Below are positions 1-64,000 of a stretch of 64,000 nt of DNA, one piece after another (position 1 is the first letter of the stretch; each line of letters opens with the position of its first letter). The translations under genes were made by a program, and so were the position numbers. Source of the stretch: Bradyrhizobium sp. RP6 (GTDB lineage: Bacteria; Pseudomonadota; Alphaproteobacteria; Rhizobiales; Xanthobacteraceae); the NCBI RefSeq assembly GCF_003837805.1, contig NZ_RQIT01000017.1:1-64000 (forward strand). The letters are read 5' to 3'. The notes below the pieces were generated by a model that ran no database searches, was not told the origin of the DNA, and saw nothing but the letters and a program-made list of their open reading frames with translations.

Positions 1-1
1 T

Positions 2-31
2 GGTGGTGGTGGTGGCGGCGGAGGCCGCTGA
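2..31 (+). CDS. Possible C-terminal end of a glycine-rich protein (partial)
   Basis: The second reading frame of the window's first bases encodes eight glycines and an arginine followed by TGA at 29-31. It could be the tail of a glycine-rich protein whose body lies left of the window. A run of GGT/GGC codons could equally be low-complexity sequence read on either strand, so this is a weak call. Confidence 0.25.
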   Translation, partial: GGGGGGGGR

Positions 32-50
32 GCCCACACCTGCCTTTTCA

Positions 51-84
51 GATGATGTCGCCGGTGCAATCCGGCGGCATCATT
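51..84. terminator. Intergenic hairpin, possible bidirectional terminator
   Basis: Two 14-base arms (51-64 and 71-84) can pair with only G-T wobbles as exceptions around a 6-base loop. The hairpin lies just past the stop of the minus-strand helicase and past the possible stop at 29-31, so it sits between convergent genes. There is no clear T-run on either side, which weakens the terminator call. Confidence 0.35.
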
Positions 85-109
85 GCCGTCATCGGTGAAC
101 GGCAGAAGC

Positions 110-2137
110 TCAACCTCGCCGCTTCTTGTTTGCCTTCTTTCCCGACGCGCCCTTCACCGGCCACGGCGTGACCGACGGCTCAGCGTGGCCCGGCCTGTTC
201 TTGTGCTTCTTCTTTCCGAAAGAGGGAGCATCGCCGAATTTCGGTGCGCGCTCGCCGTGAGCTTTGCTGCGTGGCTTGAATCCGCTTGCCTCGCGCGGGC
301 GATCGTCGCGCCGTTCACGATGGTCGCCGGCCTCGCGCCGGGGCGCGTGAGAGCGCTCCTCCGAAGCTTCCGGCCGGCGCGGCGCGTCCGCCATCGGCTC
401 GATGCGGATGCTGTCTTCCTTATCCGGACGCTTGACCTTGGCCGCGAACGACTCCGCGACCCGCTCGGAAATCTCGAACTCGGTGGTGGTGTCCATGATC
501 TTGATGGCGCCGATATCGTGCTTGTCGATGCCGCCGCGGCGGCAGATCATCGGCAGCAGCCAGCGCGCCTCCGCATTCTTGCGTCGTCCGATCGCGGCGC
601 GGAACCAGACGCTGCCCTCCGCCATGCCGTGCTTCGACGATCCTTTACCAGGCTTGGATCGGAGCCGCGCTGGGCGATCCTCGCCATCCGCGCCTTGAGA
701 TCTGTCGCGACCGCGATCGTCGCGCGTCCGGCCGCTTCGCTCGCCGGGGTCGATGATGTCCTCGGGCGACGGCAGCCGCGCGCGGTAAAGTCGCGCGAGC
801 GCGGCGGCGATGTCCTCCGCCGAGCGCTCGGCCAGCAGCGCCTGCGCCAGCACCAGATCGTCGGCCGTCGTCTCCTCGGTGAAAAGAACGTCCTTCATGC
901 GCTCATGATCGAGCTTGCGGATTTCCTCCGCCTGCGGCGCGGTGCCCCAGGCCGCATCCACCCCTGCGAGATTGAGCAGCAGCTCCGCGCGCCGCCGACG
1001 TGCGGGCGGCACCAGGAGGACGCTCGTCCCCTTGCGGCCCGCGCGTCCCGTGCGGCCGGAGCGATGCTGCATCACTTCGGCGTCGTTGGGCAGGTCGGCA
1101 TGGATGACGAGGTCGAGGCTCGGCAGGTCGATGCCGCGGGCGGCGACGTCGGTCGCCACACAGACGCGGGCACGCCCGTCCCGCAGCGACTGCAGCGCCA
1201 GGGTGCGCTCGTTCTGCGTCAATTCGCCGGAGAGAGCGACGACGGAAAAGCCGCGCTCCAGCAGCGCCGCCTGCAAATGCCTGACGGCATCGCGCGTGCT
1301 GCAAAACACCAGCGCGCTCGGCGCCTCGTAGAAGCGCAGCACGTTGACGACCGCGTGCTCGACGTCGGCGGGCGCGATGCGGATCGCGCGATACTCGATA
1401 TCGGCGTGACCGCCTTGGTCGCCGGCGACTTCGATCCGGAAGGCGTCGCGCTGATACTGCCTCGCCAGCGCAACGATGCCGCGTGGAAACGTCGCCGAAA
1501 ACAGCAGGGTACGGCGCGTCTCCGGCGTGGTCTCGAGGATGAATTCCATGTCCTCGCGAAAGCCGAGATTGAGCATCTCGTCGGCCTCGTCGAGCACGAC
1601 GGCGGCGAGTTCGGAGATGTCGAGACGGCCGCGTCGCAAATGATCGCAGAGCCGCCCGGGCGTGCCGACGACGATGTGCGCGCCTGCCGCCAGCTCGCGC
1701 TGCTCGCGCCGCGGATCCATGCCGCCCACGCAGGAGACGACGCGCCCGCCTGCATGCCCGTAGAGCCAGGCCAGCTCGCGCTGAACCTGAAGTGCGAGCT
1801 CGCGGGTCGGCGCCACGATCAGAGCGAGCGGCGCTGCCGCGGGCCCGAACTGCTCGGCGTCATCAAGAAGATTCTTCGCAATGGCCAATCCGTAGGCGAC
1901 AGTCTTGCCGGAGCCGGTCTGGGCCGACACCAGAAGGTCACGTCCGCTGGCTTCATGGGCAAGCACGGCGAGCTGGACAGGGGTCAGTGAATCATAGTTC
2001 CGCTCAGCCAAAGCGCGGGCGAGCGGCGGGGTCAGGGCCGGAAGAGACACGGGATGGGAAACCTTGGTTGATTCAGGGCGCGCAAACGGTGATCGGGCGG
2101 ACCTGAGCTGCATGCGCGGCAAACGGCCTGGCCGCAC
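110..2137 (-). CDS. DEAD-box ATP-dependent RNA helicase with DbpA-type RNA-binding domain
   Basis: A cytoplasmic RNA-remodelling ATPase of the DEAD-box family. The sequence shows the Q-motif region LTPVQ near residue 51, Walker A AQTGSGKT at 72-79, DEAD at 183-186, SAT at 214-216 and the arginine-finger motif HRSGRTGRAGR. After the two RecA domains comes a segment starting near EGSVWFRAAIGR that matches the DbpA RNA-binding fold, then a long Lys/Arg-rich tail. The role is probably ribosome assembly or RNA decay in the cold; this is family knowledge, not proven here. The start is uncertain: ATG at 2137 and ATG at 2113 are both possible and neither has a clear ribosome binding site. A very long open frame on the opposite strand is a shadow of this gene. 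Confidence 0.93.
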   Translation of the reverse strand: MRPGRLPRMQLRSARSPFARPESTKVSHPVSLPALTPPLARALAERNYDSLTPVQLAVLAHEASGRDLLVSAQTGSGKTVAYGLAIAKNLLDDAEQFGPAAAPLALIVAPTRELALQVQRELAWLYGHAGGRVVSCVGGMDPRREQRELAAGAHIVVGTPGRLCDHLRRGRLDISELAAVVLDEADEMLNLGFREDMEFILETTPETRRTLLFSATFPRGIVALARQYQRDAFRIEVAGDQGGHADIEYRAIRIAPADVEHAVVNVLRFYEAPSALVFCSTRDAVRHLQAALLERGFSVVALSGELTQNERTLALQSLRDGRARVCVATDVAARGIDLPSLDLVIHADLPNDAEVMQHRSGRTGRAGRKGTSVLLVPPARRRRAELLLNLAGVDAAWGTAPQAEEIRKLDHERMKDVLFTEETTADDLVLAQALLAERSAEDIAAALARLYRARLPSPEDIIDPGERSGRTRDDRGRDRSQGADGEDRPARLRSKPGKGSSKHGMAEGSVWFRAAIGRRKNAEARWLLPMICRRGGIDKHDIGAIKIMDTTTEFEISERVAESFAAKVKRPDKEDSIRIEPMADAPRRPEASEERSHAPRREAGDHRERRDDRPREASGFKPRSKAHGERAPKFGDAPSFGKKKHKNRPGHAEPSVTPWPVKGASGKKANKKRRG

Positions 2138-2287
2138 GCTGGCGATTTGATCTGGGCGCTCTTTACGCCAAGCGCTGGGAAATCACCATACCTTTGATGC
2201 ATGGCTTGACGGAGAGAGCCGCGCCTGAAGGTTGCAAACGATCTCTGGGGTCGCGTTCAGCGCGGCGCTTGTACAACCCCAGCCCTT

Positions 2288-2710
2288 TCAGATCTCCGCG
2301 TACACCTCCAGCAGATTGCCGTCGGGATCGCGGAAGAACAGCGTGCGATGACCGAAGGGCTGGTCCGTCGGCGGGGACAGCAGCGCCACGCCTTGCCGCA
2401 GGAGCTCATCGGCGCATTGATCGACCTCGACCGCGGAGACCTTGAAGGCCAGTTGCAGCGAGGCGCTGCCCGGCGGGGTCGGAGCATCGGCCGCGGTGCG
2501 GCTCGGCCGTGCGAGCGCCAGCGTATTGCTGCCCAGGCCGTACTCGATCCAGTTCGGCGAGAGCTCGCGCAAGAGCGGAAAGGCCAACACTTCCTCGTAG
2601 AAGCGGCGCATCGCGGCCATGTCACGCACGAAGATGACGGTGTAGTCGATCGCGCGGATGGCGTGGAAGGGAGAGCGCCCACTGACCCCGGATGTCTGTT
2701 CGTTTGTCAT
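2288..2710 (-). CDS. VOC (glyoxalase/bleomycin resistance fold) family protein
   Basis: About 140 residues with two beta-alpha-beta-beta-beta halves, opening with IDYTVIFVRDMAAMRRFYEEVL and ending in FFRDPDGNLLEVY, the usual end of vicinal-oxygen-chelate proteins. The final DGNLLEVYAE carries the typical glutamate metal ligand. Substrate is unknown; relatives include dioxygenases, isomerases and resistance proteins. I place the start at ATG 2710 (MTNEQ). ATG 2722 is possible, but the longer frame to 2779 runs into a palindromic repeat (2736-2806), so those extra residues are unlikely to be real. It precedes a convergently unrelated dehydrogenase cluster on the same strand. Confidence 0.8.
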   Translation of the reverse strand: MTNEQTSGVSGRSPFHAIRAIDYTVIFVRDMAAMRRFYEEVLAFPLLRELSPNWIEYGLGSNTLALARPSRTAADAPTPPGSASLQLAFKVSAVEVDQCADELLRQGVALLSPPTDQPFGHRTLFFRDPDGNLLEVYAEI

Positions 2711-2735
2711 GTCTTCGCTCATTCCAAACTCCAAC

Positions 2736-2806
2736 TCGTAGCCCGCATGAGCGAGCGACATGGGGCAAAGCTCTTCCAAGTATCGCTTCGCTCATCCGGG
2801 CCACGA
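2736..2806. repeat. Palindromic intergenic repeat, family A copy 1
   Basis: The left arm TCGTAGCCCGCATGAGCGA pairs with the right arm ending GCTCATCCGGGCCACGA. A second copy with the same arms lies at 4545-4617. Both sit in intergenic space on either side of the DUF5680 and alcohol dehydrogenase genes. The pattern is that of the short palindromic repeats common in Bradyrhizobium genomes. Confidence 0.75.
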
Positions 2807-2816
2807 GGACCGAAAT

Positions 2817-3299
2817 CTATCGTAGCAGGCCACCACCGTAGCGCAGCTCGTACAGCGGCGTCCCACTATCCCGCGCAATTATCTCGACACCATGAAATCG
2901 ATCGAGCGCCCCTTCGATCTCGTTGCGATAAATCATGCCCGCCTGCTCGAACAGGCGTGGTCCGCGGTAAGGCTCGTCGACGCCTACGCCCAGCAGCGCC
3001 TGGCGCAAGAATTTGTAGATCTCGAGGAACGTGTCCCGATCACGGATCTCCGCGTGGACGCCGCCGCTGTAGCTCATCGACCAGATGACGCGTCCGTCCC
3101 GCGACACCGTCTCCTGTCCGACGAAGAACGCCATCCCGAAGTAAATATCGCGATAGGCATAAGGCGGCGCGCGGTGCTCGAGCTGCTTCGAGCCGGCAAG
3201 CAGCGGCGTCGCCATCGTCGCGTCGTCGTCGAGGCCGGCATAGATCCGCCGCTTGGCTTCGACCAGGAACGCCGCGAGATCGGGGGGAATGGATGGCAT
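2817..3299 (-). CDS. DUF5680 domain-containing protein
   Basis: A 160-residue soluble protein. The segment YAYRDIYFGMAFFVGQETV followed by VIWSMSYSGGV matches the conserved core of DUF5680 proteins, which have no known activity; their architecture is a single small alpha/beta domain. The gene lies 3 bp upstream of a zinc alcohol dehydrogenase stop on the same strand, so it is transcribed after the dehydrogenase and probably in one unit with it. No signal peptide or membrane segment is visible. Function is not assigned. Confidence 0.75.
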   Translation of the reverse strand: MPSIPPDLAAFLVEAKRRIYAGLDDDATMATPLLAGSKQLEHRAPPYAYRDIYFGMAFFVGQETVSRDGRVIWSMSYSGGVHAEIRDRDTFLEIYKFLRQALLGVGVDEPYRGPRLFEQAGMIYRNEIEGALDRFHGVEIIARDSGTPLYELRYGGGLLR

Positions 3300-3302
3300 T
3301 GG

Positions 3303-4454
3303 CTACTGCACCAGCTCCGGCCACGGGACGATGGTCGACTTTACGGTCTTCATCGCCATCGCATCTCTCACCGCCTGCGCTACGCCTTCTTCCGTGAACG
3401 GGTAGATCGTCTGCATCTTCAGCCAGGGATATTTGTCGCGTGTCCTATAAAGCATGTCCACGCCGAGCGGCAGGTCGTTGCCGGTGAAGCCCCAGGAACC
3501 CAGCACGTTGAGATCCTTGGTGCAGATGCGGTGCCAGGAGGTGTCGATCGAGCCGGCGTCGGTGAACTGGCCCATCTCGACATAGGTGCCGCCGTCGCGC
3601 AGCATCTCGATGCCTTCGGGGCCTGCGGTCGGATGGCCCGAGCAGTCCATCACGAGATCGGCGCCAAAGCCGCCGACGATTTTACGCACGCGATCGATGC
3701 GCTCCTGCGGCGACTTGAGGTCCTCGATGTTCACCGTCGCCTCCGCGCCGAACTCGCGCGCGAGCTTGAGCCGCGGCTCCTCCGGCGCGCCGACGCAGAT
3801 GACGCGCCCTGCTCCCATTTCCTTTGCTGCCGCGACCGCCAAAATGCCGATCGGGCCCGAGCCCTGGATCACCACGGTGTCGCCCCAGCTGAAGCCGCCG
3901 GCGCGGGTCGCACGATTGAAGGCGCGGATGCAGGAGGTCAGCGGCTCCGACAACGCCCCGAGCCGCAGCGACATGTCGTCGGGCAGCTTGTAGACCTTGG
4001 TGCCCGGCAGCATGTCGAGGTCGACATAGACATATTCGGCCCAGCCGCCCCACATATGCGGCGCCTTGTCGAAGCCGAGATAGCGGCCGTAATAGACCGG
4101 GGTCAGGCACTTGTTCGCTACTTGCGGATAATGGATGCAGTAGTAGCAGCGGCCGCAGGGCATCAGCGGCGGGATCATCACCTTCGAGCCGACCTTGAGC
4201 GGCTTGCTCATGAAGTCCTCGGAAAACTCATCGCCGCACTCGACGATGACACCGCCGAGCTCGTGGCCGAGCGTGAACGGCCACGGCAGCGGCTTCGGCC
4301 AATGACCCTTCAGGATATGCAGATCAGTGCCGCAGACCCCGCAGGCGCCGACCTTGATCAACGCAGCCTTGCGGCCGACCTTCGGCCACGGCACGGTACG
4401 GATGAGGGGCTCCGAGCCGGGACCGGCGTGAGTGCAGACGCGGATTTCGTCCAT
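3303..4454 (-). CDS. Zinc-dependent medium-chain alcohol dehydrogenase family protein
   Basis: A 383-residue NAD(P)-dependent oxidoreductase of the medium-chain family, oxidising an alcohol or polyol to the carbonyl. Catalytic zinc ligands are visible as C41 (GVCGTD) and H64-E65 (GHE). A structural-zinc cysteine group lies at C100, C103, C106 and C116, with a longer last gap than usual. The nucleotide-binding turn is GSGPIG near residue 200. The start ATG at 4454 follows a TTTC/GGAAACC-rich leader on the minus strand. The next gene downstream is the DUF5680 protein. Substrate cannot be read from sequence; threonine or sorbitol dehydrogenase-like activities are plausible. Confidence 0.9.
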   Translation of the reverse strand: MDEIRVCTHAGPGSEPLIRTVPWPKVGRKAALIKVGACGVCGTDLHILKGHWPKPLPWPFTLGHELGGVIVECGDEFSEDFMSKPLKVGSKVMIPPLMPCGRCYYCIHYPQVANKCLTPVYYGRYLGFDKAPHMWGGWAEYVYVDLDMLPGTKVYKLPDDMSLRLGALSEPLTSCIRAFNRATRAGGFSWGDTVVIQGSGPIGILAVAAAKEMGAGRVICVGAPEEPRLKLAREFGAEATVNIEDLKSPQERIDRVRKIVGGFGADLVMDCSGHPTAGPEGIEMLRDGGTYVEMGQFTDAGSIDTSWHRICTKDLNVLGSWGFTGNDLPLGVDMLYRTRDKYPWLKMQTIYPFTEEGVAQAVRDAMAMKTVKSTIVPWPELVQ

Positions 4455-4544
4455 GATGGTTTCCTCGTTGCCCGCTTGTTATGATTTATGTGCGGGTTGG
4501 AAGGAAGCGTATGTGAGATGCGCGCGTATGCCAAGCGGGTAGTC

Positions 4545-4617
4545 TCGTAGCCCGCATGAGCGAAGCGATATGCGGAAAGCAGCGGCCCCGGATGTCGCTC
4601 CGCTCATCCGGAATACA
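4545..4617. repeat. Palindromic intergenic repeat, family A copy 2
   Basis: The same arms as at 2736-2806: CGTAGCCCGCATGAGCGAAG on the left and TCGCTCCGCTCATCCGG on the right. The repeat fills most of the gap between the alcohol dehydrogenase start and the methyltransferase stop. The small open frames across it are repeat artefacts. Confidence 0.75.
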
Positions 4618-4688
4618 AGGATCACGTCGATGCTACGCGTCCTTACTACGCTCGACGTGCCGGACCCGGTCTTTATCAAGCGTCCAGC

Positions 4689-5438
4689 CTAGAGACCGCA
4701 CACGCATATCTGCCGCGTGCTTCCCAAAGCCAACGGGCTGCGATCGAAGTCACCGAAGCGCTCGATGAGGTGCAGGCCGCCCGAGGCCACGAGCAACGGC
4801 ATCTCCTGCGGGAAGATGCTGCGCATCGGCAAGGCGACTTGCCAAAAGTCCTTCTCCTTCTTGCTCGACCAGTACCAATCCACATGCCTGACCTGAGTGA
4901 GCGGGTCGTATCTTGCGGTCTCCTCGACCGTGATCGCGCCAAGGCCGTCGTGGACCACCGTGCCGATCAACTCGCGCTTGTTCGGATCAGAGTTGAGCAT
5001 GGCGATATTGGGCAAGAACGCGTCGAACACGAGCCGGCCGTTCGGCGACAGGTGCCTGCCGACTGACCCGAAGAAGCCTTTGAAGTCATCGAGGCTGTGC
5101 AGGTGCAGGACCGAATTCACCGCGACGATGATAGTGTCGAAGGTCCTCCCCTCGAGATCGAAATTGCGCATGTCCAACTGGATGAACCTCGGTTCAACCG
5201 CGTGCGAGCTGGCGTAGATCCGCGCGCGCTCAAGCATTGCGGAAGACAAATCGCCGCCGATGACCTCAAGCCCGGCTTGCGCCAGCGGAATGGTCAGGCG
5301 GCCGGTGCCGCATGCAAGATCGAGAACGCGGCCGCCGCATTCGGACGCCGTCTCGACATAGAAGCGTTCGAGGATCGGATCTCGCGGCGCCATCAAGTCG
5401 TACAGATCGGGGCGGTCGTAGAGGCTGTTCTGTTCCAT
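4689..5438 (-). CDS. Class I SAM-dependent methyltransferase
   Basis: A 249-residue methyltransferase. SAM-binding motif I is VLDLACGTG (residues 38-46), followed by an acidic residue at the end of strand 2 (VIGGDLS) and a motif II-like DTIIVAVNSVLH. Such proteins methylate small molecules, and the acceptor cannot be inferred. I chose ATG 5438 (MEQNSLYDRPDLYD) because family members start close to the YDRPDLYD segment; an in-frame ATG at 5492 would add 18 unconserved-looking residues. It is divergent from the SnoaL-like gene at 5619. Confidence 0.85.
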   Translation of the reverse strand: MEQNSLYDRPDLYDLMAPRDPILERFYVETASECGGRVLDLACGTGRLTIPLAQAGLEVIGGDLSSAMLERARIYASSHAVEPRFIQLDMRNFDLEGRTFDTIIVAVNSVLHLHSLDDFKGFFGSVGRHLSPNGRLVFDAFLPNIAMLNSDPNKRELIGTVVHDGLGAITVEETARYDPLTQVRHVDWYWSSKKEKDFWQVALPMRSIFPQEMPLLVASGGLHLIERFGDFDRSPLALGSTRQICVCGL

Positions 5439-5618
5439 GATGGAGATCGTAGTGAATAATCTCGCGGCCCGCATTGGACCCTTGTTCGTCATAGCTCAAC
5501 CGGTAAATGCGGAGGCGGCGTATGGGACCGGCTCTCCTGCATATCGCTGCAAACCCGCATTCCGGCAAGAAATTTGCAAGGACGCGCAGTGCCGCACCAG
5601 TTCGATTTCGGGAAGCCC

Positions 5619-6026
5619 ATGACTGAGAACATACGCGCACTCTTCGATCTCTGGGAGCGGGTTTGGCACGAGGGTCGATTTGACCTCATCCCGGACTGTG
5701 TGGGATCGCATTACATCCGTCACGACGAGCGAGGCGACCGGACCGTCAGCCGGGACGAGTATGCTGCGGAATTGCAGACGATGCACCGAAACCGGCCCGG
5801 AATCCGCGTCGTGGTATACGATCATTCCTTCTCGACCGGCCGCGCGTGGTTCCGATTTGCATTCGTTTGGCCCGATCCGACGATCGGCGAGAAGTGCAGC
5901 CGCGCCGGCATGCAAAGCTATCGTATCGAGGGCGGCAAGCTGGCCGAGACCTGGATTGCGATGCTTGGTCTTGGGATCGCATGGGCCGACGAGCCCCAGG
6001 AAAGCTGGACCCGCCGCAAGGCATGA
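5619..6026 (+). CDS. SnoaL-like / NTF2-fold protein
   Basis: A 135-residue single-domain protein. The opening helix IRALFDLWERVWHEGRFDLI, the middle strands with HDERGDRTVSRDEY and the end IEGGKLAETWIA are typical of SnoaL-like polyketide cyclase or ester cyclase relatives with the cone-shaped NTF2 fold. Family members act as isomerases, cyclases or ligand carriers. The start at ATG 5619 is preferred over 5574 because the fold begins a few residues after it. It is transcribed away from the methyltransferase, and 188 bases of apparently empty sequence follow before the MFS gene. Confidence 0.75.
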   Translation: MTENIRALFDLWERVWHEGRFDLIPDCVGSHYIRHDERGDRTVSRDEYAAELQTMHRNRPGIRVVVYDHSFSTGRAWFRFAFVWPDPTIGEKCSRAGMQSYRIEGGKLAETWIAMLGLGIAWADEPQESWTRRKA

Positions 6027-6213
6027 GAAGGACGCAGGTTCGGCACATCGCTCGTGCGCGCCGGTCGCGTTTACTGCGCCGGCGGAGCATGGTCCATAGC
6101 GCGACGACGTCACGGCTACCACGCAGGCATGGCTGGTCTTCAACCACACCCAAGTGTCTTGAGCAGCGGCAGGCGAACGTGTAAGGCCCGAGCAGTCCCA
6201 CCCAGGTGCTCGC

Positions 6214-7455
6214 GTGAATCCCCTTCCCCGAAATCCCGTGACCGCGTCCGGCTCGTTCGCGGCGATGAAGTCCGTGCCGTACCGGCTTCAGTTCACCGCC
6301 TACGTGCTCGCGATGATGGCAGACAATATCGAGCATGTGATCAGCTATTGGGTGGTATTCCAGAAATTCCAGTCGCCGACGCTGGGTGGTTTTGCCGTGC
6401 TGTCGCACTGGCTGCCGTTCCTCTTGTTCTCGGTCGCGGTCGGCGGGCTTGCCGATCGGTTCGATCCGCGCCGCATCATCCAGTGCGGCATGCTGCTGTT
6501 CATCATCGCCTCCGCAGGATGGGGTTTCTTCTTCGTCACCGATACGATCCAGATGTGGCACGCGATGCTGCTGCTGGTGATCCATGGCTGCGCCGGCGTG
6601 CTCTGGCAGACGCCGAACCAGCTGCTGCTCTACGACCTCGTTGCCCCTGCGGACCTTCCGAGCGCGGTGCGGCTCAACGCCATGGCGCGCTATCTCGGCA
6701 TCCTGATCGGGCCTGCGGTGGGCGGGATCATCATGCTGACGCTCGGCACCTCGCACGGCATCATCTTCAACACGCTGTTCTACCTGCCGATGCTGCTCTG
6801 GCTGTTCTGGGCGCCAGTGCGGGACGGAAGCGTGGCGGCGCGGCGCTTCGCCGTGCGGGGCCTTGCCGACATCATGCTGACCATCCGTGCGATCGGCACC
6901 CAGCCGGTGCTGTCGGCGATGACGTGGCTCGCCGGCCTCACCTCGTTCATGATCGGCAATGCCTATCACGCCCAGATGCCGGGCTTTGCCGGCGATCTCG
7001 GCCATGGCGATCCGGGCGTCTCCTACAGCGTACTGCTCGCGGCCGATGCGGCCGGCGCGGTGCTCGCCGCGATCGCGCTGGAATCCTGGGGACGGCTCAA
7101 GGGCACGCCGCGCACCGCGATCATGCTGGCGATGCTCTGGAGCGTGGCGCTGCTCGGCTTCGCCATGGTGCCGATCTATCCGGTCGCGATCGCGCTGTTG
7201 TTCTTCGCAGGCTTCTTCGAGCTCTCCTTCAACACCATGGCGCAGGCGCTGGTGCAGTTGAACGCGCCGCACGACATCCGCGGCAGGGTCGTCGGCCTCT
7301 ACAATATGGCGGGGCTCGGAATGCGGGCCTTCAGCGGCATCACGGTCGGGGTATCAGGCGCGGCGATCGGCATCCACTGGTCGCTCGGGCTGTCGGCCGC
7401 GGTGCTGCTGGCGCTGCTGTGCCTGCTGTATCAGCGCGCGGCGAAGGCGGCGTGA
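6214..7455 (+). CDS. MFS transporter (DHA3/EntS-like)
   Basis: A 413-residue polytopic inner-membrane protein with about 12 hydrophobic segments. The loop after TM2 reads GGLADRFDPRR, the major-facilitator signature between TM2 and TM3. Similarity in layout to EntS-like exporters suggests drug or small-molecule efflux; the substrate is unknown. The open frame begins with GTG at 6214, but ATG at 6265 (MKSVPYRLQF) just before the first membrane helix is an equally good start. A second, frameshifted MFS gene follows 77 bases later on the same strand. Confidence 0.85.
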   Translation: MNPLPRNPVTASGSFAAMKSVPYRLQFTAYVLAMMADNIEHVISYWVVFQKFQSPTLGGFAVLSHWLPFLLFSVAVGGLADRFDPRRIIQCGMLLFIIASAGWGFFFVTDTIQMWHAMLLLVIHGCAGVLWQTPNQLLLYDLVAPADLPSAVRLNAMARYLGILIGPAVGGIIMLTLGTSHGIIFNTLFYLPMLLWLFWAPVRDGSVAARRFAVRGLADIMLTIRAIGTQPVLSAMTWLAGLTSFMIGNAYHAQMPGFAGDLGHGDPGVSYSVLLAADAAGAVLAAIALESWGRLKGTPRTAIMLAMLWSVALLGFAMVPIYPVAIALLFFAGFFELSFNTMAQALVQLNAPHDIRGRVVGLYNMAGLGMRAFSGITVGVSGAAIGIHWSLGLSAAVLLALLCLLYQRAAKAA

Positions 7456-7532
7456 GGGCGCAGCGTTACGACACAGCCGATTGACTCCTGCGTCCCCTCA
7501 CCGCACGCTCAAGACTTTTGGGAGATAAGTCA

Positions 7533-8700
7533 TTGCGCAATCGCTGGGGCATTCTTGCGATCCTGTTCGTCGTGCGCCTCACCATCGCGTTCCAGTTCCA
7601 GAGTGTTGCGGCGGTCGCGCCGCTGCTGCAACAGACTTTCGGCGCCGGCATTGCCGATATCGGCATCCTGATCGGGCTGTATTTCACGCCGGACGTCGTG
7701 CTGGCGCTGCCGGGCGGCGCGATCGGCCGCACGCTCGGCGACAAGCCGACCACCATGGCCGCGCTGCTGCTGATGACGGCAGGCAGCCTCGTGATGGCTA
7801 CCACCGACATCTGGGGCTGGCAGATGGCGGGCCGGCTCGCCTCCGGCGCCGGCGGCGTGCTGCTGACGGTGCAGCTCACCAAGATGGCCGCGGACTGGTT
7901 CGCGGGCAAGGAGATCGCCACCGCGATGGCGATCTTCGTCAATTCCTGGCCGGCCGGCGTTGCGATTTCGCTCCTGGTCCTTCCAGCAATCGGCACCGCC
8001 CATGGCGCAGGCGCCGTATTCCTGTCCGTGGGCGCACTGACCGCGTTCGGCATTCTGCTGGTCGCGTTCTACCAGCCGCCACCCGGAGCAGCCGTCAGCG
8101 CGGCCGGATCGAGCCGGCTCGATCCGCTCGCCCTGCTGGCGGTGGTCGTCGCCGGCGTGATCTGGGGCCTCTATAATGTCGGCTTCGCCATGATCTTCTC
8201 GTTCGGCCCGACGCTCTTGGCCGAGCGCGGCTGGAGCATCGCCGCGGCAGGCTCGGCGATCAGCGTCGTGATGTGGTTGTCGGTAATTTCTGTTCCGGCA
8301 GGCGGCTTTCTCGCCGATCGCTTCAAGCGACCTCTTTATGCTGGCGATCGCGGCCAGCCTGCTTGTGGCCGTGCTGCTGGCGTGGCTGCCACGATCGGAC
8401 TGGGTGATCACGATTCTGGTCCTGATCGGCCTCATCGGGGGCCATCCCGCCGGCCCAATCATGAGCCTCACCGCCCGCGTGCTTGTCCCGGAGACCAGGG
8501 CGATCGGAATGGGCGTGTTCTACACGCTATTCTACGCCGCGATGATGCTCGGTCCCGCCCTGGCCGGGCGGCTCGCCAAATCGGCCGGGACTGCGGCGGT
8601 CGCGCTCGACCTCGGCGCGCTGACGGTGCTGGCGTGCCCGCCCCTGATGTGGCTTTTCGAGCGCATCGTGTCTGTCCGCACCCGGCGTGCACAATCCTAA
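7533..8700 (+). pseudogene. MFS transporter (CynX/NimT-like), frameshifted near 8334-8338
   Basis: The N-terminal part reads in one frame from the TTG at 7533, which has GGAG at 7520-7524, to GGFLADRFKRPL around 8336. The C-terminal helices (MLAIAASLLVAVLLAWLP to the stop at 8700) continue in the +1 frame from 8338. Reading through by skipping one T of the CTTTATG stretch joins the two halves into one normal-length transporter of about 390 residues with 12 hydrophobic segments. A single-base insertion in a T run is therefore likely, either a real inactivating mutation or a sequence error. The upstream frame alone would run on to 8711 with a non-membrane tail. Family role: uptake or efflux of a small organic solute. 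Confidence 0.75.
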
Positions 8701-8769
8701 CGCGGCATTAACCCTATGCACCTTAGGGTCGTCCCGGACTCCGCCCGGGCGGGGGGTCGGGTGTTGAAA

Positions 8770-9381
8770 ATGGCGTTGGCGAACAAAAAATTTCTTCCGG
8801 CCGCCGAAGAGCGCAGGCGCTTCCAGCGGGTGAAGGTGCACCTGCTCGGCCGTTACATGCTGCCGGACCGCCGGGAATTCCCCTGCCAGGTGATCAACAT
8901 GTCGCCGGGCGGCCTCGCCCTGCTCGCGCCCGGCATCGGCAATGTCGGCGACCGCGTCGTCGCCTATCTCGACCATATCGGCCGCGTCGAGGGCAAGATC
9001 ACCCGCATCATCGACAACGGCTTCGCCATGACGATCGGTGCGACGCCGAGGAAGCGCGACAAGCTCGCGGCCCAGCTGACCTGGCTCGCGAACCGCGATA
9101 TCCTCAATCTGCCGGAGGACCGCCGTCACGACCGTATCGTGCCGCGCAACCCCATCGCAGTGCTGACGCTCGAGGACGGCACCAAGATGACCTGCCGCAT
9201 CATCGACCTCTCGCTGTCGGGCGCCGCGATCGCCGCGGAGAACCGCCCGCCGCTGAAATCGACGGTGCTGCTCGGCCGGGTCCAGGGCCGCGTGGTCCGA
9301 AACCTCGAAGACGGCTTCGCGCTGGAGTTCCTGCACGAGCAGCCGATCGAGACACTCGAAGAGAGCGTTACCGCGCGGTAA
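8770..9381 (+). CDS. Tandem PilZ-domain protein
   Basis: About 203 residues holding two PilZ domains, the c-di-GMP receptor fold. The first has RRRFQR at residues 15-20 and NMSPGG at 43-48; the second has RRHDR at 118-122 and DLSLSG at 146-151. These correspond to the RxxxR and (D/N)xSxxG ligand-binding motifs, so both halves keep most binding residues. The role is probably c-di-GMP-dependent control of motility or surface polysaccharide, an inference from family. I prefer ATG 8770 over the longer frame from 8716, whose first residues have no family resemblance. A strong terminator follows at 9420-9453. Confidence 0.85.
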   Translation: MALANKKFLPAAEERRRFQRVKVHLLGRYMLPDRREFPCQVINMSPGGLALLAPGIGNVGDRVVAYLDHIGRVEGKITRIIDNGFAMTIGATPRKRDKLAAQLTWLANRDILNLPEDRRHDRIVPRNPIAVLTLEDGTKMTCRIIDLSLSGAAIAAENRPPLKSTVLLGRVQGRVVRNLEDGFALEFLHEQPIETLEESVTAR

Positions 9382-9419
9382 ACCGCGAGGACGCGCAAAC
9401 CCCGTTATTTCCAGGCTCG

Positions 9420-9453
9420 AAGGCGGCCTCCGCGATGCGGACGCCGCCTTTTT
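9420..9453 (+). terminator. Rho-independent terminator after the PilZ gene
   Basis: AAGGCGGC and GCCGCCTT pair, continued inside by TCCGC/GCGGA across one C-C mismatch, with a GAT loop and five T bases at the end. It is about 40 bases past the PilZ stop. Confidence 0.85.
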
Positions 9454-9548
9454 CATGGCCCGCGGCGAGCCGCCTTGCGGTTAACGCGTCGGTTGCGGAT
9501 GTGCGCAAACCACGCTTCTGCCAGCGTTTCCGCCTTAACCGGTAAAAT

Positions 9549-9608
9549 TTGAATCAATTGCAGTCATGTCGAATTTTACTCGAATTCGATTCAAGTATAG
9601 ATCGAATT
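9549..9608. promoter_or_regulatory. Phased TCGAATT repeats upstream of the cysteine protease gene
   Basis: TCGAATT occurs at 9569, 9580 and 9602, spaced 11 and 22 bases, and a related TTGAATC occurs at 9549. The stretch is markedly AT-rich compared with its surroundings and ends about 105 bases before the start of the transglutaminase-like protease. Helical spacing suggests an array of binding sites on one DNA face. No regulator is identified. Confidence 0.3.
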
Positions 9609-9712
9609 TGCCGCGCCTTTTACTTGCATTCGTCTCGACTTGACTTGACTGACTTAGCGGCAGCTCAAAAGCTCCGTGCGCAATGTGGTCCCAACAAGAA
9701 ACGGGGACCGCA

Positions 9713-10339
9713 ATGTTTGACTTCAGGGGACAGGGGAAGAGGCTGGCGCTGGCCGCCATGCTCTTCGGGATCAGCGCGACGGCGCAGGCCGGCGAAAGCC
9801 GCCTGCTCTACGCGAGCCTCGGCGACACCACGCGTGCGCCGATCGGCTGGGTCGAGTTCTGCGCGGACAACGCCGCCCAGTGCCAGGGCGCACCGATGCA
9901 GCCGCGCGACATCGTGATGTCGCAGGCCGCATGGCGCGACCTCGTCAAGGTCAATCGCTGGGTCAACGAGACCGTCAAGCCTTTGACCGACCAGGAGCAC
10001 TGGGGCGTGATCGAGAAGTGGTCGCTGCCATCGGACGGCTACGGCGACTGTGAAGACTACGTGCTGTTGAAGCGCAAGATGCTGATCGACGCCGGATGGC
10101 CACGCCAAGCCCTGCTGATCACCGTCGTGCGCGACAAGAAGGGCGAAGGCCACGCGGTGCTGACGGTGAAGACCGACAAGGGCGAGTTCGTTCTCGACAA
10201 TCAGAACGAGAACGTCGTTGCTTGGACGGAGACCGGCTACCGCTTCGTGAAGCGCCAGTCGCAGAGCGATCCCAATGTCTGGGTCTCGCTGGGCGATACC
10301 AAGCCGGCGGTCTCCACCGCCAGCGCGAAAGATCAGTAG
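9713..10339 (+). CDS. Periplasmic transglutaminase-like cysteine protease (BTLCP family)
   Basis: A 208-residue exported protein. A signal peptide ends around AQA at residues 24-26. The catalytic triad of bacterial transglutaminase-like cysteine proteases is visible as C113 (YGDCEDY), H147 (GHAVL) and D162 (LDN). The best-known member, LapG, cleaves a surface adhesin under c-di-GMP control; the double-PilZ gene just upstream makes a link with c-di-GMP tempting, but no adhesin or LapD gene is in the window. The start at ATG 9713 has GGGGA ahead of it. A strong terminator follows. Confidence 0.88.
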   Translation: MFDFRGQGKRLALAAMLFGISATAQAGESRLLYASLGDTTRAPIGWVEFCADNAAQCQGAPMQPRDIVMSQAAWRDLVKVNRWVNETVKPLTDQEHWGVIEKWSLPSDGYGDCEDYVLLKRKMLIDAGWPRQALLITVVRDKKGEGHAVLTVKTDKGEFVLDNQNENVVAWTETGYRFVKRQSQSDPNVWVSLGDTKPAVSTASAKDQ

Positions 10340-10406
10340 GAACGAGACAACGAGTTACGCGGCCCGGTCACATCCCCACCCCTCCCCGTCCCAGACCGGT
10401 TCGCGC

Positions 10407-10436
10407 GCGGCCAGCCATCCCCCAATGGCTGGCCGC
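10407..10436 (+). terminator. Rho-independent terminator
   Basis: A perfect 12-bp stem (GCGGCCAGCCAT with its complement at 10425-10436) and a 6-base loop are followed by AACTTTTCTT. It lies between the convergent cysteine protease and FAD-Rieske genes and works best for the plus-strand gene. Confidence 0.85.
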
Positions 10437-10459
10437 AACTTTTCTTGGAGCGGGGCAGC

Positions 10460-12007
10460 TCACTCTGCGGCTTCAAGATTGGCCGGCTTCTCGACCTCGC
10501 CCAACGGCGACACCGCGGGACCATTGAGCGCAGTGCCATCAGGGGCGAACTGCGACCCGTGGCACGGACAGTCCCAGCACTGCTCCAGCGCGTTCCAATG
10601 CACGACGCAGCCGAGATGGGTGCAACTCGCCGAGTGCAGATGCAGGCGTCCGTCGCGATCCCGGCAAGCCGCGACCTTTTTCAAGCCGCTGCGAACGAGA
10701 CGCCCCTCCCCGGGCCGCAGCTGCTCGACGCTCGCAATCTCGCTCGCCGTCAGATACTCCGCAAAATTCTTCAGCGGCGTGATGTTCTCGCTGATGAACT
10801 CGCCGATGTTCTTCTGAATCTTCCGTGACGGGGCGTAGATCTCTTCCCACGGGCTTGCGCCCGTCGTGATCAGATCCGTCACCAACAGGCCAGCGACAAG
10901 CCCGTTCGTGATCCCTTGCCCGGAATCACCGCTGACGATGAAGACATGCTCCTCGCCGGGGCTGCAGCCAATGAAGCCGGCGAAATCGACCGGCTCCAGC
11001 ACCTGGCCGGACCATCGATGCGTGACCTCGCGCAAATCCGGCAAGCGCTCGCGCGCCCAGCGCTCGAGCGCGTCGAGGCGCTGCGCGCCATCGTTCGCTT
11101 CACCCGACTTATGATCTTCTCCGCCAATGATGACGATATCCTCATCGGCAGAGAACGGCTGGAGCCGAACATAGTGATAAGGATCAAGCGTATCCCAATA
11201 GAGCGCATCCTCCAGCCCGCCGGCCGCCATCTTCGCGGCGAGCGCATAGGTGCGGTAAGGCGCTTGCTTGGTGTGGATCGCCACCTCCACATTGACGGGC
11301 GAGTTCGTCGCGACCACGACGTCGGTGGCGTGGAGCTCGTGGCCTGAGGCGGTCGTCACGACCATGCCGCCATGTTGTTCACAAATGCCCTCAACACAGG
11401 TGTCGGCGTAGAGCCGCGCCCCGCGACGCTCGAGCGCGCCCGCCAGACCCGCAAGGTATTTGGTTGGATGCAAGCGTGCCTGACGCGGAAACCGCAGTGA
11501 ACGCATCTGACCTTTGGCATGGAACGGGGTCGGCTTGGTGCAGTCTTCGACGGGAATTCCGAGCTTGCGGCAGCAATCCAGTTCCTTGTCCAACTCGGTT
11601 GCGGGCGTTTCTTTTGCCAGCACCCAGTAGCCGTCGACACGCCGAAAATCGCAATCGATGTGCTCGGCGGCCTGGATGGCCTCGGCGCGATCGATCGCGG
11701 CAGCGACGCTTTGATAATAGCGCCTCGCACAGTCGGGCCCGCGCACCCTGACCAGTTCGTCGTAACCGTCGTCGAATGCCGTGGCCAGATGCGCCGTGGT
11801 GCGCGCCGTCATCCCGCTGCCGATAGCGCCACGGTCCAGCACCACGACAGAGCGTCCATGGCTGGCAAGCTCATAGGCAACCGACAGCCCGGCAATTCCC
11901 GCGCCGACAACGACGACATCTGTGCCCACCGTACTGGATAGCGCCGGCGCGTCCGCGACCGAAACATCCATCCAGAGCGATTGGGTGTGCTCATCCCGTA
12001 CGTTCAT
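10460..12007 (-). CDS. FAD-dependent oxidoreductase with C-terminal Rieske domain
   Basis: A 515-residue fusion. The N-terminal part is a DAO/glycine-oxidase-type flavoprotein with the FAD turn [16 protein letters not shown] and the closing [11 protein letters not shown] region. The last about 90 residues form a Rieske [2Fe-2S] domain with CTHLGC and CPCHGSQF as cluster ligands. Such fusions, sometimes called YhfW-like, pass electrons from an amine or amino-acid type substrate to an iron-sulfur centre; the substrate is unknown. The start at ATG 12007 has GAGGAG upstream on the minus strand. The open frame extends further to 12268, but that part overlaps the divergent 75-residue gene and has no family resemblance. 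Confidence 0.9.
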
Positions 12008-12138
12008 GACAATGCTCCTCACCAAGGAACGAACGACGCGACAAGACCAGGGTTCCTCTCGTGCAGCCGTCGAGCAGAAATACCATTGAGGCGCCGCGTT
12101 GATTAGGAACCTTCGTCGCGCTCGCGCTTGAAAACGGC

Positions 12139-12366
12139 ATGAAAGATCCATCACCCGGAATGCGCAGGGCGCTGCGTCAGGCCCAGTTGTACGGCCACCT
12201 GCTCGTTCGAAACGACAGGCTGTATTACCCAGGGGGCAACCACCCGATCTGCTCGGTACAGCTTGCACGGGAGATGATCAGGTCAGGGTGGATGACAAAA
12301 CGAGACGGCGATTACGAGATCACACCGGACGGGCAGCTCGCCGCAGAACGCGAATTCAGTCCCTGA
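12139..12366 (+). CDS. Small conserved-looking protein, 75 residues
   Basis: Not recognised. The product is basic at its start ([21 protein letters not shown]), has a central [11 protein letters not shown] segment and ends in [14 protein letters not shown], which resembles the wing of a small winged-helix domain. Codon use fits the genome. It is divergent from the FAD-Rieske gene and convergent with the GntR gene, so it is probably transcribed alone. Confidence 0.6.
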
Positions 12367-12407
12367 GCGGCAGCAGCTCTGGCGGCGGCGCTTGCGATCC
12401 GTAGGGA

Positions 12408-13115
12408 TCAGACGCCCAGCACGTCCGCGAGCCGCAGCTCGTCAGCGGAGGGATCTTTCAGAAACAGCTCGGCCTCGATCTCAGTCAGATGCGACAGCAT
12501 CTGCGCGCGTGCAGCGGCCTTGTCACGCTTGCGGATCGCTCCGACGATGCCGGCGTGGTGATCGGTGCCGCAGGCCGGCGTGTCGTGACGGCGGTAGAGC
12601 AGGATGATGAGCGAGGAGCGCGCGATCAGCTCCTTCAGGAATCCGAGATAGATGCTGTGGCCGCTCATCTCGGCCACGAGCCGATGAAACTCGCCGGAGA
12701 GCCGCACCGAGGCGCGCGCATCGCCGCGCAGCTCCGCCTCGCGCTCCTCGGTGAGATGGCGCTGCAGGCGATCGAGCCAGGCCGGCGACGCCGCATCGAT
12801 TGCATGGTCGACGATGGTGGGCTCGATCAGGCGCCGTGCCTCGAACACCTCGCGGGCATCGGCGGGCGTCGGGCGCGCGACGAAGGCGCCGCGATTTTTC
12901 TCGATGTTGACGATGCCCTCATGCGCAAGCTGCTGCAGCGCGGTGCGCACCAGCGTGCGGCTCGCGCCGTAGATCTCACCGATCTCGTCCTCGCCGAGCT
13001 TGGTGCCAGGCAGCAGGCGATGTTCAAGGATCGCGGCGGTCACACCCTCCCGGATACGGCTGACACGATCGCTCGCATCTGGCGTATCGGATTTTGGGCG
13101 GGTCTTGGCAGCCAT
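12408..13115 (-). CDS. GntR family transcriptional regulator (FadR/VanR type)
   Basis: A 235-residue repressor or activator. An N-terminal winged helix-turn-helix (LGEDEIGEIYGASRTLVRTALQQLAHEGIV) is followed by an all-helical FCD ligand domain with metal-binding-type histidines (EFHRLVAE, HHAGIVGAI). The start at ATG 13115 (MAAKTRP) is chosen; the frame to 13196 adds an unrelated leader. It is divergent from the ABC importer and racemase genes at 13370-18280 and is the obvious candidate for their regulator, probably answering to the imported compound. Confidence 0.88.
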   Translation of the reverse strand: MAAKTRPKSDTPDASDRVSRIREGVTAAILEHRLLPGTKLGEDEIGEIYGASRTLVRTALQQLAHEGIVNIEKNRGAFVARPTPADAREVFEARRLIEPTIVDHAIDAASPAWLDRLQRHLTEEREAELRGDARASVRLSGEFHRLVAEMSGHSIYLGFLKELIARSSLIILLYRRHDTPACGTDHHAGIVGAIRKRDKAAARAQMLSHLTEIEAELFLKDPSADELRLADVLGV

Positions 13116-13369
13116 GGGCGTGAGGGCTCGATCGGCGACGTTCCCTCGAATGTTAGTCGACGAGCTGTATCCAATCACAGGCGAAACTTTATACAATCTT
13201 CGCTCATTTTGTGTGCAGGCGTCCGCGCATGCGCCGGTCGGCCAAGCTGCGCCAGCATTGACCTAACGATCTGACTCCGCTGCACAGTTTTCGAAATTCG
13301 ACTGGCCGCGGGCTGTTGGCACGGAGCTTGCGGAGAGAGGCCGGACGCATCGCCCTCCTCGGACACGCC

Positions 13370-14356
13370 ATGGCCATTCCCGCCGCACTCGAACTGGTCG
13401 CCGTCACCAAGCGCTACGACGCCACGCTGGCGGTCGACAACATCAACCTGAAGATCCCGGCCGGCACCTATTGCTGCCTGCTCGGCCCCTCCGGCTGCGG
13501 CAAGACCTCGACCCTGCGCATGATCGCGGGGCACGAGGCGGTCAGCGAGGGCGACATCATCCTGGGCGCGCAGAACGTCACCGACCTCGAGCCCGCCAAG
13601 CGCGGCACGGCGATGATGTTCCAATCCTACGCGCTGTTTCCGCACCTCTCCGTGCTCGACAATGTCGCGTTTGCGCTGAAGATGCGCGGCGTCGACAAGC
13701 CGACGCGGCACAAGCGTGCCGGCGAGTTGCTCGAGCTGGTCGCGATGAGCCAATATGCAGGCCGCCTCCCCGCGCAGCTCTCCGGCGGCCAGCAACAGCG
13801 CGTCGCGCTCGCCCGGGCGCTGATCACCGAGCCGCAGATCCTCCTGCTCGACGAGCCGCTCTCCGCGCTCGATCCGTTCCTGCGGGTGAAGATGCGCGGC
13901 GAGCTGAAGCGGCTGCAGCGCGAGCTCGGCATCAGCTTCATCCAGGTCACCCATGGCCAGGAAGAGGCGATGGCACTCGCCGACCACATCGTGGTGATGA
14001 ACCACGGCCGGATCGAGCAGCAGGGTACGGCGCGCGACATCTTCCACCATCCCCGCACCGAATTCGTGGCCCGCTTCATCGGCGGCCACAATGTCCTCAG
14101 CGATGCCGGCAACCTCATCGCCGTCCGCGCCGATCAGCTCGGCATCGTACCGTTCGCTGACGGTGCGTTCGGCGCGCCGGCGCTGCTGACCCAGACCGAA
14201 TACCAGGGCTCCTACATCGCCGTCTCGCTCACGCTCGACGACGGCACCGCCCTGTTCTCCCACATTCCCGAGGCTAACTTCGACGTCCACCCGTTCCGTC
14301 CGGGCGACCGCGTGCTGGCCACCTGGGATCCCGCCAAGGCGCGACGCCTGCAATAG
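13370..14356 (+). CDS. ABC transporter ATP-binding protein (spermidine/putrescine PotA type)
   Basis: A 328-residue importer ATPase. Walker A is GPSGCGKTS, the signature is LSGGQQQRVALARAL and Walker B is ILLLDEPLSALD. A C-terminal TOBE-type extension follows, as in PotA. The frame opens at 13316, but ATG 13370 (MAIPAALELVAV) is the natural start. It is the first gene of a four-gene importer plus racemase, transcribed divergently from the GntR regulator. Substrate is a small polycation or related amine by family, but the racemase at the end points to an amino-acid or hydantoin-type compound. Confidence 0.92.
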   Translation: MAIPAALELVAVTKRYDATLAVDNINLKIPAGTYCCLLGPSGCGKTSTLRMIAGHEAVSEGDIILGAQNVTDLEPAKRGTAMMFQSYALFPHLSVLDNVAFALKMRGVDKPTRHKRAGELLELVAMSQYAGRLPAQLSGGQQQRVALARALITEPQILLLDEPLSALDPFLRVKMRGELKRLQRELGISFIQVTHGQEEAMALADHIVVMNHGRIEQQGTARDIFHHPRTEFVARFIGGHNVLSDAGNLIAVRADQLGIVPFADGAFGAPALLTQTEYQGSYIAVSLTLDDGTALFSHIPEANFDVHPFRPGDRVLATWDPAKARRLQ

Positions 14357-14398
14357 CGCCGATCGATCACTGGAATGCGCAACAGAGGAGTGACTGAC

Positions 14399-15688
14399 AT
14401 GAGCGAGACCACCAGGACGACCGGCGTCAGCCGCCGCACGCTGCTCAAGGGCACCGCAGGTCTCGCCGGCCTTGCCGCCGGCTCGGGCGCGATCACCGGC
14501 TTTCCCAACGTGAAGTCGGCCGACGCGAAGGTGCTGCGCTATCTCGGCACCGCCGTGAACGAGGGCGACGACATCTCCAGGCAGTGCCTGAAGGACACCG
14601 GCATCAAGATCGAATACATCACCGCGACCACCGACGACGTCACCAAGCGCGTCATGACCCAGCCGAATTCCTTCGACGTGCTGGACACCGAATATTTCTC
14701 GCTGAAGAAGATCGTGCCGTCGGGCAACATTCTTCCGCTCGATGCCAAGAAGATCAAACAGTTCGACAACATCACGCCTGTCTTCACCAAGGGCGAGACG
14801 CCCGGCGGCAAGAAGATCGGCGGCCAGGGCACGGCGCCCTGGAAGGTGCTCTACCTCGAAGGCAAGGACTCCAAGAAGTTCGCGACGTCGGCGACTGAAT
14901 TCGTCACGCTGATCCCGACCGTCTACAACGCCGACACGCTCGGCATCCGCCCCGACCTGATCAAGCGGCCGATCAATTCCTGGTCCGAGCTGCTCAACCC
15001 CGAGTTCAAGGGCAAGGCCTCGATCCTCAACATCCCCTCGATCGGCATCATGGACGCCGCGATGGTCGTGGAGGCCTCCGGCAAGTACAAATATGCCGAC
15101 AAGGGCAACATGACCAAGGAAGAGATCGATCTCACCATGAAGGTCATGACCGAAGCCAAGAAGGCCGGTCAGTTCCGCGCCTTCTGGAAGGATTTCAACG
15201 AGAGCGTCAACCTGATGGCCTCGGGCGAGACCGTGATCCAGTCGATGTGGTCGCCGGCGGTGACGAAGGTGCGCTCGATGGGCGTCCCCTGCACTTTCCA
15301 GCCGCTCAAGGAAGGCTACCGCTCCTGGGCCTCGGGCTTCTGCGTCTCCAAGGGAGTCTCGGGTGCAAAGCTCGAATGGGCATATGAGTTCGTCAACTGG
15401 TTCCTGTCCGGCTATGCCGGCGCCTATCTCAATCGCCAAGGCTATTACTCCGCCGTCCTCTCCACCGCGAAGGCGCACATGGAGCCCTACGAGTGGGCCT
15501 ATTGGATGGAAGGCAAGCCGGCCGAGAAGGACATCAAGGCGCCCGACGGCTCGCTGCTCGAGAAGGCCGGCGCGGTGCGCGATGGCGGCTCCTATGAGGA
15601 CCGCATGGGCGCGGTCGCGTGCTGGAACGCGGTAATGGACGAGAACGACTACATGGTCCGCAAGTGGAATGAGTTCATCGCGGCGTAA
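14399..15688 (+). CDS. ABC transporter periplasmic binding protein (PotD/F-like), Tat-exported
   Basis: A 429-residue solute receptor. The leader carries the twin-arginine motif SRRTLLKG and a Gly/Ala-rich stretch, so it is probably exported folded by the Tat system. The mature part has the bilobal layout of PotD/PotF-like proteins, with YNADTLG and the hinge-region segment GETVIQSMWSPAV. The start at ATG 14399 has GAGGAG at 14385-14390. It lies 42 bases after the ATPase and is followed within 6 bases by the first permease. Confidence 0.9.
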   Translation: MSETTRTTGVSRRTLLKGTAGLAGLAAGSGAITGFPNVKSADAKVLRYLGTAVNEGDDISRQCLKDTGIKIEYITATTDDVTKRVMTQPNSFDVLDTEYFSLKKIVPSGNILPLDAKKIKQFDNITPVFTKGETPGGKKIGGQGTAPWKVLYLEGKDSKKFATSATEFVTLIPTVYNADTLGIRPDLIKRPINSWSELLNPEFKGKASILNIPSIGIMDAAMVVEASGKYKYADKGNMTKEEIDLTMKVMTEAKKAGQFRAFWKDFNESVNLMASGETVIQSMWSPAVTKVRSMGVPCTFQPLKEGYRSWASGFCVSKGVSGAKLEWAYEFVNWFLSGYAGAYLNRQGYYSAVLSTAKAHMEPYEWAYWMEGKPAEKDIKAPDGSLLEKAGAVRDGGSYEDRMGAVACWNAVMDENDYMVRKWNEFIAA

Positions 15689-15693
15689 CGGAC

Positions 15694-16647
15694 ATGTCGG
15701 AAGAAGTTCTGCAACAGGCAACCCCGGGCTTGATCCCGGGGTCGGGCGCAGCGCGCGCCGCAAAGCCGACGCGGCTGTCGCCGTCCTTCATCTCCTGGCT
15801 CCAGGCCGGGCCGATGATGCTGGTGTTTCTCGCCTTCTTCCTCATTCCGCTCGTCTTCGTCGTCATCGTCTCGTTCTGGGACTACAACGAATACCAGCTG
15901 CTGCCGGCTTTCTCCGGCCGCGGCTACACCGACACTTTCGAGGGTTGCCTCGCGCAGCTCCCCGAGCTCTGCACCATCGGCAAGACCTATCTGAAGACGC
16001 TGAAGCTGTGCTTCCTGGTCTGGGCCATTACGCTGTTCATCGGATTCTGGGTGGCCTATTTCCTCGCCTTCCACGTCAAGTCCAAGACCTGGCAGATGGG
16101 ACTGTCGCTGCTCTGCACGATCCCGTTCTGGACCTCCAACGTGATCCGCATGATCGCCTGGATTCCGCTGCTCGGCCGCAACGGGCTGGTGAACTCAGGC
16201 CTCACTAAAGCGGGGCTGATCAATCACCCGATCGAGTGGCTGCTGTTCTCCGAATTCTCCGTCGTGCTCGCGTTGGTGCATCTCTTCACCTTCTTCATGG
16301 TGGTGCCGATCTTCAATTCCATGGTACGCATCGACAAGTCCCTGATCGAGGCGGCCTATGATGCTGGCGCCAGCGGCTTCCAGACCCTCGTCAACGTCAT
16401 CATCCCGCTCGCAAAACCCGGTATCGTGATCGGCTCGATCTTCGTCATTACCATCGTGATGGGCGACTTCATCACCATCGGCGTGATGGGCGGCCAGCAG
16501 ATCGCCGCCGCCGGCAAGATCATCGAGACGCGCGTGAACGCGCTGCAGCTCCCGGCCGCCGCCGCCAATGCCGTGATCCTGCTCGCGATCACCTTCCTGA
16601 TCATCACCATGATGTCGCGCATTGTCGACATCAAGAAGGAGCTCTGA
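15694..16647 (+). CDS. ABC transporter permease (PotB type)
   Basis: A 317-residue inner-membrane permease with about six hydrophobic segments. The EAA loop, which contacts the ATPase, reads EAAYDAGASGFQTLVNVIIPLAKPGI. The start at ATG 15694 is 5 bases after the binding-protein stop. A cytoplasmic N-terminal extension of about 35 residues precedes the first helix. It forms the translocation channel with the next gene. Confidence 0.92.
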   Translation: MSEEVLQQATPGLIPGSGAARAAKPTRLSPSFISWLQAGPMMLVFLAFFLIPLVFVVIVSFWDYNEYQLLPAFSGRGYTDTFEGCLAQLPELCTIGKTYLKTLKLCFLVWAITLFIGFWVAYFLAFHVKSKTWQMGLSLLCTIPFWTSNVIRMIAWIPLLGRNGLVNSGLTKAGLINHPIEWLLFSEFSVVLALVHLFTFFMVVPIFNSMVRIDKSLIEAAYDAGASGFQTLVNVIIPLAKPGIVIGSIFVITIVMGDFITIGVMGGQQIAAAGKIIETRVNALQLPAAAANAVILLAITFLIITMMSRIVDIKKEL

Positions 16648-16649
16648 GC

Positions 16650-17528
16650 ATGAGGGAAGGACGTCCGCGCTCTTTCTACGTGCTCGCAATCTTCTTCGCG
16701 GCCTACGTATTGTTTCTCTACGGCCCCATGATTGCGATCTACGTGCTGTCGTTCCAGGGGCCGCAGGGCGGCCTCACCTTCCCGATGAACGGCGTCTCGA
16801 CCTTCTGGATCGCGAAACTGTTCCAGGGCACCGGCATCGTCGATCTCGGTGCGGCCTTCCGCCGTTCGCTGCTCCTTGGCCTCGTCGTGATGGTCCTCAC
16901 CGTCGTGCTGTCGGTCGCCGCAGGCATGGCGTTCCGCCGGAAATTCAAGGCGCAAAGTATCCTGTTCTACTCGGCGATCGCGAGCCTGATCGTGCCCTCG
17001 ATCATCACCTCGCTTGGTATCTCGCTGGAATTCCGCATCATCGACGACCTGATCAAAGCGCATTGGAACGAGAATTTCGAAACCTCGATGGGCCTGCTCA
17101 CTTCTGGCCTCGGTGCGCACCTGACCTGGACGCTGCCGTTCGGCCTCCTGATCATGTTCGCGATCTTCAACCGTTTCGACCCGCGCCTCGAGGAAGCCGC
17201 GCGCGATCTCGGCGCGACGCCGTGGCAGACATTCCGTTATGTCGTGCTGCCGATCATCCTGCCCTCGGTGATCGGCATCGGCCTGTTCGGCTTCACGCTG
17301 TCATGGGACGAGCTCGCCCGCTCCAGCCAGGCGATCGGGGCAGTGAATACATTGCCACTCGATCTGCAGGGCCTCACCACCACGGTAACGAACCCCGACA
17401 TCTATGCGCTCGGCACCGTGATCTCAGCCGTCTCGTTCACGATGATCGCCCTTGCGCTCGGCACCATCCACATGCTCAACAAGCGGCAGGCGGCCAAGGG
17501 TTCGAACGCCGGCAAGGGACTCGTCTGA
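16650..17528 (+). CDS. ABC transporter permease (PotC type)
   Basis: A 292-residue inner-membrane permease, partner of the preceding one. The EAA loop reads EEAARDLGATPWQTFRYVVLPIILPSV. It starts 2 bases after the previous stop. Its last 16 bases including the stop (17513-17528) are repeated immediately afterwards, so the gap to the racemase gene is made of that duplicate. Confidence 0.92.
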   Translation: MREGRPRSFYVLAIFFAAYVLFLYGPMIAIYVLSFQGPQGGLTFPMNGVSTFWIAKLFQGTGIVDLGAAFRRSLLLGLVVMVLTVVLSVAAGMAFRRKFKAQSILFYSAIASLIVPSIITSLGISLEFRIIDDLIKAHWNENFETSMGLLTSGLGAHLTWTLPFGLLIMFAIFNRFDPRLEEAARDLGATPWQTFRYVVLPIILPSVIGIGLFGFTLSWDELARSSQAIGAVNTLPLDLQGLTTTVTNPDIYALGTVISAVSFTMIALALGTIHMLNKRQAAKGSNAGKGLV

Positions 17529-17544
17529 CAAGGGACTTGTCTGA
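17513..17544 (+). repeat. 16-bp tandem duplication spanning a stop codon
   Basis: CAAGGGACTCGTCTGA (17513-17528) is followed directly by CAAGGGACTTGTCTGA (17529-17544), with one mismatch. The first copy encodes the permease C-terminus and stop; the second copy supplies the AAGGGA that lies ahead of the racemase ATG at 17549. Confidence 0.9.
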
Positions 17545-17548
17545 TCCG

Positions 17549-18280
17549 ATGCGGCTGCATGTCGTCAATCCCAACACCACTGCGTCGATGACGGCGAAGA
17601 TCGCCGCTGCCGCTCGCAGCGTCGCCCTGCCCGGTACGGTGATCGACGCGCGTCAGCCGACGATGGGCCCGGTTTCCATCGAGGGATTCTACGACGAGGC
17701 ATTCGCGGTCCCCGGAATGCTCGGCTGCATCCGCGAGGCCGACCGCGACGGCGCGGACGCGCACATCATCGCCTGCTTCGACGACACCGGCTTGGATGCC
17801 GCGCGCGCCGCCGCAAAGGCGCCGGCGATCGGCATCGGCGAAGCCGGTTTCCACATGGCGAGCCTGATCGCCGCGCGCTTTGCCGTGGTGACGACGCTCG
17901 GCGTCTCCGTCGTTCCGATCGAGCACAATTTGCGGAAATACGGCCTCGCCGAGCGCTGCGCCCGCGTCCGGGCGGCCGACGTGCCGGTGCTCGCACTGGA
18001 AGAGCGCGACACGGATGCGCTCGGTAAGATTTCGGCGGAGATCACGGCCGCGATCCGCGACGACCGCGCCGAAGCCATCGTGCTCGGCTGCGCCGGCATG
18101 GCCGACCTCGCCACCGAGCTCGCCGCCACGCACGGCCTGCCCGTGATCGACGGCGTCACTGCTGCGGTAACGCTGGCGGAATCACTGGTGCGGCTGGGAC
18201 TGAAGACGTCCCGCCTCGGCCCCTATGCCGCGCCGCGATCAAAGCCCTACGATGGACTGCTGTCGCAGTTTCGGCCGTAG
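17549..18280 (+). CDS. Aspartate/glutamate/hydantoin racemase family protein
   Basis: A 243-residue cofactor-independent racemase. Two catalytic cysteines are visible, in IIACFDDTG (near residue 76) and in VLGCAGM (near residue 181), as expected for the two-base mechanism of this family; the opening RLHVVNPNTT is typical of hydantoin racemase relatives. The frame is open from 16622 but overlaps the permease, so ATG 17549 is the start. As the last gene of the importer operon it probably inverts the configuration of the imported compound or a product of it. Confidence 0.9.
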   Translation: MRLHVVNPNTTASMTAKIAAAARSVALPGTVIDARQPTMGPVSIEGFYDEAFAVPGMLGCIREADRDGADAHIIACFDDTGLDAARAAAKAPAIGIGEAGFHMASLIAARFAVVTTLGVSVVPIEHNLRKYGLAERCARVRAADVPVLALEERDTDALGKISAEITAAIRDDRAEAIVLGCAGMADLATELAATHGLPVIDGVTAAVTLAESLVRLGLKTSRLGPYAAPRSKPYDGLLSQFRP

Positions 18281-18648
18281 GAACAGCACTATACCTACGG
18301 ACAGCACGAGCACAGGGTATCCAGCCGACAACACCGCAGGCTTAACGCGATCGTCGCCCTCGCCTACGATTCTGATGCGGAATCACTGACGAGCACAGCC
18401 CTGATCGGGCGGATCAGGAACGCGTCCTCGGGTGGCCGTCTGCGACCTGGATTGTGCAAACCTCGCGAAACGCTTGCGGAAAAGGTGTTATTGAACCTCT
18501 TTCTGCACCCGCCCATCCCACTGAGCCCCAATCAGCCTCTTTTTCGACCTATTCCTTGCCGAAACCTAAGGCTTTCGGGACGCCCCGGTGGCCCTCTGGG
18601 TTGCCGGTCTTCGCCACTCACCAAGTTTCAATTTGGGCCTTGTCAGCG
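18281..18648. other. Intergenic region without a recognised gene
   Basis: Nothing convincing is seen in these 368 bases. Frames entering the next gene from 18452-18454 have no recognisable start or family resemblance before the ATG at 18649. Confidence 0.6.
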
Positions 18649-19143
18649 ATGATCGATCTCGCCCGGGACGCACCGTCCACCTCCCTCCTGCGCCTTGGCG
18701 GCCAGCCCATCGCGCTGACCGCTGCAGCCCTGTTGCTCCTGATCGCGGGCGTGACTTCAATCGCGATCTGGCGTGCCTATACCGGCGCCGCCCCTGAGAG
18801 CGACCGCGTGGTGGCATCGCGGCAGCTCCAGGTCCGCGCGGCCCAGGCATCCGAGCAGTTGGTCGAGAAGACCAAGGGTCTGGAGGCGACCCAACAGGAG
18901 TCAATCGACCAGCTCCAGGTGGTGCAGGACCAGCTCCAGACCATGAAGCGGTTGCTCGCCGCGCAACAGGCCGACACCAAGCGCCTGTCCGAGCAGGTGG
19001 CGGCCCTGAACGAATCCGTCGACGGCTTGCGGCAATCCTTTGCCAGTGCACGTGCGACCGAGGTCGAAACGCCGTCGGTCACCCGCAGGAAACCGGCGCG
19101 GCACCGCGTTCACGCCAGCGCGCGCAAGCGATCGCGCGGCTGA
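18649..19143 (+). CDS. Membrane-anchored coiled-coil protein
   Basis: A 164-residue protein, not assigned to a family. One transmembrane helix (IALTAAALLLLIAGVTSIAIW, residues about 22-42) is followed by about 80 residues rich in Q, E, L and K with heptad character (TQQESIDQLQVVQDQLQTM and QQADTKRLSEQVAALNESV) and a very basic tail (RRKPARHRVHASARKRSRG). The likely topology is an inner-membrane anchor with a coiled-coil domain in the periplasm. A perfect terminator follows at 19267-19307. Confidence 0.7.
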   Translation: MIDLARDAPSTSLLRLGGQPIALTAAALLLLIAGVTSIAIWRAYTGAAPESDRVVASRQLQVRAAQASEQLVEKTKGLEATQQESIDQLQVVQDQLQTMKRLLAAQQADTKRLSEQVAALNESVDGLRQSFASARATEVETPSVTRRKPARHRVHASARKRSRG

Positions 19144-19266
19144 GCCGATCAGCGGCGGGAACTTTATTTTCGCCGTTTGTGAACTGGATCACATTCGCCC
19201 ATATGATTCCGCGCGATGTTGGCGCTTACCGGATGGCGTGAGCCGATTTCAATATCCGGGGCTGGC

Positions 19267-19307
19267 AAGGTCGTTGACGGTATACTGCGTCAACGACCTT
19301 GTTTTTT
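19267..19307 (+). terminator. Rho-independent terminator with 13-bp perfect stem
   Basis: AAGGTCGTTGACG (19267-19279) pairs perfectly with 19288-19300 around an 8-base loop, then GTTTTTT. It ends the coiled-coil gene transcript and separates it from the convergent small exported protein. Confidence 0.9.
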
Positions 19308-19324
19308 AACAGCTATTCCGCGCC

Positions 19325-19705
19325 TCACTCGCAGACATCGACCCTTCGGTATCGCCATCCGGACGGCGTCTTGACGCGCTTCCGCGCGACATAGCAGCCG
19401 CCATAGCCATCGTTGTAGCCGGTACCATAATAGTAGGGATCGCCGTAGTAGGGATAACCGTAGCCGTAATAGCCGCCGTAGTAGCCGGCACCGACGAAGC
19501 CCGCTCCAATGGCGACACCTGGCCAGAAGCCGCGGCCATACCAAGGGCGGTACCCCCAGCCTCCGCGATGGAAGCCACCGCCATGAAAGCCTCCACCATG
19601 GAAGCCTCCACCATGTGCGAATCCGCCACGCGCCTCGGCCGCCTGCGGCACCAATAGTCCGAACGCCGCCACAGTCAGCGCCGTCATGATCATCTTGCGA
19701 AACAT
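19325..19705 (-). CDS. Small exported Gly/His/Tyr-rich protein
   Basis: A 126-residue protein with a signal peptide (cleavage around EARG near residue 27). Next comes a repeated FHGGG motif, three to four copies, then a GWGYRPWYGRGFW segment, a short hydrophobic patch and YGYPYYGDPYYYGTGYNDGYGG. The end CYVARKRVKTPSGWRYRRVDVC carries two cysteines. Similar glycine/tyrosine-rich envelope proteins are common in Bradyrhizobium and have no known function. The start at ATG 19705 has GGAGGA upstream on the minus strand. Confidence 0.75.
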   Translation of the reverse strand: MFRKMIMTALTVAAFGLLVPQAAEARGGFAHGGGFHGGGFHGGGFHRGGWGYRPWYGRGFWPGVAIGAGFVGAGYYGGYYGYGYPYYGDPYYYGTGYNDGYGGCYVARKRVKTPSGWRYRRVDVCE

Positions 19706-19808
19706 CACTCGATCCTCCGCGTGGACACGCTCCACGCTTCAAAGCAGGACCAAGCTAACGTCAGCTGGGGGTTCGTGACAGCGACCCTGTCTCACTTCCG
19801 CGCGAGCA

Positions 19809-20147
19809 TCAGCAGCCGCGGCAGATGCTCTTCATCTTCCTGTCGAGCTCCCGGTTCTCAGCGTTGACCGTTGCATCAGCCGCCTCACCTCCGCCGGTGC
19901 CGGTCGTGACTCCGGAGCCGGGGCCGGATGATTGAGCCGTACCCAGGCTGTTGGTACCGGGCGGCGGAACTGGCGAATTGGCAAAGCCTCCGGTCGATCC
20001 GACCGAGCCTCCAGTCGATCCCACCGAGCCTCCGCTCGATCCGGCCGTGCCGCCGGTGGTTTGCGCGAACGACAGGGCGGGCATCGCCGCGACTGCGAGG
20101 ATCATGATCGTTGACTTGATTGAACCGCTTGCAGACGATCTGGCCAT
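19809..20147 (-). CDS. Small exported Ser/Gly/Thr-rich repeat protein
   Basis: A 112-residue product. After a signal peptide ending near SFAQ come tandem copies of GSxGGSV (residues about 36-52), a proline-bearing linker, a second low-complexity Gly/Ser/Thr stretch and a charged end with two cysteines (KMKSICRGC). The start at ATG 20147 has AGGAGGA ahead of it. Not recognised; probably a secreted or envelope protein. Confidence 0.6.
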   Translation of the reverse strand: MARSSASGSIKSTIMILAVAAMPALSFAQTTGGTAGSSGGSVGSTGGSVGSTGGFANSPVPPPGTNSLGTAQSSGPGSGVTTGTGGGEAADATVNAENRELDRKMKSICRGC

Positions 20148-20297
20148 CGGAAGTCCTCCTTTGCCGGTCAACCGACGCGGGAAAGACCGGTTCCGGAGCG
20201 GAACGTCGTCACATCAACTTGAAAGCGAGAGAGGCAAAATCGCGATGACCGATCGCGATCCCTTTGCAGAGGGCAAACGCCCGCGCGGCAGCTGAGT

Positions 20298-20828
20298 TCA
20301 GCCGATCCGTTTCAAGCCTTTCCTGAAGCGCGGTCCGTTGGCCACGTAGAACCTGGCCGCACTGCCCATCTTCTGCACCTGCGTGTCGTCGAGCGTACGG
20401 ATCACGCGCGCGGGCGAGCCGATGATCAGCGAGCGCTCAGGGAACTCCTTGCCCTCGGTGATGACGGAGCCGGCGCCGACGATGCTGTTGCGGCCGATCC
20501 TGGCGCCGTTCATGACGATCGAGCCCATGCCGATCAGCGCGCCGTCCTCGATGGTGCAGCCGTGCAGGATGACGTTATGGCCGACGGTGCAGTCCCTGCC
20601 GATGACAAGCGGAAAGCCGAGATCGGTGTGGCAGGTCGAGCCGTCCTGCACGTTGGCGCCCTCGCCGATCTCGATCCATTCGTTGTCGCCGCGCAGCACC
20701 GCACCGAACCAGACGCTCGCACCCGGCTTCAGGCGCACCCGTCCGATCACGGTCGCGGTCTCAGCGATGAAATAATTGCCGTCGGCGGGAAGGTCGGGCG
20801 CCTGCCCGTCGAGCTCGTAGATCGCCAT
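20298..20828 (-). CDS. Gamma-carbonic anhydrase family protein (left-handed beta-helix)
   Basis: A 176-residue hexapeptide-repeat protein. The run VIGRVRLKPGASVWFGAVLR, then GDNEWIEIGEGANVQDG, then GRDCTVGHNVILHGC is the classical gamma-carbonic anhydrase layout, with histidines at HTD and GHNVILHG as metal ligands. Members either hydrate CO2 or act as acyltransferase-like or structural proteins. The start is ATG 20828, with AGGAG six bases upstream; the TTG before it is not needed. Confidence 0.9.
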   Translation of the reverse strand: MAIYELDGQAPDLPADGNYFIAETATVIGRVRLKPGASVWFGAVLRGDNEWIEIGEGANVQDGSTCHTDLGFPLVIGRDCTVGHNVILHGCTIEDGALIGMGSIVMNGARIGRNSIVGAGSVITEGKEFPERSLIIGSPARVIRTLDDTQVQKMGSAARFYVANGPRFRKGLKRIG

Positions 20829-20910
20829 CAAGGTCTCCTATCGGGTTGACCCAGCCATAGCGAAACGACAGCCCCGACGCAAAGGGCCTCCCGCGCCCAG
20901 GGCGCGTGCC

Positions 20911-21240
20911 TCAGACCAGAATGCCGGCCGCGCGCAGCGTCATCAGAAAGAAGGTGCCGCTCATCATGCTCCAGAAGCTGGCGATGACGGTGGCCATCAT
21001 CACGAACTCGATCCGGCGGCTCTCCACCTGGATGCCGCGGAGCGTGTTGCGCATGATGATGAAGGGCGCGGCGAACACCAGGAACGGAACCGCCGCGAAG
21101 GTCTTCGGCGCCACGCCCTCCTGCAGCAGGCCGAAGCCGGCGGGCCGCTGCGCGAGCGCCTGGTAGCCGTTCACGAGCGCGCCAGCCAGCGCGAAACCGA
21201 TGCAGATCGAGAAGAAAGTGTTGAGAGCTTCAGGTGTCAT
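20911..21240 (-). CDS. Small integral membrane protein, about 109 residues
   Basis: Three or four hydrophobic segments are visible, among them NTFFSICIGFALAGALVNG, AAVPFLVFAAPFIIM and VMMATVIASFWSMMSGTFFLM. I believe it belongs to a DUF6949-like family of alphaproteobacteria but cannot confirm this. ATG 21255 is an alternative start. A CtrA-type site lies upstream at 21313-21327. Confidence 0.7.
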   Translation of the reverse strand: MTPEALNTFFSICIGFALAGALVNGYQALAQRPAGFGLLQEGVAPKTFAAVPFLVFAAPFIIMRNTLRGIQVESRRIEFVMMATVIASFWSMMSGTFFLMTLRAAGILV

Positions 21241-21312
21241 CGGAACAGTCCGCATTTACGCAACGCCGGAGCCTTCCTGTGACAAAGAGTGGCGGTTAAC
21301 GCTACCTTATCC

Positions 21313-21328
21313 TTAAGGGAAGGTTAAC
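21313..21328. promoter_or_regulatory. Candidate CtrA-binding site
   Basis: TTAAGGGAAGGTTAAC matches the full CtrA consensus TTAA-N7-TTAAC, in a gap between divergent genes (starts at 21240 and 21462). A second GTTAACGC lies just left, at about 21295. Occupancy is inferred only from the motif. Confidence 0.35.
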
Positions 21329-21461
21329 GCGGCCGGCCGGTCGACGCAGAGCCATCCCCGCTCCCCACAGCCGGCAACGCTCCGCGAAATCGGCCCCGCG
21401 TGGCATATTCGCCGCTGATTCGTCGGCCATCGGCCGACCTCCGGCTCGACTTGCGCAATTC

Positions 21462-22169
21462 ATGACGGTGTTTTCGGCAGCTCCCCTCAGGTCCCCCCGC
21501 ACGCGCGCCCGCGCGCATGTCGTCCCGATCGTGCTCGCCGGCACTGCCGCAGCATGCGCTGTTGCGCTCGTCGCCTATTTGTTGTGGCCGACCTGGGGCA
21601 GCAGGGGCGCGAACGCCCCGGACAAGCTGCCGGTGAGCATCGGCGGCACGCTGTTCAACCTGCCGGTGACCGCGATCCGCATGAAGATTCAGCGGCACTC
21701 GGGGCCGCAGGAGCGCATCGATCTCGACTTCCTCTATCCCTCCCTGGAGCCGCCCGGCCCGCCCAAGCACGTCACCGCCGACACGGTGGAAGCGGCGGTG
21801 CAATCGATCGATCGCATCTTCCTGTCGATAGCGGCCCATCACGATGCGCTCTCGCCCGAGCAGCGGACCGCCACGATCTATTCGCGCTATCTTGACCCGG
21901 CCGCGGCGCAGCCCGCGGACGGCCTGACGATGCGGATGTTCCGCACCGACACGCCCTACGGCAGCGAGGACCTCTATTCCGCCGCAAGCCCCGCGCTGAC
22001 CGCGCGCTGCACCCGCGATGCGGCGACACCCGGCATGTGCCTGTCCGAACGCCGCGTCGGCGGCGCCGACCTCACCTTCCGCTTTCCGCGGAGCTGGCTG
22101 TCGCAGTGGCGTGACGTGGCGGAGGCGATCGAGAAGCTGACCGCGCAATTGCGCGGGCCGCGGGGCTGA
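21462..22169 (+). CDS. Membrane-anchored periplasmic protein of unknown function
   Basis: A 235-residue protein with an N-terminal membrane anchor (HVVPIVLAGTAAACAVALVAYLL), then about 190 residues in the periplasm. The opening of the mature part, LPVSIGGTLFNLPVTAIRM, and two cysteines (ARCTRD, GMCLSE) are the main landmarks. It ends with WRDVAEAIEKLTAQL. I do not recognise the family. The divergent neighbour is the small membrane protein. Confidence 0.7.
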   Translation: MTVFSAAPLRSPRTRARAHVVPIVLAGTAAACAVALVAYLLWPTWGSRGANAPDKLPVSIGGTLFNLPVTAIRMKIQRHSGPQERIDLDFLYPSLEPPGPPKHVTADTVEAAVQSIDRIFLSIAAHHDALSPEQRTATIYSRYLDPAAAQPADGLTMRMFRTDTPYGSEDLYSAASPALTARCTRDAATPGMCLSERRVGGADLTFRFPRSWLSQWRDVAEAIEKLTAQLRGPRG

Positions 22170-22260
22170 GCGCGACCGGTCGGCCTGGCGCCCAAAGCAA
22201 GAACTGCGAAAACAACCCCATGCACAGTAGCCAGGCGCTTGGCGCGACTTGGTATTTTTA

Positions 22261-23306
22261 GAGCGGTTCATCGATTAATTGAATCGGGAGGGATTCCGTC
22301 GGGCGGCGGTTTGTGATTCAAGATGCTGGCTGGATCGGAGGCCAGCATCGGATGGTCCGACCTCTTTCGAATGATCTTCGGGAACGAGCCGTGAAGGCGG
22401 TGGAATCGGGCGAGAGTTGCCATGCTGTGGCAGCCCGGTTCGATGTTGCAGTGTCGTCGGTCGTGAAGTGGCGGCAGCGCTATCGCGCGACGGGTTCGGT
22501 GGCGCCGGGCAAGGTGGGCGGTCACCGCAAGCCGGTTCTGGAGCCGCATCGAGCGTTCATCGTGGAGCGGATCAGGCAGACGCCACATCTCACGTTGCAC
22601 GGGCTGAAGGACGAGCTTGCCGCGCGAGGCGTGAAAGTCTCGCACCAGGCGGTGTGGACCTTCCTGCGACGCGAAGGTCTCAGCTTCAAAAAAACACTGT
22701 TCGCCCTTGAGCAGGGCCGCGCCGACGTCGCGCAGCGACGGCAACGCTGGCGCAACTTGCAGGATCGCCTCGATCCAAACCGCCTGGTGTTCATTGACGA
22801 GACCTGGATCAAGACCAGCATGGCCCCGCTGCGCGGCTGGGGATCCAAGGGCGAGCGGTTGCGCGGCTTTGCACCGCACGGTCACTGGCGAACCCTGACC
22901 TTCTTCGGTGCCCTACGCGCCGACCAGCTCACCGCGCCTTGCGTGTTCGACGGACCGATCAACGGCGAAAGCTTCCGCGCCTACGTCGAACAGCAACTCG
23001 TCAAAGTGCTCAAACCGGGCGACATCGTCGTCATGGACAATCTTGGTAGCCACAAGTCGCCAACCGTCCGGCAGATGATCCGGAAAGCCGGCGCAAGGCT
23101 ATGGTACCTGCCGCCGTACTCACCTGACCTCAACCCGATCGAGCAAGTCTTCGCCAAGATCAAGCACTGGATGCGCATCGCACAGAAGCGCTCGATCGAC
23201 GAGGCCTGCGACTACATCGGCCACCTGGTCAGAAACGTTCTGCCCGGCGAATGCAGCAACTACTTCGCTAATGCTGGATACGCTTCCATCAAAAAGTGAA
23301 ACGCTC
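22261..23306 (+). mobile_element. IS630-family insertion sequence, complete, about 1046 bp
   Basis: The ends form an imperfect 26-bp inverted repeat: left GAGCGGTTCATCGATTAATT and right, on the other strand, GAGCGTTTCACTTTTTGATG, about 18 matches of 26. It holds one intact transposase. IS630 elements duplicate a TA target; TA is present at the left boundary (22259-22260) but the right boundary reads CA. Confidence 0.85.
22352..23299 (+). CDS. IS630 family transposase
   Basis: A 315-residue DDE transposase. The N-terminal helix-turn-helix region ([20 protein letters not shown] to [10 protein letters not shown]) and a second winged helix ([16 protein letters not shown]) bind the ends. The catalytic acids are in [18 protein letters not shown] and [16 protein letters not shown], the last giving the DDE glutamate about 34 residues after the second D. 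The frame is unbroken, so the protein may be active. GTG at 22313 would give 13 extra residues; ATG 22352 fits relatives better. Confidence 0.92.
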
Positions 23307-23378
23307 CAGAAAGCCTCGCCGACGGTCGTGCCGTGATCGACTCGAGCGATGCGGTGACACACCACGCTCGGAAATTTC

Positions 23379-23448
23379 GTATTTTTCGAAAACCAACTTG
23401 ACCCGTCGGGCAAAACAGGGGCATGATGGCATCATGGGAGATCGACAA
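23379..23448. repeat. Remnant of a dispersed intergenic repeat
   Basis: The stretch with ATTTTTCGAAAACC and then CTTGACCCGTCGGGCAAAAC matches, from memory, a sequence that recurs between genes in Bradyrhizobium. The flank left of the insertion sequence (22250-22260) shares GTATTTTT with it. No coding potential is seen between the IS end and the AraC gene. Confidence 0.4.
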
Positions 23449-23526
23449 CCCCGCGCCGTCAGATGGCGCAGATCCGTCCCCGGCCATAGCCGCCCTTCAG
23501 CAACCGCACGGGACGTTCCGGCAAGC

Positions 23527-24426
23527 TCAGTCCCGGCCCTTTCGCGCCCGGTACAGGCTCGGCGTCGTTCCGACCGCCTTGCGGAAGGCGCGGTTGAAAT
23601 TGGGCTGCGATGAAAATCCCGCGGCATAGGCGATGTCGACCAGCGGCCGATCGCTGGTGGACAAGAGCCGTTTGGCGAGATCGAGACGCTGACGGCTGAC
23701 ATATTCATGCGGCGCGCTACCTGTCGCGGCCTTGAAGCTGCGGGAGAAATGCGCGGGGCTCATGCACGCCACAGAGGCCAGATCCTTCACCGTGACATCG
23801 CGCTCGACGGATGCTTCGATGAACTCCGTCACACGCGCCAGCCGTTTGGCATCGAGCGGCCTCTGGACGGCATGGGATTGCTTCAGCCGGACTGACGTCG
23901 CCGCGTAACTGTGCACCAGATGAGCCGACAGGGCCCGTCCGAGGCTTTCGACCAGCAGGCGGCCGGTGGAGGTTTCCTGCTCGAGCTCTCCGAGGATCCG
24001 ATAGGCGACATGCTCGATGAACATGTCCTGATCGATGCTCTCGTAGCGGATGGACATTCCCGACGGATCGATCTCGAGATCCCGGAGCATCGTGTCGTCG
24101 AACGGCTGTCCGGGAAGAAAGATATGCAGGCATTCCTGCATCTCGTTCTCGACGCGGATGAAATCCTCGCGGATGCCGGCCGGACACAGCCACACGGTGC
24201 CCCTTCTGCCGAAGGTCCGCTGCCGCATGCCCGCGCCTTCGCGGTCGACGACCGAATTGCCACGCAACAGGATTGCGATTTCGGTGTCGCGCGGCAATTG
24301 CGGCGGCAGATCGCCGGGCTCATGGCTCCATCGCTCGGCAAGGAGATGCCCCCATCGCCGGTCGTTCGACGTCTGAAGCATTCGGCCGGTCACGTATTTG
24401 TCGACAGAGTTGCCAAGCATACCCAT
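23527..24426 (-). CDS. AraC family transcriptional regulator
   Basis: A 299-residue regulator. The N-terminal cupin-like sensing domain (about 1-180) is followed by two helix-turn-helix motifs: VKDLASVACMSPAHFSRSFK and VDIAYAAGFSSQPNFNRAF. The end GTTPSLYRARK is typical. The start at ATG 24426 (MGMLGNS) or 24420 is preferred over 24483. It is divergent from the molybdopterin oxidoreductase operon with 195 bases between, so that operon is its likely target. Confidence 0.9.
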   Translation of the reverse strand: MGMLGNSVDKYVTGRMLQTSNDRRWGHLLAERWSHEPGDLPPQLPRDTEIAILLRGNSVVDREGAGMRQRTFGRRGTVWLCPAGIREDFIRVENEMQECLHIFLPGQPFDDTMLRDLEIDPSGMSIRYESIDQDMFIEHVAYRILGELEQETSTGRLLVESLGRALSAHLVHSYAATSVRLKQSHAVQRPLDAKRLARVTEFIEASVERDVTVKDLASVACMSPAHFSRSFKAATGSAPHEYVSRQRLDLAKRLLSTSDRPLVDIAYAAGFSSQPNFNRAFRKAVGTTPSLYRARKGRD

Positions 24427-24621
24427 CGTCAATCTCCGCCAGATAGCGCGATGTGGGTAAAGAGGTCTTGCCGAGTCCAGCAATTAGCATGCCAGAGATC
24501 CGGCCAGTCGTCCACGGGCCGAGAGCAGTCCGGGACAAGAACACCGCACGTTTTGAAAAGCCAGGCCGGGCCCGCCGATCGCATCCTCCTGATTGCCTCA
24601 AATCAGGAAGCGGAGAGATCC

Positions 24622-26748
24622 ATGGCAAGGACCACGGTCATCGGCGCGTGCCCCCACGATTGCCCGGACACCTGCTCGATTCTGACCACGGTGGAGGACG
24701 GCAAGGCCGTCGCTGTCCGCGGCAATCCCGATCATCCTTTCACGCGTGGACGGCTTTGCGTCAAGGTCAACAACTATGAGGAGCGCGTCTACAGCGACAA
24801 GCGCGTCCTGTATCCGCTTAGACGCGTCGGACCGAAGGGCAGCAGGCAGTTCCAGCGGATCTCCTGGGAGGAAGCGCTCGCGACCATCGCCTCGCGCTGG
24901 ACATCCGTCATTGCCGAGCACGGCGCGCAGGCGATCCTGCCCTACAGCTATCTGGGCACGCAGGGCATCATCAACGGGCTGAACGTCGGCGATCCCCTCT
25001 TCAACAAGCTCGGCGCAACGGTTCTGGAGCGCACCTTCTGCGATTCCGGCTCTTGCACCGCGTACATGATGACGATCGGGCACACGCCGGGCGTCGATCC
25101 CGAGAGCTTCGTGCACTCGAAGTACATCATCCTGTGGGCCTGCAACACACTGAGCACGAACTCGCATCACTGGCCGTTCATCGAGCAGGCGAAGAAGGCC
25201 GGCGCCAAGCTGGTGGTGATCGATCCCGTCCGCACCCGCACCGCACGCCTTGCCGACTGGCATATTCCGATCCGGCCCGGCACCGACGCTGCGCTGGCGC
25301 TGGCGATGATCCACGTCATCATCAAGGAGAATCTGGTCGATCGCGACTATATCGACAAATACACCGTGGGCTACGACGAGCTGGCCGAACGGGCGTCCAG
25401 CTACACACCCGAATTCGCCTCGCACGAAACCGGCATTCCCGCCAGCGACATCGTCAAGCTGGCGCGGGAATATGCGACGACGCCGCCAGCCGTCGTCCGA
25501 ATTGGCGTCGCGGTCGAGCGGCACGCCGGCGGCGGTCAGACCGTGCGCGCGATCGCCTGTCTTCCGGGACTGATCGGCGCCTGGAAACACGTCGGCGGCG
25601 GGCTGCTCCAGCTCCCGATCTGGGCCTTCCCGGTCAGATGGGACGTGCTGATGCGTCCCGATCTCCAGCCGGAGAAGATGCGCGTGCTCAATTCCTGGCG
25701 CCTCGGAGCGGCGCTGACGGGCGAACTCGGCTTCGATCCGCCGATCAAGGCGCTGTTCGTCTACAATGCCAATCCAATGGCGATGGTGACCGAACAGGGC
25801 AAGCTCGAAAAGGGATTGGAACGCGAGGATCTCTTCACCGTCGTCAGCGAGCACTTCCTGACTGACACCGCCAAATACGCCGACATCGTTCTGCCCGCGA
25901 CCACGCAGCTCGAGCAGAAGGACATCATGTTCTCCTGGGGGCATCTCTATCTGTCTTACAACAACCAGGCGATCGCACCGCTCGGCGAAGCCGTGTCCAA
26001 TACCGAGCTGTTCCGCCGGCTCGCGCGCGCGATGGACATCACCGACCCCTCCTTCTTCCGCAGCGACGACGAGATCATCGAAGCTTCCCTCGACTGGAGC
26101 AGCCCGGTGCTCGCAGGCATCAGGCTCGACGATGTCAAGGCCAAGGGCTATGCGCGTCTCAATATGCCCGCGCCAGCCGACTGGGCGCCGCACCGCGAGG
26201 GCAATTTTCCGACCGCGTCCGGCAAGTGCGAGTTCAAGTCGACGATCGCCGGCGGCGGCAACTTCGTGGTGCCGCTGTTCCGCCAAGGCTACAATGGCGA
26301 GCAGGATGGCGCGCCGGTCGATCCCCTGCCCCACTACATCCCCCCGAACGAGAATGCGCGCACCGCCCCCGCGCTCGCGACGCGCTACCCACTCAGCCTG
26401 ATCTCGCCCAAGAGCCACGCCTTCCTCAATTCCAACTACGGCAACCTGCCGGCCCAGACCGCGCAGGCCGGCGAGGAGCAGGCGGTTCTGCTCAACCCGG
26501 ACGATGCGGCGACGCGCGGGATCGTCGCAGGTGCGCCGATCCGCGTCTTCAACGATCGTGGATCGTTCGACGCGTTCGCGACCGTTTCGCCCGACATCAT
26601 GCCGGGCGTCGTGGTGGCACCGTCCGGTTATTGGCAACGCTCCAACAGCAAGGGTGCGACGGTTCACGCGTTGACGCCTCCGGCCTTCGCCGACCTCGGC
26701 CGTGCCCCGACATTCTCTGACATCCTCGTTCAGGTCAGCGGGGCCTGA
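24622..26748 (+). CDS. Molybdopterin oxidoreductase (DMSO reductase superfamily), 4Fe-4S
   Basis: A 708-residue molybdenum or tungsten bis-MGD enzyme. A [4Fe-4S] site is formed by C10, C14, C18 and C46 (ACPHDCPDTC, GRLCVK). C140 in ERTFCDSG occupies the place where formate dehydrogenases carry the Cys or Sec metal ligand. The MGD-binding segments and the C-terminal dinucleotide-binding barrel (near VLLNPDDAATRGIVAGAPIR) are present. No Tat signal is seen, so it should be cytoplasmic. The frame is open from 23911, but ATG 24622 with GGAG upstream is the start. The ferredoxin and reductase genes follow at once. The substrate is unknown. Confidence 0.9.
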   Translation: MARTTVIGACPHDCPDTCSILTTVEDGKAVAVRGNPDHPFTRGRLCVKVNNYEERVYSDKRVLYPLRRVGPKGSRQFQRISWEEALATIASRWTSVIAEHGAQAILPYSYLGTQGIINGLNVGDPLFNKLGATVLERTFCDSGSCTAYMMTIGHTPGVDPESFVHSKYIILWACNTLSTNSHHWPFIEQAKKAGAKLVVIDPVRTRTARLADWHIPIRPGTDAALALAMIHVIIKENLVDRDYIDKYTVGYDELAERASSYTPEFASHETGIPASDIVKLAREYATTPPAVVRIGVAVERHAGGGQTVRAIACLPGLIGAWKHVGGGLLQLPIWAFPVRWDVLMRPDLQPEKMRVLNSWRLGAALTGELGFDPPIKALFVYNANPMAMVTEQGKLEKGLEREDLFTVVSEHFLTDTAKYADIVLPATTQLEQKDIMFSWGHLYLSYNNQAIAPLGEAVSNTELFRRLARAMDITDPSFFRSDDEIIEASLDWSSPVLAGIRLDDVKAKGYARLNMPAPADWAPHREGNFPTASGKCEFKSTIAGGGNFVVPLFRQGYNGEQDGAPVDPLPHYIPPNENARTAPALATRYPLSLISPKSHAFLNSNYGNLPAQTAQAGEEQAVLLNPDDAATRGIVAGAPIRVFNDRGSFDAFATVSPDIMPGVVVAPSGYWQRSNSKGATVHALTPPAFADLGRAPTFSDILVQVSGA

Positions 26749-26750
26749 CG

Positions 26751-27056
26751 ATGACATATGTGGTCACCGACAATTGCCGCGGCTGCCGATACACCGAATG
26801 CGTGACCGTCTGTCCCGTGGAGTGTTTCCACGTCGACGACGCCATGACCTACATCGATCCGGAAAACTGCATCGATTGCGGTGGCTGCGCACCGGCTTGC
26901 CCGGTCGGCGCGATCGAGCCCGACTATCGCCTCGCCGCGGACAAGAAGTACTGGATCGACGTCAACCGCAAGCGCGCGACCGAGACTCCCGTCATCAGTG
27001 CGCGCCTGCCGGCTCTGCCGGGGGCCGATGAACGCAGGCGGGCGCTGGGTCGATGA
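26751..27056 (+). CDS. Ferredoxin, FdxA-like (3Fe-4S plus 4Fe-4S)
   Basis: A 101-residue electron carrier. The first cluster site is CRGCRYTECVTVCPVECF, and the second is CIDCGGCAPACPVG. The opening MTYVVTDNC is the hallmark of FdxA-type 7Fe ferredoxins. The start is 2 bases after the molybdoenzyme stop, and the end overlaps the next start by 4 bases (ATGA), so the three are translated together. Confidence 0.92.
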   Translation: MTYVVTDNCRGCRYTECVTVCPVECFHVDDAMTYIDPENCIDCGGCAPACPVGAIEPDYRLAADKKYWIDVNRKRATETPVISARLPALPGADERRRALGR

Positions 27057-28369
27057 CGGGGTCCGCCGCAAACGAAAATCGCATCGCCGTCGTCGGCAGC
27101 GGACCGAGCGGCTTCTACACCACCGAGGCCCTGTTGCGCTCGGGCGCGCCCTTGACGGTCGACATGTTCGAACGGCTCCCGGTGCCGTACGGGCTGGTGC
27201 GGTTCGGCGTGGCCCCCGACCATCCGAAGCTCAAGCAGGTCACAGCGGCCTTCGACCGGATCGCCGCCATGCCCGGGTTTCGCTTCATCGGCGGCGTGAC
27301 GATCGGAGACGACCTCACGATCGACGAACTGCGCGAGGCCTATGACGCCGTCGTGCTGGCAACGGGCGCGGAACTGAGCCGGGCGCTCGACATCCCCGGC
27401 GAAGCACTCCCGGGCAGCCACACGGCGGGCGATTTCGTCGCGTGGTACAACGGACATCCACAGTTTGCGGATCTGCGGTTCGACCTTCATCATGAGACCG
27501 CAATCGTCATCGGCCATGGCAACGTCGCTCTCGACGTGGCGCGCATCCTCGCCAAGACCGCGGACGAGCTGCGCCGGACCGACATCGCGCGTCATGCGCT
27601 CGAGGTGCTGGCTGAGAGCCGGATCCGCGAAATCCACGTCGTCGGCCGCGGCGGACCGGCGCAGGCCAGATTCACCGCAAAGGAATTGCGTGACTTTCTC
27701 GAACTGAACACATGCGACACATGCGTCGACATGCGTAACGTCAGCTCCGATGAATTCGAGCCGCGATCCCCCGACGATCCGGAGCTGACCGAAAAATTGT
27801 CGTTGCTGCGCGCGTTCTCGCGAACGTCCGCGACGAAGCCGCGGCGCTGCGTTTTTCGCTTTCGACTGTCACCCGTCGCGCTCCGAGGACGAGGCCGCCT
27901 GAAGGCCATCGCGTTCAAGCAGGAATCGGGGGCTGTCGAGGACATCGCATGCGGCCTCTCGCTCAGCAGCGTCGGCCGGAAGACCACGCCGTTGGCTGGG
28001 GTTCCCTATGACGCGCATCGCGGCGTGCATGCGAATGTCGACGGACGTGTCGCGGCCGATGGTTCGGTGATCGAGGGCCTCTATGTCTGCGGATGGAGCA
28101 AGCGCGGGCCGAACGGCACGATCGGCACCAATCGCGGCTGCGGGATTGCGACCGCAGAGGCCATCCTGGCGGATATCACCCATCGACGGCCGCGCTCGGA
28201 TACGCCTGACGCACTGCTTGCGCGCCTGACCGGCCGCGTCGCACGCATCGTGAGCTATCCGGATTGGGCCACGATCGACGCGGCCGAGAAGCGCCGGGGA
28301 GCCGCGCTCGGCAAGCCCCGGGAGAAGTTTGTCACGATTCCCGACATGCTTGCCGCGATGGATTCGTGA
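27053..28369 (+). CDS. Ferredoxin-NADP+ reductase (FprA-type, adrenodoxin reductase-like)
   Basis: A 438-residue flavoprotein that moves electrons between NADPH and ferredoxin. FAD-binding turn VVGSGPSGFYTTEAL, NADP-binding turn VIGHGNVALDVARIL, and the closing GWSKRGPNGTIGTNRGCG match FprA. Its ATGA overlap with the ferredoxin and the shared operon show that it serves the ferredoxin and, through it, the molybdoenzyme. Confidence 0.92.
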   Translation: MTGSAANENRIAVVGSGPSGFYTTEALLRSGAPLTVDMFERLPVPYGLVRFGVAPDHPKLKQVTAAFDRIAAMPGFRFIGGVTIGDDLTIDELREAYDAVVLATGAELSRALDIPGEALPGSHTAGDFVAWYNGHPQFADLRFDLHHETAIVIGHGNVALDVARILAKTADELRRTDIARHALEVLAESRIREIHVVGRGGPAQARFTAKELRDFLELNTCDTCVDMRNVSSDEFEPRSPDDPELTEKLSLLRAFSRTSATKPRRCVFRFRLSPVALRGRGRLKAIAFKQESGAVEDIACGLSLSSVGRKTTPLAGVPYDAHRGVHANVDGRVAADGSVIEGLYVCGWSKRGPNGTIGTNRGCGIATAEAILADITHRRPRSDTPDALLARLTGRVARIVSYPDWATIDAAEKRRGAALGKPREKFVTIPDMLAAMDS

Positions 28370-28395
28370 CTCCGAAGCACCGCAGTGCGCCTGCT

Positions 28396-28614
28396 CTACT
28401 CCTGATCGACCAGATCGTCCTCGAGGATCGCCATCTGGAACTGGAACGAGCGATCATCGTCCTCGTCGTCGACGAAGAGCACGCCGATGAACTCCTCGCC
28501 GATATAGACTTCGGCGGAATCGTCCTTCTTCGGCCGCGGCACGACGCGGATCTTGGGATTGCCGAATACGCGCTTCAGATACGCGTCGAGCTTCCTTACT
28601 TCCTTGACGTCCAC
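28396..28614 (-). CDS. DUF3126 family protein
   Basis: A 72-residue acidic protein (MDVKEVRKLDAYLKRVFGNP to the Asp/Glu-rich DDEDDDRSFQFQMAILEDD). It matches DUF3126, a small alphaproteobacterial family without a known role that is commonly encoded next to cysE, as here. It lies 134 bases downstream of cysE, with a hairpin in between. It is convergent with the ferredoxin reductase. Confidence 0.85.
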   Translation of the reverse strand: MDVKEVRKLDAYLKRVFGNPKIRVVPRPKKDDSAEVYIGEEFIGVLFVDDEDDDRSFQFQMAILEDDLVDQE

Positions 28615-28706
28615 GGCAAGTCTCCAATCGAAATCTAACGTGGCGGGGTTTTAGGACGAGACGCGACGAACCGCCAGCATGAATTGCCAAAGAATTTGGG
28701 GACGAC

Positions 28707-28729
28707 AAGGGCCGGAGAAGCCGGCCCTT
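28707..28729 (-). terminator. Hairpin between cysE and DUF3126 gene
   Basis: AAGGGCCGG and CCGGCCCTT pair perfectly around a 5-base loop, 20-40 bases past the cysE stop. The following minus-strand sequence has no T-run, so termination would be partial or Rho-assisted. Confidence 0.5.
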
Positions 28730-28748
28730 CGCAACATCAAAGTCCGTC

Positions 28749-29573
28749 TCAAAGCCCCATGGCGTTGATCATCTGATCCATGGTGCGCGACGGCTCGGCA
28801 CAGCCGGCTTCGCCGACGATCTTGGCGGGCACGCCTGCAACCGTGACGTTGTGCGGCACCGGCTTGACCACGACCGAGCCGGCAGCGATGCGGGCGCAGT
28901 GGCCGATCTCGATGTTGCCCAGGATCTTCGCGCCGGCGCCAATCAAGACGCCGTGACGGATCTTCGGATGACGATCCTCGTTCTCCTTGCCGGTGCCGCC
29001 GAGCGTGACGCCGTGCAGGATCGAGACGTCGTCCTCGATCACCGCCGTCTCGCCGCAGACGAAACCGGTGGCGTGGTCGAGGAAGATGCCGCGGCCGATG
29101 CGCGCGGCGGGATTGATGTCGGTCTGGAACACCGCCGACGATCGGCTCTGGAGATAGTAAGCGAAATCCTTGCGGCCCTTCAGATAGAGCCAGTGCGCGA
29201 GACGATGGGTCTCGATCGCGTGAAAGCCCTTGAAGTAGAGCAAGGGATCGATGAAGCGCGAGGTCGCGGGATCGCGATCGTAGATGGCAACGAGATCGGC
29301 ACGGAAGGCGTTGCCGAGGTCGGGATCGTCGCGCAGCGCCTCGTCGTAGGTCTGGCGCACGAGATCGCCCGACAGCGCGGAGTGATCGAGCCGGTCGGCG
29401 AGACGGTGGATCACCGAGTCCTCGAGGCGGCTGTGATGCAGCACAGTCGAATAGATGAAGGTCGCAAGCTCGGGCTCACGGTGGACGATATCCTCCGCTT
29501 CGCTCCGGATCCGGTCCCAGATCGGATCGAGCGATGCGAGCTTTCCTCCCGGATTGACCTGATGCACTGCCAT
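28749..29573 (-). CDS. cysE: Serine O-acetyltransferase
   Basis: A 274-residue cytoplasmic enzyme making O-acetylserine from serine and acetyl-CoA, the first step of cysteine synthesis. The N-terminal helical domain (about 1-150, with DPLLYFKGFHAIETHRLAHWL) is followed by the left-handed beta-helix. The catalytic HATGFVCGETA and GVTLGGTGKE segments are intact. The start at ATG 29573 (MAVHQVNP) is preferred; the frame to 29618 adds 15 residues. It is divergent from the membrane protein gene at 29853. Confidence 0.95.
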   Translation of the reverse strand: MAVHQVNPGGKLASLDPIWDRIRSEAEDIVHREPELATFIYSTVLHHSRLEDSVIHRLADRLDHSALSGDLVRQTYDEALRDDPDLGNAFRADLVAIYDRDPATSRFIDPLLYFKGFHAIETHRLAHWLYLKGRKDFAYYLQSRSSAVFQTDINPAARIGRGIFLDHATGFVCGETAVIEDDVSILHGVTLGGTGKENEDRHPKIRHGVLIGAGAKILGNIEIGHCARIAAGSVVVKPVPHNVTVAGVPAKIVGEAGCAEPSRTMDQMINAMGL

Positions 29574-29852
29574 GGATTTGCTCTCTCGAATTGGCCTCTT
29601 TTGCAGGCTGTATAGCACAGTCTAGGCGACAAAGTCCTGACGGGCTTGCCTCAGGAGTGAACAGCACCTTGTCCCGCGCAGGCTCGCCAAGGCCTTGAAA
29701 CACAACAGTTTCTTCCGACGCCCCCATGCGGCAAGGTCGGCTCAAAATGGTCAGAGTTCTGCCAAATTCAAGCGGGGCGGCATCAAACTATTGGTGAATT
29801 CGCTTCCAGCCGCTATTGCAGGGAAGGTCCGAACGAGGGGCGCGGAGCCGAT

Positions 29853-31211
29853 TTGACCATCACCACCGATCAATTGCGCGCGCGCGCCGCGGGCTCTTTT
29901 TGGCTGCGGCTCGCGGCGGCGGCCCTGCCCCTCCTGATGATCGCGCCGGCGTTCTGGAACGGCTATCCGCTGTTGCAATGGGATACCGGCGGCTATCTGG
30001 CGCGCTGGTACGAAGGCTATCTCGTCCCCAGCCGCTCCACGGTGTTCGGCCTCTATCTGCACTATGGCGAGAGTTTCGGCTTCTGGATCAACCTCGCCGT
30101 CCAGTCGCTGGCGACGCTGTGGCTGCTGCAGCTCACGCTTCGCGTGCTCTCGATGATGCAGACCTTCCGCTTCGTCGCGATCAGCCTCTGCCTGATCCTG
30201 TCGACCGCGCTGCCCTGGCTTGCAAGCCTGCTGCTCACCGACATCTTTGCAGGACTCTCGGTATTGTCGCTGTTCCTCCTGGTGGTCGGAGGACAGCGCA
30301 CGTCGCGGCTCGAAAAGATCGCGCTGTTCGCCTTCACCGCCTTTGCGGCGGCGACCCACAGTGCGACGCTCGGCGTGCTGCTCGGTCTCTGCGCCGCGGG
30401 CTGGATGACGCGGCCGTTTTTGGGTGGGCGGCTTCCGCTGGCCGGATTGGCGCAGGCGAGCCTCAGCATCGTTGCGGGCGGCCTGATGCTGGTGTCGGCA
30501 AATTATGCATTGTCCGGCAAGCTGTCCTGGACGCCCGGCGGCTACGGCGTCGCCTTCGGCCGCATGCTGCAGGATGGCATCGTTGCGCACTATCTCAACG
30601 ACCATTGCCTGCGCGAACGCTACAAGCTCTGCCCCTATCGCAACGAGCTGCCGGCAACCGCCGACGAGTTCCTGTGGGGCAAGAGCATGTTCAACACGCT
30701 CGGCCGCTTCGAAGGCATGAATGACGAGATGGGCTACATCGTCGTGCAGTCGCTGAAGGACTATCCGGCCTGGCAGGCCGGCGCGGCGCTCCGCGCGATG
30801 GGACAGCAATTGCTGCATGTGGCGACCGGCGAAGGCACCAATGGCTGGATCCCGCACACCTACGGCATCATCGAGCGCTACATCCCCGCGCAAGTCGCGC
30901 CGATGCGGGCGGCGCGGCAGCAGCACTGGGACATCGATTTCGCCTACGTCAACTGGCTGCACGTCCCCGTCGCGCTGGCCTCGATGCTGGGGCTGGTCGC
31001 GCTGCTCGCCCATGCGCTCGCGAGCCGCCGGCTGGATGACCTGACGCTGCTGGCCGCGACGGTAACGCTGGCCTTGCTCGGCAACGCCTTCATCTGCGGC
31101 GTGATCTCAGGGCCCCACGACCGCTATGGCGCGCGGATGGTGTGGGTGGCGACTTTCGTGGTGTTGATGGCGCTGGCGCGGCGGTTCGCCGACGAAACCA
31201 AAGCGCGATGA
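29853..31211 (+). CDS. Polytopic membrane protein of unknown function
   Basis: A 452-residue protein with about nine to ten hydrophobic segments and a large extracytoplasmic loop (about residues 240-360) that contains a CLRERYKLCPY cysteine pair. The first loop, WNGYPLLQWDTGGYL, has an acidic residue soon after TM1, as in GT-C glycosyltransferases, but no firm family match is seen. The start TTG at 29853 is assumed. It is divergent from cysE; AT-richer DNA follows. Confidence 0.75.
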   Translation: MTITTDQLRARAAGSFWLRLAAAALPLLMIAPAFWNGYPLLQWDTGGYLARWYEGYLVPSRSTVFGLYLHYGESFGFWINLAVQSLATLWLLQLTLRVLSMMQTFRFVAISLCLILSTALPWLASLLLTDIFAGLSVLSLFLLVVGGQRTSRLEKIALFAFTAFAAATHSATLGVLLGLCAAGWMTRPFLGGRLPLAGLAQASLSIVAGGLMLVSANYALSGKLSWTPGGYGVAFGRMLQDGIVAHYLNDHCLRERYKLCPYRNELPATADEFLWGKSMFNTLGRFEGMNDEMGYIVVQSLKDYPAWQAGAALRAMGQQLLHVATGEGTNGWIPHTYGIIERYIPAQVAPMRAARQQHWDIDFAYVNWLHVPVALASMLGLVALLAHALASRRLDDLTLLAATVTLALLGNAFICGVISGPHDRYGARMVWVATFVVLMALARRFADETKAR

Positions 31212-31569
31212 GATTGGGGTGAAGCAGCGTCTGGTTTCGTCCGAGCGGCGAGCGCATTTATCGAAAAGAAGCACCCAGATCGTGTGCTCGTGACCCAATT
31301 CGGACATCGTTACGTTTTGATTGGTACGTAGGTATGACATTTTACCCGATGTGAGAGTCCTTCTGAACGGACGTTGCATCCTTTAGTGTCCTGTTGAAGC
31401 TGCTTTTCAAACGCGCATGCCAATTTCGCGAACCGGCTGCGACAACTGCCATCGGCGGGCGTCGCACTCTTGACGAAACCTACAATCGTTTTGGGCCGAT
31501 CTTCACTGGACGTTCGACGTGCTCACCGGGGCACACGAGACGCTTTCCTGACCGCAAGGAAGAGAAGCG
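31212..31569. other. Intergenic region of atypical composition
   Basis: About 358 bases with less GC than neighbouring DNA and no recognisable gene. It carries the AAGGAAGAG ribosome site of the SGNH-type gene at its end. Confidence 0.5.
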
Positions 31570-32232
31570 ATGAAAACAAGATTGGGAATGTCCGTCACAG
31601 CGCCATTCATAGCTACGCTCAGTCTGCGCGCGGCAGTCATAATAGCTGCAGTTTGCATCGTGCTGACCTGGGTCCCCCTTCGCGCCCAAGAAAGAACGAT
31701 TAAGATCATCGTGCTTGGGGATACCCTCATTGAAAATAAGGGCGTTCCCGCCTTCCAACGTTTTCCAGAGCAACTTGAAATGGCATTGAGAGCGAAAGGT
31801 CAGTCGGTCGCTGTCGTCAATGCCGGTCTAGTGACTGATACAGCTGCAAGAAGTCTCAGAAGACTGGACCGAGTAGTCACCAACGATACCGATGCGGTAA
31901 TCTTGGTATTAGGTGGAAATGACATGCTCTGGGGAATTGACCCAAATGTCGTACGCGGCGCGCTCGCGGAGATTTTAAGCAAACTAGAAGCCCGGGGGAT
32001 AGCCGTGCTGCTTTGCGGTTTGCGGACCCAATCTAAATTCGGGGACGAGTACAAGAACACTTTTGCCGCTATGTTCTCTGGCCTTGCCAGCGATCACAAC
32101 GTGCTGTTCTACCCAGCTTTCGACGATGCGTTTGTTGACAATGCTCAGCTCAAAGCGCTCGACGGTCTTCACCCTAACGCGGCTGGAAACGAAGCAGTCG
32201 TCACGCGCATATTGCCAACAGTTGAGACCTAA
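31570..32232 (+). CDS. Exported SGNH-hydrolase (TesA-like) relative lacking the nucleophile serine
   Basis: A 220-residue protein with a signal peptide (about 1-40, ending near LRAQ). The fold matches arylesterase or lysophospholipase TesA: block III GGND at 115-118 and block V DGLHPNAAG with D198 and H201 are present. Block I, normally GDSL, reads GDTL, so T52 replaces the catalytic serine, and block II reads VTDT in place of the usual SGDT. Activity as a serine esterase is doubtful. Codon use is less GC-rich than the neighbours, which suggests transfer. The ribosome site AAGGAAG precedes ATG 31570. Confidence 0.75.
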   Translation: MKTRLGMSVTAPFIATLSLRAAVIIAAVCIVLTWVPLRAQERTIKIIVLGDTLIENKGVPAFQRFPEQLEMALRAKGQSVAVVNAGLVTDTAARSLRRLDRVVTNDTDAVILVLGGNDMLWGIDPNVVRGALAEILSKLEARGIAVLLCGLRTQSKFGDEYKNTFAAMFSGLASDHNVLFYPAFDDAFVDNAQLKALDGLHPNAAGNEAVVTRILPTVET

Positions 32233-32260
32233 TCGACCGAGCGCGTCGCAGAAGCTCGGC

Positions 32261-32328
32261 TCGGTGACGTCGTCGAGCGAGAGTGCTTCCAGCGCCTTCG
32301 CGACGTTCTCGCCGGGACTGGTGCCCTC
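32261..32328 (-). pseudogene. 68-bp relic of an alpha/beta hydrolase gene
   Basis: This stretch matches 34224-34291 inside the intact alpha/beta hydrolase gene in about 57 of 68 positions without gaps and in the same orientation. It translates on the minus strand to EGTSPGENVAKALEALSLDD against EGTGPGENVAKALEAPELED in the intact gene. Nothing else of the gene remains on either side, so it is the stump of a deleted paralogue. Confidence 0.75.
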
Positions 32329-32413
32329 TCGCTACGGTGACACCAAGCTCCGCATATCTGACAGCTCTGGTCAGGGCCAATGATTGTGCACAGTCACCGT
32401 TCTCTGTAATTTT

Positions 32414-32827
32414 TTACATCGCCTTGGCGAGCGCGAACAGCCGGAAATCCTCGAGCGCCGCGTGCCGATGCGGAGCGACTTCGCGCCGGTAGGTCTCGGT
32501 GTCGACGATCGCGCGGAAGGTGGCGAAATCGCCGTATTCATTGATCGCCGCTTCGTCCCAGCGTTCGCCGGGCGAGCCGACGATGTTCGCCAGGACCGGA
32601 ACGGAAAACACCCGCACGAGCGGCTTGCCGGCCGCAAGACGCCGGAATGCCGGCCTGTAGCGTTCATTGAAGGCTTCGCGGCCCGAGCAGGGCGCGGCGT
32701 CGAATCCGTCCTCGTAACGCGCATGCGTCCGGTAGCGCAGCAGGTTGAGCATGTAGACCGGCTGGCCGGGTGGAATCGCCCGCTCGGCGGCGTCGAGGGC
32801 TTGCAGAGTGATTTCGATGGGGTTCAT
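32414..32827 (-). CDS. DUF1330-like protein
   Basis: A 137-residue protein with an alpha/beta ferredoxin-like layout: PVYMLNLLRYR near the start, then YRPAFRRLAAG and FRAIVDTETYRREVAPHRHAALEDFRLF. This resembles DUF1330 and related dimeric alpha-beta barrel proteins. Function is unknown. The start at ATG 32827 is chosen; the frame continues to 33118 but would overlap the divergent LysR gene, which it faces with 107 bases between them, so LysR may control it. Confidence 0.75.
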   Translation of the reverse strand: MNPIEITLQALDAAERAIPPGQPVYMLNLLRYRTHARYEDGFDAAPCSGREAFNERYRPAFRRLAAGKPLVRVFSVPVLANIVGSPGERWDEAAINEYGDFATFRAIVDTETYRREVAPHRHAALEDFRLFALAKAM

Positions 32828-32934
32828 CGGACTTCCCGCGTTTCCAGCGCCGCAGAATGCGGGCTGACGCTTCCTGTCTAGCCGTTCGGGAACGGCTCTT
32901 GTAGTGACCGTCCAGCCATGACTATGTGGATTGG

Positions 32935-33870
32935 ATGTCCACAACGACCTTGCCTCCCGATCTCTCGCGTCTCCTCGCCTTCGTCCGAGTGGTCGAGGCG
33001 GGCTCCTTCGCCGAAGCCGCGCGGCGGGCGGGGACGACCACCTCGGCGATGTCCAAGGCGGTCGCCCGCTTCGAACAGGCTCACGGCTTGCGGCTTTTGC
33101 ATCGCTCCACCCATTCACTGGCGCTGACCGACGAGGGCGACCGGCTGATGACCGCGGGACGCGCGTTGGTCGAAAGTCTCGCCCGTATCCAATCCGCGCT
33201 CGGCGAAGTCGCGCGCGACGATGGCGGACGGGTGCGCGTGACCGCCCCCGCCTCGTTCGCGCGCGCCTGCATCCTGCCGCGACTGCCCGCGTTCCTGCGG
33301 GAACGGCCGGAAATCGAGATCGAGGTCAAATTCCGCAACGAGATTCTCGATCTCGCGGCGGAAGGCGTCGACATCGCGATCCGCTCGGGGCCCCTCGACC
33401 GCGCGCCCGGCCATCAGGCGCGGCGGCTTTGCACGTTCTCCTGGATCGCTTGCGCCTCGCCTGCCAATCTGAAGGCGCGCGGCGCGCCGGCGACTCCCTT
33501 TGAGCTTTCCGCGCACGACCACGTCGGCTTCCGCAATCCCGCGAGCGGTCAGATCCTGACCTGGCGCTTCGCCGACCCGCGCGGCAAAGGCCCCATTCGC
33601 ATCACGCCCAAGCCCAAGCACATTTGCGACGACGCGCATGCCTCGCTCGCTTTGATGGCGAATGGGTTTGGGATCGGCTGGGGGCCAGCCTGGCTCGTTG
33701 GCGAAGACCTTCGCGCCGGCCGGCTGGTCGAAGTGCTTGCGCCCTGGCGCGCGCCTGGCGAACCCCTGTGGATGCTGCGCACTTCGGGCCGCCGCCCGCC
33801 CCTGCGCACACAGCGCGTCATGTCGTTCCTCAAGACGCTTCCCGCCACGTTCAGCGACAAGGCGATGTGA
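32935..33870 (+). CDS. LysR family transcriptional regulator
   Basis: A 311-residue regulator. The helix-turn-helix is at the N-terminus (LLAFVRVVEAGSFAEAARRA then TTTSAMSKAVARFE) and the co-inducer domain follows with PASFARACILPRLPAFLRERP and EGVDIAIRSG. The start at ATG 32935 (MSTTTLPP) is preferred over 32926. It is divergent from the DUF1330-like gene, the normal arrangement of a LysR regulator and target. Confidence 0.92.
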   Translation: MSTTTLPPDLSRLLAFVRVVEAGSFAEAARRAGTTTSAMSKAVARFEQAHGLRLLHRSTHSLALTDEGDRLMTAGRALVESLARIQSALGEVARDDGGRVRVTAPASFARACILPRLPAFLRERPEIEIEVKFRNEILDLAAEGVDIAIRSGPLDRAPGHQARRLCTFSWIACASPANLKARGAPATPFELSAHDHVGFRNPASGQILTWRFADPRGKGPIRITPKPKHICDDAHASLALMANGFGIGWGPAWLVGEDLRAGRLVEVLAPWRAPGEPLWMLRTSGRRPPLRTQRVMSFLKTLPATFSDKAM

Positions 33871-33925
33871 AGCACCGGGCGTCACCGAAATTGACGCGCC
33901 AGGAAACTATCTTGGCCCTTCCGAC

Positions 33926-34684
33926 TCAGCCGCGGCGGGAGAGGAAATCGAGCACGCCGGTCTTGTAGACCTTGTCGCCGACCGCACGCATGTGGTCGCG
34001 ATTGGGAATGTCGAGCACTTCGGAGCCGGGGATGATGGCGCCGAGCGCGCTGGCGGAGCCGGCGACGTCGTCGGCGCTGCCGACCGCGATCAGCACGGGC
34101 ACGTCGATGCGCGCGGCCTCGTCCTTCGTCATGAGATCGCGCGTGCCACGGAGGCAGGCGGCGAGCGCACGGCGGTCGGAGCGGGTCTGATCGGCAAACG
34201 CGCGGAACGTGCGGCCGACGGGATCGGTGACGTCCTCGAGCTCCGGCGCTTCCAGCGCTTTCGCCACGTTCTCGCCGGGCCCTGTGCCCTCGATCAGGCC
34301 GCCGATGCCAATGCCGCCGAGGATCGCCGAGCGCAGGCGCTGCGGCTCGTTGAGGGAGAGCCACGCCGCCATCCGCCCCCCCATCGAATAGCCCATGATG
34401 TCGGCCTGCGGGATGGCGAGGTGATCCATCAGCGCGACCACGTCGCCGGCCATGGTCGGGATCGAGTACTGGTCGGGCTCGTACAGCTTCGCGCTTTCGC
34501 CGTGGCCGCGATTGTCGAGCGCAATCACGCGGCGGCCGTTCTTGCGCAGCTCCGAAACCCAGGTCGGATAGACCCAGTTCACGTTCTTGCTGGAGGCAAA
34601 GCCGTGCACCAGGATGATCGGATCGCCCTCGCCTTCGTCGAGATAGGCAATTTCAACGGCGCCGTTGTGAAAGCTCGGCATCAT
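33926..34684 (-). CDS. Alpha/beta hydrolase
   Basis: A 252-residue hydrolase. The oxyanion-hole segment is HGFASSKN, the nucleophile elbow is GYSMGG, and the last catalytic histidine is in NRDHMRAVGDK; an acid in AVGSADDVAG completes the triad. The substrate is not deducible: ester, lactone or C-C bond. ATG at 34681 is an equally good start. Its fragment at 34224-34291 is duplicated as a relic at 32261-32328. Confidence 0.88.
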   Translation of the reverse strand: MMPSFHNGAVEIAYLDEGEGDPIILVHGFASSKNVNWVYPTWVSELRKNGRRVIALDNRGHGESAKLYEPDQYSIPTMAGDVVALMDHLAIPQADIMGYSMGGRMAAWLSLNEPQRLRSAILGGIGIGGLIEGTGPGENVAKALEAPELEDVTDPVGRTFRAFADQTRSDRRALAACLRGTRDLMTKDEAARIDVPVLIAVGSADDVAGSASALGAIIPGSEVLDIPNRDHMRAVGDKVYKTGVLDFLSRRG

Positions 34685-34721
34685 CAGTTCCGTGGGGTCT
34701 TGTGGGGATGGGTCGATCTTA

Positions 34722-34770
34722 GAGCATGATCCGGAAAAGTGTGCAGCGCTTTTCCGGCAACATCATGCTC
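34722..34770. repeat. Palindromic intergenic repeat, family B
   Basis: GAGCATGATCCGGAAAAGTG and its partner TTTTCCGGCAACATCATGCTC form a long imperfect hairpin. It matches a palindrome that I recall as very common in Bradyrhizobium and related genomes. It lies between two minus-strand genes. Confidence 0.8.
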
Positions 34771-34797
34771 AAACAATAGTCTGGAGCGCGTCGCACT

Positions 34798-35934
34798 TCA
34801 GGCCGTGGTGCCCGCGCTGGCCAGAGCGGCGTCAGCCGCGATCTGCGCCCGGCGAAGCCGCCGCGCCCGCCTGCGATCGCACCAGGCCTGGGTCAGGCGC
34901 TCGGTCGTTGCCTTGATGGAGGACAGAAGGCCGAACAGCGTCAGCGCCGCACTGAGCAGCCAGAGCGCCAGATCGAACGCGCCGCCGATAAGCAGCAGCG
35001 CGCCCCGGCCCAGGAGCTTCATGATCGCACGCGTCTTGCCGCCCTGCGCTTCCGCAAGCCGCGCCGCGCGCGCGACGTCCTTGGGACCTTCGGCCATGCG
35101 CAAGGTGTCCATGGCACCGCGCGTGCCGGTCTTTTCGGCAACGCGTGTGACATCCTTGCCGAGCCGGACCAGCGCGCCGGCCTTCTCAGCCCGGAACGCG
35201 GCCTTGATCGCGCTCACGGTCTGGCCAGGGCGCAGCACCGAGCCTGATACCACCGCGTTGCGGAGCAACGGCGCGTCGACGACCTCGCGCGCCGACCGGC
35301 CGGCCCATGCGGCAAGCCCCTCGCCGAGCCGTCCGACTTTGCGCGCATCCTTCACCAGCGTCAGTCCGGCGCGCACTGGCGCAGCACCGCCGACGGACAC
35401 ATAGGTTGCCGCCGTCACCGCAAGGCCTGCAGCCGCAAGCCCGAGCACGAGACGATCGGTGTCCTCGCCCATGGCGAGGTGCTTGCCCTCGCGCACCACG
35501 TCCCTGATGTCACCGAACACGAACAGATCGCCCGCCACCGTTCCCGACAGGCTCGCGACGTCGTCGGCGTTACCGGTGACGAGGCCGGTGGCAAATCGTT
35601 TGGCGAAATGCAAGGTGGAGTTCTCCGCCTTGACGGCGTCACCGACACGGTTCAGCAGGTCGTCGGGGAGCGCGATGTTGCGATCGCGCGCCAGCGCAAC
35701 GAAGCTATCGGCGAGATCGGTATCATCAGCGGCGAGCGCGGCCTCGATATTGTCCTGAACCAGCCGGTCGTTCTGCCGCAGCAGCGCATCGAGCTTCAGC
35801 TCGGAGAGCGCGGCGGGATCATCCTGGGCAGCGAGGATCGCGCCGGCCTCACGGGCATGCGGCGCGACCTGCACGAGCATGAAGCTGCACGCCGCGATAC
35901 CGGTCAACGCTGTGCTGATTCGCAGCCACTTCAT
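34798..35934 (-). CDS. Membrane protein of unknown function, about 378 residues
   Basis: An N-terminal membrane segment (ISTALTGIAACSFMLVQVAP) is followed by a soluble part with charged helices, a hydrophobic segment LVLGLAAAGLAVTAATYVS, and near the end the paired segments ALLLIGGAFDLALWLLSAALTLFGLL, then an Arg-rich tail (CDRRRARRLRRAQ). No family is recognised. The start at ATG 35934 (MKWLRIS) immediately before the first hydrophobic stretch is chosen over 36000 and 36024. Confidence 0.7.
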   Translation of the reverse strand: MKWLRISTALTGIAACSFMLVQVAPHAREAGAILAAQDDPAALSELKLDALLRQNDRLVQDNIEAALAADDTDLADSFVALARDRNIALPDDLLNRVGDAVKAENSTLHFAKRFATGLVTGNADDVASLSGTVAGDLFVFGDIRDVVREGKHLAMGEDTDRLVLGLAAAGLAVTAATYVSVGGAAPVRAGLTLVKDARKVGRLGEGLAAWAGRSAREVVDAPLLRNAVVSGSVLRPGQTVSAIKAAFRAEKAGALVRLGKDVTRVAEKTGTRGAMDTLRMAEGPKDVARAARLAEAQGGKTRAIMKLLGRGALLLIGGAFDLALWLLSAALTLFGLLSSIKATTERLTQAWCDRRRARRLRRAQIAADAALASAGTTA

Positions 35935-36242
35935 GCGGAAAGCCTGCAAGGTCCCTCGGATCGATTGCGCCTGAGATTCGTCTTTTGTCGCAAATTGCAT
36001 TCGTCCACAGAGATAGTTTGCCAAAATTGCGACACAACGTCCCCGACGAAAGAAGGGCTTCTCTCAGGCCCCAAGATTGTGTCGAATTTGCATGAGCAAA
36101 TGAGCATGGGGCAATTGCGAACCTTTCGGTTCCGCTGGACTAGCAATCATCTGTACCCGCAAGTATGGTCCGCGGCGCCTTAAAGACGCCGCGTCAGTTG
36201 TTGATTGTATCTGCCGCCATTGCCACTCCAGGATGAGTTACG
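35935..36242. other. Intergenic promoter region between divergent genes
   Basis: No gene is supported here. Inverted segments GTCGCAAATT (near 35987) and AATTGCGAC (near 36023) and a GCGGCG/CGCCGC hairpin (near 36172-36192) are visible; their role is unknown. Confidence 0.4.
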
Positions 36243-36488
36243 ATGTCCGACCATGTTGTCCCGCACTTCCATAACGATGCCGGTGTTCCCGTCATCGAGA
36301 TCGGCTCGCAAGAGTTCATGTGTGTGGGCGCCAACCCTCCGTTCGATCATCCGCACGTCTTCCTCGACCTCGGCAACGACAACGAGATCATCTGCCCCTA
36401 TTGCTCGACGCTGTACCGTTTCGCGGCCGACCTGAAGCCGGGCGAAGCCCGTCCGCCGGAATGCGTCCTCAAGGACAAGGTGGCCTGA
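36243..36488 (+). CDS. Zinc-finger domain protein (NDUFS6-like, COG4391)
   Basis: An 81-residue protein. C27, H36 or H38, C51 and C54 (CVGANPPFDHPHVFLDLG then CPYCSTLY) form the short zinc-binding fold seen in the complex I accessory subunit NDUFS6 and its alphaproteobacterial relatives. It may be an accessory factor of respiratory complex I; the evidence is family resemblance only. An FAD monooxygenase gene follows 19 bases later. Confidence 0.88.
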   Translation: MSDHVVPHFHNDAGVPVIEIGSQEFMCVGANPPFDHPHVFLDLGNDNEIICPYCSTLYRFAADLKPGEARPPECVLKDKVA

Positions 36489-36507
36489 CCGCTTCCGTCG
36501 GTTAGGG

Positions 36508-37710
36508 GTGGCGCTCTCCCGAACGATTGTCATCGCCGGTGCCGGTATCGGTGGCCTGACGGCCGCGCTCGCGCTCGCGGCCCGCGGCTTCCGCATCGTC
36601 GTGCTGGAAAAGGCCGAGCGCCTTGAGGAAGTCGGCGCCGGCCTGCAGCTCTCCCCCAATGCCAGCCGCGTGCTGGTCGAGCTCGGCCTGACCGAACGCC
36701 TCAAGCTGCAAGCGGTAACCCCGGAGGCGGTCTCGATCATGAGCGCGCGCGCCGGCGGCGAGCTCTTGCGCATGCCGCTCGGTGAAGCAGCTTCCGCGCG
36801 TGCCGGCGCGCCGTATTGGGTGGTGCACCGCGCCGACCTGCAATCGGCGCTGGCGGGCGCTGTCGCCGATCATCCCGACATCGACCTGAAGCTGGGTGCA
36901 ACCTTCGAGGATGTCGCGCCCCACGCCAGGGGCCTCACCGTCGTCCATCGCAGCGGCACGATCCGCCGCAGCGATCTCGCCAGCGCCCTGATCGGCGCCG
37001 ACGGCATCTGGTCGACGGTCCGCCACCATCTGTTTCCCGAGGTGCAGCCGCGCTTCTCGGGGCTGATCGCCTGGCGCGGCATGCTCGAGGCCACGCAACT
37101 GCCGAAGAACCTTACCGCGCGCCGGGTGCAGCTCTGGATGGGGCCGAACGCCCATCTGGTCGCCTATCCGATTGCGGGCGGACGCCAGATCAACGTGGTC
37201 GCGGTGCTGCCCGGCACATGGAACAGGCCCGGCTGGAGCACCCCCGGCGATCCCCGCGAGGTGATGGATGCCTTTGCCGCCGCGCGCTGGCCGCAGCCGG
37301 CGCGGATGATGCTCGCCGCGGTCGACGGCTGGCGGAAATGGGCGCTGTTCGGCGTGCCCGAGGGCTCCCCCTGGAGCAAAGGTCCGGTGGCGCTGCTCGG
37401 CGACGCCGTACATGCGATGCTGCCCTTTGCAGCCCAAGGCGCCGGCATGGCGATCGAGGATGCCGCCGTGCTCGCCCGGCACTTGACCGTCGAGGCGACG
37501 GAGAGCACCGCGGGCATCACGGCCGCACTGACGCAATACGGCCGAGCGCGCAAGGCGCGGGTCCTTCGGGTGCAGCGGACCGCGCGGCAGCAGGGCCGGA
37601 TCTATCATCTCGGCGGGCCGTTCGCGATCGCACGCGATCTTGCGATCCGCGCGCTCGGCCCCGAGCGCATGCTGGCGCGGCAGGACTGGATCTACGGCTG
37701 GCGGCCCTGA
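36508..37710 (+). CDS. FAD-dependent monooxygenase (salicylate hydroxylase-like)
   Basis: A 400-residue flavoprotein hydroxylase. The FAD turn is IVIAGAGIGGLTAALALAA, a DG motif (LIGADGIWSTVR) follows, and the closing GD motif is ALLGDAVHAMLPFAAQGAGM. Such enzymes use NAD(P)H and O2 to hydroxylate an aromatic ring. The start is GTG at 36508. The substrate is unknown. It is transcribed with the zinc-finger gene. Confidence 0.9.
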   Translation: MALSRTIVIAGAGIGGLTAALALAARGFRIVVLEKAERLEEVGAGLQLSPNASRVLVELGLTERLKLQAVTPEAVSIMSARAGGELLRMPLGEAASARAGAPYWVVHRADLQSALAGAVADHPDIDLKLGATFEDVAPHARGLTVVHRSGTIRRSDLASALIGADGIWSTVRHHLFPEVQPRFSGLIAWRGMLEATQLPKNLTARRVQLWMGPNAHLVAYPIAGGRQINVVAVLPGTWNRPGWSTPGDPREVMDAFAAARWPQPARMMLAAVDGWRKWALFGVPEGSPWSKGPVALLGDAVHAMLPFAAQGAGMAIEDAAVLARHLTVEATESTAGITAALTQYGRARKARVLRVQRTARQQGRIYHLGGPFAIARDLAIRALGPERMLARQDWIYGWRP

Positions 37711-37743
37711 TGCGACGTGCCGCCGGCGCGGCGCCTCAGCAGG

Positions 37744-38160
37744 TCACCTCGTTCCGGATTTCGAAGCGGACTTGCCGGAGGGTGTCAGCGGCAGCGGCGC
37801 CGGCGGTGGCGCCTCAGGCGTCTCCCGGCACTTGTTGCGGCTCCAGGCCTCCTCGGCCAACTGCGACTGCCCGCGTATCGCAATATAGTCGTTGCGATAG
37901 GCAAGCTCGGACACGACCGCGCCACCCGTGCCCGTCTCGGCCTTCTGCATCAACTTCTGCAACTCACTGGTGCGCTTGGCGAGCAGCTTGCGCTCGGCCT
38001 GCAACTGCTTGCAGTCGTACAATTCGTATTTGGCGGGATCGGCAAAGGCCGGCGCGATCGTCTCGCTCATGCCGGCGCAGCCGGTCAGGGCGGCGCCGGC
38101 CGCAAGCAGCGCGAGGAGCGCGCCAAAGCCGCGCAGCGAAGAGGAAAACGAAGCCGCCAT
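37744..38160 (-). CDS. Lipoprotein of unknown function
   Basis: A 138-residue protein with a lipoprotein signal: a hydrophobic leader GALLALLAAGAALTGC with the lipobox ALTGC, so the cysteine near residue 28 is the lipidated one. The mature part has a short charged helical segment (LQAERKLLAKRTSELQKLMQ) and two further cysteines (YDCKQ, NKCRE). It is convergent with the FAD monooxygenase, with 33 bases between. Confidence 0.75.
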   Translation of the reverse strand: MAASFSSSLRGFGALLALLAAGAALTGCAGMSETIAPAFADPAKYELYDCKQLQAERKLLAKRTSELQKLMQKAETGTGGAVVSELAYRNDYIAIRGQSQLAEEAWSRNKCRETPEAPPPAPLPLTPSGKSASKSGTR

Positions 38161-38334
38161 GCCGGATGAATAGCCCCCGTGGATTGAGAATGCCTAAAGC
38201 AACAACAGTTGTCCGGATTGAGGCTTTACCTTGTGCGCCCGCCTCGCTTAAGGAAGAACCGTCCCTCCGGGTACGCAACGCGCCAATTCCAAACGGCCGG
38301 AGATGGACTTAAGTGTTTGATCTCGTTGGATCAA

Positions 38335-38423
38335 GCGGGCATGGCGGAATTGGTAGACGCAAGGGACTTAAAATCCCTCGGTGCGCAAGCGCTGTGCCGG
38401 TTCGACCCCGGCTGCCCGCACCA
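38335..38423 (+). tRNA. tRNA-Leu (anticodon TAA)
   Basis: A complete cloverleaf: acceptor arms GCGGGC and GCCCGC, D-arm with GGAATTGGTAGACGC, anticodon stem and loop GGGACTTAAAATCCC reading UAA, a long type II variable arm GGTGCGCAAGCGCTGTGCC and T-arm CCGGTTCGACCCCGG. CCA is encoded at 38421-38423. The large variable arm and UAA anticodon fix the leucine identity. Confidence 0.97.
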
Positions 38424-38732
38424 ACGCAGCCGAGGGCAGGTCGTGCTCGCCCGGGAGACGACCGCGTCATGGATCTGTAGCGGCCGGCCAGGCGTGCCTC
38501 CGGCGCCATGATCGAAGGCCGGCGTCACCAGGAAGACCCTCTACTATCACCTCACCGGTCAGGACGAGATTGAGCGGGCCCGCAGCGCAAGCTGACCTCA
38601 TCTGCGTCTCCGCCCGACGGCTCTGACAAAATCTTGTCCGCCCCCTGCTCCGCCTGCCAGCCATCCCGAAACATGGGTTGTGCAACGCAGCATGCGCGGA
38701 GATAAAGTCGCTCGATTTCAGGGGTAATCTTC
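38424..38732. other. Intergenic region after tRNA-Leu
   Basis: About 309 bases without a supported gene. No integrase or att-type repeat of the tRNA end is seen in this stretch. Confidence 0.5.
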
Positions 38733-39983
38733 TTGTCCGACGTCAATGCCGACGATTGGGTGTCCGCCGGACACCGCCCGATGGGTTTTCCAGAATTCGT
38801 CATCGTGATCGCGTCCATCATGGCGCTCAATCCGCTTGCGATGGACATGATGCTGCCGGCGCTGCCGAGCATCGGCAGGGCCCTCAACATTCCGGTCGCT
38901 AACCATCTCCAGCTGGTGCTGTCCACATTCCTGATCGGCTTCGGCGCCGGCCAATTCGTCATGGGCCCCCTGTCGGACCGCTTCGGCCGCCGGCCGGTGC
39001 TGCTCGGCGGCATGGCGGTCTATGTGGTCGCGAGCGTGCTGGCGGTCGCAGTGCCCTCGTTCGAGACGCTGCTGCTGGCGCGTGCGCTGCAAGGGCTCGG
39101 CACCGCGGCGACGCGCGTGATCGCGACGTCGATCGTGCGCGACTGCTACGTCGGCCGCCGCATGGCGAGCGTGATGTCGCTTGCCATGATGGTGTTCATT
39201 GCCGTGCCCGTGATCGCCCCCTCGTTCGGACAGGCGGTGCTGCTGGTGACGGCCTGGCGCGGCATCTTCGTGGTGCTGATGCTCTACGGGTTGCTCGCGC
39301 TCGCATGGTGCGTGCTGCGACTGCCTGAAACCCTTCCCCAGTCCGAGCGCCGGTCGCTGGCGCCCGCCGACGTGCTCTCCGCGTTCCGGCAGACCGTGAC
39401 CCATCGCCAGACCATCGGCTATGCCACGGCCGCCGGCAGCGTGATGGGCGCACTGTTCGCCTACGTCTTCTGCGCCCAGCAGATCTTCACCGGCATCTAC
39501 CACCTCGGCCATTACTTTCCGCTGGCTTTCGCGGCGGTCGCGGCCGGCGTTGCCATTGCCGGATTCCTCAATGCAAGGCTGGTCGGACGGCTCGGCATGC
39601 GCGTGATCTCGCACGGAGCACTGACGCTCTACACCGTCGTGGCCGGCGTGATGCTGCTGACGGAAAGTCTCGGCGTGCTGCCGCTCGCCTTGTTCATGGT
39701 GCTCTCCGCCCTGATGATGTTCTCGTTCGGCATGATGGTCGCCAACTTCACTGCGCTCGCGATGGAGCCGCAGGGACACATCGCCGGCACCGCCTCCTCG
39801 CTTTACGGCTCGATCACGACCCTGATCGGGATCGTGGTCGGCATGGCGATCGGGCAGAGCTTCGACGGCACTCTGCTGCCCTTCTCGATCGGATTCTTCC
39901 TGTCGACCCTCGCCGCGCTCGCGATCGTGCTGGTGGTGGAGAAGGGCCGGCTGTTCAAGCCGCATCATCGCCCTGTCGCCTGA
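38733..39983 (+). CDS. MFS transporter, Bcr/CflA family
   Basis: A 416-residue drug-resistance-type exporter with 12 hydrophobic segments. Family signatures are DMMLPALPSIGRAL in the first helix and GQFVMGPLSDRFGRRPVLLGG in the TM2-TM3 loop. Likely substrates are antibiotics or dipeptides, by family. The start is TTG at 38733, with AGGGG about eight bases upstream; the first ATG inside lies at MGFPEF. Confidence 0.9.
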   Translation: MSDVNADDWVSAGHRPMGFPEFVIVIASIMALNPLAMDMMLPALPSIGRALNIPVANHLQLVLSTFLIGFGAGQFVMGPLSDRFGRRPVLLGGMAVYVVASVLAVAVPSFETLLLARALQGLGTAATRVIATSIVRDCYVGRRMASVMSLAMMVFIAVPVIAPSFGQAVLLVTAWRGIFVVLMLYGLLALAWCVLRLPETLPQSERRSLAPADVLSAFRQTVTHRQTIGYATAAGSVMGALFAYVFCAQQIFTGIYHLGHYFPLAFAAVAAGVAIAGFLNARLVGRLGMRVISHGALTLYTVVAGVMLLTESLGVLPLALFMVLSALMMFSFGMMVANFTALAMEPQGHIAGTASSLYGSITTLIGIVVGMAIGQSFDGTLLPFSIGFFLSTLAALAIVLVVEKGRLFKPHHRPVA

Positions 39984-40037
39984 GGAACTTCCCGGACCTC
40001 TCGATGTTGTACCGCAGCAATCGAGAGGATCGGCGAG

Positions 40038-40178
40038 ATGGAACAAGAGAGCAGAGCGGATCAGCCGCCGTCGGAGACCGAGCGGTCAGCTCCACGGAAA
40101 TTGTTCGAAGAGCGGCGGGACCGAAGCCTGCCCTTCGCAAGTGAAGGTCTCGAGCAGGTGCGCGACAGCCACTGCTGA
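40038..40178 (+). CDS. Possible small protein, 46 residues
   Basis: A short open frame starting MEQESRADQPPSETE with AGAGGATCGGCGAG ahead of ATG 40038 and ending in VRDSHC. It lies between the transporter and the terminator at 40203-40233. Highly charged, no family recognised. Listed as a possibility only. Confidence 0.3.
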   Translation: MEQESRADQPPSETERSAPRKLFEERRDRSLPFASEGLEQVRDSHC

Positions 40179-40202
40179 TTCAGACCGAGATCATTCATAG
40201 AA

Positions 40203-40233
40203 AACGGCGCCGCGGTTCGACCCCGGCGCCGTT
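40203..40233 (-). terminator. Rho-independent terminator of the peptide-binding protein gene
   Basis: AACGGCGCCG (40203-40212) pairs with CGGCGCCGTT (40224-40233) around an 11-base loop. Reading the minus strand, the stem is followed by TTTTCTATG, so it ends the gene at 40253-41863. Confidence 0.8.
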
Positions 40234-40252
40234 CGCTTTCCAGACGCAGGCG

Positions 40253-41863
40253 CTACTCCGACTTGCTGATGTTCCAGAACAGCGGCGTCGCCGGACCGTC
40301 GAGCACTCCAGTAAGCGATTTGCGCCAACCGCTCGGCAACAGATACTGCCCCAGCGGGATGTAGATCACCTGATCGTACGCCTCCTTCTGAATCTCGGCG
40401 GCGATCTTCTTCTGTTCGTCGAGCGAGGATGCGCGGACGAACGCGTCCTTGAGCTGCTCGATCTTCGGATCCTCGGCCCAGCCGAACCAGCCGCCCTTCT
40501 TGCCCTGGCCGCCGATCGAGAGATTGGCGATCGGGTTGGCAACGTCGGCCGCGACCCAGTTGGTGAAGAACATGTTCCAGCCGCCTTCCTTCGGCGGCTT
40601 CTGGCTGGCGCGGCGGCTCACCACCGTCTGCCAGTCAGTCGCTTGGAGGTCGACCTTGAAGCCGGCCTCGCGCAGCAGCTGGGCTGCAACGATCGGCTGC
40701 GCCTTGAGCGTCGTGACGTCGCCGGGCGCCATGATCACGATCGGCGTGCCGTCGTAGCCGGACTCGGCCAGCGCCTTCTTGGCTTGCGCCATGCCGTTGC
40801 CCTTGATGAGCGTTTCGGCGCCAACGTCAGTCTCGAGCGGCGTATCGCACACGAAGAAGGCGCCGCAGATCTTCTGATATTTGGCATTGCCGACCAGCGC
40901 ATCGAGAACGTCCTTCTGGTTCATGGCCAGCAACGCAGCCCGCCGCACCTTCACGTTGTCGAACGGCGGATGCAGGAAGTTCATCCGGCCGAGCGTCTGG
41001 AAACCGAACTTGTTGGAGACCTCGATCGTGAGCTCCTTGTTCGCTTCCAGCACCGGCAGCATGTCGAACGGCAGATTCTCCATGAAGTCGATGTCGCCCG
41101 ACTGCAGCGCGTTCACTGCGGTCTGCGAGTCCGGCATGGTGATCCACTCGACGCGATCCACCTTCACCACCTTGCCGCCGGAGGTCCAGCTCGCCGGCTC
41201 CTTGCGCGGCACGTAGTCGGTGTTCTTGACGTAGACCGCCTTCACGCCGGGCTGGAATTCCGATGCCACGAACTTGAAGGGACCCGAGCCAATCTGCTCC
41301 GGGATCTGCTTGTCCGGCGGCGTCTCGGCGAGGCGCTTTGGCATCATGAAGGCAACGCGCGAGGACGGCTTGCCGATGGAATCGAGCACCAGGCCGTAGG
41401 GCTCCTTCAGCTTCAGCGTGATGGTCTTGGCGTCGGTCGCCTCGATGCTCGCGGTGAAATCCATGAGCTTCTGGCCCATGCCGTCGACAGCGGCCCAGCG
41501 CTTCAGCGAAGCGACGCAATCTTCCGCCGTCACCGGCGCGCCGTCATGCCACTTCAGGCCGTCGCGCAGCGTGAAGGTATAGGTGAGCTTGTCGTCGGAG
41601 ATCTTCCAGTCTGCCATCTGCGGCTGGATCTTGAAGCTCGAATCCGGAGCCACCAGCGTGTCGTAGACCATGTAGCCATGGTCACGCGTGATGTAGGCCG
41701 TGGTGAAGATCGGGTCGATGATGCGCAGATCCGAATGCATCACCGCCGTGATGGTCTTGCCGGCCGCAAGCACTGGCGAGGCCAGCGCGGTCGAAAGCGC
41801 GACGACCGACAGCGCAAGTTTGGAGGCGAACGCGCGACGCCCCCGGCGCATGAAGTGGAACAT
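40253..41863 (-). CDS. ABC transporter substrate-binding protein (peptide, DppA/OppA type)
   Basis: A 536-residue periplasmic receptor. A signal peptide ends near PVLAAGK (residues 28-34). The family landmarks are LRDGLKWHDGAPVTAEDCVASL and IGSGPFKFV, both standard in class C peptide binding proteins. The start at ATG 41863 has AGGAGA upstream on the minus strand; the open frame to 42019 is non-coding leader. It faces the M20 carboxypeptidase gene across 269 bases and is the only binding protein near the permeases at 45164-48731, so it probably feeds them. Confidence 0.92.
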   Translation of the reverse strand: MFHFMRRGRRAFASKLALSVVALSTALASPVLAAGKTITAVMHSDLRIIDPIFTTAYITRDHGYMVYDTLVAPDSSFKIQPQMADWKISDDKLTYTFTLRDGLKWHDGAPVTAEDCVASLKRWAAVDGMGQKLMDFTASIEATDAKTITLKLKEPYGLVLDSIGKPSSRVAFMMPKRLAETPPDKQIPEQIGSGPFKFVASEFQPGVKAVYVKNTDYVPRKEPASWTSGGKVVKVDRVEWITMPDSQTAVNALQSGDIDFMENLPFDMLPVLEANKELTIEVSNKFGFQTLGRMNFLHPPFDNVKVRRAALLAMNQKDVLDALVGNAKYQKICGAFFVCDTPLETDVGAETLIKGNGMAQAKKALAESGYDGTPIVIMAPGDVTTLKAQPIVAAQLLREAGFKVDLQATDWQTVVSRRASQKPPKEGGWNMFFTNWVAADVANPIANLSIGGQGKKGGWFGWAEDPKIEQLKDAFVRASSLDEQKKIAAEIQKEAYDQVIYIPLGQYLLPSGWRKSLTGVLDGPATPLFWNISKSE

Positions 41864-42132
41864 AGAAAGTTCTCCTGACGTGAAACTGTTCAAAGGCAGG
41901 TTATTGGTTAAGCATGCGGTGCATTCGTTGGGCGAACTAACCTCATGCAATGCCTTTATCTTTTTGAGACTTGCAGACAGTGTCCAGCGCGTCAATCCGG
42001 TTTCGTCGCAGCCCCTCACGGCGCGCGCACGGGCTCCACAAAGATCGGTTTGGCTCTACAACACCCTCCGCTTGTCCTACCCCGCGCAGATGCAATGCGC
42101 GTTCCATTTTTCGAAGCTTGAGAGACATTGAG

Positions 42133-43263
42133 ATGAATCCTGCCAATCTTCCCTTTGATTCCGAGGCGATGCTCGAGGGCCTGCGCGGCTGGGTCGAATG
42201 CGAAAGTCCGACCTGGGATGCAGGGGCCGTGGACCGCATGCTCGACATCGCAGCGCGGGATATGGCGATCATCGGTGCGACGATCGAGCGCATCGCGGGC
42301 CGCCAGGGCTTTGGCGGCGTCATCCGCGCGCGCTTTCCTCATCCCAAGCAGGGCGAGCCGGGCATCCTGATCGCCGGACACATGGATACCGTTCATCCGG
42401 TCGGCACCATCGAGAAGCTGAAATGGCGGCGCGAGGGCAACAAGTGCTATGGCCCCGGCATTTACGACATGAAGGGCGGTAATTACCTCTCGCTGGAAGC
42501 GATCCGGCAACTGGCGCGCGCGTCCTTCACCACACCGCTGCCGATCACCGTGCTGTTCACGCCGGATGAGGAAGTCGGCACGCCTTCGACGAGGGACATC
42601 ATCGAGGCGGAAGCGGCGCGCAACAAATACGTGCTGGTGCCCGAGCCCGGCCGCGCCGACAACGGTGTCACCACCGGACGTTACGCCATTGCCCGCTTCA
42701 ATCTCGAGGCGACGGGCCGGCCGAGCCACGCCGGCGCAACGCTATCGGCGGGACGCTCGGCGATCCGCGAGATGGCGCGGCAGATCCTCGCCATCGACGC
42801 GATGACGACGGAGGACTGCACCTTCTCGGTCGGCGTCGTCCACGGCGGACAATGGGTCAATTGCGTTGCAACGACCGCGACCGGCGAAGCGCTCTCCATG
42901 GCCAAGCGTCAGGCCGATCTCGACCGCGGTGTGGAGAGGATGCTGGCGCTGTCGGGCACCAGCAACGACGTCACGTTCAAGGTCACGCGCGGCGTGACGC
43001 GTCCGGTTTGGGAGCCGGATGCCGGCACGATGGCGCTCTATGAGAAGGCGCGCGGCATCGCCAAATCGCTCGGCGCGGAATTACCGCATGCAAGCTCCGG
43101 CGGCGGCTCCGACGGCAACTTCACCGGCGCGATGGGAATCCCGACGCTCGACGGCCTGGGCGTACGCGGCGGCAACGGCCACACGCTGGAGGAGTTCATC
43201 GAGGTCGATAGCCTGGTCGAGCGCGGCCGGCTGATGGCCGGATTGCTGGCGACGCTGGAGTAG
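42133..43263 (+). CDS. M20 family metallopeptidase (glutamate carboxypeptidase-like)
   Basis: A 376-residue zinc exopeptidase. Metal ligands and the catalytic acid sit in GHMDTVHPVG, YDMKGGNY, TPDEEVGTPS and VPEPGR, and the C-terminal histidine-region equivalent is in SSGGGSDGNF. A dimerisation domain with RPSHAGA lies between. By relation to CPG2 it would release a C-terminal amino acid from peptides or pteroyl-like conjugates. The start at ATG 42133 is chosen (frame open from 41971). A palindromic repeat and a glycine riboswitch follow. Confidence 0.9.
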   Translation: MNPANLPFDSEAMLEGLRGWVECESPTWDAGAVDRMLDIAARDMAIIGATIERIAGRQGFGGVIRARFPHPKQGEPGILIAGHMDTVHPVGTIEKLKWRREGNKCYGPGIYDMKGGNYLSLEAIRQLARASFTTPLPITVLFTPDEEVGTPSTRDIIEAEAARNKYVLVPEPGRADNGVTTGRYAIARFNLEATGRPSHAGATLSAGRSAIREMARQILAIDAMTTEDCTFSVGVVHGGQWVNCVATTATGEALSMAKRQADLDRGVERMLALSGTSNDVTFKVTRGVTRPVWEPDAGTMALYEKARGIAKSLGAELPHASSGGGSDGNFTGAMGIPTLDGLGVRGGNGHTLEEFIEVDSLVERGRLMAGLLATLE

Positions 43264-43267
43264 TAAA

Positions 43268-43314
43268 CTCGTCATTCCGGGTTCGATGCTGTCGCATCGC
43301 CCCGGGACGACGAG
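43268..43314. repeat. Palindromic intergenic repeat, family C
   Basis: CTCGTCATTCCGGG pairs with CCCGGGACGACGAG around a GATGC/GCATC inner stem. The same core (ATTCCGGGTTCGATGCTG) is at 63060-63103, and a shorter relative is at 47027-47068. Confidence 0.75.
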
Positions 43315-43404
43315 ACTGACTTCGCACTGCACAATAGCTCGGCAGTCACGGTCGAAATTTAGCCTTGTCTAAAAATGAGGCGTATCGTACTGCTCGGCCG
43401 TCCA

Positions 43405-43625
43405 CGCGACGATGCGGGAGAGACCGCGGCGAAGGCTTTCGGCTTTCGTTGCGGCGCCGACGGAGCAACCGCCCCGGAAACTCTCAGGCAAAAGGACCGT
43501 TTCGTCAGGACGATCTGGAGAGAGGCGGCGCGATTTCAGGCAATCGTGACGTCCACCGAAGGGGATAGTTCGTTGCGAGATCCGCAGCGGATCAAGCTCT
43601 CAGGTACCCGTGACAGATGGGGCGC
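43405..43625 (+). ncRNA. Tandem glycine riboswitch
   Basis: Two consecutive glycine aptamers. Aptamer 1 has GCGGGAGAGACC at 43414, then GCCGACGGAGCAACCGCC, and CTCTCAGGCAAAAGGACCG ending at 43499. Aptamer 2 has CTGGAGAGAGGC at 43515, CACCGAAGGGGATA near 43554, and CTCTCAGGTACCCGTGAC followed by AGATGGGG ending about 43622. These are the conserved GGGAGAG, CCGAAGG and CUCUCAGG elements of the gcvT motif, joined by a short linker. The riboswitch ends about 60 bases before the ATG of the D-amino-acid dehydrogenase gene. Glycine binding would normally switch expression on. Confidence 0.9.
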
Positions 43626-43685
43626 CGCCAACGGCTTTTGGCCGGCGGTTAGCCGACTCTAAACACGGGAGCCCCGAACCTCATC

Positions 43686-44987
43686 ATGACCCATATCGCC
43701 ATCATCGGCGCCGGCATCACCGGCGTGACGACCGCCTATGCCCTGCTCGAACGCGGCTTTGAGGTGACGGTGCTCGACAAGCACCGTTACGCCGCGATGG
43801 AGACGTCCTTCGCCAACGGCGGGCAGCTCTCCGCATCGAACGCCGAAGTGTGGAACAGCACGGCGACGATCCTGAAGGGCTTGCGCTGGATGTTCCGGCG
43901 CGACGCGCCGTTGCTGATGAACCCGCGGCCGAACTGGCACAAGTACTCGTGGATGAGCGAGTTCGTCGCCAACATCGGCAACTACCGCGCCAACACGATC
44001 GAGACCACGCGGCTCGCGATCGAAGCGCGCAGGCATCTGTTCGACATCGCGGCACGCGAAGGGATCGACTTCGATCTCGAACGCCGCGGCATCCTCCACA
44101 TCTATCGTGACAAGGCCGGCTTCGAATCCGGTCTGCGCGTCAACGCACTGCTGCAGGAAGGCGGCCTCGACCGCCGCCCGGTGACGTCAGAGGAAATCCG
44201 CAGCATCGAGCCGACACTGCGCAAGGACTATTATGGTGGCTTCTACACGCCGTCGGATGCGACCGGCGATATCCACAAGTTCACCCGCGGGCTGGCGGAA
44301 GCCTGCAAGCGGCGTGGCGCGACCTTCATCCACGAGGCCAATATCGATTCGATCGCGCGTGCCGGCAGCGGCTTCGTCATCGGCTGGGCCGATCTGGCCG
44401 CGAGCGACAGTGTGGGAGCCGGGCGCGGCGCACTGAACGTGGACGGCGTCGTGGTCTGCGCTGGCGTTGCGAGCCGTCACTTCGCCACCCTGCTCGACGA
44501 GCGCGTCAACGTCTATCCGGTGAAGGGCTACTCGATCACCGTGCAGCTCGACACCGCCGAAAGCCGTAACGCCACCCCGACGGTGAGCCTGCTCGACGAG
44601 GCCGCAAAGATCGTCACCAGCCGGCTCGGGGCCGACCGCTTTCGCGTCGCCGGCACCGCCGAGTTCAACGACTTCAATCGCGACATCCGCGCCGACCGCG
44701 TGCAGCCGCTGATCGACTGGGTGCGCAGCAACTTCCCTGCCGTCGAAACGTCGCGCGTCGTGCCGTGGGCTGGACTGCGCCCGATGATGCCGAACATGAT
44801 GCCGGTCGTGCGCGCAGGACGGATTCCGGGCGTGTTCTTCAACACCGGCCACGGCCATCTCGGCTGGACCCTGTCGGCAGCAACGGCGCAGATGGTCGCT
44901 CAGACCATCGACGGCTGGCGCGGCCTCAACGCTCCACCGACGGCACCTTCACTTGGGGTTGAGCGTGAACTGCGACATGCATCCTGA
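43686..44987 (+). CDS. FAD-dependent D-amino acid dehydrogenase / glycine oxidase-type oxidoreductase (DadA-like)
   Basis: A 433-residue flavoprotein that deaminates a D-amino acid or glycine to the oxo acid and ammonia. The FAD turn is IIGAGITGVTTAYALLERG, followed by SFANGGQLSASNAEVW, a DadA hallmark. The C-terminal substrate and FAD region is WAGLRPMMPNMMPVV and GHGHLGWTLSAATAQ. The tandem glycine riboswitch just upstream suggests that glycine, or a mixture with it, is a physiological substrate or signal. Peptide permease genes follow after 176 bases. Confidence 0.92.
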   Translation: MTHIAIIGAGITGVTTAYALLERGFEVTVLDKHRYAAMETSFANGGQLSASNAEVWNSTATILKGLRWMFRRDAPLLMNPRPNWHKYSWMSEFVANIGNYRANTIETTRLAIEARRHLFDIAAREGIDFDLERRGILHIYRDKAGFESGLRVNALLQEGGLDRRPVTSEEIRSIEPTLRKDYYGGFYTPSDATGDIHKFTRGLAEACKRRGATFIHEANIDSIARAGSGFVIGWADLAASDSVGAGRGALNVDGVVVCAGVASRHFATLLDERVNVYPVKGYSITVQLDTAESRNATPTVSLLDEAAKIVTSRLGADRFRVAGTAEFNDFNRDIRADRVQPLIDWVRSNFPAVETSRVVPWAGLRPMMPNMMPVVRAGRIPGVFFNTGHGHLGWTLSAATAQMVAQTIDGWRGLNAPPTAPSLGVERELRHAS

Positions 44988-45163
44988 GTGGTCGATATCG
45001 GAGACATGCCGGCCTCTTGCGACGGCGCAGCCCTTGGCACACAATTTGCCCTAAGGGACGGCGTCTCCAGCGGCCTTTCCAGCCCAAGTGTTAGGCATGA
45101 TAGACACGACAGAGTTCACGGGAGCCTCGATGTTCCACACGTTCGGTAGCCGGAGATAAGTGC

Positions 45164-46105
45164 ATGCTGGGTTATCTAATTCGCCGCGTTCTGGCCGCGG
45201 TGCCCGTGATGGGCGTCGTCGCGCTGTTCGTGTTCCTGCTTCTGCGGCTGACGCCCGGCGATCCCGCCGCGATTCTCGCCGGCGACAACGCAACTCCGGA
45301 ACGGCTCGAGCGCATCCGCACCTCGCTCGGCCTGAACGAGCCCCTGATCGTGCAGTTCATCACCTGGGTGAACAAGCTTCTGCACGGCGACCTCGGGACA
45401 TCGCTGATCTCGAACCTGCCGGTGATGAAGATGATCGGCCAGCGCGTCGAGCCGTCGATCTCGATCGCGCTGTCGACCATCATCCTCGCCGTGATCGTCG
45501 CCGTTCCCTTGGGGGTGATCGCGGCCTGGAAGCACGGCACCTGGATCGATCGCTTCGTGATGGGTCTGTCCGTGCTCGGCTTCTCGGTCCCGGTGTTCGT
45601 GGTCGGCTATGTCCTGATCCAGATTTTCGCCATCGACCTGCGCTGGGTGCCGGTGCAGGGCTTCCGCAGCATCTCGAACGGCTTCGGGCCGTTCTTCGAG
45701 CGCATCATCCTGCCGACCTGCGCACTGTCCTTCATCTACATCGCCCTGATCGCGCGCATGACGCGCGCGGCGATGCTCGACGTGCTCGGCGAGGACTATG
45801 TCCGTACCGCGCGCGCCAAAGGCATCAACGAGGTCGCGGTGATGATGCGCCATGCGCTGCGCAACGCCGCGGTGCCCGTGATCACCGTGATCGGCACCGG
45901 CTTTGCGCTGTTGATCTCCGGCGTCGTCGTCACCGAGAGCGTGTTCAACATCCCCGGCATCGGCCGCCTTACCGTGGATGCGGTGCTGGCGCGCGACTAT
46001 CCGGTGATCCAGGCGATGATCCTCCTGACGTCGCTGATCTATGTCGTCGTCAATCTTCTCATCGACGTCGCCTACACCCTGCTCGATCCCCGGATCCGGT
46101 ACTGA
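45164..46105 (+). CDS. Peptide ABC transporter permease, DppB type
   Basis: A 313-residue inner-membrane permease with six hydrophobic segments. The opening LIRRVLAAVPVMGVVALFVF, the RLTPGDPA loop, and the conserved LIARMTRAAMLDVLGEDYVRTARAKG cytoplasmic loop define the DppB/OppB family. The next gene, DppC-like, begins 21 bases later. Confidence 0.93.
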   Translation: MLGYLIRRVLAAVPVMGVVALFVFLLLRLTPGDPAAILAGDNATPERLERIRTSLGLNEPLIVQFITWVNKLLHGDLGTSLISNLPVMKMIGQRVEPSISIALSTIILAVIVAVPLGVIAAWKHGTWIDRFVMGLSVLGFSVPVFVVGYVLIQIFAIDLRWVPVQGFRSISNGFGPFFERIILPTCALSFIYIALIARMTRAAMLDVLGEDYVRTARAKGINEVAVMMRHALRNAAVPVITVIGTGFALLISGVVVTESVFNIPGIGRLTVDAVLARDYPVIQAMILLTSLIYVVVNLLIDVAYTLLDPRIRY

Positions 46106-46126
46106 GGCAAGGATACAAGGACAAAC

Positions 46127-47014
46127 ATGTCAGTCGATACCCTTCCCCAGTCGTCCATTCCGATCACGTCGCCGCTGCGGCCGCGATTCGGATTCCTCAC
46201 CTCGACGCCCATCATTGCGACCGCGACGGTCCTTCTCACGCTGGTCGTGGTGATCTCGATCCTGGCGCCGCTGATCGCGCCCCACGATCCGATCCAGCTC
46301 GCGCCGTCGCAGCGGCTCAAGCCCTCCTCTGCACAATTCCTGCTTGGCACCGACGCCTACGGCCGTGACCTGTTGTCGCGCGTGATCTATGGCGGCCGAA
46401 TCTCGCTTCTGATCGGCATCGGCTCGGCGATCCTGTCGATCGCCATCGGACTCGCGATCGGCCTCGTCTCAGGGTTCTTCAAGCTGGTCGATTCCGTCCT
46501 GATGCGCGTCATGGACGGCCTGATGGCGATGCCGAGCATCCTGCTCGCGATCGCCGTGGTCTCGCTGTCCGGTGCCAGCCTCTGGACCGTGTTGATCGCG
46601 ATCACGATCCCTGAGATTCCGCGGGTGGCGCGCCTGGTACGTTCGGTCGTGCTGTCGGCGCGCGAGGAGCCTTACGTGGAGGCCGCCATCTCGGTCGGCT
46701 CCAGCCTGCCGAAGATCATGTGGCGCCACCTGATGCCGAACACGGTCGCACCGCTGATCGTCCAGGGCACCTATGTCTGCGCGAGCGCCATTCTCACCGA
46801 GGCCATCCTCTCCTTCCTCGGCGCCGGCATCTCGCCGGAGACGCCGACCTGGGGCAACATCATGGCCGAGGGCCGCCAGTACTTCCAGATCAAGCCGTCG
46901 CTGATCTTCTGGCCGGGCCTTTTGCTCTCGATCGCCATCCTCAGCATCAACCTGATCGGCGACGCCGCCCGCGACGCACTCGATCCGCGCATGAAGCAGC
47001 GGGAGGGGAAGTGA
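46127..47014 (+). CDS. Peptide ABC transporter permease, DppC type
   Basis: A 295-residue permease, partner of DppB. Landmarks are FLLGTDAYGRDLLSRVIYGGR after the first helix and the EAA-type loop EPYVEAAISVGSSLPKIMWRHLMPN. A palindromic repeat fills the 67-base gap to the ATPase gene. Confidence 0.93.
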   Translation: MSVDTLPQSSIPITSPLRPRFGFLTSTPIIATATVLLTLVVVISILAPLIAPHDPIQLAPSQRLKPSSAQFLLGTDAYGRDLLSRVIYGGRISLLIGIGSAILSIAIGLAIGLVSGFFKLVDSVLMRVMDGLMAMPSILLAIAVVSLSGASLWTVLIAITIPEIPRVARLVRSVVLSAREEPYVEAAISVGSSLPKIMWRHLMPNTVAPLIVQGTYVCASAILTEAILSFLGAGISPETPTWGNIMAEGRQYFQIKPSLIFWPGLLLSIAILSINLIGDAARDALDPRMKQREGK

Positions 47015-47026
47015 AATCCTTTACTC

Positions 47027-47068
47027 CGTCGTTCCGGGGCGCTGCGGAGCACCGAACCCGGAACGACG
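47027..47068. repeat. Palindromic intergenic repeat inside the peptide transporter operon
   Basis: CGTCGTTCCGGGGC pairs with the segment ending CCCGGAACGACG. It is related to the repeats at 43268 and 63017 and lies between dppC and the ATPase gene without breaking the operon. Confidence 0.65.
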
Positions 47069-47081
47069 TTGGAGACATTGC

Positions 47082-48731
<1,650 letters not shown>

Positions 48732-48746
48732 CAACACTCACGGTAT

Positions 48747-48869
48747 CGTCCCTGCGAACGCAGGGACCCATACCGCGGAGTCTATCCTTCGCGTGCGGCG
48801 TTAATCCCGAACGACCAGCATTCGCCAAACTCTTTCCTGGGGTTATGGGTCCCTGCGTTCGCAGGGACG
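48747..48869. repeat. Inverted repeat with 26-bp arms
   Basis: CGTCCCTGCGAACGCAGGGA plus CCCATA at 48747-48772 is the reverse complement of TATGGG plus TCCCTGCGTTCGCAGGGACG at 48844-48869. The arms, each itself palindromic, bracket about 70 bases between the ATPase and the M81 peptidase genes. Confidence 0.85.
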
Positions 48870-49027
48870 ACATGGAGAGCTTGGATGCACCGCTACTCAC
48901 GACACTCACCGCATCCGCAGCATTCCCAAAACAGCTTGAGGCCATGCACGGCGCGATGGCCTCTCACCTTGCTCTCTCCTCAGAGCCAAGGCTAACGTCG
49001 CGCACTTTCAAATCTGGACTTGAATTG

Positions 49028-50533
49028 ATGACACGCATCGCCATCGGCGGCTTCCTGCACGAGACCAACACGTTCGCTCCGACCAAGGCGACATTTGCGG
49101 ACTTCCAGCATGGCGGCGGCTGGCCGGCGATGACGGAAGGCGCCGACGTGCTGAAGGTGATGCGGCGCATCAATGTCGGCCTCGCCGGCTTCGTCGACAG
49201 TGCTGCGGCCAGCGGCTGGGAACTCGTTCCGACGATTGCCTGCGGGGCGAGCCCCTCCGCACACGTCACCAAGGACGCCTTCGAACGCATCGTGAAGGTG
49301 ATGGTCGACGGCATCGCCGCCGCCGGGCCGATCGATGCAGTCTATCTCGACCTGCACGGCGCCATGGTGACGGAGCATCTCGATGATGGCGAGGGCGAGA
49401 TCCTGGCGCGCGTGCGCCGCGTCATCGGCAAGGATGTTCCGCTCGTCACCAGCCTCGATCTCCATGCCAACGTCACGCCCGAGATGATCGCGCATGCGGA
49501 CGCGTTGATCGCCTACCGCACCTATCCGCATGTCGACATGGCCGAGACCGGCCGCGCCTGCGCAAGGCATCTGGCGCTGCTGCTGCAGACGAAGCAGCGC
49601 TTCGCAAAGGCGTTCCGGCAATTGCCGTTCCTGATCCCGATCAGCTGGCAATGCACCAACGATGAGCCGACCAAAGGCATCTACGAAAAGCTTGCCGCGC
49701 TGGAGGGCGATGCGGTCCCGACACTCTCTTTCGCGCCCGGCTTCCCGGCCGCGGATTTCCGCGATTGCGGGCCGAGCGTATTCGCCTATGGCAAGACGCA
49801 AGCGGATGCCGACCGCGCAGCCGATGCGATCGTGAAGCTGATCGAAAGCCACGAGGACGATTTCGACGGCAAGATCTGGTCGCCTGACGATGGCGTGCGC
49901 CATGCCATGGAACTTTCGCAGAATGCGAGCAAGCCGATCATTATCGCCGACACCCAGGACAATCCCGGCGCCGGCGGCGATTCCGACACGACAGGCATGC
50001 TGCGCGCGCTGGTGCGCAACAAGGCGAGCGCGGCGACCGGCGCGATCTACGATCCGGAATCGGCCAGGGCCGCGCATGCGGCCGGCGTCGGCGCCAGCGT
50101 GACGCTCTCGCTCGGCGGCAAGTCCGGCATTCCCGGCGATGAGCCCTATCGCGAGACCTTCGTGGTCGAAAAGCTCTCCGACGGCCGCTTCATCGCGCCC
50201 GGCCCCTATTACGGCGGCCGCGAGATGGAGATGGGACCGTCCGCCTGCCTGCGCATCGGCGACGTCCGCGTGGTCGTTTCTTCGCACAAGGCGCAGCTCG
50301 CCGACCAGGCGATGTACCGCTATGTCGGCATCGAGCCGACCGCGCAGAAGATCCTGGTCAACAAGAGCTCGGTGCATTTCCGCGCCGATTTCGAGCCGAT
50401 CGCCGAGAAGCTGATGATCTGCGCCGCCCCCGGCGCAATGCCGGCCGACACCGCTTCCCTGCCCTGGACGCGGCTGCGGCCGGGCATCCGCATCAAACCG
50501 AACGGCCCTGTTTTCGATCCTTCTTCACGCTAA
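49028..50533 (+). CDS. M81 family metallopeptidase (MlrC-like)
   Basis: A 501-residue cytoplasmic zinc peptidase. The opening IAIGGFLHETNTFAP is the metal-site signature of the MlrC family, and VYLDLHGAMVTEHLDDGEGE follows. MlrC finishes breakdown of linearised microcystin, cutting at a non-standard residue; here the context is a peptide importer and further amidases. The frame is open from 48845, but ATG 49028 fits the family start. The next gene starts 13 bases later. Confidence 0.92.
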   Translation: MTRIAIGGFLHETNTFAPTKATFADFQHGGGWPAMTEGADVLKVMRRINVGLAGFVDSAAASGWELVPTIACGASPSAHVTKDAFERIVKVMVDGIAAAGPIDAVYLDLHGAMVTEHLDDGEGEILARVRRVIGKDVPLVTSLDLHANVTPEMIAHADALIAYRTYPHVDMAETGRACARHLALLLQTKQRFAKAFRQLPFLIPISWQCTNDEPTKGIYEKLAALEGDAVPTLSFAPGFPAADFRDCGPSVFAYGKTQADADRAADAIVKLIESHEDDFDGKIWSPDDGVRHAMELSQNASKPIIIADTQDNPGAGGDSDTTGMLRALVRNKASAATGAIYDPESARAAHAAGVGASVTLSLGGKSGIPGDEPYRETFVVEKLSDGRFIAPGPYYGGREMEMGPSACLRIGDVRVVVSSHKAQLADQAMYRYVGIEPTAQKILVNKSSVHFRADFEPIAEKLMICAAPGAMPADTASLPWTRLRPGIRIKPNGPVFDPSSR

Positions 50534-50546
50534 CTGGACAGGACAC

Positions 50547-51719
50547 ATGCCCACGATCGACCGCATCGACGGCTACGCCGACGAACTCACCGCTATCAGG
50601 CGCGACCTCCACGCTCACCCCGAGATCGGCTTCGAGGAAGTGCGCACCTCCGGCATCGTCGCCGACAAGCTGAAGAGCTGGGGCATCGAGGTGCATCGCG
50701 GCCTCGGCGGCACCGGCGTGATCGGCGTCATCAAGGGCAAGGGTTCGAGCGGCAAGCGCATCGGCCTGCGCGCCGACATGGACGCGCTGCCGATGGAGGA
50801 GAACACCAATCTGAAGTGGAGTTCGAAGATCCCCGGCCGCTTCCACGGCTGCGGCCATGACGGCCACACCACCATGCTGCTCGGGACCGCGCGCTATCTC
50901 GCCGAGACCAGGAACTTCGACGGCACCGTGCACCTGATCTTCCAGCCGGCCGAGGAAGGCCTCGGCGGCGCCCGCGCCATGATCAAGGACGGCCTGTTCG
51001 AGAAGTTTCCCTGCGACGAGCTCTACGGCCTGCACAACGCGCCCGACCTCAACCACGGTGAGATCGCGATCCTGCCCGGCCCCGCGATGGCCAGCGCCGA
51101 CTTCTTCGACCTCCGCATCACCGGCTACGGCGCGCATGGCGCGATGCCCGAACGCTCCAAGGACGCGGTGATCATCGCGACCACGCTGGCGCAGGCGATT
51201 CAGACCATCGTCAGCCGCAACGTCGAGCCGCTGCAGGCCGCCGTGATCTCGATCACCCAGATTCACGCCGGTTCCGCCTACAACGTCATTCCCGGCGACG
51301 CGCATCTTTGCGGCACCATCCGCACCTTCTCGAAAGAAGTCCGCACCCTGATCGCCGAGCGCATCCGGACCATCTGCGCCGGAATCGCGAGCGCCTATAG
51401 CTGCGTGATCGACGTCGACATCCGCGACACCTTCGACGTGCTGGTCAACCAGGCCGAGCAGTCCAAGGTGGTCGAGGAGGTCGCGCGCACCATCGTCGAT
51501 CCCGCCAACGTGATCACCCGTACTCAACCGAAGATGGGCAGCGAGGATTTTGCCGACATGCTGCAGACCGTCCCCGGCGCGTATTTCTGGGTTGGCCATG
51601 ACGGCTCGGTGCCCGTGCACAATCCCGGCTTCGTGCTCGACGACAAGATCCTGCCGATCGGCGCCAGCATGTTCGCCCGCATCATCGAGACGCGCATGCC
51701 GGTGGGTGGCAATGCATAA
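50547..51719 (+). CDS. M20 family amidohydrolase (hippurate hydrolase-like)
   Basis: A 390-residue enzyme of the AmhX/HipO group. The metal-site segments are LRADMDALPMEE, GCGHDGHTTMLLG, QPAEEGLGGARAM and YGLHNAPDLNHG. Such enzymes remove an N-acyl group from amino acids. It begins 13 bases after the M81 peptidase, and its stop overlaps the next start by 8 bases (ATGCATAA), showing translational coupling. Confidence 0.93.
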   Translation: MPTIDRIDGYADELTAIRRDLHAHPEIGFEEVRTSGIVADKLKSWGIEVHRGLGGTGVIGVIKGKGSSGKRIGLRADMDALPMEENTNLKWSSKIPGRFHGCGHDGHTTMLLGTARYLAETRNFDGTVHLIFQPAEEGLGGARAMIKDGLFEKFPCDELYGLHNAPDLNHGEIAILPGPAMASADFFDLRITGYGAHGAMPERSKDAVIIATTLAQAIQTIVSRNVEPLQAAVISITQIHAGSAYNVIPGDAHLCGTIRTFSKEVRTLIAERIRTICAGIASAYSCVIDVDIRDTFDVLVNQAEQSKVVEEVARTIVDPANVITRTQPKMGSEDFADMLQTVPGAYFWVGHDGSVPVHNPGFVLDDKILPIGASMFARIIETRMPVGGNA

Positions 51720-53133
51720 AAAGAGCGTCGAAGAGGCGGTCACCTCGCTGCACGATCTGTCCGCGGTCGATCTGATCGCGGGCTATCGTGCAAAGCAGTT
51801 CTCGCCGAGCGAGGTGCTGGAGGATTTGCTCGCGCACGTCGCTGCGTGGGAGCCGCACCTCAAGGCACTCTATGCGTTCGATCCCGATGGCGCGCGCGAG
51901 GCTGCAAAGGCCTCGACCGCGCGCTGGACTGGCGGCGAGCCGTCCGGCGCGCTGGACGGCGTCCCTGTCACGGTGAAGGACAACATCGCAACCAAGGGCG
52001 TGCCGGTGCCGCTGGGCGCGGCCAGTGTCAAGCTCGTGCCGGCCGAGAAGGATGCCCCGCCGGCTGCGCGGCTGCGCGAGGCCGGCGCGATCATCTTCGC
52101 CAAGACCACCATGCCCGATTACGGCATGCTGTCCTCCGGTCTCTCCAGCTTCCATGCGCTGGCGCGCAATCCCTGGGACCTCTCCAGGAATCCCGGCGGC
52201 TCCAGCGCAGGCGCCGGCGCTGCCGCGGCGGCCGGCTACGGTCCCTTGCATCTCGGCACCGATATCGGCGGCTCGGTGCGCCTGCCCGCCGGCTGGTGCG
52301 GCCTCGTCGGCCTGAAACCGAGCTTCGGCCGCGTGCCGATCGATCCCACCTATGTCGGCCGCGTCGCCGGTCCCATGACCCGCACGGTCGATGATTGCGC
52401 GCTGATGATGAGCGCGATCGCAAAGCCCGACCGGCGCGACGGCATGAGCCTGCCGGCCGAACCTCTCAACTGGAAGGGGCTGGAGAAGTCGCCGCGAAAA
52501 CTGCGCATCGGCCTGATGCTCGATCCCGGCTGCGGACTGCCGCTGGAGAAACCGGTGCGCGAGGTCGCGGTGAAGGCGGCGAAGGCGTTCGAATCCGCAG
52601 GCGCCGTCGTGACCGAGGTCGAGGGCATCCTCACCCGCGAGATGCTCGACGGCCTCGACAATTTCTGGCGCGCGCGGATGTGGGACGATCTGTCGAAACT
52701 GACGCCGGCCGAGCAGGCAAAGGTGCTGCCCTATATCTTCGAGTGGGGCGAGTCCGGCGCCAAGCTGTCGGGCGTCGACGTGATCCGCGGCTTCAACCAG
52801 ACCATGGCGATCCGCGCAGCGGCGTCAAAGCTGTTCTGCGAGCTCGACTACGTGATCTCGCCGACTGCGCCGAACGTGAACTATCCGGCGGAATGGGCCT
52901 CGCCGACGAACGATCCCATGAAGCCGTTCGAGCACATCGCCTATACCGTGCCGTGGAATATGTCGGAGAACCCCGCGATCTCCGTCAATGGCGGCTTCGA
53001 TGCCAAGGGCTTTCCGATCGGCGTGCAGATCGTCGGCCGACGCTTCGACGACATCGGCGTGCTCGGCATGGCCAAGGCGTTCGAGGGCCTGCGTGGCCCG
53101 CAGCGGCCCTGGCCCAAGCCGCCGACGAAGTAG
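51712..53133 (+). CDS. Amidase (amidase signature family)
   Basis: A 473-residue Ser-cisSer-Lys hydrolase that splits amides into acid and ammonia or amine. The triad is visible as K89 (VTVKDN), S164/S165 (GGSSAG) and S188 (GTDIGGSVR). The start at ATG 51712 overlaps the preceding stop; the frame extends upstream only as a shadow of the M20 gene. It ends the tightly coupled set 49028-53133. Confidence 0.93.
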   Translation: MHKKSVEEAVTSLHDLSAVDLIAGYRAKQFSPSEVLEDLLAHVAAWEPHLKALYAFDPDGAREAAKASTARWTGGEPSGALDGVPVTVKDNIATKGVPVPLGAASVKLVPAEKDAPPAARLREAGAIIFAKTTMPDYGMLSSGLSSFHALARNPWDLSRNPGGSSAGAGAAAAAGYGPLHLGTDIGGSVRLPAGWCGLVGLKPSFGRVPIDPTYVGRVAGPMTRTVDDCALMMSAIAKPDRRDGMSLPAEPLNWKGLEKSPRKLRIGLMLDPGCGLPLEKPVREVAVKAAKAFESAGAVVTEVEGILTREMLDGLDNFWRARMWDDLSKLTPAEQAKVLPYIFEWGESGAKLSGVDVIRGFNQTMAIRAAASKLFCELDYVISPTAPNVNYPAEWASPTNDPMKPFEHIAYTVPWNMSENPAISVNGGFDAKGFPIGVQIVGRRFDDIGVLGMAKAFEGLRGPQRPWPKPPTK

Positions 53134-53162
53134 CGACGCGCATCTAGCGTCTCAACACAACT

Positions 53163-53238
53163 CGTCATGCGCGGGCTCGATCCGCGCATCCATCCTCTTC
53201 AAAAAAGATGGATTGCCGGGTCAAGCCCGGCAATGACA
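53163..53238. repeat. Palindromic intergenic repeat, family D
   Basis: CGTCATGCGCGGGCTCGATC is followed by an AT-poor loop and TTGCCGGGTCAAGCCCGGCA plus ATGACAG. It fills the gap between amidase and crotonase. The Tcc/GG pattern is the one typical of Bradyrhizobium intergenic repeats. Confidence 0.65.
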
Positions 53239-53273
53239 GAATTGATTCAAGAATGACAAGGAAGGAAACAACC

Positions 53274-54164
53274 ATGGCGTATGAGACGATCAAATACGAG
53301 GTCGCCGAGCAGATCCTCACGATCACGCTGAATCGGCCCGACAAGCTCAACGCCTTCAACGCGCAGATGCAAGCAGAGCTGATCGACGCGTTCGACGCGG
53401 CCGACAAGGACGACAACGTCCGCGCCATTATCGTCACCGGCGCCGGCCGCGGTTTTTGCGCGGGCGCGGATCTTTCGTCCGGTGCCGACACGTTCGACCG
53501 CGACGCGCGGCGGGGGCCTGTAAGGCGTTTGGCCGACGGCAAGGTCGATTACAGCGATCCGCAGGTTCGCGACGGCGGCGGCCAGGTCACCTTGCGCATC
53601 TTCAAGTGCCTCAAGCCGGTCATCGCCGCGGTGAACGGGCCTGCCGTCGGCATCGGCGTCACCATGCAGCTCGCGATGGATATCCGCATTGCCTCGGAGG
53701 CCGCGCGGTTCGGCTTCGTGTTCTCCCAGCGCGGCATCGTGCCGGAGGCCGCCTCGAGTTGGTTCCTGCCGCGCATCGTCGGCATCTCGCAGGCGTTGGA
53801 ATGGTGCTATTCGGGCCGGGTCTTCCCGGCGCAGGAGGCACTCGCCGGGCGTCTCGTCAGCAAGGTCGTCGCGCCGGATGATCTCCTGCCAACCGCCCGC
53901 GCGCTCGCCAAGGAATTTGCCGCGAAGACCGCGCCGGTCTCGGTCGCGCTGATCCGCCAGATGATGTGGCGCATGATGGGGGCGGACGATCCGATGGAGG
54001 CCCACAAGGTCGACAGTCGCGGCATCTACGCCCGCGGCCGCTCCGGCGACGTCAAGGAAGGCGTGGTGTCGTTCCTGGAAAAGCGTCCCGCGCAGTTCAA
54101 GGACAAGGTATCGACCGACATGCCGGATTATTTCCCGTGGTGGACGGAACGGGAGTACAAGTAA
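53274..54164 (+). CDS. Enoyl-CoA hydratase/isomerase (crotonase family)
   Basis: A 296-residue cytoplasmic crotonase. The oxyanion-hole segments are GAGRGFCAGADLS and AAVNGPAVGIGVTMQLAMD. The catalytic region EAASSWFLPRIVG has glutamate in the usual hydratase position. The start at ATG 53274 has AAGGAAGGAAA upstream; the frame to 53208 reads repeat sequence. It may degrade the acyl part released by the amidases, but it could also be independent. Confidence 0.9.
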   Translation: MAYETIKYEVAEQILTITLNRPDKLNAFNAQMQAELIDAFDAADKDDNVRAIIVTGAGRGFCAGADLSSGADTFDRDARRGPVRRLADGKVDYSDPQVRDGGGQVTLRIFKCLKPVIAAVNGPAVGIGVTMQLAMDIRIASEAARFGFVFSQRGIVPEAASSWFLPRIVGISQALEWCYSGRVFPAQEALAGRLVSKVVAPDDLLPTARALAKEFAAKTAPVSVALIRQMMWRMMGADDPMEAHKVDSRGIYARGRSGDVKEGVVSFLEKRPAQFKDKVSTDMPDYFPWWTEREYK

Positions 54165-54299
54165 AGACGACCCAGCGCGCCATAACGTGCAACTCGGCTG
54201 TTTGATCCATGCCAAGCGCGCATGGACAATGGGCCGACATCCTGCTGCATCGCAAAATCACATTGCGGTATCGTCCGCCCCGTACAGGGAAGCGATACG

Positions 54300-54746
54300 A
54301 TGCAACTTTGCCTGCGAATGGCGGCTCTCGCGCCACTCGTCCTTGCCGGCTGCGCCGGGCAGGACGCAGAGTGGGCGCAGCGCGGACGGGCCAGCCTGAT
54401 CGGTCTGGATCAGTCGGCGATCCGCATGTGCGCCGGCTTGCCGGCCGGAACCGCCAAGGACGGCTCGGGCGAGATCTGGATGTACGAGCACGCTGCGAGT
54501 CCGCCCGGCGGGATCGCGCCGCCCACACTGACGCTTCCGCCCGGTCTGAATATCGGAGGCCAGGCGCCTTCAGGCTATTGTCGCGTCCAGCTGCGCTTCG
54601 TTTGCGGCAAGGTCACGGAGGTGCAATATGCCGGGAATACCGACATTGGAAGTGCGCGTGACGCCGCCTGTGGCCAGATCGTGAAAACTTGCCTCGGCTA
54701 TGGAGCCGGTGGCCGCGAAGCCGTCGCGCGGGCGTCACATCAGTAG
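54300..54746 (+). CDS. Lipoprotein of unknown function
   Basis: A 148-residue protein. The leader MQLCLRMAALAPLVLAGCAG contains the lipobox LAGC. The mature part has several cysteines (MCAGL, YCRVQLRFVCGK, DAACGQ, KTCLGYG), and the segment RASLIGLDQSAIRMCAGLPAG is the size and layout of SmpA/OmlA-like modules. Its end overlaps the convergent quinone oxidoreductase gene by 12 bases. The start at ATG 54300 was chosen because the lipobox is at the right distance. Confidence 0.75.
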   Translation: MQLCLRMAALAPLVLAGCAGQDAEWAQRGRASLIGLDQSAIRMCAGLPAGTAKDGSGEIWMYEHAASPPGGIAPPTLTLPPGLNIGGQAPSGYCRVQLRFVCGKVTEVQYAGNTDIGSARDAACGQIVKTCLGYGAGGREAVARASHQ

Positions 54747-55709
54747 CGCGACCCGCCCGATCGCCTTGCGATCGATCAACAGCCGCATCGCCTTCGCATG
54801 GTCCTCCAGTGGCAGGCGATGCGAGACGTTGGGGCGCAGCTTGCCCTCCTCCGCCCATTGCAGCAGCATCTTTAGGCGCGCTTCGCCAAGCGCAGGATTT
54901 CTCCGCACCGCTTCGCCGGCGCGCACACCGAGCACGCTGGCGCCCTTGATCAGCAGCAGATTGGTCCTGGCCGAGCCGATGCCGCCGGTGAAGCCGATCA
55001 CGAGGAGCCGAGCGCCCCAGGCGATGCAGCGCATCGAGTCTTCAAAGACCTGGCCGCCGACGGGGTCGAACACGACGTCCGCGCCGCGCCCCCCGGTGAT
55101 GCGCTTGACGGCATCGCGAAAGGACTCGCGGTCGTAGCGTACGAGATGATCGGCGCCGCGCGATTTCGCGATCGCAAGCTTCTCGTCGCTTGAAGCCGTC
55201 GCAATCACGATCGCGCCCAGCATCTTGCCGATCTCGACCGCGGCCAGCCCGACGCCGCCGCCGGCACCATGCACCAGCAGCACCTCACCCGGCTCGACCC
55301 GGCCGCGATCGATCAGCGCGTGATACGCGGTGCCATGACCGGCAAGATAAGTCGCGGCCTCGGCGTAGTCGAACGTCGATGGCATCGGCGTGAGTTGGGC
55401 CGGCGTTACCGCCACTTCATCAGCGAAGGCACCATGGCGCATCTTGACGATGACCTTGTCGCCAACCGCAACGCCGCTTGCCTCCGATCCCACCTCGGTG
55501 ACATCGCCGGCAGCTTCCATCCCGGGCGTGAACGGCAGTTCAGGCTTCAGCTGATAGTCGCCGGCCGCCATCAGCACGTCAGGGAAATTCAGGCCGGCGG
55601 CGCGGATCGCGACGCGCACCTCGCCCGGCTTCAGAGCGCGCGAGGCAAACTCCTCCAGCCGCAACGTCTCGGGCGCACCGAGCGCGCGGCAGACGACAGC
55701 GCGCACCAT
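54735..55709 (-). CDS. NADPH:quinone oxidoreductase family protein (zinc-free MDR)
   Basis: A 324-residue medium-chain reductase. Landmarks are AAGLNFPDVLMAAGDYQLKP, PFTPGMEAAGDVTEVG and the NADP turn HGAGGGVGLAAVEI. Catalytic zinc ligands of true alcohol dehydrogenases are absent, as in QorA. The start ATG shares one base with the stop of the upstream isomerase gene (TGATG), so the two are coupled. Confidence 0.92.
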   Translation of the reverse strand: MVRAVVCRALGAPETLRLEEFASRALKPGEVRVAIRAAGLNFPDVLMAAGDYQLKPELPFTPGMEAAGDVTEVGSEASGVAVGDKVIVKMRHGAFADEVAVTPAQLTPMPSTFDYAEAATYLAGHGTAYHALIDRGRVEPGEVLLVHGAGGGVGLAAVEIGKMLGAIVIATASSDEKLAIAKSRGADHLVRYDRESFRDAVKRITGGRGADVVFDPVGGQVFEDSMRCIAWGARLLVIGFTGGIGSARTNLLLIKGASVLGVRAGEAVRRNPALGEARLKMLLQWAEEGKLRPNVSHRLPLEDHAKAMRLLIDRKAIGRVALLM

Positions 55710-56317
55710 CAGGCCGCGCTCGCCTTGCTGCGCAGCAGCGCCTCGCGGATCAACGGCAGGCGATCATTTCCGAAATACATGTCGGTCTTGTTCACGAAGA
55801 TGGTCGGCGAGCCGAAGCCGCCGCGGGCGACGACCTCTTCAGTGTTCGCCTTGAGCTGGTCCTTGATCCCCTGCTCCGAAATCCCGGCGAAGAATTTCTG
55901 CTCGTCGATGCCAACCTTCCTGCAAATCTCGGCAAGCACCACGTCCTGCGAAATATCCTTGTCCTCGCCCCAATAGGCCTCGAACACCGCCGTTGCGAAC
56001 GGCACCATGTCCTTGCCGAGCCAGATGCAGCCGCGCATGGCCTTGACGCTGTTCACCGGAAACACCGTGGGTGGCATCTTGATCGACAGGCCGGCCGAGC
56101 GCGCCCAGTCCTGAAGATCCTTTTTCATGTAGCGCGCCTTCAGCGGAACCGGCTTTTCGCGCTGGGCGTAGACGCTCGGATTGACCGTGTTGAAGATGCC
56201 GCCGACCAGGATCGGCCGCCAGGTGATCTCGGCGCCCAGCTCCTTGGCCAGCGGCTGGATGTTGTGGAAGGCGAGATAGGTCCAGGGGCTGGAACAGTCG
56301 AAGAAGAATTCGATCAT
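55709..56317 (-). CDS. DsbA-family 2-hydroxychromene-2-carboxylate isomerase-like protein
   Basis: A 202-residue thioredoxin-fold protein. The opening EFFFDCSSPWTYLAFHNIQ and the closing GGFGSPTIFVN are the signatures of the glutathione-dependent isomerase group (kappa-class GST related). It could isomerise an aromatic ring-cleavage product or act as a GST. The start at ATG 56317 is preferred; the in-frame extension to 56383 (MLRRFAPRND) is translated repeat sequence. Confidence 0.9.
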   Translation of the reverse strand: MIEFFFDCSSPWTYLAFHNIQPLAKELGAEITWRPILVGGIFNTVNPSVYAQREKPVPLKARYMKKDLQDWARSAGLSIKMPPTVFPVNSVKAMRGCIWLGKDMVPFATAVFEAYWGEDKDISQDVVLAEICRKVGIDEQKFFAGISEQGIKDQLKANTEEVVARGGFGSPTIFVNKTDMYFGNDRLPLIREALLRSKASAA

Positions 56318-56352
56318 GGCATTTCCTTGTTTGTTTGTCCCGCTCTCTCCTC

Positions 56353-56438
56353 CGTCATTGCGAGGAGCGAAGCGACGAAGCAATCCAGAGTCCCTCCGTG
56401 GAAAGATTCTGGAATGCTCCGCTTCGCTCGCAATGACG
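56353..56438. repeat. Palindromic intergenic repeat, family E copy 1
   Basis: CGTCATTGCGAGGAGCGAAG on the left pairs with CTTCGCTCGCAATGACG on the right. A second copy lies at 58964-59050. Frames read through it produce spurious N-terminal extensions. Confidence 0.85.
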
Positions 56439-56453
56439 GGATGGAGCGGAAGT

Positions 56454-57155
56454 CTACTTCCTTCCCAACACTTCCTTAGCCCTTTGCCCGAACATGATCT
56501 TGCGTGATTCCTCGTCGAACGGCTCTTTCACGAACTTGCCGATCGCGAGCCCGGCCTGCACCTGCGGCCTCGCACGAACCTCGGCATACCAGCGTTTCAC
56601 GTTCGGATAGTCGTCGAGTGTAAAGCCTTGCGCCTTGTGGGTCATGGTCCATGGGAAGCAGGCGATATCGGCGATGGAATAGTCGCCGGCGACAAAAGCC
56701 CCGGTCTTGCCGAGCTGGCGATCGAGCACGCCGTAGAGCCGCGCTGCCTCGTCGCGATAGCGTTCGATCGCATAGGGGATCTTCTCCGCCGCGTAGAGCG
56801 CAAAATGCCCATGCTGGCCGAGCATCGGTCCGAGCCCGGCCATCTGCCACATCACCCATTGGATGGCGGTCGAGCGCCCGCGCAGGTCCGTTGGCAAGAA
56901 CCGGCCGGTCTTCTCCGCGAGATAGATCAGGATGGCGCCGGTCTCGAAGGCCGAGAACGGCGGCCCGCCGTCGGCAGGATCGTGATCGACGATGGCCGGG
57001 ATACGGTTGTTCGGGGAGATCGCGAGAAACTCCGGGTTGAACTGCTCGCCGGCGCGGATGTTCACGGGCTTCACGCTGTAGGGAAGCCCGAGTTCCTCCA
57101 GCATGATCGAGATTTTCCAGCCATTCGGGGTCGGCGCGTAATAGAGATCGATCAC
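56454..57155 (-). CDS. Glutathione S-transferase family protein (YfcG-like)
   Basis: A 233-residue protein with an N-terminal thioredoxin domain (LYYAPTPNGWKISIMLEELG, then SPNNRIPAIVD) and an all-helical C-terminal domain (DYSIADIACFPW). The NxxK and NNRIPAI layout is that of YfcG/Ure2-like disulfide-bond oxidoreductases. The start is uncertain: no ATG fits the conserved N-terminus, so GTG at 57155 (VIDLYYAP) is used; the frame is open to 57374. Confidence 0.85.
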   Translation of the reverse strand: MIDLYYAPTPNGWKISIMLEELGLPYSVKPVNIRAGEQFNPEFLAISPNNRIPAIVDHDPADGGPPFSAFETGAILIYLAEKTGRFLPTDLRGRSTAIQWVMWQMAGLGPMLGQHGHFALYAAEKIPYAIERYRDEAARLYGVLDRQLGKTGAFVAGDYSIADIACFPWTMTHKAQGFTLDDYPNVKRWYAEVRARPQVQAGLAIGKFVKEPFDEESRKIMFGQRAKEVLGRK

Positions 57156-57286
57156 GACCTTTCCATTGGCCTTTCCCTGGCCTTCCCTGTCGTCGCCTCC
57201 GCATAGAGAGCGACTTTTGTTGTTCTGTACCTCGACGTTAGGACATGGCAGGAAGGGGCGCAACACAACCTGCCGGGAGGGCCGCC

Positions 57287-58309
57287 ATGCTGTTTCCAAC
57301 CACGATCGCCGGCTCCTTGCCGAAGCCGGAATGGCTGGCCGAACCCAACATGCTCTGGGCGCCCTGGAAGTCACAGGCCGACGAGCTGCTCCGGGCCAAG
57401 CGCGATGCGACCTTGATCTGGCTGAAGATCCAGGAGGATGCCAGCATCGACATCGTCACCGAGGGCGAGCAGGCCCGGCAGCATTTCGTCCACGGCTTCC
57501 TGGAGAAGATCGAGGGCATCGATTTCGCCCACAAGGTCGAGATGGGCATCCGCAAGGACCGCTACAAGGCGATGGTGCCGCAGGTGGTCGCCCCGCTCCG
57601 GCTCAAGGGACGCGTCCATGACTTCGAGGCCCGCGTGGCGCGTACTCATACGAAGAAGAAGCTGAAGTTCACCCTGCCCGGCCCAATGACCATCATCGAC
57701 ACCATTGCCGATCGCTACTATGGCGACCGCGTGAAGATGGCCTTTGCCTTCGCCGAGCTGCTCAACGAGGAGGCCAAGGCGTTGCAAGCCGACGGCGTCG
57801 ATCTCGTGCAGTTCGACGAGCCGGCCTTCAACGTCTACATGGACGAGGTCAACGACTGGGGCATCAAGGCGCTGGAGCGCGCCGCGCAGGGCCTCACTTG
57901 CGCCACCGCCGTTCACATCTGCTACGGCTACGGCATCAAGGCGAACACCGACTGGAAGGAAACACTCGGTGCGCAATGGCGGCAGTACGAGCAGATCTTC
58001 CCGGCAATCGACGCGAGCCCGATCCAGCAGGTTGCGATCGAGTGCCGCAATTCCAAGGTGCCGCTCGACCTGCTGGCGCTGCTCAAGACCAAGATCGTGC
58101 AGGCCGGCGTGATAGACGTCGCCAGCGACACGGTGGAGACCGCCGAGGACGTCGTCCAGGTGATCGATGCGGTGTCGAAATTCGTGCCCAAGAGCAACAT
58201 CATCGCCACCACCAATTGCGGCATGGCGCCGATGCGGCGGGAGATCGCCGAAGCCAAGCTGATGGCGCTCGGCGCCGGCGCCGCGCTGGCGCGCGAGAGA
58301 CTGGGCTGA
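57287..58309 (+). CDS. Methionine synthase, MetE C-terminal type (short, core-MetE)
   Basis: A 340-residue protein made of the C-terminal catalytic barrel of cobalamin-independent methionine synthase only. Zinc and homocysteine ligands are H210, C212, E252 and C311 (VHICYG, IECRN, TNCGM). Full-length MetE has about 750 residues, so this is the short form; related core enzymes need a partner or a different methyl donor. No DUF1852/MesX partner gene is in the window. The start at ATG 57287 has GGGAGG upstream. It is divergent from the GST gene. Confidence 0.88.
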   Translation: MLFPTTIAGSLPKPEWLAEPNMLWAPWKSQADELLRAKRDATLIWLKIQEDASIDIVTEGEQARQHFVHGFLEKIEGIDFAHKVEMGIRKDRYKAMVPQVVAPLRLKGRVHDFEARVARTHTKKKLKFTLPGPMTIIDTIADRYYGDRVKMAFAFAELLNEEAKALQADGVDLVQFDEPAFNVYMDEVNDWGIKALERAAQGLTCATAVHICYGYGIKANTDWKETLGAQWRQYEQIFPAIDASPIQQVAIECRNSKVPLDLLALLKTKIVQAGVIDVASDTVETAEDVVQVIDAVSKFVPKSNIIATTNCGMAPMRREIAEAKLMALGAGAALARERLG

Positions 58310-58334
58310 CGCCGGTGATCCGCGGCGTACTCTG

Positions 58335-58952
58335 TTAGTCCAGAGCGGTCGGATGCAGCGCCGGTCGATATCCGGCGCTGAACGCCCGCAGCGTCGACGG
58401 GGGCGTCAGCAGCATCGGACGCTCCAGCGCGTGGTCGGCGCGGGCGTAGCCGGCCGGCGACCAAAGCAGCGGCTGGCCTTTCATCACAAGAAAGCTCTGC
58501 TCGCCCTGCTGCACCATCGCGCCGTCGGGTAAGTCTGCGAGCGGCCCTCGCAGCGCGTGCAACCGCTTGCGGCCACGATCGAGACGCTCCAGGTGCAGCT
58601 TTGCGTCCATCGCCTTTGCGCTCACCTTGCTTGCGCCGTTTCCCCTCTCCCATGCCGCGCGAAACCGGTTGGCATCGTCACGCCGGCAGAAGAAGCATGG
58701 GCGATGTCCGGCAGCAAAGGCAGTGGCTTCATCGAGGAAGAACAGCTCGGTCCAGCTCCGCCGCGCCATCACCGGCCGCCGCCAGCCGCGGAACTCGCAC
58801 AGACAAATGATCCAGGCCGGCGACGACCATCGCTTCTTCAGCAGCGTCTTCGTTGCGGGATCGTGGATGATGCCGCGGTTGCCGGTGAACAGGCCGCGAT
58901 GCGGCGTGGCGATGATGTCGCCGGTCGGGGTGACACGGTTTTGCAGGGGCAT
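58335..58952 (-). CDS. Conserved hypothetical protein with CxxC
   Basis: A 205-residue protein that opens MPLQNRVTPTGDIIATPHRG and has GHRPCFFCRRDDA near the middle (two cysteines in CFFC), then HLERLDRGRKRLHALRGPLADLPDGAMV. No family function is known to me. The start at ATG 58952 is chosen because the frame extension to 59060 is translated repeat (family E). Confidence 0.75.
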   Translation of the reverse strand: MPLQNRVTPTGDIIATPHRGLFTGNRGIIHDPATKTLLKKRWSSPAWIICLCEFRGWRRPVMARRSWTELFFLDEATAFAAGHRPCFFCRRDDANRFRAAWERGNGASKVSAKAMDAKLHLERLDRGRKRLHALRGPLADLPDGAMVQQGEQSFLVMKGQPLLWSPAGYARADHALERPMLLTPPSTLRAFSAGYRPALHPTALD

Positions 58953-58963
58953 GGTGCCTCGAC

Positions 58964-59050
58964 CGGTCATTGCGAGGAGCGGAGCGACGAAGCAACCAGA
59001 TTGCTTCCGCGGGAAGATTCTGGATTGCTTCGCTGCGCTCGCAATGACCG
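58964..59050. repeat. Palindromic intergenic repeat, family E copy 2
   Basis: CGGTCATTGCGAGGAGCGGA on the left and TGCGCTCGCAATGACCG on the right, the same family as 56353-56438. It lies between the hypothetical gene and gpt. Confidence 0.85.
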
Positions 59051-59056
59051 GAATGA

Positions 59057-59584
59057 TCACGCCGCGCCGTCACGCAGCGGCGGGTGGTAGGACAGCGCGG
59101 TGTCCCAGGGGAAGAAGATCCAGGTGTCCTGCGAGACTTCCGTGATGAAGGTGTCGACCAGGGGGCGTCCCATCGGCTTGGCGTAGACGGTGGCGAAATG
59201 CGCATCGGGCAGCATCTCGCGCACCAGCCTGCCGGTCTTGCCGGTGTCGACGAGGTCGTCGACGATCAGGAGCCCCTTGCCGGTGCCGCCGCCGAGCTTC
59301 ATCGCCGCTTCGGAAATGCCCTTGAGGACCTGGAGCTCGCCCTGCTTGTTGTGGTCGTAGCTCGCGATGCAGACCGTGTCGATCACGCGCACGCCGAGCT
59401 CGCGCGCCACGATCGCGGCCGGCACCAGGCCGCCGCGGGTGATCGCGATCACCGCGTGGAACGGACCGACTTCGTTGAGCCGCCAGGTCAGCGCCCGGCA
59501 ATCCCGGTGGAACTGGTCCCACGAGACCGGAAAGGCCTTGCCTGCCCGCTCCTGCGCACTCAGCTCCGGTGCTTCACCAGCCAT
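59057..59584 (-). CDS. gpt: Xanthine-guanine phosphoribosyltransferase
   Basis: A 175-residue purine-salvage enzyme that joins xanthine or guanine to PRPP. The PRPP loop is [34 protein letters not shown] supplies the first phosphate-binding region, and WIFFPWD the purine-side end. It is about the usual length plus a short N-terminal extension. The CinA-like gene lies upstream with 36 bases between and is transcribed in the same direction. Confidence 0.95.
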
Positions 59585-59620
59585 CGTCGTCTCCTGCTTC
59601 GTCCGCCGGCAAAGTCACTG

Positions 59621-60358
59621 CTAGCGGTTGATGTTCAATCCCGCCAGCATTTCCTTCACCGCGGCCATCGCCGCGGCCAGCTTCTCCGGATCGCGCGAGC
59701 GCACCACCAGATTGGTGTTCGGCTTCTGCTCCTCGTCCATGAAGGGATAGCTGCCGATGATGGTGTCGGGATGGGCCGTGGCGATCGCCCGCAGCGGGCC
59801 GCCGATGTCGCCCTCGCGCGCATTGGCGCGGACCGATTCGGAGAGCATGCGCACGCCCGATTTCAGCTTGGGCGAGACGATATCCATCATCGCCTGCATG
59901 ATCGACGGCACGCCGGCCATGACGATGACGTTGCCGATCTTGAAGCCGGGAGCGAGAATGGTGGCACTCTGGATCAGCTCGGCACCGTCGGGGATGCGGG
60001 CCATGCGCAGGCGGGCCTCGTTGAGGTCCTGCTCGCTCCAGCGCTCGCGGAAGCGGGCGACGACCTCCGGATGGTGATCGATACCGACGCCGAACGCCTT
60101 GGCCACGGCATCGGCGGTGATGTCGTCATGCGTCGGGCCGATGCCACCCGTGGTGAAGACGTAGCTGTAGCGATGCCGCAGTGCGTCCAGGGCGGCGATG
60201 ATGTCGGCCTCGTCGTCGGAGACGATCCGGACCTCCTTCAGGTCGATGCCGATATTGGTCAGGTATTCGGCGATGAAGCCGATATTCTTGTCCTTGGTCC
60301 GGCCGGACAGGATTTCGTCCCCAATGACCAGAATGCCCGCCGTGACGATGTCGCTCAT
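59621..60358 (-). CDS. CinA-type competence/damage-inducible protein A, MoaB-like domain only
   Basis: A 245-residue protein. The opening TAGILVIGDEILSGRTKDKN and TTGGIGPTHDDITADAVAKAFG are the MoCF-biosynthesis (MoaB/MogA) signature of CinA. The C-terminal nicotinamide-nucleotide deamidase domain of full CinA is absent. It may act as an ADP-ribose or NMN-type pyrophosphatase, as shown for related domains. It is transcribed with gpt. Confidence 0.9.
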   Translation of the reverse strand: MSDIVTAGILVIGDEILSGRTKDKNIGFIAEYLTNIGIDLKEVRIVSDDEADIIAALDALRHRYSYVFTTGGIGPTHDDITADAVAKAFGVGIDHHPEVVARFRERWSEQDLNEARLRMARIPDGAELIQSATILAPGFKIGNVIVMAGVPSIMQAMMDIVSPKLKSGVRMLSESVRANAREGDIGGPLRAIATAHPDTIIGSYPFMDEEQKPNTNLVVRSRDPEKLAAAMAAVKEMLAGLNINR

Positions 60359-60642
60359 GCCTTAAGTCCCTCACCTGTGACGCCGACTTTGCCGAGGTAA
60401 CACGTTGAAGTCACGCAGTTTTGCTTCTGAAATAAGCAGTCCTCAGCCATTTTTTCAGGCAAGCCGCCGGCCGTCCCCGGCAAATGCCCCTCCTCCATGC
60501 TTATCGCGCTGGCCCGGCCCTTGCTACCTCCTACGGAAGTCATGCACTCTTCACGGCATGGCCATAGGACGTTGCGGTCCTCAGCAAGGCCGAAACGACC
60601 TGATCAATGGCGCAACGCCTTGGGGGAGAACAGTCGGATTCT

Positions 60643-62061
60643 ATGGCAGTCGCGTTTGACGAAATGAATATTCCCGGCGGAGACCTTCGCCCCGCTTATC
60701 AGGAGCTGGCGCGCTGGCTCAAGGAAACGCCGCCCGAAGCCCTCGAATATCGGCGCCAGGAGGCCGAGCTCCTGTTCCGCCGGATCGGCATTACCTTCGC
60801 CGTCTACGGCGATTCCGAGTCGACCGAGCGCCTAATTCCCTTCGACGTGATCCCGCGGATCATGTCCGGCAAGGAATGGGCGCGACTGGAGAAGGGCCTG
60901 AAGCAGCGCGTGCGCGCGCTCAACATGTTCCTGCGCGACATCTATCACGGCCGCGACATCCTCCGCGCCGAGATCGTACCCGACGATCTGATCTTCCAGA
61001 ACCCGGTGTTCCGCCCGGAGATGAACGGCCAGCAAGTGCCGCATGACGTCTACGTGCACATCGCCGGCATCGACATCGTCCGGGTCGACGCCGAGGACTT
61101 CATCGTGCTGGAGGATAACGCCCGCACCCCCTCGGGCGTGTCCTACATGCTGGAGAACCGCGAGATCATGATGCGGCTGTTTCCGGATCTGTTCGCCCGC
61201 CACAGGGTGGCGCCGGTCGAGCGCTATCCGGACGAGTTGCTCGCAGCCCTGCGCTCGGTCGCGCCGCTGAGCGCATCCAGCGAGCCGACCGTCGCCCTGC
61301 TCACGCCCGGCGTCTACAACTCCGCCTATTACGAGCACTCGTTCCTCGCCGACAAGCTCGGCATCGAGTTGGTCGAAGGCCGCGACCTCATCGTCAAGAA
61401 CAACGAAGTGTTCATGCGAACGACGGAAGGGCTGAAGCGGGTCGACGTGATCTATCGCCGTGTCGACGACGATTTCCTCGATCCCCTCACCTTCCGTCCC
61501 GATTCCGTGCTCGGCGTCCCCGGGCTGATGTCGGCCTACGCGGCCGGCAACATCACGCTCGCCAACGCCGTCGGTACCGGCATCGCCGACGACAAGGCGA
61601 TCTACTCCTACATGCCTGATATCGTGAAGTTCTATCTCGGCGAGGAGCCGATCCTCAAGAACGTGCCGACCTGGCGCTGCCGCGAGCCGAAGGACCTCGC
61701 CTATGTGCTGGACAATCTGAGCGAGCTCGTCGTCAAGGAAGTGCACGGCTCCGGCGGCTACGGCATGCTGATCGGCCCCGCTGCGACCAAGGCGACGATC
61801 GAAGCGTTCCGCGACAAGCTCAAGCGCGAGCCGGAAGGTTTCATCGCGCAGCCGACGCTGGCGCTGTCGACTTGCCCGACCTGCACCGCATCCGGCCTCG
61901 CCCCGCGCCACGTCGACTTGCGGCCCTTCGTGCTCACGGGCAGCAAGAGCACCACCATCGTGCCCGGCGGGCTCACCCGCGTCGCGCTCAAGGAAGGCTC
62001 CCTGGTGGTGAATTCAAGCCAGGGCGGCGGCACCAAAGACACCTGGATCCTGGACGAGTAG
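60643..62061 (+). CDS. Circularly permuted type 2 ATP-grasp protein (DUF404/407)
   Basis: A 472-residue protein of the permuted ATP-grasp family (LARWLKETPPEALEYRRQEAE at the start, then the ATP-binding segments LVVKEVHGSGGYGMLIGP and FIAQPTLALSTC, and the closing SLVVNSSQGGGTKDTWILDE). It probably forms a carboxylate-amine or peptide-like bond. I prefer ATG 60643 over ATG 60607, neither with a strong ribosome site. The alpha-E gene follows after 4 bases. Confidence 0.9.
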   Translation: MAVAFDEMNIPGGDLRPAYQELARWLKETPPEALEYRRQEAELLFRRIGITFAVYGDSESTERLIPFDVIPRIMSGKEWARLEKGLKQRVRALNMFLRDIYHGRDILRAEIVPDDLIFQNPVFRPEMNGQQVPHDVYVHIAGIDIVRVDAEDFIVLEDNARTPSGVSYMLENREIMMRLFPDLFARHRVAPVERYPDELLAALRSVAPLSASSEPTVALLTPGVYNSAYYEHSFLADKLGIELVEGRDLIVKNNEVFMRTTEGLKRVDVIYRRVDDDFLDPLTFRPDSVLGVPGLMSAYAAGNITLANAVGTGIADDKAIYSYMPDIVKFYLGEEPILKNVPTWRCREPKDLAYVLDNLSELVVKEVHGSGGYGMLIGPAATKATIEAFRDKLKREPEGFIAQPTLALSTCPTCTASGLAPRHVDLRPFVLTGSKSTTIVPGGLTRVALKEGSLVVNSSQGGGTKDTWILDE

Positions 62062-62065
62062 AGAG

Positions 62066-63010
62066 ATGCTGTCGCGTACCGCCGAAAACCTCTACTGGCT
62101 CGCCCGCTACGTCGAGCGGGCCGAATATCTCGCGCGCACCATCGATGCGACGTTGCGCGTCACCGCGCTTCCCGCCGCCTATATCGGCAAGACCAATGAA
62201 TGGGATTCGGCGCTGCTCACCGCCGGGGTCGCCGCCAGCTTCTATCAGGCCTATGAGGAAGCCAACGAACACAACGTCGTCGAGTATCTCTCGTTCTCGA
62301 TGGACAATCCGTCCTCGATCAGGAACTGCATCGAGGCGGCGCGGCTGAACTCGCGCTCGGTGCGCACCGCGCTCACCAGCGAGATGTGGGACACCATCAA
62401 TTCGGCCTGGATCGAGCTTCAGGCGGTCTGGAGCAAGGGCGCCTCGACGCGCGAGGACCTCGCCAAATTCCTCCGCTTCGTGCAGGAGACCTCGCTGCGC
62501 TTCGACGGTTCGGCCTACCGGACGATGCTGCGTAACGACGCCTATTGGTTCTCGCGGATGGGTGTGCACCTGGAGCGCGCCGACAACACCGCGCGCATTC
62601 TCGACGTGAAATACCACGTGCTGCTGCCCGAGGAGGAGCATGTCGGCGGCCCGCTCGACTTCTATCAATGGAGCTCGATCCTGCGCTCGGTTTCGGCGCT
62701 GACCGCCTATCACTGGGTCTACCGCGAGACGCTGAAACCGTGGTTGATCGCGGATCTCCTCATCCTCAACGACACGCTGCCGCGCTCGCTCGCCAGCTGC
62801 TACGGCAATCTCGTGCGCAACCTCGACCAGATCGGCGTTGCCTATGGCCGCCAGGGCCCGGCCCAGCGCCACGCCCGCGGTATCCGCAACCGGCTGGAAC
62901 ACAGCAACATGGACGACATTTTCCAGCATGGCGTGCATGAATTCATTCAGGAATTCATCACGGACAATTCCAGGCTGGGCGAGATCATCACGAAGCAGTA
63001 TTTGATCTGA
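62066..63010 (+). CDS. Alpha-E domain protein (DUF403)
   Basis: A 314-residue all-helical protein. The opening LSRTAENLYWLARYVERAEY is the hallmark of alpha-E proteins, and RTMLRNDAYWFSRMGVHLERADNTARILD follows. The activity is unknown; it is always found with the ATP-grasp and transglutaminase partners present here. It starts 4 bases after the ATP-grasp gene. Confidence 0.93.
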   Translation: MLSRTAENLYWLARYVERAEYLARTIDATLRVTALPAAYIGKTNEWDSALLTAGVAASFYQAYEEANEHNVVEYLSFSMDNPSSIRNCIEAARLNSRSVRTALTSEMWDTINSAWIELQAVWSKGASTREDLAKFLRFVQETSLRFDGSAYRTMLRNDAYWFSRMGVHLERADNTARILDVKYHVLLPEEEHVGGPLDFYQWSSILRSVSALTAYHWVYRETLKPWLIADLLILNDTLPRSLASCYGNLVRNLDQIGVAYGRQGPAQRHARGIRNRLEHSNMDDIFQHGVHEFIQEFITDNSRLGEIITKQYLI

Positions 63011-63016
63011 TACACG

Positions 63017-63103
63017 CCGTCATTCCGGGATGGTCCGAAGGACCAGATCCGGAATCTCGAGATTCCGGGTTCGATGCTGGCGCATCGCCCCGGAATGACG
63101 ACG
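63017..63103. repeat. Palindromic intergenic repeats, family C
   Basis: CGTCATTCCGGGATGGTCCG with its partner CCAGATCCGGAATCTCGAG, then ATTCCGGGTTCGATGCTGGC paired with GCATCGCCCCGGAATGACG. It lies between the alpha-E and transglutaminase genes of one operon. Confidence 0.75.
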
Positions 63104-63121
63104 CAAGAACAACGGTCCACC

Positions 63122-63970
63122 ATGCGCCTGCGAATCCAGCACACCACGACCTATCGCTACGAGCCGCCGGCGACCAGCGTGATCCAGATCCTGCGCATGA
63201 CGCCCGGCAGTCATGATGGGCAGTACGTCGCGGAATGGCAGATCGACGTCTCCACCGACACCAAGCTCGACATGCATGAGGATGCGTTCGGCAACGTCAT
63301 CCACGTGCTGTCCTGCGGGCCTGTCGGCGACATCAAGATCACCGCCGAAGGGCTGATCGAGACCCACGACACCGGCGGCGTGCTGCGCGGCACGGACGAG
63401 CGTTTCCCCGCCGGGATGTTCCTGCGCTCCACCGACCTCACCTCCGTCAATCCGGCGATGACGGCGGTTGCGCGCCAGTTGCGCAGCGAGGCCGAGAGCG
63501 ACACGCTGAGCTTCCTGCACACCTTGATGACGCAGATTGCCGATCACATGACGTTCGACGAGGACCCTACCAACAGCGGCACGTCGGCGGCGGAGGCGTT
63601 CGGGCTCAAGCGCGGGGTCTGCCAGGATTACGCGCACATCTTCATCGCCTGCGCCCGCGCCGGTGGCGTGCCGGCGCGCTTCGTCTCCGGGCACTTTCTG
63701 CGATCGGACGACACGATGCACCAGGAGGCCGGCCATGCCTGGGCGGAGGCTTACGTGCCGGATCTCGGCTGGGTCGGATTCGATCCCGCCAACAGCATCT
63801 GCGCCACCGACGCCCATGTCCGCGTTGCGATCGGGCTCGACTATCTCGGCGCAGCCCCGGTGCGTGGCACGCGCTATGGCGGCGGCACCGAAACGCTGGC
63901 GGTGGCCGTGAAGGTCGAGCAGGCCGGCCGCGGCGGGCAGTCGCAATCGCAGTCCCAGCGGCAGAGCTAG
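63122..63970 (+). CDS. Transglutaminase-like family protein
   Basis: A 282-residue thiol enzyme of the transglutaminase fold. The triad is visible as C (RGVCQDYAH), H (GHAWAEAYV) and D (FDPANS). An N-terminal beta domain opens MRLRIQHTTTYRYEPPA. The C-terminus is Gly/Gln/Ser-rich low complexity. The start at ATG 63122 excludes residues read from the repeat. It may hydrolyse or transfer the bond formed by the ATP-grasp partner. It is complete in the window. Confidence 0.92.
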   Translation: MRLRIQHTTTYRYEPPATSVIQILRMTPGSHDGQYVAEWQIDVSTDTKLDMHEDAFGNVIHVLSCGPVGDIKITAEGLIETHDTGGVLRGTDERFPAGMFLRSTDLTSVNPAMTAVARQLRSEAESDTLSFLHTLMTQIADHMTFDEDPTNSGTSAAEAFGLKRGVCQDYAHIFIACARAGGVPARFVSGHFLRSDDTMHQEAGHAWAEAYVPDLGWVGFDPANSICATDAHVRVAIGLDYLGAAPVRGTRYGGGTETLAVAVKVEQAGRGGQSQSQSQRQS

Positions 63971-64000
63971 GCGCTGCCGGCCGAGCGCATGCTCCGTGCT

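Follow-up and report, generated by a model that had tools for sequence, protein, structure and literature searches.

A three-gene unit in the window analysed here (64,000 nucleotides of contig NZ_RQIT01000017.1 from the soil bacterium Bradyrhizobium sp. RP6) encodes a molybdoenzyme that, judging by sequence comparison, belongs to a deep clade in which we found no characterised member, along with a ferredoxin and a flavoprotein reductase; the unit lies divergent to the gene for an AraC-type regulator and is conserved far beyond this genome. We propose, at what we consider about an even chance of being right, that the locus forms a self-contained accessory redox module acting as an inducible reductase, in which electrons would flow from NAD(P)H via the flavoprotein and the ferredoxin to the molybdoenzyme.

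The regulator gene (299 aa, P0004) occupies positions 23527..24426 on the minus strand and is separated by 195 bases from the molybdoenzyme gene (708 aa, P0001; 24622..26748, plus strand). The ATG of the ferredoxin gene (101 aa, P0002; 26751..27056, plus strand) lies at 26751, 2 bases past the molybdoenzyme gene, whilst the ATG of the flavoprotein gene (438 aa, P0003; 27053..28369, plus strand) at 27053 overlaps the ferredoxin stop codon as ATGA: the gene order and spacing described in an earlier note on this DNA thus match the coordinates. Given this spacing and its conservation, the three genes are probably transcribed as one operon. Pfam analysis of the products identified PF04879, PF00384 and PF01568 in the molybdoenzyme, along with Fer4 domains, Pyr_redox_2 and HTH_18 in the remainder of the locus. 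In case of the AraC/XylS-family regulator, HTH_18 (88.9 bits) and HTH_AraC both score above their cut-offs and account for the C-terminal double helix-turn-helix, and a search for a Pfam domain at the N-terminus found none. The gap between regulator and operon contains a direct repeat (GCAG-N4-GGAnAA / GCA-N6-GAnAA, 21 bp apart; 24525..24559, plus strand), the columns of which are conserved across 17 aligned intergenic regions. A strict version of the pattern, picked after the alignment had been seen, was present in 11 of the 17 regions, whereas none of 3400 mononucleotide shuffles contained it; in its own genome the repeat has one exact match, with 3 further matches at 2 mismatches vs 3 for a reversed control. 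This repeat fits the role of a putative operator.

Conservation of the gene set is highest amongst close relatives of the molybdoenzyme: with at least 75% identity (34 distinct enzymes), the AraC gene is found beside 34/34, and the ferredoxin and reductase genes each beside 33/34. As a control, 20 loci of a paralogue with 34% identity were examined, and no partner gene had a homologue at any of them; this comparison drew in part on genomes present in both of two collections and leaves out plasmid loci. For a recount of neighbours, identical enzymes were merged (131 distinct from 140 loci) and plasmid loci were added except L043. All three homologues occur in the same order on one strand at 26 of the 87 loci with flanks (80 from genome contigs and 7 from plasmids), and the divergent AraC gene accompanies 19 of these 26. 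Since 26 of 87 loci keep the order and the paralogue controls yielded 0 of 20, a chance association of the three genes can be excluded, and the earlier suggestion of a self-contained unit with its own regulator holds well outside the Bradyrhizobium genome. In the five annotated plasmid operons that have the full set, the next gene is one for the molybdenum cofactor (moaA or glp). Among the close relatives, L012 (79%) is without the ferredoxin/reductase pair, and the pair is found elsewhere in the family tree, namely in Pseudorhodoferax (L066), Methylopilaceae (L096/L114), Methyloversatilis (L108) and on a Methylophaga plasmid (L042), with 4 or more state changes over a tree of 54 rows. The three actinobacteria tested (Nocardioides, Rhodococcus, Pseudonocardia) encode an FprA-like reductase elsewhere in the genome, and L070 and L084, both loci of these genomes, have a ferredoxin gene beside the molybdoenzyme gene. 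A phage collection contained 34 records matching at <60%, the best 3 of the 34 being DMSO reductase chain A genes and not relatives of the clade.

The molybdoenzyme belongs by sequence to the Mo/W-bisMGD (DMSO reductase, MopB) superfamily, with PF00384 at 141.8 bits and PF01568 at 77.7 bits, both above cut-off, and carries a CX3CX3C...C [4Fe-4S] site at its N-terminus; a twin-Arg signal is absent from its sequence. Its AlphaFold2 model (mean pLDDT 91.5) adopts the fold of this superfamily, aligning with known members over 600-677 residues at Z > 32. Residues C10, C14, C18, C46, K48 and C140 are invariant in all 58 alignment rows, and position 145 carries Cys in 30 of the 58. The C140 codon (25039..25041, plus strand) specifies the metal-ligand position, whose counterparts in the alignment are U140 of E. 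coli FdhF and the Cys ligand of NapA. The earlier note had likened this cysteine to that of formate dehydrogenases, and whilst the Cys at the ligand position stands, the likeness goes no further. FdhF and FdsA share with the molybdoenzyme the fold, the Cys/Sec ligand position and the Lys between cluster and cofactor, and enzymes of this type also rank high in comparisons with the predicted structure. However, formate dehydrogenases are recognised by a Cys/Sec ligand followed by His and by an Arg in RGQNN (U140, H141 and R333 in FdhF), and neither a His after C140 nor the FdhF Arg motif RG[QH][NS]N occurs in any of the 58 rows; a supported tree branch parts the clade from FdhF and FdsA as well as from NapA and YdeP, and the formate dehydrogenase models TIGR01591 (243.1 bits, cut-off 666.25) and TIGR01701 (66.4 bits, cut-off 582.15) score far too low. 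We have hence rejected this identity, to which we ascribe only a very slight probability. The low TIGR01701 score and a tree in which YdeP stands on the opposite side also dismiss the family of Fdh4A from Methylorubrum extorquens and PP_0256/PP_4596 from Pseudomonas putida: these are likewise methylotroph-linked soluble molybdoenzymes (PMC10308882), but belong to a different family, FdhF/YdeP.

In a mixture-model tree, the clade falls on the DmsA/PsrA/acetylene-hydratase side with support of 97/91, which supplies the phylogenetic placement suggested earlier, albeit outside the formate dehydrogenases. All 25 NCBIfam matches listed lie below their cut-offs, the top match being dmsA_ynfE (TIGR02166; 299.8 bits, cut-off 777.7), and the matches to solved structures are distant: the close match to a characterised enzyme that had been held out as an objection to the original proposal did not appear. 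A literature search for a molybdopterin oxidoreductase with an adrenodoxin reductase also found nothing, subscription papers being mostly outside its reach. On account of the literature searches, the NCBIfam scores and the distant PDB matches, we take the enzyme to be uncharacterised. In a profile comparison with four E. coli/PDB references, DmsA aligned best (E 8.4e-73, 688 columns), whereas the structural comparison of the model ties several families and singles out no reductase: little separates formate dehydrogenase 8j83 (Z 37.9), FDH-N, FdhF, acetylene hydratase (36.8) and NapA (35.9).

The two partner proteins most likely supply the molybdoenzyme with electrons. The ferredoxin is of the 7Fe Azotobacter FdI/FdxA type: its best PDB matches are variants of Azotobacter ferredoxin I (E 8.4e-21) and it keeps every Cys of the aligned FdI stretch, including the cluster Cys pattern of FdI, although the FdxA_Protbact model (NF045490) scores 112.6 bits, under the cut-off of 135. 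The flavoprotein resembles adrenodoxin reductase (1cjc, E 1.9e-90, residues 10-434 aligned) and mycobacterial FprA (1lqt, E 1.6e-89, nearly full length), but differs from them in its association with a molybdoenzyme and in the putative NADP-phosphate site, which reads GRGGP and not GRRGP. The twin Arg of GRRGP confers NADPH preference in adrenodoxin reductase, and amongst 36 homologues of the flavoprotein 22 contain GRR and 14 GRG. Thus, of the role for NADPH envisaged in the earlier note, the reductase type is borne out, whilst a preference for NADPH over NADH in this flavoprotein lineage appears uncertain. We favour the reductive direction because adrenodoxin-type reductases habitually run from NADPH to ferredoxin. 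On an inducer signal, the AraC protein would bind the direct repeat between the divergent genes and the three-gene operon would be made; the flavoprotein would then take electrons from NADPH (or NADH) and hand them to the 7Fe ferredoxin, which would feed the [4Fe-4S] cluster at the N-terminus of the soluble molybdoenzyme and, through it, the Cys140-ligated Mo (or W) bis-MGD centre, where a small oxidised compound may be reduced.

Several features speak against a reductase, namely the Cys ligand vs the Ser of DmsA/BisC, the FdxA match below its cut-off and the altered NADP site. E. coli DmsA/YnfE share the CX3CX3C start and align over the full length by profile, but have a Ser ligand and the partners DmsB/DmsC, whereas the molybdoenzyme has Cys in 58 of 58 rows, no twin-Arg signal and soluble ferredoxin and flavoprotein partners. 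In DMSO reductase the oxo group is handled by the Tyr matching that of the BisC SYGW stretch, and, in favour of a reductase, Tyr110, invariant in all 58 rows, aligns with this residue: the alignment is clear vs BisC but shifts by 1-2 residues vs DmsA between methods. DMSO, dimethylsulfone or TMAO reductase is a candidate identity. A literature search on dimethylsulfone reductase found nothing, and the acyl-CoA dehydrogenases near three loci (L038, L051, L054) gave weak SfnB scores (58-65 bits, cut-off 431), which argues against a sulfone link. The assimilatory nitrate reductases NarB/NasA/NasC are also soluble, Cys-ligated and fed by ferredoxin or NAD(P)H, but the present unit is without a nitrite reductase gene, and NasC was ruled out by a score of 191.2 bits against a cut-off of 1100.

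The chain could instead run in reverse, with a small donor such as a C1 compound or an aldehyde being oxidised by the molybdoenzyme, and its electrons passing through ferredoxin and flavoprotein to NAD(P)+, a reading that we regard as less likely. Methylotrophs (Methylobacter, Methylophaga, Methylobacillus, Methylobacterium, Hyphomicrobium) make up most of the sister clade at 54-58% identity, whose enzyme is retained in four possibly OM43-like genomes of 1.3-1.4 Mb from the searched order; each of these has just three PF00384 genes, and in one of them (G1058) the enzyme gene lies divergent from fdsGBA-fdhD and ahead of moaA-mobA-moeA, and formate dehydrogenases top one ranking of structures similar to the model. 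However, G1058 already possesses an NAD-type formate dehydrogenase, in G1118 the enzyme lies away from the formate dehydrogenase-like gene, and formate as donor is made unlikely by the missing residues and tree placement described above. The sister clade, moreover, mostly lacks the ferredoxin/reductase pair: at 50-60% identity, a ferredoxin gene is beside 16 of 68 and a reductase gene beside 14 of 68, 8 of these 68 loci having short downstream flanks. No adrenodoxin/FprA-like reductase was found at E <= 1e-30 in 4 of 4 methylotroph genomes tested, and hence the sister-clade enzyme must use other partners, which counts against the proposed reductase chain as well. A gene cluster common to many loci of the methylotroph clade was sought and not found, using a custom ORF caller and single linkage with which some ORF starts and clusters are unreliable in G+C-rich loci, and a literature search for expression data from methylotrophs found nothing related.

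A reading without net redox change is that of an aerobic Mo-type acetylene hydratase converting acetylene (or another alkyne) to acetaldehyde, with the NAD(P)H-flavoprotein-ferredoxin chain keeping the metal reduced and active; we consider this rather improbable. Among PDB matches, acetylene hydratase 2e7z ranks first by sequence (184 bits) and also by profile, where it is barely above HDCR FdhF (288 vs 281 bits), and gives the best two-way TM-score with the predicted structure among the matches listed (0.83/0.81). In Pseudomaricurvus (L061), the gene run goes on to encode a TonB receptor and an aldehyde dehydrogenase; the latter matches acetaldehyde dehydrogenases best in NCBIfam, at 380 and 374 bits against cut-offs of 951 and 620. 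Acetylene, however, would require no TonB receptor. Bradyrhizobium strain I71 reportedly grows on acetylene; a literature search on growth of Bradyrhizobium on acetylene found nothing, and PMC6013536 gave nothing on this genus. PMC7858054 describes the Rhodococcus opacus enzyme as Mo-dependent, notes Fe-S protein genes in the vicinity of almost all acetylene hydratase genes, and states that no acetylene-transforming enzyme of any aerobe had been characterised. The Syntrophotalea (Pelobacter) acetylenica enzyme 2e7z is, like the molybdoenzyme, soluble and Cys-ligated with one [4Fe-4S] cluster (PMC12096430), and its Cys141 ligand, in MCIGN, aligns with C140 in sequence and profile comparisons, the stretch being gapped in the MAFFT alignment. 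It differs in being a tungsten enzyme from an anaerobe with CX2C and Asp13, compared with CX3C and Pro15 here. Asp13, directly after the second cluster Cys, is catalytic and subfamily-specific according to the same source, and its counterpart Pro15 is Pro in 58/58 rows; Asp16, one residue further, is present in 57/58 and might possibly act in its place. Acetylene hydratase also joins the clade weakly, with support of 88 in a rapidly built tree that carried a long-branch warning and at an open fork (72/70) in the mixture-model tree, and the occurrence of the sister clade in streamlined methylotroph-like genomes fits such a function poorly. More speculative still is the idea that the unit represents the long-missing aerobic Mo acetylene (alkyne) hydratase equipped with a ferredoxin chain, driven by NAD(P)H, that re-reduces the metal after oxygen damage: if true, a metalloenzyme of non-redox type would here carry its reactivation module with it.

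Our findings tie a widespread clade of soluble molybdoenzymes, in which no characterised member was found, to a dedicated three-gene electron chain with its own regulator, as a gene set that moves between bacteria, plasmids included. As a compact unit that can be expressed as a block, it renders both direction and substrate directly testable: a positive result with acetylene would answer which enzyme aerobes use, whilst a reductase would add a soluble molybdoenzyme system powered by NAD(P)H to those known.

The gene positions and spacing in the earlier note, which had described a self-contained, NADPH-linked molybdoenzyme operon, were confirmed: the AraC gene lies at 23527-24426 on the minus strand and, divergent to it, the three-gene operon at 24622-28369 on the plus strand. 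Pfam and PDB searches identify the products as an AraC regulator, a bis-MGD type molybdoenzyme with an N-terminal [4Fe-4S] motif, a ferredoxin of the 7Fe type of Azotobacter FdI and a flavoprotein of the adrenodoxin reductase/FprA type; the molybdoenzyme carries no twin-Arg signal. The host genome is 7.7 Mb in size, and among named organisms the operon has its closest relatives in Bradyrhizobium. In related Bradyrhizobium loci a serine acetyltransferase gene adjoins the operon as it does here (28752-29618, minus strand, opposite to the operon). Upstream (20301-20831, minus strand) is a gene with a hexapeptide repeat, gamma-carbonic-anhydrase-like by eye.

The enzyme, the ferredoxin-reductase pair and the AraC regulator form a conserved unit. 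In a tblastn search of the four proteins against 87 fetched loci (80 genome contigs, 7 plasmid), homologues of enzyme, ferredoxin and reductase were found on the same strand and in the same order at 26, with a divergent AraC gene at 19 of these. A recount by enzyme identity, with identical enzymes merged (131 distinct among 140 loci), gave all three partners in 18/18 distinct relatives at 90% identity or above, and ferredoxin plus reductase in 15/16 and AraC in 16/16 at 75-90%; at 60-75% ferredoxin, reductase and AraC occur in 8, 3 and 4 of 29 relatives, and at 50-60% in 16, 14 and 0 of 68, 8 of the 68 having less than 1.4 kb of downstream flank. As a control, partner genes were found at 0/20 loci of a 34%-identical paralogue present throughout the order. 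The pair occupies 13 rows of a 54-row tree, requiring at least four changes: its association with the enzyme has therefore been repeatedly gained or lost. L012 (1501-5109), a 79% relative, is the sole one above 75% without the pair and stands tail to tail with the 34% paralogue.

Among the genera that carry the full set are Bradyrhizobium, Rhodopseudomonas, Rhizobium, Methylobacterium and Pseudacidovorax, and it is carried on plasmids of Agrobacterium/Allorhizobium and Thioclava; a Methylophaga plasmid has enzyme, ferredoxin and reductase, with AraC missing. The next gene in five annotated plasmid operons is moaA (four) or glp (one), neither of which follows the operon in the window, where the serine acetyltransferase gene stands instead. 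Within the genus the operon is accessory, with enzyme matches (E <= 1e-150) in 27/146 genomes, 20 at 82-100%, 3 at 68-69% and 4 at 54-56% identity. Homology to the window starts at 23519-23539 in all five Bradyrhizobium loci compared, and runs from the AraC end across the operon and beyond the serine acetyltransferase gene in four, being split into two pieces in the fifth. Directly before the AraC gene lies a DDE_3 (IS630-type) transposase gene that looks complete (22313-23296), a stretch without match in these five nearest loci. Among further relatives, a 96% identical enzyme gene (L147, genome G386) matches only over residues 1-535 and is perhaps truncated; a 70% relative on Bradyrhizobium plasmid pCB82_1 (L040, 8001-10106) has no gene listed there and no adjoining partner genes; and a 44% relative on a Streptomyces plasmid (L043, 5376-12460) sits within a series of genes that look biosynthetic (iron redox enzyme, 2OG-Fe dioxygenase, epimerase, aminotransferase, ornithine cyclodeaminase) and may form a natural-product cluster.

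The likeness of C140 to formate dehydrogenases holds for the ligand position, which aligns with that of FdhF and NapA and is invariant across 58 rows (C145 is variable), but not beyond it: the following residue, His in formate dehydrogenases, is D in 29 rows, G in 15, E in 8, A in 3, I in 2 and T in 1, and the Arg motif occurs in 0/58. Phylogenetic placement also went against this likeness, as in a careful mixture-model tree of 27 rows including 34-44% relatives, a 97/91 branch separates the clade from FdhF, FdsA, NapA and YdeP; a formate dehydrogenase was rejected on these grounds. The clade and its 34-44% relatives stand alone (support 94/95), with acetylene hydratase and PsrA somewhere on their side of the 97/91 branch; an earlier quick tree (74 rows) made acetylene hydratase the clade's neighbour (support 88) but was flagged for long branches. 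Profile comparison gave E 8.4e-73 over 688 columns for DmsA, 2.7e-45 for acetylene hydratase (320-residue fragment), 1.4e-44 for FdhF and 2.1e-41 for BisC, while a PDB profile search gave 288 bits for acetylene hydratase, 281 for HDCR FdhF and 275 for an archaeal formate dehydrogenase, DmsA not being among the matches listed. The 25 of 26 NCBIfam matches listed are each far under cut-off, the best of them being dmsA_ynfE, and the predicted structure (pLDDT 91.5, pTM 0.92) scores near-equally against formate dehydrogenases, acetylene hydratase, NapA and others. No characterised member of the clade was found in this analysis.

An acetylene-growing Bradyrhizobium has reportedly been described, though no claim here draws on it. 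That the molybdoenzyme is itself an acetylene hydratase is worth an assay, this being its nearest solved relative and the aerobic enzyme being described, in excerpts of PMC7858054, as molybdenum-dependent and uncharacterised; an acetaldehyde-dehydrogenase-like gene also lies near the enzyme at one locus (L061). However, Asp13, the catalytic residue of acetylene hydratase (excerpts of PMC12096430), is missing from the clade (58 rows). At both L061 and L060 a TonB receptor gene follows, together with this dehydrogenase gene at L061 and one resembling choline dehydrogenase at L060: these neighbours hint at small organic substrates, yet not at one common substrate. The sister clade, methylotroph-dominated relatives at about 54-58% identity, is retained in four genomes of 1.3-1.4 Mb; in one of these, of 1.28 Mb (L209, 4270-15129), the enzyme starts 55 bases from a divergent formate dehydrogenase operon (fdsGBA-fdhD) and is followed by moaA, mobA and moeA. 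This retention and context suggest a C1-related duty in those genomes; the window's clade may or may not share it.

That the ferredoxin and reductase are dedicated and inducible speaks for a stoichiometric flow of electrons, and the type of reductase speaks for NAD(P)H as their donor. The proposed NADPH linkage is supported in part: Gly replaces the second Arg of GRRGP in the window and 14/36 homologues (Arg retained in 22/36), so that NADH is possible as donor. Actinobacterial genomes tested encode this reductase type elsewhere; none was found in four methylotroph genomes (E <= 1e-30), and the sister clade therefore uses other partners.

Between the AraC gene and the operon, a direct repeat (GCAG-N4-GGAnAA-N7-GCA-N6-GAnAA) is kept in the aligned intergenic regions of 17 loci while the remainder diverges. 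The strict pattern, written post hoc from the alignment, occurs in 11/17 regions against 0/3400 mononucleotide shuffles. Its only exact match in the whole genome is at the operon itself, and the AraC regulator therefore appears dedicated to this one target; allowing two mismatches adds three sites, the same number as a reversed control. Overall, the molybdoenzyme belongs to a redox module that is conserved, mobile and self-regulated, and it most likely acts as a reductase driven by NAD(P)H.
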